Of a stretch of 36,689 bases of DNA, positions 1 to 36,689 are shown in pieces. The stretch is from positions 1,054,836 through 1,091,524 of the forward strand of contig NW_001865044.1 of assembly GCF_000002865.3 (NCBI RefSeq). Direction: 5' to 3'. The notes below the pieces were generated by a model that was given only the letters and a program-made list of their open reading frames with translations, made no database searches and was not told the origin of the DNA. This DNA is from Monosiga brevicollis MX1. Taxonomy: Eukaryota > Opisthokonta > Choanoflagellata > Craspedida > Salpingoecidae. Made by a program: the position numbers and the translations under genes. The stretch's first letter is position 1. Every line of letters starts with the position of its first letter.

Positions 1-51
1 TGAAGTGTTGATGCATGCATTCTTTTATCTGTCGAACAGGAGACACCACAA

Positions 52-3000
52 ATGCCCGACCTCTTCAACGATGCCGATTACCTGTACTTGGTGCTGCCTC
101 GCCAAACCTCAATGACTTATGGTACCATTGAAGACCAAACTGATCTCATTGTCAACTGGCTCTATCGCTCGCCAGAAACCACCAGTGCGTTGTTGCAATC
201 ATCGCTTCGTTTGTCATGCTTTCGCTAGCCATAGGGTTCTTGCTCACTCTTGCTGCACTGCTGTGCTGCACTTCTAGACGAGTATCGATGGCGCCAAATC
301 TGCCCGGGGCTCAAGGCCATTCACAAGCGCATCCTAACCCTGGCTCCTTTGATTGAGGCAAAAGAAAAGGTGCTGAGCGTGCGCGCCGAATTCACCGTGA
401 TGCTTCACGGCAAATTCCGGCAGTTGAATGCCGTGAGCGACCCGCAGCGCCACCAGCGCCGGCTTGAGTTTGTCGAGGTCATGTGCCTGTGGGTAGTTGT
501 GGACCAGTATCTTGAGATTACCGATCGTCGCATCAACGTGTTCAACAAGGATCTGGAGTCTGTCAGTACCCTGGCCAGACGCATGCAGGATAGCATCAGC
601 GAAATGTCCAGCCAAATCACACAGCACGAAAAGGATTTGGAGAGCATCGATGTGATGGAACTCAAGGCCTTGCAAATGCAAATCAATCTTTTACAGGAGG
701 GCCAGCGCTCGAAAAAGGCCGTACCGCCCCTGCAGGGTGCCCTCTATCAGCAGCGCAAGGACAATCTGGCCGCTAAAATTAAGGCATGTCGGGGCAAGAT
801 TCGCACACTCCGTGACAAATATCAGCGGACCTTGCGAATCCTAGTGCGCACACGGCAAAAGCTGAGCGCGCAAGAAGACATGAAGCAGCGCCTCCTTCAA
901 TTGCAGGCGCAATGCCAGGTCATGATGCGCGAAAACCCGGAGGGCGCCCAGCTGCAGCAGCAGCTTTTCGAGGCGCATCAGCAAGGTAGGGCTCAACTCG
1001 AGCGTGCCAACGTTCAGGCCGCTGCCAAGGAGCAGGCACTGGTCGACTCGGTTTGGCAAGCTTTGGCCAAGTGTGAGGCTGCTGATGCTTCTGCTGGCTC
1101 GACGACCTCAAAATCAGCTGCGGAAGCGGCTGCCCCGCCCAGACCGGCAGCGGCAAGCAGCAATGATTCCCAATTTCCTGCAGATGTGGCAGCGGCCATG
1201 AGTGAAATGCTGTCCGCCGCCCAGGTCGAGGCCCAAGCTCAGGCCGTTTTGGATCAAGCTGCAGCAGTGGCCGCCGCCGCCGCCGCGGAGCAGTCGTCCC
1301 GCTTGTCAATTTTTGAGAAAATGGACTTGCGCCCCATTGCCATGTTTGAGAAGCAGGAATCCGACGACCTGGACCGTCTTTTGGAAGAACATGCGGCCAA
1401 GATTGAGGAGCGCTCTCAGCTCTTTGACCTCTTGCGCGAAGCCGCGTACTCAGATCCCATTCTGCGCGTCGTGCGGCGATGCCTCAAAGCCCGCATTGAG
1501 GAGGTGGTGAAGATTTGTCGCATCGCAGACATTCGCCAAAAGCTCATGCTTGAGCGCGCGCTGGCTGAGCGCTCTCGCGCCGTGGCCGAGGATCTTTTGC
1601 GCCAAGAGGAAGAGGCGCGTATGCGCGAGCGCGATCGGTTGGAAGCCAAGGCCGAGGCTGCCCGCAAGCGCGTGGAAGAGAAGCAGCAGGCTGAACAACG
1701 TGCGCGCCAACAGCTGGAGGACCTGGATCGCCGCATTCGGCAGCAACAACAGGAAGCCGAGGAGCAACGCAAAGAACAGGAGCGCGAGGCTCTACGAAAG
1801 CGCGAGGCAGCCATTCTTGAACAAGAGGAGGAGGCTCGGCGTCTCTTTGAGGAGCAGCGCCGGCTTGAGCTTGAGACACACGCTGCCCAAGTGGCCAGCA
1901 CCACTGCAACTGAAGATGTCGCAGCAAGCGAGGTGGTGGCGCCGGATTCGGCTTCAGATAGGGTCCATGCCATCAAAGCGAGCGACTCTTCCGTCCCAGA
2001 AGGGCCAGAGGCCCCCAACTTAGAGGTCGGGGAAGCAGAAGCCGCGGCTTCCTCCGAAGGTCGCGTTAGCAAATCGAAACGGCGTCGCGCAAACCGACGC
2101 AAGCAACGGCAACAAGAGCGCGCAGCTGCAGTTGCGGGTGCTCGTGCTGGGGATGCTCGTGCTGAGAATGCTCGTGCTGAGGATGCTCGTGCTATCTCTG
2201 AGCCTAACCCATCAGCGTCAGCACCCATACCCGCCTCTTTGCCTGCGCCCGAAGCCCTCTCCCTGCCCCCTTTGAAGACTGGGCCAGAGGTGGCGGCTGC
2301 GTCGTCCCACGAGCTCAACCCAAGGCCCGCACCAGAACCTGCTGCTGCTGATATTGCTTCCGGGACTCAGATGCAAGTCAAGCCCGTGAAGGCCAGTAAT
2401 CCCGTGGCGGCGTCACTCGCCTTTCCGACTCTTGTGCCCACACCGACAGCCGTCTCACTTCCGCCTCATTCCGCAACCTCGGCGAGAGGGTTACCTACGA
2501 GCACACCGACCAGTGACAGTCACCAGGCTTTCTTGAATTCCCCATCTATTTTTGGCACGAGCCAAATGGGTGCAAATCCACCTGGATTTGCAGCCGTATC
2601 ACCAGCTTTGTCCGCCGAGGTTTGGGGAGGTGATGGGTTCGAGAGCAGCTCTGATCGCTTGATGCCCTTTGGTAGCGAAGTGGGCTTTGGAAGTTTTGGC
2701 AGTGCGCCAAGTTCAAGCTTGGGGTTTGACCCCGGCATGGATCATTGGTCCTCCATGTTGGACGAGCGTGCTCCCGAGTTTGTGCCCAAAGCGCAATTCA
2801 CTTCCTTACCCCCTTCCGCAGCTCCGGGCGTGGCAAGCAACGGGCGCAGCAGTGCCGGGGCTGGGGCGTTTGCTTCACCGTGGGGATTGGAGCGCCCGGT
2901 GGGTGAGCCAGCCATGTCAGCTTATGGAGCTGGTGCCGGGGCGGCAACGGCTGCGGCTGCGGCAACATGGTCCACCCCGACGTATGACGGCTTTGGAGCC

Positions 3001-3221
3001 ATTGCAGGAGCTTCTGGCTTGGCTTACCCCGGTGGCCTGGATGCCGACGATCCTTCTTCTTATGTACGTTTGTTGTATCTCTCCCTCGGCTCTTGTTATC
3101 GCAGCTTGCTTGCGACAGTCAGAAGAGGGCGAACAAACACGTTTCTTGCTCACCCTGGTGCTCTTTTGATTGACAGGACTTGGAGATGGAGAAGGAAGCA
3201 GCACGCGTTCTCGACTCATGA
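52..3221 (+). CDS. Coiled-coil protein with a PAM2-like PABP-binding motif
   Basis: I do not recognise the family. Exons are 52-184 (or 40-184 if 5' partial), 278-3063 and 3177-3221, with GT-AG introns and matching phases. A start at ATG 52 gives 987 residues. An in-frame TGA lies at 1-3, but a pyrimidine tract ending in AG at 39 could instead be an acceptor, so the gene may begin upstream. Residues about 140-265 and 465-580 are long charged, heptad-like helices rich in E, R, Q and K. A basic KRRRANRRKQRQQ patch sits near 641. It is followed by a short tandem ARAxDARAEN-type repeat from a 15-nt DNA repeat, then a low-complexity A/P/S/G tail. Near residue 870 is SMLDERAPEFVPK, which fits the PAM2 consensus (Leu, then Ala, then Phe-x-Pro) that binds the MLLE domain of poly(A)-binding protein. 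That suggests a role in mRNA translation or decay; this is inference. Confidence 0.85.
2138..2193 (+). repeat. In-frame 15-nt tandem repeat
   Basis: About three and a half copies of a GATGCTCGTGCTGAG-like unit lie inside the coiled-coil/PAM2 gene. Because the unit is a multiple of three it keeps the frame and encodes repeated D/N-A-R-A-E pentapeptides. It looks like recent slippage in a disordered linker just after the basic patch. Confidence 0.8.
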
Positions 3222-3884
3222 AAAGCCATCCAAAAGCGCTACTGTGGTTGGCGGAAGTGTTTTCTTCCTCAGCCAAATAAAAAGAAAGAAAAATGGAAAC
3301 ACAAGGCTGTCCAGCTCAGCAAGAGAGAAGACGAAAGAGAGTATGCATAAAGCACCATTGGCAGCGTGTGAGCGCCACCAACTACTTTTGCGATGGGGCT
3401 TTGACTTGCAAGTGTTTACTTGTCCCATCATCGTTTCAGACCCCACCCATTTGAAAAGGAACAACATGTCATTTGCAAAAAGGGCTCGCAAAAGCAAACC
3501 GAGATGCGAAATTGAAGAGCCTAAAAATGCAACTGCGCGTTCGGTGGGAGCTGGCGTCTGTGATGGGGTATGATGCTATGCCGAGTCCACTGAAGCACCC
3601 ATACTCGGACACATGACAAGCCAAAAAAAGCTCGCAAAAGTAAAAAAAACAAAACAAAGACAGAGTGGGCGACGAACAGGTTCTAAAAAAGCACGTGTAT
3701 CACACGGCCGTCTTGAGTCAATGCGTTACGTGGTTATAGGCGGATTGCATAGCCGGCCCACTTCGCACGGAGGTTGGTGTTGAGCCAAGACGCTTGAGAT
3801 GGTTGAGGGGAACGAGCCTGTTTTAGCACAGCCAAGGCCACAAACGAACAAAAAAAAATGAGCATAATGCATTTGGGGAAGATG
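3222..3884. other. Convergent intergenic region
   Basis: This is the 3' ends of the PAM2-motif gene (+) and PEX13 (-). Apart from the AATAAA near the left end and A-rich runs, I see no gene. Open frames here are continuations past real stop or splice sites. Confidence 0.6.
3276..3281 (+). terminator. Candidate polyadenylation signal AATAAA
   Basis: A canonical AATAAA hexamer lies about 55 nt after the TGA of the PAM2-motif gene, a usual distance for a short 3' UTR. No transcript evidence is available. Confidence 0.5.
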
Positions 3885-5766
3885 TCACGGTGACATCGGA
3901 GAGAGAGAAGGAGAAAGAGAGAAAGAGAAAGAAATCAAGTGAGCAACGAACCCTTGTTTTGAGTCGTCCAAGAGCCGAACCGTGACCCAGCCCCGTGGTT
4001 CAGATGTTGGCGGAAGCACAAGCTGCGAAACGTTTCACACAGAAACAAGGGGGCAGAGATCATGCGTGATGCGTGATGTGACCTGAGCACAAGAGCACAG
4101 ATCATATAGATCATATCCCCAGTCAGGGCAAGAGCGGTCAGGAGTCGCACCACTTCTTGGCCTGCATGAACCTCGATCTCGTCTTGCCGCTCTGCGACAA
4201 AGGTATGAATAATCTTTGCACGTACGGGCTCGCGATCGTCTGATGAACAAGCAGATCGCGGGCACAAGCGTTTCAGAAGTAAGGAGAGGAGCTTGCACAG
4301 GCCCGTTGGGAGGGGTGGGGGCAGAGTCAAAGTCAAGGATCCGTGGGCCTTACCAAAACTCTTCAGAAAGCGCCAGACCAGATAGGGGCCACCGACGGCA
4401 AGTGCCATGAAAACCAGTGTGCCCCACTGGGATGTCGAGCTGCTTCAGCACAAGAAGAGAAGGCAAGCAGGGATACCAAGCGCATGCGGCCAAAAGTGGT
4501 CAGTAGAAAGCGGGGAAAGGGCGGGAAGGGGCAGGAATTGGGCACCGCGGCATACGCAAGACGATCGCGCCACTCAAAATGAGTAGGCTTACCGTGGAGA
4601 ACGCATTGTGCTTGCATCCGTGCGGCCACCCTCGGCAGTGCTGGGCAGCGATACTGATTCGCTGGCCGGTATCGCCTACACCACCCGCACAATGGAGGCA
4701 CATGACACACGTGAGACCGATCGCAATTGGACCAGGTTGGATCTTGATGATGAGGATCATAATGCTGATTAAGCTGGAGTCGCACAAATGATCATCAAAG
4801 GGAGAGCACGAGGCTGGTGAGCAGCACAGACCAAAAAAGATGGAACGGGGAGATGCATCATGCGAAGAATGGCGGCGAGGAGCCGTCGCAGTGCCTGGAG
4901 GCGTAGGATGGCTTTAATAGTCTGTTTGAGTTGGTCTTTCATGTTGCCAAAGTGTTCTGCCACGCCAACAATAGCACTGCACGGGGGGCGGTTCCGGAGG
5001 TTAGAGGGGTCACGCGCGGTAAGGTGAGCCGACGGTGACGCACATGACTGAGCTGAAAAGAGCATCATAAGTGCTTTCCAACATGTGGGACACTGAGCTG
5101 ACGGCAAAGACCAGCGACTCCACGGTTTGGAAGGCGGCGCGCGCTTTGTCCTGAGAGACGAAGCAAGGGGGTTGGTTGAAGGAGGGAATCATAAAGGGGT
5201 AGGTAGGTCGGCAACAGGAGCAATGAAGGCCAGGGGCGAGAGGCAGGAAGGCATAGTCCAGAAGAGCGTGCAAAGAGCGTGCCGCAAGAAGCCGACCTCA
5301 ATCACGCGGCTCAGGCTTGAAGATTCTGCCCCATAAGCATCGTAACTGACGAGTAGCCAGACGTCCATGAAAGCGACCCCATGAGCTATTGTCACATGTC
5401 GGCTGCCATCATGTTGGCACGCGGGCGTGCTCACACGTACCCAAAACCACCATAGCCCCGGCCATAGCCAATCGGGGCGCGATAGCCGTACGGATGAGCC
5501 CCATACTGGAAGCCCCGGGCTCCCATGGGAGAATAGCCCATGGGATCCAAATCGCGGGCCGGCACAGCGGGAGGAGCGACACCTCCCGGATTGGCTGCAG
5601 TGCCTGGCTCCATGCCAGCCGCTCTTGCTGCAGACCCAGCAGTGGCATCTGCTGATCTACAAGCCCGCCCATCAACAACCATCAGCCCACACACCTCTCC
5701 CGACCACCGCCTGCATAGCAATCATGGCTCATACCGCATCTCCCAAGGCTTGAGCGGCGCCGCCAT
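3885..5766 (-). CDS. PEX13: Peroxin-13, peroxisomal import docking protein
   Basis: PEX13 is a peroxisomal membrane protein of the docking complex. With PEX14 it receives the PEX5 cargo receptor during matrix-protein import. Nine exons on the minus strand: 5766-5735, 5656-5441, 5345-5297, 5150-5044, 4976-4832, 4675-4593, 4442-4354, 4239-4151, 4022-3885. All phases close, giving 315 residues (human about 403). The N-terminus MAAPLKPWEM carries the conserved KPWE element and is followed by a Gly/Tyr-rich YGRGYGGFGYDAYG stretch. The core region AAFQTVESLVFAVSSVSHM aligns with the human protein, and VGGPYLVWRFLKSF is the last membrane segment. The SH3 domain begins near VRAKIIHTFVAERQDEIEV and ends at GWVTVRL...KQGFVAHLI, split by an intron. 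The last ~15 residues are Ser/Phe/Leu-rich and are encoded by a purine microsatellite. A (GA)n tract lies 15 nt upstream of the start. Confidence 0.95.
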
Positions 5767-5777
5767 CCTTGATCCTG

Positions 5778-5843
<66 letters not shown>

Positions 5844-6298
5844 ACACACACACACACACACATGTGTCTGACAAATGCACCTCAACTCTCTCGCTGTCTC
5901 TCTCAAATTTTTTTTTTGAGCGCGCGCTTCATTTTTTCAACATTGAGAGAGAGGTAGACGACACGGCTGGGTTCGCAGGGAGGCAGGGGGTTGCAGGGGC
6001 GGGGGGAGGCGAGAAGCGATCGGTGGTGCAGGCGGCGTGTCGAGATCTTGAGTTAGTCATTGTTGCGGGAGATGTGTGGCACTTGGCAGGTGGAGGAGTA
6101 GACCACATCATCTTGGAGATTTGGAGTGCCAGCACCGCGAAGCGCTCGGTTTGCTCTGTGACAGAGCTTGAGGCCCACGGCAAGGCACCAGCAGCGCGTG
6201 CGGCCCAGATCGAGCCCACGCTTCATTGAGGCGTAAGGCAGTGGACCTGATTGTGCACGCCCCGCTGCTTGGTCAGCGGGGGGTCAAAACCCACTCCA
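5767..6298. promoter_or_regulatory. Divergent promoter region of PEX13 and SAC1
   Basis: These 532 nt lie between the two divergent ATGs, so both promoters must sit here or in the flanking leaders. Beyond the GA/CA microsatellite and a short T run near 5910 I see no recognisable TATA box or other element. Confidence 0.5.
5781..5862. repeat. (GA)30 (CA)11 compound microsatellite
   Basis: An uninterrupted GA run at 5781-5840 passes directly into CA at 5841-5862. It lies in the divergent region between PEX13 and SAC1. Read from PEX13 it is a TC tract ending 15 nt before the ATG, so it is probably in the 5' leader or core promoter. Confidence 0.95.
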
Positions 6299-9200
6299 AT
6301 GAAGAAGTTTCGCGTGTATGTACCCAGCTGAGTCCGGTGTCCTCTCCCAGCTCTCGATTTTCCACCACCCGTCGGTTTGATCTGACCACCTTTGATCGGC
6401 GGTGAACCACATGCCTGCACGGCATCTGTGCAGGTTCTCGTCCGCAGACCTTTTGCAGATCGACATTGAGGCCGGCAGCATCGTAATCGACCGCCACTCC
6501 TTTGAAATCCGCTCCGGTGGTACGAGTCGTTCGTTCAATCTTGTATGCCCACAAGAGCTGCAAAAGGCCCACACGTGCTTCCAAGAAAGCAAGCCAAATC
6601 CTTGCGCTTCTGAGCGCTTTGACCTTCACGGCTCGATGCCTTGATCTGCCTCATCGTGGCTGGTGGTTGTGCGTGGTCTGGTGGCGTACGCAGCGGCGGC
6701 AAAGCTGGACTCGGCCGTCGATGCCGGCGAGTTTTATGCATTGTATGGCCTTTTGCGACTTTTAAGCGGTAGGCTCTTCTTCTTGCTCAGACTGACGAGG
6801 GCGCACCCTGGCCTGCCTGCCCCATTCTTTTCTGAGATTTAATGTGCTCATTTACCTTTCTGCTTTGACTGTAGGCCCCTATCTGGTGCTGGTCTGCGGT
6901 GTTGAGGCGGCTGCGCGCATCAACGGCCATGTCATCTACAGTGTACGTTGTTCAGGGCCGCTACATTGATCTTGCCTTCAGAGCGTGTGTTGGCTCTGTG
7001 CCAGACGTTGTCGTTCACGCCTTGGAACTCTCGGCTTGGCTCCTTCACAGGCCAGTGATTTCGAGCTCATGCCCGTAGCCAGCAAGACAACGGGGCTGGT
7101 CGTTGAGCAGGTGCGCGCGTTTGCATCATGTGGCCTCACATATCCCTTCGCGGCGCGGTCCAAGTCCCTGCCGGCATTTTGAAGCTTATTATGAACCCGC
7201 ACGCGCAGCAACGGGCCGAAGAGCGGTGCTTGGATCTGATCCGCACAGTCTTGAAGCAGCGTGGCCTTTACTTTTCCTACACCTACGATGTCACATCGCC
7301 CTTCTCACAACAGAGCAAGGTAAAGCACGTGTCTTTTGACGTCGAGCTTGGGCCAAAGTCCACTCCACTCATTCTTGGCTATGGCTGCTTGGTGGATCAT
7401 TGACCCAACCTAGTTTACTACCAACCGGGATCTATATGACATTGCCGACCGACGCTTCTTCTGCAACCGCCTCCTGCTTGAAGATTTGCTCGATGTGCCA
7501 GAGGTTTGCCACAATTTGCCCATGTTTGCTTGCTTGTCTTGATTGCAGGCGCAAAGACACCGCATCGGACTCACCCTCTGCACACGCCTGCAGGCCCATC
7601 CGCTGTTGGTGCCCTTTGCGCATGGCTTCTTTAGAAGCCAGGAGCTGACCTCGCTGAGCGGACAGGCCTATACCTTTGCTCTCTTCTCACGCCGCAGCCT
7701 CGGGCGTATCGGTAAGCACGGCTGTCCTCCTGGCGCGTGCCATCAACTCGGGCATCCTCAACTGGCCGTGCGTTGGACTGACATGATTTAAATGCCGTCA
7801 GGCACTCGCTTCCATTCGCGTGGTGTCCGCATTTCCGGCCATTGCGCCAACCATGTGGAGTCTGAGCAGGTGTTGGTGTGCGGTACGGCTGCAAGCTGTT
7901 TTGTACAAGTTCGTGGCTCTATTCCTCTCTGCTGGTCACAGCCCCCAGATCTGCGGTGCGTCTTTAGCCCATGTGAATCTGGATTCCCAACACGATTTCT
8001 GATCAAGTAGTGGAAGAATTAAGAAATGCAGTGCACGCCCCCCCTTCAACTTTGTTCTCACAAAACTGGTGGCAATGTTCCTCATGCATTTGCTAACTTC
8101 CTAATCTGAACTGCACGTGTGGAAACCTTTTGCTCTGACCACAGCTACAAGCCACCCTTTCGAATGAGCGAGTATGATGACAGCAACTTGGCCTGCCAGC
8201 GTCACCTGAGCGACCTTTGCACTGTGCGTCTGGTCGCGTGCACGCCGGTTTTTGTGACCCATTCTGCGCGATTGTCGATCGTTTCTCTTTCTTGTACCTT
8301 TTGAATTCCACACCACCTGTCCCACACACGTGTCACTCAAGAGCTCACTATCTGGCGTGGGTAACATCGGTGGGTGGTTTCTCAGCGATTTGGACCGTGC
8401 CTGTGCATCAATCTGGTCAACAAGACGGGCTCCGAAGGCATCCTCGGGAGCCGTTTTCAAGACGTTCTGCAGAGCATCGAACGGGCCCTCCCCATCAAGT
8501 CAGTTCGTGGTTGATCCTGTTGCACTCGTACACACGTTTGTCGAAAAAAAAAAGCAAAGCGAGCACGCAGCTTACTCAGTTGTTCATGGTCACTTTCTTC
8601 GGCACGCCCGCGGGTCATGCGCCGTGTGCAGATCAGAGTGGTTTGACTTTCACCACGAATGCCGCAACATGCAGTGGCAACACCTCGCCAAACTAAAAGT
8701 TGGTGCTTTAGAGTAGACGCGTCGCGCAGTGGCAATCAATCGTGGCTGCAGATGAGATTGATCAGGCCACTCATCTTGTTTTGTGGCTGGCACCAGGCTT
8801 CCACCTCAAACTGGCGCCAGCATCAGGGCATAAGCACAATGAGCCTAACGTCCGGCGTACGTACGCGTAGCCCTGAGACGAAGTTTAAGCCGGTGATCCT
8901 GTTTTGATCAGTGTGGGTTTATGATTTATCGAGCCTCATGTCCTTGGGAATGGTGCAGCGCTTGGCCCACAGGCAGAAGGGTGTCATCCGAACCAACTGC
9001 ATTGATGTGCTTGATCGCACCAATGTCGTTCAGACCATGGTCGGTGTTGCTTCGGTTGACGCGCGGCTGCCTGCATGCGCAGTTTGACCAATATTTGCAA
9101 CTTACCCCTGGCTCGCCCCCATCTCGTTCGGATCTGGCAGTTTGCACAAGATGCACTTCTCTTGCAACTGCAGCATCTGGCCGAGTTTCTCAATTTGGCC

Positions 9201-10401
9201 CCAACCACAGCAACAGAGAGTGCGTTGGCAACTTCCTGGCCCGGGCTGTTGACAACTTTTCGAGGCACTTGGGCTGATCATGCCGATGAGATCAGCATCC
9301 AGTACGCCGGTACGAAGCCGCTGATCTTCAGCTCGACCAGTCTCAATCCCATTGTCATAGCGTCGCTTCATTCACCCAGACTCTGTGCTTCCTGCCAGGT
9401 ACACCGGCTCAAAAGTCAGATTTCACACGCACCGGCAAGCGCACGCTGCGTGGCACGTTGCGGGACCTGTACCATAGTGCCCTGCGGTAGGCAACCTCAA
9501 CATCGGGCGCTCTATTGCTTTTCGCGTCGTGTCCCAGGACTGGCAAGCTCATGTTCAATTTGCGGCAGTTATTTTCACAACAATTTCTTGGATGGCGGCA
9601 AGCAAGATGCGTTGCTTCTCCTGACGGGTCAAGTGCGCGTGCGCACTTCCAACGGTCAGTTTGAAATGCATCCGGCCTGCCCCACACATGCAGTGACGGA
9701 GGCGTATGTGTTCATGATTCTTTCGCAACGAATTTTTGTCGGTAGTGGAAACGATTGCTAAAGCGCTCAAGGGCCCCACCCATGCCTGGCATGTCACGCT
9801 GGTAAGCTTTCGACCATGATTTCTTCACCTTCAATGCTGGGCGAATTGTGATCAATCTTTTCCTGCTCCTAGCTGGTTCTGCGAGCTCACACCTTGATCA
9901 TGACGCTTAGCTACCCTTGGTCGCGGTGGCCGGTTTAGCCATGATGCCTTTTTCCTTGCTGCTCTCGAGCATGTTCTGGCTGTTTTTCTCCATGACGGTG
10001 GCGCTGGCTTGTTTCGCGGTGCGTCCTCTGTGCCAAGGATGCACCTTGCTCCGTCTTGCGAACCGCACGGCCGTGCCAGATCATGCACTCATTTTCTGAT
10101 TGACCCGCAGTACATATTATGGCACGGGCGAGACTACGTGGACGTGCCGCGATTGGCGGTGCTCGATGCACCGTCTGGCGGGATTGCGCCGTTGCTGCAG
10201 AGTCGTGGATCTCATACGAGCGTCTCCATGGGATCCAAGCTCATAGCACCCGGCACGGCCTCCAAACTGGCGCGCACGCACTCGACCAGTGAGAAGAGCA
10301 GCTTGTTGCCCACGACTCTCCCATTGCCCACCATTAGCTTGCTCTCTCCAACCTCTTCTCACTTGGAGGAGGTTGTGGCGGCGGACGGCAAGCGCGATTG
10401 A
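6299..10401 (+). CDS. SACM1L: SAC1-type phosphoinositide phosphatase
   Basis: SAC1 is an ER/Golgi membrane phosphatase that dephosphorylates PI4P and other monophosphoinositides. My model has 21 exons totalling 684 codons including the stop. Exons: 6299-6315, 6434-6519, 6694-6768, 6875-6942, 7051-7110, 7185-7319, 7414-7503, 7549-7711, 7802-7955, 8145-8223, 8386-8498, 8632-8698, 8730-8849, 8959-9039, 9083-9125, 9211-9309, 9399-9486, 9569-9627, 9746-9801, 9911-10018, 10111-10401. Family blocks are clear: GLYFSYTYDVTSPFSQQ, RRFFCNRLLLEDL, FVQVRGSIPLCWSQ, FDFHHECRNMQW and KSDFTRTGKRTLRGTL. The catalytic CX5R(T/S) loop, CIDVLDRT, is at 8998-9021. The C-terminus has hydrophobic segments in exon 20, then YILWHGRDYVDVPRL matching the human end, followed by about 80 extra Ser/Thr/Leu-rich residues. 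The joins at 8699-8729 and 9040-9082 imply unusually short introns and are the weakest part. Confidence 0.93.
8998..9021 (+). other. SAC phosphatase catalytic loop CX5R(T/S)
   Basis: The codons read C-I-D-V-L-D-R-T within RTNCIDVLDRTNVVQ, the hallmark active site of SAC phosphatases. The nucleophilic Cys and the phosphate-binding Arg are both intact, so the enzyme is predicted to be active. Confidence 0.95.
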
Positions 10402-10821
10402 TCTTGGCCGTCGAGTTTCGCTTGCTTATGGACATGTTAGGCCTTGGGAGTGAATCAACCTTTTGCGAATGGTTCTGTTCGAGGTTGGACGGGGATTTTT
10501 TTTTTTTCTGGTGCGACCCGTTCTGTTGAGTGGGGCGTTTTTTTGACCACTCTCCGACCAGAAGCATTGACAGAGGTTCAGGTGGCAAGCTTCGTTGAAA
10601 GCACTGGCAGTGAGGCTCAGATATCAGTTAATTCTGATCAGCAATTATTATTTTTATAAAGCGACAACTGGAGGCGTTTTCAACGTTCACACTCGGGGCG
10701 ATCGATCACATCTTGAGTGACGGAAACTGGAGAAAAAAAATCAGGAAGGACACGGTGGCGAAGGGCGTTCGCGAAAAGCGCAAAATGTAGCAGAATAATT
10801 CATAACAGGGACAGCACGTGG
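10402..10821. other. Convergent intergenic region
   Basis: These 420 nt lie between the stop of SAC1 and the stop of the PTB-domain gene. They hold T and A runs (near 10498 and 10733) and an AT-rich patch near 10640. I see no gene or RNA. Confidence 0.6.
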
Positions 10822-11748
10822 CTAATTCCATCCGACACGAACGGGGGCCAGGCAGTCGGGGCGTGGGGGGCTGTGGCTGAAAGGTTCTTCAATCATGATG
10901 GAGGCCTTGCGACTCGATCCCGCATTGCTAGGACGTTTACTTCCCAGCGCGGCTGTGTTGAAGTTGGCGAGAGTGATGCTGGCCCGCGGCGATTGGGTGA
11001 GGCTCATGCGCGGGGTCTGAGGTTGACTACCGGGCAGCCGGGCCTGGTAGCTACTGCGTCGGCGTTGGCGTGAGTCCTTGCAGCCTGTGTCAGCGCTAAA
11101 AAGGGGTCGGGCACCTTGCGCTTCTCGGCTGATGGAAAGTCGGTTGCTAGCGCGCGTTGAGGGGCTAGGCGGGGCCGAGTCGATTAGGCCGGTATCGTCT
11201 GTGGTGTGGGGGTAGTTGAGGGTGGCCGCACGGGCTGCATCAATTTGACGTTGCTTGCGGAACAACTCCTGGCACATGTAGTTGAGCATGTAGCAGAAGC
11301 TGTCGGCCTCGGCAGTGGTGTGAAAGTGAATCATGATGCATTGGTATGGCTTGTTCTTGTCCTTGGTGAAGCGGTTGACCGTCATCATGGAGATGAGTTT
11401 GGGCTTGCCGCTGCGGTGGTCACGATGGCGAGAGAAGCACCGCATTTCGCGCACGTTGAAGCTGAGGAGGGTACGATTCTTATCCAAGTTGGCGAGGGAG
11501 ATGCTGTTGCCAGCCATGACCAGGGCGACACGAAGGGGCCGCACACCAGTGTTCAGCATGCGCCGGACAGCTCTCTCAGAGAGACACTCCATGTCTTCGT
11601 TCGTGCCACCGCGAGTGAGGGCGCAGCCAAAGTAGTTGGCTTGATACACCTGATTGACCTGAAGGAGGGCATCTTCATCAAAGTGGGAAAAGCTGGCAGA
11701 CGGCGGATGGACGACCTGCATCTCGGCGGTCGTGAGCATGCACCGCAC
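10822..11748 (-). CDS. PTB (phosphotyrosine-binding) domain protein
   Basis: A 308-residue open frame with no intron needed. Residues about 25-150 show the PTB/PID pattern: VNQVYQANYFGCALTRGG (first strand and turn), an amphipathic SERAVRRML helix, LRVALVMAGNSISLANLD, then LLSFNVREMRCFSRHRD. It closes with PYQCIMIHFHTTAEADSF and a C-terminal helix running to LFRKQ. PTB domains bind NPxY-type peptides, often phosphorylated, as adaptors at membranes. The remaining 150 residues are Ser/Arg/Pro-rich with several RRxS/RKxS-like sites (RRRSSY, SRKASI), plausible targets of basophilic kinases. No enzyme domain is visible. The start is uncertain: a further 5' exon could begin near 11993, where a Pro-rich frame opens. 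I cannot name a specific animal orthologue. Confidence 0.75.
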   Translation of the reverse strand: MRCMLTTAEMQVVHPPSASFSHFDEDALLQVNQVYQANYFGCALTRGGTNEDMECLSERAVRRMLNTGVRPLRVALVMAGNSISLANLDKNRTLLSFNVREMRCFSRHRDHRSGKPKLISMMTVNRFTKDKNKPYQCIMIHFHTTAEADSFCYMLNYMCQELFRKQRQIDAARAATLNYPHTTDDTGLIDSAPPSPSTRASNRLSISREAQGARPLFSADTGCKDSRQRRRSSYQARLPGSQPQTPRMSLTQSPRASITLANFNTAALGSKRPSNAGSSRKASIMIEEPFSHSPPRPDCLAPVRVGWN

Positions 11749-12130
11749 GATGCAGCGTGTTTGGCCAGAGCAAGCAAGGGTGATGGGAGAGGCAAAGACC
11801 GTTTGAAATTCTGTTTCAAAAGACGACCGTCAATCCAACAGCAGCAAAGATCCTTCAAGGCGAAGAAGAGGGGAAAAAAAGGCCAAGAGAAAATGCGGCG
11901 TAGGATGGTTTGAGGCCGGCTTGCCACGGCTGGGCTGTCAACGGCAACTGAGGTTGTAGGGAGCTGAGGCTGTTGGTGGGGTGGGGAGAACAAGTTGGGG
12001 ATGGGTGCGCTGGCGATGGCCTTGTCGTGAGGGAGAAAAACTGGGTTGGCGTTTAGGCCGAATCAGGCAAGATCGGGGTTCAGACGGCGGTGTTGAGCCA
12101 AATCAGGTGGCAGAGCAAGGGGTGGGGGGT

Positions 12131-12173
12131 GGGTTAGGGTTAGGGAGTTGAGTCGAGTCGAGTCGAGTCGAGG
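12131..12173. repeat. Telomere-like GGGTTAGGGTTAGGG next to a GAGTC array
   Basis: Positions 12131-12145 read GGG followed by two TTAGGG units. Immediately after, about four tandem GAGTC-type pentamers run to about 12173. Two units are too few to prove telomeric origin, but the spot is unusually repeat-rich and lies 90 nt from the assembly gap. Confidence 0.7.
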
Positions 12174-12261
12174 TTGGAGTTGGAGTTTGTTCGGGGGATG
12201 ATATCGAGGAAAAAAATGCAAGCAGCCGAGACGACACGGTGTCGCTTGCTTGGCGGGTGGC

Positions 12262-12311
12262 NNNNNNNNNNNNNNNNNNNNNNNNNNNNNNNNNNNNNNN
12301 NNNNNNNNNNN
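12262..12311. other. Assembly gap (50 N)
   Basis: Fifty undetermined bases. The round number suggests a placeholder, so the true missing length is unknown. No reading frame across it should be trusted. Confidence 0.99.
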
Positions 12312-12366
12312 CCTTCTGTGGTTGGCTCGCGGCTGAAATTTCTCGTTGGGGGCCACTCGTCCGCTT

Positions 12367-12370
<4 letters not shown>

Positions 12371-12414
<44 letters not shown>

Positions 12415-12432
12415 TGTGTGTGTGTGTGTGTG
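12371..12432. repeat. (AG)21 (TG)10 compound microsatellite
   Basis: An AG run at about 12371-12412 changes directly into TG up to 12432. It has the same architecture as the GA/CA tract at 5781, with a purine dinucleotide run adjoining a purine-pyrimidine one. Confidence 0.95.
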
Positions 12433-12588
12433 ATGTGCAGCAGCTTGGTCATGAACCAAACCAGGCTGGGATATACAGGCAACACACTGCCAAAAGCTCG
12501 TGCCTTCCATGTACTGGTACTGGTACTGTTATTATTACTCATGCCGCCGCCCGTGCACCCCCCCCGTCGCCATCAAACGCACGAGCAC

Positions 12589-12714
<126 letters not shown>

Positions 12715-12973
12715 GCAGTTAACAACATACCAGTCATACCATCCCGTAATGTTCGGTTTCCGAAGAGAGAGAGAGACGTCATGCTTGTCAGACAAATATG
12801 TCAGATAAACAATGCACTGTAAGATTTTTTTTTTTTTGCGTGAGTCGTTGACTCGATTCAGAGGTGTCCGTCCGTGCGTGCGCGTGGGTCTGTGTGCTGG
12901 TTGGTATCAGGGTGTGATTGGGAAGAACGTGCTTGGAGGGGTGTGGTTGGCGGATCAGATTTGAATAGGAACC

Positions 12974-14077
12974 ATGGCGGCAATGCGTCCGGTGATTGGC
13001 GTTGATTTGGATGAGGTGGGACATCGGCTGCTTTTCATTCGCCCGAGCAGTGATGCGCCGTCACCCGTCTGGTCCTGACCATCACTGTCGCTGCAGGTGC
13101 TTGGGTACTTTGTACAGGCGTTGGCCAGTTGGCATAACGAGGTGCACGGGACGTCTCTGTCGCAGGCCGACTTCCACAGCTATCGTTTCTCAGACGTTTG
13201 GGGCGGCTCAGACGCCGAGGCTACCCAGAAGGTGCACGACTTTTTTGAGTCACACTATTTTGCAGAGGTACACCCTTGTCGTAGCCGATGCTGGGCGGCG
13301 TGGGCAAGGGCAGCCACGTGCCGCTAGCAGCTTAACATCATGAAGTTGCTGGCCTCCTTGCTGGTTCTGTCTTCTTCTTTGAATCCTTCTTTGGTCTTGG
13401 CAGATTGCCCCTGTGCCAGGAGCGTTGGCAGCGCTGCAACAGCTGCGCAAAAGCTTTTCTCTGGTCGTCGTCACATCCCGACAACACGCCATCGAACAGG
13501 CAGGTGGCCTGGCCCGGCAAACTTGCATGGCACCACGCGCGCCCGGCCTTTTGCACTCGCTTCCTCAATTATCATTGGGCTACTGAACATGACAGGCTAC
13601 GCGCAACTGGATCGCCAAGCATTATCCTGACATCTTTGACGAAATCTACTTTGGCAATCACTGGGGCATCACCGGCGAGAAAATGTGCGTCTCCTCGAAA
13701 CAGAAACAAAACGCTAGAGGCCGTGCTCCAACTCACACGCCCCGTGTCTGGAATTTAGCTCCAAACCGGATCTCTGTCAAAAAATTGGTGCTCAGGTGCT
13801 GATTGATGATAGCCTCACTTATGCTGAGCAGTGTGCGCCTCAGCTCAAACACGTATGTGCACCATTTCAACCTTCACCTCTTGTTCTTGTGTGCGCCACG
13901 ACAATGGGGAGCGTGCGGTGACCGGTGTCATGTTCTCATTCGGTCCACGGGGCGCAGGTTGTGCTCTTTGGCGAGTATGCGTGGAACGCACGGCCAGAAG
14001 ATCAGCTGCCCAAAGGCGTGACCAGGGCTCTCAATTGGGCGCAGGCCTTGGATATTCTGACGTCGCTCAATCTGTGA
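12974..14077 (+). CDS. HAD-superfamily 5'-nucleotidase-like phosphatase
   Basis: Six exons: 12974-13015, 13097-13267, 13404-13499, 13596-13684, 13759-13852, 13958-14077. Phases close to give 203 residues. HAD motifs are in order. Motif I is VIGVDLDEV, with nucleophile D11 and acid D13. Motif II is SLVVVTSRQ, with the Thr/Ser. The lysine region is near ISKPDLC, and motif IV is VLIDDSLTYA with its acidic pair. The conserved stretches FHSYRFSDVWGG and WIAKHYPDIFDEIYFGNHW resemble small cytosolic HAD proteins related to 5'(3')-deoxyribonucleotidases. The likely reaction is removal of phosphate from a nucleotide or other small metabolite; the substrate cannot be told from sequence. No signal peptide is seen, so it is probably cytosolic. 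Intron 3 uses a GC donor: only that junction keeps the conserved AIEQ-ATRNWIAKHYP reading. Confidence 0.9.
13500..13595 (+). other. GC-AG intron in the HAD gene
   Basis: The exon ends ...ATCGAACAG and the intron begins GCAGGT and ends GACAG. A GT donor 4 nt later would change the phase and lead to an early stop. The GC donor keeps a fully conserved reading. The surrounding CAG|GC context is what known GC-AG introns use. Confidence 0.75.
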
Positions 14078-14343
14078 TTCCGCGCACGCATTTTGCCGAG
14101 ATCTGGTATACAGGTCAATTAAATAGAGGTGCAAGCCACGATCTGATTTTACAAACAATTATAACTGTGGCAAAGCACAGAAACAACTCAAAAGTTGGCA
14201 TTTACCCCCACAGGATCGACAGCGTGCCCCGCACGTGACAGCACAGAGACGGCAGAGGTCTCAAAGAGTCACACGCCGTCGAGTCCAGGGACAAGGCAGA
14301 CACTGAGACATTGTCTTCTTCAAGCCTTGCCAAGGAGATGACT
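14078..14343. other. Convergent intergenic region
   Basis: These 266 nt hold the 3' ends of the HAD gene and the Kir-like gene. A short AT-rich stretch near 14110-14165 may hold processing signals. I see no gene. Confidence 0.55.
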
Positions 14344-16590
14344 CTAGCGGTTGACGGGGTATTCCACGTCCACCGTGTCAAAAAACGCAAAATCGATTGT
14401 TTTGCGTTTGCGACGCAAGCCATCAGGCTGTGTCACCATGTTGTGGAACTTGGCGTTGACCAACATGCGTCCAACAATGTACGTGTGACTCTGGTAGACG
14501 GCTGTACCCGTCTCGGCATCAATGCCGGATATGACCACGGTGATCGTCACATCCTCACGAGCCAACTTGTCCCACGTAATGCCTGCCAACGGGCTATTCG
14601 GCGTGATGGCATGGGCCAGTGTCCAGAGGGGCGGCATCACAGCCATATTGGCGGTCAAAAGTTTCAGCTGATGGTAGCGGCGCAATGCCACTTCCGATTC
14701 CTTTGGCTCGCGTGATAGTGTCACTTGGGCATGGCCCTGCGGTGCAGCCACATCCCCGGAAACGGTTCAGCAAAAAAAAAAAAAAAAAGGGTTCAAGATG
14801 TGCAAGGAACATAAAACCAGTAGACTCATGTTGCGAAACGAAGTCAAAGGGGGACAGGAAGGACGGCATTGGGCACTGACCTGGATGATTTTGTGTTTGA
14901 AAGCATCGGTATAGCCCACTCGGATTTCAAGTGCAGGGCCATTCACAAACGAAGACATGCGGTCCACAACCAACCTAAACGCCCCCGTGCGCGCATCACG
15001 ATGAGATTGAAGTTGTGCGGGAAAGCGAAAGAAAGCACGAGCTGGGAATGGCGGTGATGGCTGGGGGCCCGTGTGCATGGGGGTGAGAGTCGGACAATAC
15101 CATGTTGAGAAGGAAAAAAACGTTGGCGAGCTTCTGAGGCGCGCCAGATAGCCAGCAAGGTAGGCCACGCGAAAGAAAAACCCGACAAAGTAACACGTCT
15201 AAGTACAACGCCGCAAGAGTGAGGGGCACGATGGACGCGCATTCTGCGTCAACTCTGCTTCATCAAACGCAGAGCATGGGGGCGCAAGCGCGGGTGGGTG
15301 GGCGGCTGCGAACAAAGAGGTGTGTGTACGAACCGTGACGAGCAGGTAGGTTGTGGTTGTCATTTTGAGGCGGACTGGAGCCAAGTCGTCTGATCCCGTC
15401 AGGAGGATGGAACCCAGGACCATGAAACACTCGAGGAAGCTGGCATCTTGGCCCGAATTGCCGCGACGATCAACATCCAGAATGACTAGGATGATGGCGA
15501 ACACAAAGGCGAGCGCCACAACCATCCCCAAAAGCTCCAGAACGGTGCGTGCAAGGGCTTTGATGGAGTAAAAAGTGCGGTGAGCGAGCAGGGGCACGTG
15601 TTTGAGTCGAGGCCGTTTGGCTGCCAGCCGCTCTTCATCAGTGGGCACGTCCTCGTTCTGCTCATCCAACGGCCCCCGGTGTTTGGTGAAGACGGGGTTG
15701 TGTTGATTGTACTGGACCGTATGACGGGTTCGCTTCTTGTTGCCGTTGGCAGCGTGAGTGTGGGGAATGCTAGAGTTTTTATTGCGAACAAATGCCTTGA
15801 GTCGGGACACCAGGCCGCCGGCACCGCCCTCGCGATGTTCCTTATCTGATTCACGGTCAGTGGGCTTGTCTTTTCGCGTTTCCTTCTCGTTATCTGAGGG
15901 ACGCTCCTTGGGGTCTGAGGTGCGGCGGCGGCGGCGGAAGAACGATCCGATACTGGCTTGTGAAATGGAGTCGTAGTCGGGCTTGGCTTTGCGGACGGCC
16001 TCGGGGTCGGAGAGCAGAATCGGGCGGTCCTGCTCTGGATCAGAGGAGAGCGAGGCGTTGTCTGCAGCGTGCGGCAGGCCAGTGGGTCGAGCTAGGGGTG
16101 AGGGTGGGCTGGAGTGGGTGGCGGGCGCAGCATGGGAGTCGGAGATGGCGAGGCTGCGTCCCCCCACGGCTGAATCCACACTTTCAATGTCAATGAGTGG
16201 AGGGTGTGCACCCGCGATTCGAGACACGTCCGGGGATGTGATTGTCGGCGCCGGCGCGTTGGTTGGGGTCGAGGCATACTGCTGGTGGTGGGAGCGAAAG
16301 GGGTTGTGCGAGGGCGGCTCATGACGCCGGCGGGCCGCAAAATCTCGCAACTTCTCTTCTTTGGAGCGGCGCGGTCGTCCAAACGACTGCGGGGTTGCCG
16401 ATGCTTGAGGCATACCCGTTCGCTCGTTACTGTTTGCACGCGAGCGTGTGCGAGCCCCGTTGGACAGCTGCATGGCGGTGGTGGTGTGTGTGCTGCTGCC
16501 CGTGTTCTGCCGAGACTGGGCACGTGAGCTCACGGGCGTCTCCAGTGACGGGTGCGAGGCGCGGGTGGGTCGCTGACGCCACCGAAACAT
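14344..16590 (-). CDS. Inward-rectifier (Kir/KirBac)-like channel with atypical filter
   Basis: Four minus-strand exons: 16590-15334, 15198-15101, 14974-14881, 14736-14344. Phases close to 613 residues. Residues 1-345 are a long Ser/Arg/Pro-rich cytoplasmic N-terminus. TM1 is about 350-373 (LGMVVALAFVFAIILVILDV). The pore helix is near 384-396, and TM2 about 414-440 (YLLVTTCYFVGFFFRVAYLA). Residues about 455-613 form a clear Kir cytoplasmic domain: FVNGPALEIRVGY, HAQVTLSRE, PLWTLAHAITPNSPLAGITW, VTITVVISGIDAETGTAVYQ and TIDFAFFDTVDVEYP. Kir channels are tetramers, usually K+-selective and PIP2-gated. Here the filter position reads LLTGSDDLAP (residues ~396-405), where KirBac has TIGYGxLTP, so GYG is replaced by GSD. 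Either selectivity differs, the subunit is non-conducting, or it is regulatory. The exon is continuous across this point, so splicing does not explain it. Confidence 0.85.
15382..15399 (-). other. Non-canonical selectivity filter T-G-S-D-D-L
   Basis: On the minus strand these six codons read ACG GGA TCA GAC GAC TTG. They sit between the pore helix and the inner helix, exactly where Kir channels carry the T-x-G-Y/F-G signature. The downstream Leu-Ala-Pro matches the LTP that follows the filter in KirBac proteins, which anchors the alignment. Confidence 0.8.
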
Positions 16591-17152
16591 GGTCCAAAGT
16601 AAGATGGAAGCACCTGGAAGTCACAGCTCACACGGCCCGTGTCGAGAGGTGGCGTGCAACGGCAGTGGCAATTCGATCCGCGCCGTATGCTCGCCCACCT
16701 GAGTAGGTTCTGGGCCTCGAGCCCAAGTTTGCGATCACAACAGCAGCGCACTCAACCGACCAAGTCGCCACACGCTCTCGGTGTCTGCCTGTGGGGGATG
16801 ACTGACCACGCGCTAAGCGCCCGCTCGCTTGAGGTTGAGGCGAACACGAACACGAACACGAACGGCTGCCGTTTGTCTTCAATCATGAGCCCTTCATCGA
16901 GCCACACCCGCAACGACGATTTATCACACCTGCACACCGCGTTTAAATGGGTTGGCTTATACCGATACCACACCATGAATTTGCTGTTTCCACACTGGCC
17001 TCAGATTTTGTTTCGTTTGCAAGAAACGCCTGACGTCTTCACTGGCTTCGCTATATTGTCAGCAAATGCGTAAGGTTTTGTCAGCAGATTTAAAGTATGA
17101 TCACTGTATTCGCATCTACCAAGCCCAGATGGCCAATGCGGTCAACACGTGG

Positions 17153-17207
<55 letters not shown>

Positions 17208-17461
17208 CGTCTGCAGTTTCTGTCGAGTGGTCGCAGGGGTTGCTGCTGACGCCGCGGAAGAGGTGCGCGAATGCGATGGATGGGAAGCGTGCCTCTTGCG
17301 ATGGGGTGTGCCGTTGTGCCATCATGTTGGAAACAGCTTGTGGGGGGAAGGCTTGCATGGCTGTGGCCTGAGATATGGCAGCGTGGCTGCTGGTCAAACG
17401 CTCATTCATCCTGGGCGCGCTTGGAAGCGTAGGATCAGTCCCAGCCCATCATCGTCTCATC
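16591..17461. promoter_or_regulatory. Divergent promoter region of the Kir-like gene and NOP2
   Basis: These 871 nt separate two divergent ATGs. They contain a short (AACACG)-type run near 16842-16862 and a GA microsatellite at 17156-17205, about 255 nt upstream of NOP2. I see no convincing gene; reading frames here are short and lack conserved sequence. Confidence 0.5.
17156..17205. repeat. (GA)25 microsatellite
   Basis: A perfect GA run of about 50 bp in the region between the Kir-like gene and NOP2. Confidence 0.95.
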
Positions 17462-20400
17462 ATGGGTCGCAAGAAATACGACAAGAGCACACCCATGCGT
17501 GGCAAGGGCCGCAAGGCCAAGAAGCAGGGTCCCCCGGAGCCCCTGGCTGGTGCACCTGGTACGCGAAACGCGCTGCTTCTCCCGGGTCTTCGTCCTCATC
17601 ATCCCCACTCATGCTCTGAACTTTGTGCGCTTCCTCTCAGTTGGCAAGGATGCCAAGGGCGCCAATCGCAAGTGCGTTGTGTGCTCATTGTCTCTTTTTG
17701 ATGGCTTGCTGTTTCGCATTCGCCGCTCACCTGTTCCACTTGCAAATTGGGCCCCGTTTCCAGGAAGGGAGGCCGCTCCAATGAAATTGCTGCTTGTACG
17801 CGCCTTGCTTGGCTTGTGCATGGGCATGTGCATGCCTTTGACTCATCTTCACCTCCTCTGCTGGGTTGGATGGGTCTTTTGCTTTCATAGTTCATGAGGG
17901 TGGTTCAACAGGCCTCTTCTCGCGGTCCTCCCTGGCTCCCAAGCGTTCCAAAAAGGCTGCCATCCCCCCGCCTGCCGAGGTGGAGCCCGAAGAGGAGGAG
18001 ACCGTTGGTGATTTCGATGACTTTGACGCTAGTTTTAGCCAGCTCGATGCCCAGCCCCCCGTAGCCGACGCTCCTTCCGAGGATGAGGAGGGCGAGGATG
18101 AGGAGGTCGATGACATGGAGGAGGACGAGGAAGACGAGGTTGATGGTGAGGACGATGCTCCCGTTAAGACGGGCACCCTCGACGACCTGGACGACGACGA
18201 GGGTGACTTTTTCGCACAAGACGACTTTAACGGTGCGTCGCCGGCTACCACTCGCTAATCCCTGTTGTAATCCCGCCATACGCTTCATTGTCTTCACTGC
18301 CTTTTCCTCTGCAACCTTTGCTGCTCATAGGTGAGGAAGAGGATGGCGACGATAATGAAGAGGGTGACGACCTTTTTGATGATAGCGATGAGGACGCCGA
18401 GCCGGCGACCGGTAAGCATCCGTTCTTTTCAACTTGCCCCCGTTGCGCGCCTCGGTGCTTTGTTCTGCAACCGTCTGACAGTGCTGCCCCACTCTTTTCC
18501 CAGGTTTCTCGGATAGCAACAGCAAATGGCTCAAGCCTTCCAAGAAGGCCAAGGCTGCCAAGCAGGCAATGGATGATCTCTTTGATGAGGAAGACATTGA
18601 GGATGACGAAGATGACGATGACGAAGAAGATGAAGATGAATTGGCAGTTGAGCGCGCTGCGCGTGAGCTCGAGGCGGCCGAGGAAGAGGATGCGTGCGTG
18701 GCACTCGCAGCTGGTCGAACGTACCCCTGCATCCCTCTGTCTCTGCTGTGGTCTCATTCTGTTTTCTTCTGGCACCCATCATTCTTGGCTTCAGGCGTCT
18801 GGCCGAAGAGGAATTGCAGACGAACATTGCTGAGAGCAAGCGATTTGTGCTGCCCAGTGGCCAGGAGATCGAGGCGGGTGGTCGTGTGTCAGAGGATTTG
18901 AGCGTGATTCAAATGCGCATTCGTGATAATCTCAACACGCTCCGCAACTTCAAGGTGGGTCGGCTCACTCGAGCATGGTTGTTCTTCACCCGGCAGCAGC
19001 ATGGGAACATGAATCGAGGCGTTGGCTGCCATCACCGTGAACCAAGCTTTTTCAAGCTTGATCTTGCTCATTTGATACCTGGCCCGTTGCGCCATGGCTT
19101 GATGCTAGGAGTTGCGCGAGGAGGGTCGCTCGCGTACCGAGTACCTGCAGGTCCTCCAAGCCGATCTCTGCTTTTATTACGGTTACAACGACTGCATGAT
19201 GGAGCGCTTCATGCAACTGTTTGGTTTGGACGAGGTATGCCTGGCACAATGGCCCGGCTCAAGTGTCGTCCTGCGTCCTTTTGTCCTTTTGCCCCCCCCT
19301 TCTTTGTTTTCCTCACCGCCACGGTTGTTTGTTTCCACCCCTTGCGTTTGTTGCCACTCTTGTAGCTGATCGAGGCTCTCGAGGCCAACGAAGTGGAGCG
19401 ACCCGTGACCATTCGTACCAACACCCTAAAGACGCGCCGCCGTGATCTGGCTCAGGCGCTGATTAACCGCGGCGTGAGCCTGGATCCCGTGGGCAAGTGG
19501 TCCAAGGTACGCCCCCCCGATCGTTCTGCGTTGCTTGCCGTCGATGGAATGCCGTCCGATCAGTTGGCCAACCAACTCAACGGGATGGGTCCTTTCTCAC
19601 ATTCGTCTAGGTTGGCCTCGTTATTTTTGAGTCCTCAGTGCCCATTGGAGCCACCCCCGAGTATCTGGCTGGACACTATCTGGTTCAGAGTGCGTCGTCT
19701 TTCCTGCCCGTAATGGCTTTGAGCCCACTCCCCAACGAGAAGGTTCTGGACATGGCTGCTGCCCCCGGTAAGAATCTTGCATGCACGCAATCGTAGTTTG
19801 CGGCAAGCAACGGTTGCTTCTTCCTGGTTGCTGGCTTTCTAAGCTAATCTATTGCGGCTTGATGACTCGGCCTTGCAAAGGTGGCAAGACGACACACATG
19901 GCCGCCATGATGAAGAACACGGGCATGGTTGTGGTCAACGACTTTAACAAGGTGGGCAAGCCATTTTTAAAAAAATTTGGCCAATGCAAAAGACCGTAGG
20001 CATTTGAATCTGATTGACCTTGTCCTCATGAGCGACTGCTAATCCTGATATTCGGCCCTTTAGGCTCGTACCAAGTCCCTCTTTGGCAACATTCACCGTC
20101 TTGGTTGCACCAACACGGTCATTTGCAACTATGATGGCCGCGAGTTTCCCAAGGTGAGTGGCGCAGCGGTTTTTGCGCCGGATTCATGACGAGCCGAGCT
20201 TGTCTCATTTACACTGATCTTCTTTCTCCTTAGGTGCTGGGTGGCTTTGACCGCGTGCTCCTGGACGCGCCTTGCTCAGGCTCTGGCGTCATTGCCAAGG
20301 ATCCTGGAGCCAAGAACAACAAGAGCGAGGATGATTTCATGCGCTGTTCCACTCTCCAGAAAGAGCTCATTCTCTCAGCCATTGACTCTGTGGATGCCAA

Positions 20401-21376
20401 CTCGAAGACTGGTGGTTTCATTGTCTACTCCACTTGCAGCATCATGGTAAGCCCATCTCCTTGCTTTTTCGTGACTCGGGAAAGCAAATTGCCTTTTGCG
20501 TTTCCTGCTTTGGTCACTGCTTGCTCAGGAGGCCCGCCCACTCACCCAATGCTCGTCGTGATGTTGTGGTCATTGTCGCTTCGCTGTGAAGGTTGACGAG
20601 AACGAGAGCGTAGTGGACTACGCATTACGCAAGCGCAACGTCAAGCTTGTGGACACTGGCCTTGATTTCGGTCGTCCTGGCTTTACAAACTTCCGTGGCA
20701 AGCGCTTCCATCCGGTATGTGCTGGCTTGTTGGTCGCGCGCCCACCCTCAGGTTCACCAGTTCCATATCCTTCCGTGAGTTCAAATGACTCAATGACCCG
20801 GCTGACTTTTGTAGACGTTGGAAAAGACTCGTCGCTACTATCCTCACGCACACAACATGGATGGTTTCTACGTGGCCAAGCTGCAAAAACTGAGCAACGA
20901 GGTATGTGCTTGCCTGTGTCTGGCTCAGAAGCAGCCTCGACTTGTGGCATTCTTACGCAATGGTCCTTCCTCCTCTTGCTTTTATGATTCAGATTCCCAA
21001 GCGCCAGCCCGATGAGGAGGATGAAGCACCAAAATCCAATGGACAAGCGACAGCCGCCAAGGGCTCAGCAGCCCAGAATGGTGCCGCCGCAGCCAACGCG
21101 GCCAAGGCCAAGCGCAAGCTGCCCAAGCCTGGCAAGGCCCGTGCTGCCCCAGCGGGCTCACTACCATCCGCTCCCGAGGCTGACGCCGACCAGAAGACAA
21201 AGCGCAAGGTGAAGCGCCTGCAAGATACGACTGTAGAGGTTGAAGGGCTCGAGGCAAAATCACATCGCCAACAACGCCAGGAGCGCAAGCATGAGCGGCG
21301 GCAGGCAAAGCGCGGCGCTGCTGCGGCTGGTGGATCAAACAAGGCTGCTAAGCAACGCAAGGCAGGCTCGGCATGA
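17462..21376 (+). CDS. NOP2: Nucleolar 25S/28S rRNA cytosine-5 methyltransferase NOP2
   Basis: NOP2/NSUN1 methylates a cytosine in large-subunit rRNA and is needed for 60S assembly in the nucleolus. Sixteen exons: 17462-17558, 17641-17671, 17764-17795, 17912-18232, 18331-18411, 18504-18693, 18795-18954, 19109-19234, 19366-19506, 19611-19767, 19881-19951, 20064-20153, 20234-20446, 20592-20714, 20815-20901, 20993-21376. All phases close at 767 residues. The N-terminus [18 protein letters not shown] is basic. Residues ~75-260 are strongly acidic (D/E runs), as in other NOP2 proteins. The NOP2/Sun core has [14 protein letters not shown], the SAM loop [35 protein letters not shown] with Cys ~513, and YSTCS with catalytic Cys ~567. 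[11 protein letters not shown] marks the end of the core. A basic Ala/Lys-rich tail follows, typical of nucleolar retention. Exons 2 and 3 are only 31 and 32 nt. Confidence 0.97.
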
Positions 21377-21877
21377 GCAGAGACCCTCAGCGCGAACAAT
21401 GTTGCCCGCAGTCTTTGCAGAGTGCCCGTTCTAGCTGACCTCGCGTGGGGTGGCAGTCGCTGACCTCTAGTGCACCAACAACCTTCCTGTTGCTCGTTCT
21501 GTCAACGTGTTTTTTTTTTTTTTTTTGTTTGTGCTTTTCTACCGACTCCAAATTGACTCTTTCCCCCATTCTTTACACATGCCTCGCTCTGTGCTTACCG
21601 AGCCGAACACCCCAACGCACTCCACCCCAACGCACCGCCAAGCAAGCGAAAAGGCCGCCTTGAGCCCTAGGCACATCCAAAATGTCAGACAAACAAACAT
21701 ACCGCATGCAAATAGGTCTTCACGCATCGACCTCTCGATCTCTCTCTCTGCTTTTTTTTTTTTTTTTTGCTCTCAGCAGCAGGAATCCACAGCCGTGTGT
21801 CCCCTGTTCTCCCGTCTTCTGGGGTCTTTTGGAGGGCGGCCAGGTTGATTTCGTTGGAACTGGGGTGGACACGGGTC
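21377..21877. promoter_or_regulatory. Intergenic region between NOP2 and the TTLL gene
   Basis: These 501 nt on the shared + strand hold the NOP2 3' end and the TTLL promoter. Two T runs (about 21510-21526 and 21751-21768) are the main features, the second preceded by a short TCTC tract. No AATAAA is seen and no gene. Confidence 0.5.
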
Positions 21878-24800
21878 ATGGCACTCGGTGGGGCTGGCGG
21901 ATTGCAAGGCTGGCGTCGTGCCGTGACCGGTCAGAGCGGGTCCGCTGCACAGGCGCCAGCGTCGGCACCGGCTGCAGAGCCGACCCCAGCACAGGCCATG
22001 GCGTCGCGAAAAACGCCCGAGCAAGCGGCCTCAGCCACACCAAAACCCGTGGCAACCATGGAGCAAGCTGATGCGGGGCTGACACAATCTGAGCTCATCT
22101 TTGACCCTTGGCTGCAGCCACTGCGTCCCGCCACGCTGCCAGACGGTACCCTACGCAAAGTATGCGTGGCTCAACTACACACACGATTGCACAAGGTGGG
22201 TTGGTGAATGTTTGGTGGCGGCTCGGTCATCGTAGGCGTTCTGAATGCGAGTCTTGCCAGTGTGCTGATTCCACCGCTGCGGTGCCCTCTGTTCTGGTCA
22301 GACGGTTCGCCATCCCGTCGTTCGGCGGGCGGCCGTTCATTTTCAGCTGCGCCAAACGACGAAATGGCGTTACGAGGATTGGGACGTGGCTTGGTTTGCC
22401 GGGGTCAAGGACGTGCCTCGCACGTTTTTCCGGACCAAGGTGGCCCCTTCTCCCCATCGCCTTATTAACCGCTTCCCACGCATCCGCGAGTCGCTCTGCA
22501 AGTCCAACTTTGCCCGACTGCTGGAGCTCTACTATGAGGTGAGGTTTCACCACGCATGGGATGGGCTGTGGCTCCTGTACCTCATTCACTTCATGTGCTT
22601 AGCTGGCTGACGTACCTCGTTTTTCACCACGCACCTGGGTCGAGCGTCTGCCCCTTGCCAGCGAACGTGACCGTACGTTGTGTGTGCGTGTGCGTGTGCG
22701 TGTGCGCGTGTATGTGTATGTGTCCTGTCTATGTTCTCTTGACGGTCCATGACGTACAAGCCTCTGTTTGACATGCCTTTCATGTGCGTTAATGCTGTTG
22801 TCTGCGCGCGGGTAGATTATGATCTGGACAACAATTTGGTGATTCTCAAGCCAAACAAGGCGCGGGGTGGATCTGGGATTAGCATCAAGAGCGGATCCTT
22901 GATTCAAGAACCCCTGGACGTGGAACGCCAAGTGCGTGCCGTCTTGGGTCATTTCACTGGTTTCAGCGTGCCACCCAGAGCCTCTTCTCACCTTGTTGTG
23001 GCAGGTGATGCAAACCTACCTGCCCAAGCCATTGTTGCTGCAGGGCTACAAGTTTGATCTACGCTTATACTGTGTCGTGACAAGCCTGGCTCCATTGGAG
23101 GCATATCTCTATCAGGACGGCTTGGTTCGCGTTTGCACCGAGCCATATGAGGCACCAACGGAAGATAATTGCTCCAATCTGCGGATGCACCTGACCAACT
23201 ATGCTGTCAATCGTGGAAGCGTCAACTTTCGATCCAAACAGTCGGCTGGCTACAATCCCGAGGAGGACGAGGTATGTGTGAAGGCCTGCCACACACACCG
23301 CGCCGATACACGATAGACCACGCATGCATGCCCTCACTTGAACATGGGTTGCTTTGTCCTTCCAAGGACGAGCCTGTGGCCGAGGAATGCGGTGAGCTCG
23401 ACAGTGAGCCAGTCTCAGAGGCCACGCAGAGCAAGCAGAATCTCTTACAACTCCTGCCACAGCTCGCGCGCCAGGGCGTCGACATTGAGCGCCTGCTAAC
23501 GGCGATTGACACGTGCGTGGTCCTGCGCGGCACTGCTGTCCTGCCTGCCCGTCCTGCCATCTCACTCCGCTCACGTGAGCTGTGGCCATCCGTGCTCTCA
23601 ATTTTATCTCAAACATTTTTATCTCCATGTATTGGGAAAAGCAGGTGTGTGTACCGGACGATGGAGGCTTTGCAGCCCATGCTGCGGGCCAGCGAAAAGA
23701 TTGTGCTGCAGAATCAGGTCAACGCAGTGGACGGTCACAGTCGGTGCGTCAGGCTGCATTTTTTTCCCTTGGCTTTTTTTTTCGGCTGTCCTGGTGACAA
23801 GCACAGGGTGTCAGTTGTCAGTGGCTGTGCTCATGTTGTGGGCTTGTGCCGACTGGCGCTCTCAGGTGCTTCCAAATCGTGGGCATGGATTTAATGCTTG
23901 ATCACGAGCATCAAGCCTGGATGCTTGAGGTGCGAAACTTTGCTCAAACAGAGCCACCTGAGATTGAATTGGCCCTGCGGCCACCGCTCACGGACCGGTG
24001 ATTGTTTGCTCAGGCTAATACCAACCCCTCGGTGCTGTGTGAAACCCAAGTGGACTGGGTCATCAAGGAGCCGCTTGTGCGCGCTGTCGTGTCCTGGGCC
24101 GCGCGCCGGTCTGCCGTGCGTTGCCAACGCCCTAGTGTTTTTTTCGGGATTGTTTTCGTTTTTTTTTTTAAAAGGGGGGGTTGCTTTTGCTTTTTGCTTC
24201 GTTGTAGTGGAACGCCGCTGCAGGCACCAGACATGTCTTCTTTCTCCTGCGAAGTTGGTCATGTACGTCTCACTCAACCGCGGGCGTCGGGGTGTGCGGT
24301 AGGCCATGACCGAGCACGTGGCCGCTACATTGGCGACAGCGGGGGTGCCCGGGGCAAAGTCAACAGAAGCAGCTGCAGCATCAGTAGATTCCAAGCGACC
24401 ACGGGGCAAGCCACCCAAGCGTACAGTGACACAGACGCGGCCGCTCGGCTTTGAGCAAGCTGTGTCACCCATGGCCCCTCAAGTGGCACCAGAGGCTGGC
24501 GATGTTCCCTTGTGCCGGCCATTGCATCGCTTGGTACCCCTGGATGGTCTACCGCAGCTCAAGCCCAAGTTTGTAGCGCTTTTTGATTTGATCAGCGTGC
24601 CTGCAACACGGAAGGAACTCGAAGACACTTCAAGTCTCTCAATTGTATCGCGCGACCTCCTCTACGACCTGGTCCGGCGCTGCTATCCTGAGGTGCGTTG
24701 CAGTTTGACCGGGGCCCGTTTTATTTTATTTTTTATTTTTTTCCTCTTTGGCCCAAAAGTCAATTTTCATGATGATTCTTGTCTTAAACATCCTACCCAT

Positions 24801-25259
24801 GTAGATACCCGCAATGCAAACGCTCTGGGTGGGAGCTGGCGAGGCTCTCAAGTAGGTTATCTCTTTTCTCCATGCTTCGCTGGCTTCACTCGTCGCCCTT
24901 GCTGTTCGCCCACTGCACGTGCTCAGGTACGGCGAGCTTTTTTGTGTGCATCGAGTCCATTCACGGGCCTTTGTTCTGTTTGGGCTACGGCGGGTAGTTT
25001 ACCAATGTGCACGCAGGCCCTGCTGTGTGTGGCTGGCTATTGCTATGACGGGCGACTCCGCGGTCACTTCGAGGCCAGCTTTGACCTGGATACGGCTGGC
25101 AAAGCGGCCGTGAGTGAGCAGCTGGATGTGCTTATTGATCGTCTTCTTTCAGCCGATCTCCACGTCTTTGAGGAATTATGCGATGAGCGCCAGGACGAGC
25201 GCTTGGATGCTGTGGTGACTGAGGCCGCAGAAGGTTTGGGTGAGATTCCCGAAGTCTAG
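21878..25259 (+). CDS. Tubulin tyrosine ligase-like (TTLL) glutamylase/glycylase family enzyme
   Basis: TTLL enzymes add glutamate or glycine side chains to tubulin, mostly in cilia and centrioles. Thirteen exons: 21878-22195, 22347-22538, 22603-22672, 22816-22931, 23005-23271, 23367-23512, 23645-23743, 23866-23929, 24014-24115, 24303-24692, 24805-24851, 24927-24945, 25017-25259. Phases close at 690 residues; exons 9-12 are less certain. Core blocks are NRFPRIRESLCKSNFARLL, VILKPNKARGGSGISI (ATP-binding Lys and Gly loop) and GYKFDLRLYCVVTS. These are followed by NLRMHLTNYAVN, FQIVGMDLMLD and AWMLE joined to ANTNPSVL, which holds the metal-binding Glu and Asn. The C-terminal ~260 residues are not recognised. 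I cannot say which TTLL subtype it is or whether it adds Glu or Gly. A flagellated cell fits. Confidence 0.9.
22681..22722. repeat. Imperfect GTGTGC repeat within a TTLL intron
   Basis: Roughly 40 nt of TGTGTGCGTGTGCGTG-like sequence lies in the intron between TTLL exons 3 and 4. It is imperfect and probably has no function. Confidence 0.7.
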
Positions 25260-26197
25260 TTTGCGTACGGATCGATCGTGCCAGGGCCAGCCCTCTTGCC
25301 GTGTACGGGGAAAGATGTGTGACGAGGGCAGTCCTTGGTTTCCTGCGCGTGGGGCCGCGTCGCGATATGTGATGATGTGAAGCGCAAATTCATTCCCTAC
25401 CAAGCATGCCCTGAACAACTTCAGCCATCTTGCCTCTCAACCCGAAATCGTAGTGAAAGCTTCAATGTGGAACAACAACAACAGTTGTTGGAGGGAACTT
25501 GTCAGCCTTTCGATGCCACAGACACACGTAACGTCGGGATATGGCCGAGGGATGCTCCGGCTCCGAGTTGGCAAGGGAGCCCCAAGCCGCTGTCAACCGT
25601 CACCAACGATGGCAGCCACGCCGTTGCCCATCCACAGCCAACAAGACGGTTCTGAGCCGTGAGCGGCTGCTGCTTATTCTTGATTATGCTGGGACCAATC
25701 CAAGATCGCCTGCTCATCACCTCGAGAGGTGCCCCGTCTTTGCATCACTGGCTGCCATTCGCTAAGAATAGCAAGCAGCGCATCTAAAAGTGTAGCACAT
25801 ATCACACTACTCATATCCAGTACCAGATGTCAGTCACTGATTTCTTCGACAACATCGAGCCGTCAAGCCAATTTTGGCGGGAAAACAAACCCTTCTTTTG
25901 TCTACAAATTTGCTGACAGACAAAAACCAACTTGGCCAATTGCATTCATTCTCATTTTCCCTTTACTTCTCTCTCTCTCTCTCTCTCTCTCTCTTCAATT
26001 GGCAACAATAGTCTTTTGTAGTCTTTTGTTCGTTTCGGCGCGTTTGTGCCCCCAAAACGGCAGCGGCGGGGCGGTTTCTAGTGGAGCAAACTTGCGTATC
26101 AGCCGTCAGGTCGCCCACGCATGCCGTCATTTGCCTGCTTTTCCTGCGTACATCGCCCTTCTTCCCTTGTGCGCCTTGTTTCGGACCATTCGCTTGA
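25260..26197. promoter_or_regulatory. Intergenic region upstream of the kinase gene
   Basis: These 938 nt hold no recognisable gene. A CT dinucleotide tract (25970-25994) lies upstream of the kinase. Open frames here are short and unlike known families. The promoter of the kinase gene is expected in the right half. Confidence 0.5.
25970..25994. repeat. (CT)12 tract
   Basis: A perfect CT run upstream of the kinase gene, the same dinucleotide class as the GA tracts near other promoters in the window. Confidence 0.9.
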
Positions 26198-28527
26198 ATG
26201 AAGCCTGCGTGTTCTCGCCATCACCATCATCAAATCCAGCAGCAGCAGCAAGAGCAACAACAGCACCAGCTTCAACACCACCGACAGCCACCACGGCCGA
26301 GACGACGTCCACCAGCCGTACCGACCCCGCTTTCTTGTGCGGCTGCTTCTGCCGTTGTTGTGCCTCGGCCATCCTCGTCGCCCCCCGTTCAAGCCGCGCA
26401 ACACTGTTCGACACCCAGTAGCGCGTTTCATTTGTCTGCTTGCGTTCCCGCCGACGCGTCGGCGGGTCTGCTGACCGTCGTCACCGTTCGTTGTGGGGTG
26501 CTGGTTGGCCCCGCGTTGGCACTTCTTTTGACGACTGGGTCTCTTGCCACCGGTCCCGACCTGTGCTGCCCACTGTGGTGGTCGCTGCTAAGCTTGCTTC
26601 CCTCCGCTCTGGACCCCTTGCCCTCAGCGCTGCGTGAAGCGTGCAGACCCGCTGTGATTGTTCCAGCGCGCGGCGCCCCGCTTGGTTTGGCCACCAGGCG
26701 CTCCTCCTCGGCCGTGGCATCTGCCATCGACAGCGAAAACCTTAAGCTCGTCACCATTGGCACCTCCTCCACGAGTGGGGTCACTAGCCGTTGCTGCTCG
26801 CCGCCAGACCGGCCGGCTCTAGCGTCGCCGCGCAGCCCTTCCCGTGTGGTCGTCATGGCCCATAGTGAGGTACGTCACACGCCTCACACCCCAACCCCAG
26901 CTCCTCTTGGCCCTGTTTTCCTTCCCTGCCCTAGCCCTTTCCTCTTGAGGATAACCAGGTGAAGTGTTTTAGCTCATGCGGGTCCCGTGTCGCGTTCCCG
27001 CTCGGCGCAGGATACGGCGCAGAATACAGCCAGCAACCAAACAGAAGCCATGGACACCTCTTGTGACAACAACAAGCAATTTATCAACGAAGACGATACC
27101 ACTGGCAACAACACCCATGTAGCCGAGGGGATTGTTGACATTCAAAACGAGCTCCTGGAGTGCGTCGAAGCCAACATTGCCGACATTACTGTGGACATTC
27201 GTCATCAGTTGGGCCATGGCGCCTTTTCTACCGTCTTTCCTGGTTTGTTCACACCCGCTGTGCAACCCACAGCCAGCCGCCAGATCCCATCATGCTCGTT
27301 TTGATCCCAGCATGCTCTTAGCTTGAGTCCCTGCATTGGCGCACGTTCATGTCATTTCAGCCGCTAGACCCCCCTTCCCATACCCACCCCGCCCTCCTTT
27401 TTTTTTTTTTTTTTTCTTCTCCCAACAATCCTTCAGGCTTGCAAGGGACGAGCCGTCGGTCTGTGGCGGTCAAGTGCGTTCTTTTGCGCGACGAGACCAA
27501 GTCGGCCTACAAAAACGAGCTGCGCATCCACCAGCTAGCCCTTGGTCATCCCGGTATTGTGGAATTTTTCGATTACTTTGTGTCTCAGGTTTGTGCGCTC
27601 AATCTGCCTTGCGCCAGTGCCCCCCTTTGCTGCGCATCGGCCACGCGCACCCACACCAGGCGCGCACACACACACCAGGGCGGCCACCTTCCTCATGCAC
27701 GACCGTCTGAATTAGGATATTGCCTATTTGGTCTTTGAGCTGTGTAGTCGGGGCGAGGTGTTCAATCTGATTGAACCGCGAGCCGGCATTCGCCGCGACC
27801 TGTTGGGGCCCATCTATGCACAGCTGATTGATGCCGTGACCTATCTACACACCAAGGGCATTGCCCACCTGGACATCAAGCCAGAGAACATGCTGCTCAA
27901 TCATGACGGCCGCCTCAAACTCTGTGACTTTGGTCTCTCTGTTTTGAGTGAGGACGGGCCTCTGTATTCCTGCCGCGGCTCGACCGGCTACGCAGCGCCG
28001 GAAAATCTCAAATGCCACTACGCGGCCGTCGCCAAGCGTGCCGTTCAAGGTTACGATCCACTCAAGGCAGACGTCTGGTCCTGTGGAGTGGTGCTCTTTG
28101 TGCTTTTTTACGGCTACACCCCGTGGGATATTGCTCGCGAGGCGACGCCCGAGTACCGTCTCTACAAGCACACCGAGGGCTACCCCAACAGCAAACCCTG
28201 GACCAAGATGGCTTCAGTCTTCCGCAACCTCTTTCACCGGTACTGCATGGCCTCTCTGCTCGTCACCCGTCACCGTGCCCGCCGCAATGCGTTGGGCTGC
28301 ATCTGTCCGCCCAAGTGTCTCCGCTCATCTTTCCTTGCTTGCTGATTTTGGTTTGCAGCATGCTTTGCATTGCGCCAGGCAAGCGTTGGACCATCCAGGT
28401 TGTCAAGGCACAGATTGCCCGTGACTTGGGCTGGCGACCACCACAGACGTTCCCGATCCCGATCGATGCCCCCATGGGCCTCCCTGTCAAGGCTTCTGCC
28501 GGCATGGACAAGCCCGTATCTTCGTAG
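26198..28527 (+). CDS. Ser/Thr protein kinase, CHK1/CAMK-like, with HLD instead of HRD
   Basis: Exons: first exon ending at 26869, then 27011-27242, 27437-27588, 27716-28239, 28359-28527. The start is uncertain. ATG 26855 gives 363 residues. ATG 26198, in the same open frame, adds 219 residues beginning His/Gln-rich (HHHHQIQQQQQEQQQ). Using the short numbering, the kinase has a glycine loop LGHGAFSTVF, a VAVK lysine, an ELRIHQL helix, catalytic AHLDIKPENMLL (184-195), DFG at 203 and GYAAPE. ADVWSCGVVLFVLFYGYTPW and a Trp-Thr-Lys-Met segment before IAPGKRWTI resemble CHK1 more than other CAMK kinases. The Arg of HRD is Leu; the catalytic Asp, Lys, DFG and metal-binding Asn are kept, so activity is likely. 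The Leu suggests looser dependence on activation-loop phosphorylation (inference). No C-terminal CHK1 regulatory domain is present. Role unknown. Confidence 0.88.
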
Positions 28528-29255
28528 TCGATGCCAGGGAATCTTTGTTGTTGATAAGGCACCGAGACACTGTGACCCCCTCCCCTTCTTCTTTGTCGTG
28601 TTTTTGACACCACTGCGTTCCAAAACATAGGCATGTCTTTTTGATCTACCTCTTTTTAGATGGTCTGGGCGTTTGGCCCGATCCCCCCTTTAATCGCCAG
28701 ATTGTTTTTGTATTGTTACCTTGAATTTCTTGTCTGCGTCTGACCTACCCTGTTCTTGTTGGTATGTTCATTCTGTCCTTTTTCCTTGTTGCTCTGCTTC
28801 TGCAACGACCTTTGTTTTTCTCGCCCTCGGTGCGAAATGAGGCGCTTGCGCCCTTGTACGATTTTCTTTTATTTGTTTGTGTCTGTCTGTGCTCGCGCGT
28901 ATGTTGTTGTACCTTGCCCATGGCTCGAACCTTCCATCAAAGCGATGGCTCGCGGCATACGGGGATTCACCTCTGTCTGGCAGGTCGTTCGTAAGAAAGC
29001 TTGATCCATGTCTCTACTTGACCATCAATTTACTTGTGTGTACCATCAAGCTGCACATTGCATAGCGCCTCAGACGCGACGACCGATCATTGTTGGTAGT
29101 CCTCGTGCCCCCATACACACTCATGTAGACCAGCCGCAAGAATGCAATATGGCCAAGCGGCCAAGTTGGCATGTCGAGGCCATAGTCGGGAGGTATTTTT
29201 TTTTTTTTTGTTCGTTTTGGGGAGTAAAAGAGGCCCAGTGCACATCGCACCGAGT
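28528..29255. other. Convergent intergenic region
   Basis: These 728 nt separate the stops of the kinase and EXOSC7. The left half is T-rich (3' UTR-like). An A/T-rich run lies near 29196-29210. I see no gene. Confidence 0.55.
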
Positions 29256-31057
29256 TTACCGTAAAAAGCCGACGGCAATGGGACTGCGATCAAGAGCGGC
29301 CTCTTGCTGCAGGGCGTTACGCACGCTAGCCACGCTGGCCTTGCCCGCCTACAAGGCACACAGAAAGAAAAAGCCAAATGAACAAGCAGTTGTTTAGGCT
29401 ACCATCGTGCACGGGGCCAGCCTGCTGTAGACCAACCGACACGGTCAAGAGCGTGTCAAGCAGAGTAGCCACAAGCTTGAACCAACCTCCTGCGCCATGA
29501 GTGTCATTTCGGTTAACAGTTCGGGATCTACGCCGCCAGTTCGCCCCACCAAACGGCAGGTACACAGCTCGCCCTGAGCATCGATACCCAAGATCATGGC
29601 TGCATCTGCACAGGCCTGTCAGCCATTGCAAGGCAGTCAGCAACGTGTAAGAATGTATAGGAAGGCTTGTTGTACGGAAGAAGAGTGTGTATCGTCCCGG
29701 CGCCTAACAGTCAACACACTGGCCGACAATGCGTACCATTTCCGCTGTGGTGGCATCGAGCACAGCGAAATCATTGATGCTGGCGATGGTCGTCAGAAGT
29801 GGGAGACGGCTCACGTCCAATTGATGGTCAGGTGTATCCGCAAACTCCCAGTCCACGACGTCACCATCAGCGTCCTTGACCAGAGTTACCGAGGGAATGT
29901 CACACGAGGCCAGGGCCGCCTGCAGCACATTGTAATCACAAGGGTCAGAGCAAGGATGAGCAAACTGCTCAGCTTCAGTTGGATGTCTTTTCTCTCTCTC
30001 TCTCTCTCTCCCTCTCTCAAATCCATTTCTGCAGACTCTGGGCGGGCTTGTCGTACATAGACGGCTACAGCAGCAGTGTCATAAATGGCCCCGCCATTGG
30101 CTGCCAAGATCATCACGTCCACCTTGAGTGTAAAAGCCTCACGGCCAGCAATAATGCACAGTGCCTGCCGGGAAGAGATGATAAAGGTGACGCAAACACA
30201 ATGAATCTCGAGAAAAGAGGCATAGCCAAACCTCCGTTCTAAATGCGGAACACAAGTCGCAACCTCTTGCCCGCCATGGTCACGATGATGGGGAGCTGAC
30301 GCGCGACGATGGGTATGTTGGATCATCTATGTACCTGTCGATCGATCGCACCGCGCACGTCGGCCATTTCCTGCAGAGCCAGGGCAATGGCACGTCCATA
30401 GTCCTCTCGTTCGCGACCTGACAACATGGCTGTTGCGGACGAGGCAAACTGCACTGCAAACTGCTCAACGACATTGCCCAGTGCGCTGTGAGGGTTGAAG
30501 GCGAGAGGCAGAGCAGAGGCAAGCGCGCCCGAACTGTTGAGTCTTCTTGAACATGCGCGAGAGTACCTCAATCTGCCCTTCATCCTCATTCTGACCCAAT
30601 GCCACGCCGCGCTGCAGTACCAACATCAGACAAGGGCCGAGTGAGGACGGTGCGTGCCGGCTGAGCTCCTAACCCAGCGGGTCACTCGCGACCGGCCCAC
30701 ATACCTCGGCTTTGACTCCGACAAGAACATCCGTGCCCACGTGCTGTGCGCGTGCTGAGCCGTTGGCATTGGATACAAGGCCCGTCTCGATGTGATAGGG
30801 CCTACCAAATGCGGCATTTGCGACGACGGCGCATCAGAAGTGGGGCGAGGCGTCGTGTTGCTTGTGGCTCATTGCTTGGGTACAAGATGAAGAAGAGAAC
30901 AGGAGGAAAAAAAAAGCAAAAAAAAGCAACAGACGAGTCGCGGCACAACTCACCGCGCGTGATGCCGCTGCCGACCGTCGTTGCGAATGTCCTCCTGGAC
31001 GCCGTCCAGAATATACTGGGCCTCTGCCTTGGCCAACGGGACCAGCGCCGGCAACAT
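29256..31057 (-). CDS. EXOSC7: RNA exosome core subunit RRP42
   Basis: EXOSC7/RRP42 is one of six RNase PH-like subunits of the exosome ring. It is catalytically inert in eukaryotes and helps guide RNA for 3' trimming in the nucleus and cytoplasm. Eight minus-strand exons: 31057-30954, 30801-30705, 30611-30567, 30460-30335, 30164-30057, 29919-29737, 29615-29487, 29348-29256. All phases close at 294 residues (human 291). Matches run the whole length: AEAQYILDGVQEDIRNDGR at the N-terminus, VSNANGSARAQHVGTDVLVG, then REAFTLKVDVMILAANGG. They continue through IYDTAAVAVY, SINDFAVLDATTAEM and TGGVDPELL to the family end PIAVGFLR. An intron in exon-5/6 order carries a (CT)n run at about 29993-30016. 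A divergent ANK-PH gene starts 604 nt away. Confidence 0.96.
29993..30016. repeat. (CT)n tract inside an EXOSC7 intron
   Basis: A near-perfect CT run within the intron between exons 5 and 6. On the transcribed strand it is a GA tract, so it cannot serve as the polypyrimidine tract of that intron. Confidence 0.85.
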
Positions 31058-31661
31058 GACGTCGGTGCTACTTTTGGGTTTTCAATACGGACCACCGATC
31101 CGATTTGGTGGCAGACTAAACCAACAAGGGTGCAGAAAATCCAATGAGCTTGACCAGCGATCAAATCCGTGAAGCGCCCTTCTCCCTATGCACGCGTCGT
31201 GCCTGCCACTCGCTGCCGTTTGCGCGCGCACACACCCACACACACAAGAAAAAGTCGAGAGGGAGCCACACACATGCGGGAAATAAAAGTTGAACGACAC
31301 CTGCTTTACTTTAGAGAACAGGGCGTGCCATGACAAATCCCAGGGGATATGGTTAGAAAAAGGGTATTGGGATGATGACAATTGGTAGCAAAGGTCCAGA
31401 CAGGAGCCCGACGACGACGACGACGCTGACTCGGCACTCGATCCCACAACGGCAGCGGCGGATGCGGAGGCGGATGCGGATGCGGTGACGCGCTCACGAC
31501 AGGGGATGCGGACATTACGTCGGTGGTGGCATTGCAACGCACAAAACTCGGTTCCTTGTTAGTCTGCGTTTTACGAATTCAGTGGAGGTGCGGGAGTGTG
31601 TGAGTGCGACAGGGCACGAAACTCGACGGCGGAGTGGGCCTTCCATTGGTGACCAACGGCC
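31058..31661. promoter_or_regulatory. Divergent promoter region of EXOSC7 and the ANK-PH gene
   Basis: These 604 nt lie between two divergent ATGs. They contain a CACACA patch near 31230, a (CGA)5 run at about 31410-31426 and a GCGGAT/GCGGAG mini-repeat at about 31457-31486. Unlike several other spacers there is no long GA tract. I see no gene. Confidence 0.5.
31410..31486. repeat. (CGA)n and GCGGAT mini-repeats
   Basis: Five CGA trinucleotides are followed about 30 nt later by a hexamer repeat of the type GCGGAT with one GCGGAG variant. Both lie upstream of the ANK-PH gene in a GC-rich stretch. Confidence 0.75.
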
Positions 31662-34600
31662 ATGTCCAGCATGTTCCAAAGCCTGCGCATGATGGGCAAG
31701 TCGCTGTCCAGTGCTGCCGAGGCCGGTGATGTTGATGCAGTGCAGTCCCTTTTGTCCAGCAGTACGTCCGAAATGGCTCATCCCACAAACCCGGGGATAG
31801 CAGACTCGGGCGCGCTCTCATCCTGCCCACTCGCGAACGCACCCGATTCGATCACGGGCACATAGGTTTCAAGGGTCCAGGCAAGCGCGCTCAGAGCATC
31901 AATGACAAGGTGTCTACCTGCTCATCCCTGAAAGGCTCTCCATTGTGTATTGTACCGGTAAAAGGAGCGGCGCCTCACACACGCCCCCATTGATCGCTTG
32001 GCAGGATGAGGACGGCTGCACGCCTCTGCACAAGGCTGCTCTTAACGTGAGAATTCATCTTGACTGATTGACTCTACTTGGGACTTGCCCCTTGCTACTC
32101 GACCTCTGTGGCCCTCCTCACCAGTCGCACTTCCTTCAGGGACATTTGGCCGTCGTGGAGTTGCTGCTCACGGCCAATGCCGATGTGAATGCTAGTGTGT
32201 CCAATTTCGCCGCTAACGGATACCCATGCGTTGAAGCGGCTGCGATTTCGTCTCATCCACCTTTGTTGGTTTGCCTGGCTCGCATCTACTCGTGGCGTAG
32301 CTGATAAAAATGGCATGACCCCTCTGCACATGGCTGCCTTCAACAACCAACATGACGTCAGTGCGCGCAGACACGTTGATGATACCAGGCCGCATTAACA
32401 CGGCTGCGCTCACTGTACTTTGTGGCTTAGGTCGCTCGACTTTTATTGGATGGAGGTGCTGATGTTTCAGTCACATCCACTCGCGCCGGTCTGTCTCTGC
32501 CACCCTTGAAGCTGGCGTGCCTGTTCCGAATTGGCTTTGTGTGCTGTGGCATGGCTGCCCCGTGTTGCACCCATTCTTAACTCTCATCTTTGACACAGGC
32601 GAGACGCCACTACACATCAGTGCCAACGTGGGCCACGTGGAGGTGATGCAAACCCTCATCAATTATGGTGCAGATCCGCTGGAGGAGACCAAGGATGGAA
32701 CTTCCCCGCTGGAACTTGCTGCCGGGGTACGTGGCCAGCTGGCTACCATCGTGTTGGTAAATGTGCGTGGCTTTGCCCTTCTGACCCAAGGAAAACTTGT
32801 TTGTGTCACACAGGCTGGACATCTGGACATGACCCGCTTTCTACTTTCGCTCCGCGACCTTGGCTATGAAATCCTACCCCCTCCCTGTACGTCTCCTGCC
32901 CTCCTCCTCGGCCACCGATGCGTGGTCTGGAAACTAGCAAGAAAGTCTCACAAAAAGGGGCTTATATGCACACGCTTCTCTCTCATGCTGCGTGTCATTG
33001 TCAGTGAAAGAGACGGAGATTCAAAACACACGTCATCTCAGCGCGTTGCACCGCGCTGCGGGCAATGGTCACGCTCGTGTTCTCATCCTTCTCCTTGAGG
33101 TAAAGCTTGCGCTCCATGTCAGGAAGAAACGGCGCTTCGAGCTTGGCCCTTCTAGATCTGCCGGCTCATTCGCCATTTGGGGCAACTTGCTTGGGTAGGC
33201 TGGCTTTGACATTGACTACCCCTCCGGCTCGGGCACGGCTCTAAGCGTGGCCGCTATGAAGAGGTTTGTTGACACGTGTTGTGCTGTCGGGGCTCGGGAG
33301 TGTCGAGAGGCCTTTGAGGCCTTGAGGAACCGTCTAGACCAGGTTTGGGCATACTGATGCCCATTCGTCACACAGGAAAATGGACTGCGTCAAAGCCTTG
33401 TTGCTGCGTGGTGCTGATACCAACCTTCCCGAGGTCTGGCATGTGAAACGTGGCTGTTGCACCACGTACATCCTGGGGTCGTGGGTCTCTATGGACTTTC
33501 TCATCTTGCGTCCCGAAATTGGCGTCTTTTGGTAGGGTTCAGCGCAGCACGAGCGATTGGTTGAGCTCTTGGAAGACCTCGACAACGCGTCATCGTTGGA
33601 ACTGTGCAATCTGCTGGACACAGATCGCCGGCCCTCTGAACTAGGGGCCATTATCCACATGGCCGCGGGTCTCTCAGGCTCTTTGGATGGTGGCAATGCC
33701 GATGCGATCGCGTCTGATGGCCAAGCTGCACCTCGAATGTCTTCGCTTCGCGCTCTTCGCAACAAGATTGGAATGCGCAGTGCACGTAGCAACAGTGACA
33801 CAGGTTCAGGCCCTGCGATGGCTGCCGACACCATGACAGATGCTGCCAGCACCGAATCCAACCCAGTGGTCGAGGCAGAAGCGCCGCCCATTCCGTCACC
33901 CTATCAACCTGAGCCGAATGAGGAACCCAAGCCTGCTGACCCAGAGCTCGAGGACCCCGAGGCCAAGCCTGAAGCCGAGACCATTGAGCCCGAGACCATC
34001 AAGTCCGAGCCCGAGGCCATCGAGCTTGAGACCGTCAACCGCGAAGCGAGCAAGGCTGAGGCGGGTGGCGATCTCGAGGCAGCCGGCGAACCGTCGACGT
34101 CATCCACCACAGCCCGTGTCGAAACCTCTGATGATACAAGCATCGAAGATACCAGCCCCGACACCGCTGCCAGTGCCAAAGAGGCCACCGACGCCAAAGC
34201 CAGCGCAGCCATGACTGCGCAGCCAGATGATGAATCGCCACCTCCTGTGCGCGCATCGATTTCGATTCCGCCACCGCCACCTTCGACGGCACCTGCGGCT
34301 GATGCCGAGCAAAGCGAGCGCGCGGACGACGCTGAGACTTCGAGTGAAGGTAGCGGGACGGCCGGAACTCCGCTGGCCGAAGACACTCGGCATGCTGACG
34401 TATCGATTCTCAGGGACGCCGAGCCACAGGCGGGGGCATCATCGGCCTCGCGCATGCGCCTCTTCTCGCGTGGTGCCAGTGCCCCGGCCCCCGCAGTCCC
34501 ACGACCTGTGACCCATAAGGACTTGCTGAAAGAGGGCCCGCTATGGAAGAAGCCGCAAATCCGTACCGGCAAGATCAATGTGAACAATAAGGCACGGTTG

Positions 34601-35464
34601 CGCTGGTTTGTGCTCCAGGAAACCACGCTGAGCTACTACGACTACTCGCCAGAGTCGACCAAAAAGCGGATTGGCAAGATCAAAGGATGCATCCCCCTCA
34701 ACACGGTGTTGCAGGTGCAGGCCTCGCATGGCGAGGGTGACGAGGCTACGCGGTGTTTTGAAGTCATTCAAGAAGATGCGGCCCTTTTCTGTGTGGCGGG
34801 TAACATGGCAGAGCGAGATGCCTGGGTAACAGCAATTTGCCGCGCCTGGGCTGCAGCTGAAACGCTGATCAAGCCACAAAATCGGCTGCCAATGCCCGAA
34901 TCCACAGAGGGCGAGGCACAGCCTCCGCCCCTGCCGGTGCCATACGCAGATCAAGCGACCGAGAACCAAGCCACACGCGAGCGTGGCTTTACTGCCTCGG
35001 TCAAGAACCGAGCCAGCCTGTAAGCAATGGCCTGTCGTGTGGTGCTGTATCTTTGCATTGGGTACTTTGGTGTTGGGCCTTGGTGCCCACGTTTAAGAGG
35101 CACTCGATTGTTTCCTGCTTGCATTTGTGTGGCGTGCCCTCACGGTTGTTGGCCTCGTGTGTACAGGAAGGCATCCGCGTCTCAGTTGGCACGCCAGCAA
35201 GAGTTGGAGCGTGAGGAATTGGGCATGGTCGACATGTCAAGTCAGTCGTTGTCGTGGATCGCGTCCGTAAGCTTTGCGACAGCGGCAGAGCTCTGGCTGC
35301 GTATTCTCATCGCGCTGCTGTGTGTAGAGCTGTGGACTTCGAGCGAAAACAGCGGCGTCACATCCGAGCGCGACACAGACGCTGCTAGACCCGAAGAAGC
35401 GAGTGCCGCCGAGAAGCCACTCGACCAGTCTGATAACACCTCGAGCGGAGAGCATGTGGAGTAG
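31662..35464 (+). CDS. Ankyrin-repeat and PH-domain protein
   Basis: Fourteen exons: 31662-31761, 31866-31909, 32005-32046, 32140-32194, 32301-32356, 32431-32488, 32599-32726, 32814-32886, 33005-33099, 33199-33263, 33376-33433, 33536-35019, 35167-35240, 35328-35464. Phases close at 822 residues; the exon 12 acceptor may be slightly later. Residues ~1-270 hold about seven to eight ankyrin repeats (DEDGCTPLHKAALN, DKNGMTPLHMAAFN, GETPLHISANVGHVEVMQTL, LSALHRAAGNGHARVLILL). A disordered Pro/Glu/Thr/Ala-rich linker of some 300 residues follows. A PH domain spans ~LKEGPLWKK to WVTAICRAWAA, ending in the typical conserved Trp helix. The tail is charged. Ankyrin repeats bind proteins and PH domains bind phosphoinositides, so this is a probable membrane-recruited scaffold. 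No ArfGAP or other enzyme domain is seen, and I do not recognise an orthologue. Confidence 0.88.
35020..35166 (+). other. Last-but-one intron of the ANK-PH gene; donor overlaps a stop codon
   Basis: The donor GTAAGC lies in ...AGC CTG TAA GC. If spliced, the frame continues for about 70 residues. If retained, the protein ends at once with ...RASL. The two outcomes differ only in the C-terminal tail. Which is used cannot be told from DNA alone. Confidence 0.6.
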
Positions 35465-35647
35465 TCCTGTGTCTTTTATTTTTCAGGGGTGCTTGGGTAT
35501 GCTTTGTGCACCATGTGATCAATTGAATTGGCTTAGACATTTGAATAGACATTGGGAGCTTGGTCCAGCCGGCGACGATGCATGAGTGATTGGCCGCGGC
35601 ACGTTGTCTCAGCCAGCGAGGTTACTCGCTCTATCCACTCCCTCGAT
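35465..35647. other. Short convergent spacer
   Basis: These 183 nt separate the stops of the ANK-PH gene and TMEM19. Nothing recognisable is present. Confidence 0.5.
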
Positions 35648-36602
35648 CTATTCATGGCGATAGAGCAGAAAAAGAAAGGCGACCGAGGCCACCAGGGCAC
35701 CCACGATGACAGGCGGGTGGTGCCAGAAGGAGAACATGGCCGCACCGGCCATGACGAGGGAGCTGATCAGGTTGACCAGCACATTGAGTTGCTTCCACCG
35801 TGCTGGTTGCGCGGCCATCTGTGCAGGGCCTTGCAGCAATTGGCCCAGAATGCTGTCGACAATCGAGCCAGCAACGCCAAAGACAGCTGATGGACCGAGG
35901 CAATGCAGAGAGAATTGAGTTGAGGCACATTGTGCCAAAAAAAAAAAAAAAAAAAGTGCAACGGGAGAGAAAGTACAAACGAGCTGAACTGACCGCCTTG
36001 TGCCAAGCCTAGCCAAGACCCGGTACAAAGACCAATTAAAGCACCGCCGATGAGGCTAGCCAGGGTGCCCCGCGACGTGACTGCGCCATCTGTACCGGTT
36101 GCTGCCTGAAGCAAGGGATGGGTATTTCGGGCGATCGGCAAACATACTCATGACTGGAGCACCAGGGCCACGGGTGGTGTCAAAAAAAAGGTCAAATGTC
36201 ATAAACAACAGGAGCAGCTGGACAACAAGAATAGCAGCCAATGGCCAAATAGGACAGTGGTGGAGTGGGGATTGCAAATTGCGTCGAGCTAGTCACCCAC
36301 TCTTTGCCAACCAAGAATCATGCGAGGTGGGGCTTGCGCGGTCTGACCAATCTCCGAGGCCAAGGTGTCGCCGCAGCAGCAGGCCAAATAAGCCAGATAG
36401 GGACCAGCCAGGCTAGCAAGCATTTGATTTGTGAGGTGGCACACACGGGTGCGAGAAGTGCAGTGAGCGAGAAGGTGCATGCGTTGCAGTTTGACCCGCG
36501 GGCGTACGCACAGGGGCTGCCAGCTGGGCTCGGCCAAAAGTTGGGCCACACAAAGAAGTGCGGGTACACCACCCGTGGCTAGCACCTGCGCACTATTACG
36601 TC
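35648..36602 (-). CDS. TMEM19: TMEM19 (DUF92) membrane protein, 5' part missing
   Basis: TMEM19 is a conserved multi-pass membrane protein of the DUF92 family, whose bacterial and plant relatives include phytol/prenyl-phosphate kinase-like proteins; the animal function is not established. Three minus-strand exons are visible: 36602-36301, 36105-35994, 35886-35648, with matching phases. The N-terminal exons lie beyond the right edge. Matching blocks are AQVLATGGVPALL, CCCGDTLASEIG (human CSAGDTWASEVG), PPRMILGWQR, GTDGAVTSRGTLASLIGGAL, VFGVAGSIVDSILGQLLQG, and LNVLVNLISSLVMAG. The last corresponds to the family's NAVNLFSS. Several segments are hydrophobic enough to span a membrane. The GDT-ASE motif is intact. 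The exon at 36301-36602 starts in phase, so an upstream exon must supply one base. Confidence 0.9.
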
Positions 36603-36656
36603 CTAAGTTCCGATGAAGGGAAAAGCCTTGTTGAGTCAGAGTCAAAGAGAGAGAGA

Positions 36657-36658
<2 letters not shown>

Positions 36659-36689
<31 letters not shown>
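36659..36689. other. Poly-G run at the window end
   Basis: About 31 consecutive G follow a short GA tract and run to the last base. A pure G run of this length at a contig end is most likely a sequencing or assembly artefact and not genomic sequence. Confidence 0.85.

Follow-up and report, generated by a model that had tools for sequence, protein, structure and literature searches.

A candidate KirBac-type channel protein of the choanoflagellate Monosiga brevicollis with an acidic sequence at the position of the potassium filter

We describe a predicted gene of Monosiga brevicollis MX1, here called kirX, that encodes a Kir-derived protein with a conserved cytoplasmic domain and a pore loop of unusual sequence. 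Kir proteins are the textbook example of K+ channels, and their fold is regarded as tolerating almost no change in the filter. Because its potassium filter is replaced by a short acidic sequence, kirX is probably no potassium channel; a few bacterial channels are known to have lost the filter in a similar way. The explanation we prefer, at slightly less than even chances and by analogy with the bacterial NirBac proteins, is that kirX, independently of them, has lost K+ selectivity and is a NirBac-like cation channel of a eukaryote.

The gene lies within a stretch of 36,689 nucleotides of contig NW_001865044.1 (the window), to which all positions refer (Table 1). Its predicted product has 613 residues, encoded by 613 codons without a stop. 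The open frame of exon 1 (473 aa, with a GT donor at its end) includes a low-complexity N-terminus of about 335 residues, and the Kir-like sequence in this frame ends with ...KMTTTTYLLVT at 15334. Elsewhere in the window are exons of an RsmB/F-type RNA methyltransferase (19366-20596, plus strand; Pfam 2.8e-24), plus-strand exons with protein kinase, ankyrin and PH domains (27716-28342, 32463-33095 and 33536-35020), and an assembly gap of 50 N (12262-12311) adjoining dinucleotide repeats.

Table 1. Predicted features of kirX, in window positions
Feature	Position	Strand	Content	Basis
kirX gene	16590 to 14344	minus	four exons	
Exon 1	15334..16590	-	ATG at 16590; N-terminus, slide helix/TM1, pore loop, first part of TM2	
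Pore loop	15376..15441	-	SFLECFMVLGSILLTGSDDLAP; filter position T-GSDD; TGSDDL = 15399-15382	translation
Intron 1	15199..15333	-	GT-AG, 135 bases	splice scoring
Exon 2	15101..15198	-	98 bases; remainder of TM2, TCYFVGFFFRVAYLAGYLARLRSSP...	splice scoring, alignment
Intron 2	14975..15100	-	GT-AG, 126 bases	splice scoring
Exon 3	14881..14974	-	cytoplasmic domain start, LVVDRMSSFVNGPALEIRVGYTDAFKHKIIQ	KirBac profile alignment, codon bias
Intron 3	14737..14880	-	GT-AG, 144 bases	
Exon 4	14344..14736	-	Kir cytoplasmic domain up to TAG stop codon	

Splice choices were scored with a profile of 47 KirBac proteins, with the 3′ end of exon 3 and exon 4 held fixed. Among 576 combinations 108 were open, and the top one (88.9 bits) contains the middle exon listed as exon 2. 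Including this exon, and with it the rest of TM2, raises the score by 10 bits over the best combination that lacks a middle exon (78.8 bits); some less plausible middle exons reached 84-85 bits. The original prediction had placed TM2 within 15334..15500, which proved too narrow, as the rest of this helix sits on exon 2. A donor for exon 2 at 15122 was dropped in favour of 15101 (82.1 versus 88.9 bits); the protein used in the solved-structure comparison, the spliced-protein Pfam search and the genome_contigs and viral scans carries the 15122 donor and is seven residues short near the end of TM2.

Codon bias was computed as log-odds from 2,266 training codons, about half of them supplied by a single frame of the window that is 1,112 codons long and has no Pfam match. 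By this measure the model frame is the sole positive frame of six in the N-terminal part of exon 1, in exon 3 and in exon 4, and every frame is negative in the three introns. In the TM1-pore part the model frame scores highest (0.167), with one frame of the reverse strand positive as well (0.126); within the 87-base segment 15420-15334 these two are level (model frame 0.065, reverse frame 0.071). Codon use in exon 2 is neutral (-0.04, with another frame at -0.022), which makes this exon the least certain piece of the model.

The pore loop of kirX reads SFLECFMVLGSILLT-GSDDLAP. The predicted filter reading, L-T-G-S-D-D-L-A-P, is borne out by the open frame on the minus strand at 15402-15376 (CTG ACG GGA TCA GAC GAC TTG GCT CCA), and LTGSDD is, as had been proposed, not a K+ filter. 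TxG[YF]G is absent from kirX. Likewise, a search at the sequence level for an alternative exon carrying GYG found the motif [TSV]xG[YFL]G in none of the minus-strand frames of 13000-17500; a single plus-strand match in this interval, at 15973, is in an unrelated frame. At least three edits are needed to turn the filter DNA into a TxG[YF]G code. Of 2,000 shuffles, 1,206 likewise required three, 664 got there with fewer and 130 took four. The filter DNA is thus no closer to such a code than shuffles are and is no near miss of a filter. A sequencing error or shifted frame that hides a GYG is supported neither by this distance nor by the minus-strand frames of 13000-17500.

The two halves of the loop differ in how Kir-like they are under a loop profile. 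For the pore-helix start, SFLECF, only 5 of 20,000 shuffles scored as well; taken over the first 12 columns of the loop the figure is 373 of 20,000, and the filter half is at chance level (7,740 of 20,000). The loop also has one residue fewer than Kir loops do, and the filter is therefore rewritten rather than substituted. While kirX retains SFLECF, two NirBac1-type loops that we scored were matched by 286 and 1,881 of 5,000 shuffles.

It had also been predicted that TM1, pore helix, TM2 and a Kir cytoplasmic domain are all recognisable in frame. This held for the cytoplasmic domain (see below), but the transmembrane parts are weak by sequence. No Pfam channel model matched TM1, the pore or TM2; the sole listing, DUF1676 (E = 0.12), fell short of its cut-off. 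A KirBac transmembrane profile gave kirX 5.1 bits, and 99 of 2,000 shuffles that kept the pattern scored as well, as did 38 of 2,000 full shuffles. AlphaFold was run on exon 4 and on the TM1-pore piece; for the latter it returned helices at residues 6-42 and 55-68 with a mean pLDDT of 70.1, falling to a poor 51 at residues 71-80. kirX keeps the slide-helix Tyr, which does not vary across 35 aligned rows, but lacks the slide-helix Asp and the TM1 Trp and Asn that KirBacs conserve. The part of TM2 on exon 2 has the inner-helix Ala and Gly of KirBacs, which are invariant in 13 aligned sequences. Exon 2 also encodes an arginine in TM2 (FFFRVA), and this inner-helix arginine could hinder cations.

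That kirX is Kir-derived was supported by the Pfam model IRK_C, which matched the exon-4 frame at 1.1e-9 (38.7 bits, cut-off 22.5) and the spliced protein at 3.7e-10. The AlphaFold model of exon 4 has a mean pLDDT of 88.9, and its best fold matches are to KirBac3.1. Among solved structures, KirBac3.1 was also the top sequence match (1.3e-8), and animal Kir proteins, including GIRK2 and Kir2.1, which share the fold, reached 4.9e-4 at best. The suggested comparison with both groups thus assigns the kirX domain to the bacterial KirBac type rather than the animal type, and in sequence kirX is akin to KirBac rather than to animal Kir. KirBac3.1 and KirBac1.1 are its nearest solved structures by sequence and fold; unlike them, kirX lacks TxGYG, has a loop one residue shorter and carries an arginine in TM2.

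A tree of 56 cytoplasmic domains separated an animal group, which includes the M. brevicollis gene C48 described below, from the KirBacs and kirX (100/99). The kirX branch is very long, at 2.81 changes per column, and its place in the tree is not resolved. Five NirBac1-type rows formed a clade (100/100) with kirX outside it, which argues against descent of kirX from the NirBac1 lineage; the likeness between kirX and NirBac would therefore be convergent at most. A search for viral relatives yielded 289 stretches in viral_contigs that fit a pattern, of which 0 were confirmed.

The long branch might instead reflect a decaying gene, or an error at the pore in the gene model or the assembly, and two further observations are compatible with this: the neutral codon bias of exon 2, and the 87 filter bases, in which a reverse frame scores as high as the model frame. 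Against it are the 613 stop-free codons, the GT-AG introns, the codon bias of exons 1, 3 and 4, and filter DNA three edits away from any TxG[YF]G code. We consider this explanation unlikely. Simple decay in particular is unlikely because the cytoplasmic domain is intact and the codon bias favours the model frame in exons 1, 3 and 4; the pLDDT and the KirBac3.1 fold match agree with the earlier view that this domain is conserved.

We surveyed bacterial relatives for comparable filter loss. A scan of genome_contigs used two peptide patterns, one of which is the pore-helix start, and is hence biased to conserved loops; it gave 49 loci (one truncated, one frame-shifted), and 46 of the 47 with a readable pore have [TS]xGYG. 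The remaining one, L058, is a Caulobacteraceae KirBac with GLGYG where TxGYG would be expected. Searches with the cytoplasmic domain, which are without pore-loop bias, found matches in 54 of 195 genomes of the phylum of Anaeromyxobacter oryzae, 6 of 387 of the phylum of a Verrucomicrobiota MAG and 16 of 398 of the phylum of a Magnetospirillum MAG; all matches from the latter two phyla were taken, and those from the first minus two short partial ones. Pooling the scans and keeping one row for each distinct set of last 100 residues gave 134 rows, of which 120 had [TSG]xG[YF]G. The other 14 comprise kirX, eight non-GYG genes (nine rows, one shared fragment being separate) and partial or split rows.

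The eight non-GYG bacterial genes (L084, L089, L090, L096, L069, L100, L102 and L103) are all of the Anaeromyxobacter NirBac type and come from eight of the nine genomes of the A. oryzae genus. The same genus also holds one TIGYG gene (L073), and another genome titled Anaeromyxobacter retains TIGYG (L029). All eight have a full TM2 with an arginine (FVRW), whereas K, R or H occurs in the 18-column TM2 core of 0 of 121 GYG rows; a separate aligned count gave 0 of 108. A crude parse had flagged basic TM2 residues in 3 of 74 sequences, but these stretches lie just after the filter. The kirX arginine is three or four positions further along than that of FVRW. Filter loss together with a TM2 arginine would amount to two events at most, because the eight genes form one lineage. 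The parallel is, on these alignments, loose, with one bacterial lineage and the least certain exon behind it. Somewhat doubtful is the fuller proposal that a eukaryote independently converted a KirBac-type K+ channel by a new acidic filter (T-GSDD) plus an inner-helix arginine, as in the Anaeromyxobacter NirBacs. On that proposal, Kir-fold proteins that lose the filter may regularly carry such an arginine, and kirX would be, to our knowledge, the first eukaryotic Nir channel, possibly permeable to Na+ or Ca2+.

Prokaryotic NirBac1.1, 1.2 and 2.1 (Zubcevic 2015, PMC4607889) resemble kirX in joining a Kir cytoplasmic domain to a rewritten K+ filter. NirBac1.1 and NirBac1.2 form tetramers that pass monovalent cations with little choice despite lacking TxGYG, and NirBac1.2 does not pass Ca2+ (PMC4607889). 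The filter most similar to LTGSD of kirX is TTGTD of NirBac2.1 from Gemmatimonas (YP_002762692), whose expression was problematic and whose function was not pursued (PMC4607889). Unlike these proteins, kirX is eukaryotic and has introns and a long N-terminus. It has the defining combination of a NirBac, namely a Kir body whose pore loop lacks TxGYG.

One protist Kir-family protein, TbIRK of Trypanosoma brucei, lacks the signature filter and is K+-selective nonetheless: it has GGYVG and keeps a pK/pNa of about 7 (PMC5429665). Odd filters such as GYSD/E are reported for other protists (PMC3283738). kirX might similarly be K+-selective through an unconventional filter. However, TbIRK has three glycines, of which G132 matters for selectivity (PMC5429665), and kirX has a single glycine, two aspartates, a loop a residue short and no such glycine-rich motif, so that we regard a TbIRK-like K+ channel as very improbable. 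Literature searches on choanoflagellate and M. brevicollis Kir channels and on odd Kir filters listed no paper whose title or abstract opening describes kirX.

M. brevicollis is reported to have at least nine K+ channel subunits (PMC3283738), and we found two other Kir genes in its genome, both with a TIGYG filter. C48 (L014, G000:C48:643000-651000) is an animal-type Kir of several exons (GIRK2, 1.4e-39; KirBac1.1, 9.7e-18). In C56 (L015, G000:C56:274000-281500) the pore leans towards animal Kir (Kir2.1, 2.4e-11), the last exon resembles KirBac (34.4 bits) and an open frame of about 340 residues precedes TM1. A further match to Pfam IRK, on C33 (E = 0.539), has two internal stops and looks like no gene. 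Searching the genome with exon 4 returned one match, kirX itself, and a diverged paralogue could have been missed, because the genome IRK_C search also missed the C-terminal exon of C56.

These genes bear on the next most likely explanation, a possible one that we rate below a cation channel: kirX might be a silent or regulatory subunit that joins C48 or C56 TIGYG tetramers and alters their trafficking, conductance or gating. The loss of the filter and the TM2 arginine alongside a retained cytoplasmic domain would fit such a role, as would the two canonical partners and the KirBac-like last exon of C56. Nevertheless, co-assembly is doubtful, because BLASTP of kirX against the C48 and C56 pieces gave nothing significant (best E = 2.0) and C48 is of animal type, and NirBac1.1 and 1.2 conduct despite their rewritten loops (PMC4607889).

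For the preferred explanation, a NirBac-like cation channel, the intact KirBac-like domain, the pore-helix start, the slide-helix Tyr, the TM2 Ala and Gly, the codon bias, the stop-free frame, the precedent of NirBac1.1 and 1.2 and the TM2 arginine speak in favour. Against it stand the lost slide-helix Asp and TM1 Trp and Asn, the poor TM1-pore model, the filter-region codon bias that ties with a reverse frame, the two TIGYG paralogues that make a silent partner possible, the hindrance to cations that the inner-helix arginine could pose, the position of kirX outside the NirBac1-type clade, the closest filter belonging to a protein (NirBac2.1) whose function was not pursued, and the K+ selectivity of TbIRK despite its lack of TxGYG. 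kirX would be a protist subunit of the bacterial (KirBac) type, with the Kir fold and two transmembrane segments. Such subunits would assemble into a tetrameric cation channel gated by the cytoplasmic domain. The K+ backbone-carbonyl filter would have been lost by deletion of one residue and a change from G-Y-G to G-S-D-D, whose aspartates would form a ring at the outer mouth. Judged by NirBac1.1 and 1.2, in which the Kir body is kept, the loops are rewritten and there is little cation choice, kirX probably passes both Na+ and K+. Acidic rings in a filter favour Na+ or Ca2+.

If kirX conducts, replacement of the filter on a Kir body occurred in bacteria and separately in a eukaryote that is a close unicellular relative of animals, and the conserved body with its new loop would be a natural chimera for probing selectivity. 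Should kirX prove silent, a Kir subunit dedicated to regulation would exist outside animals.
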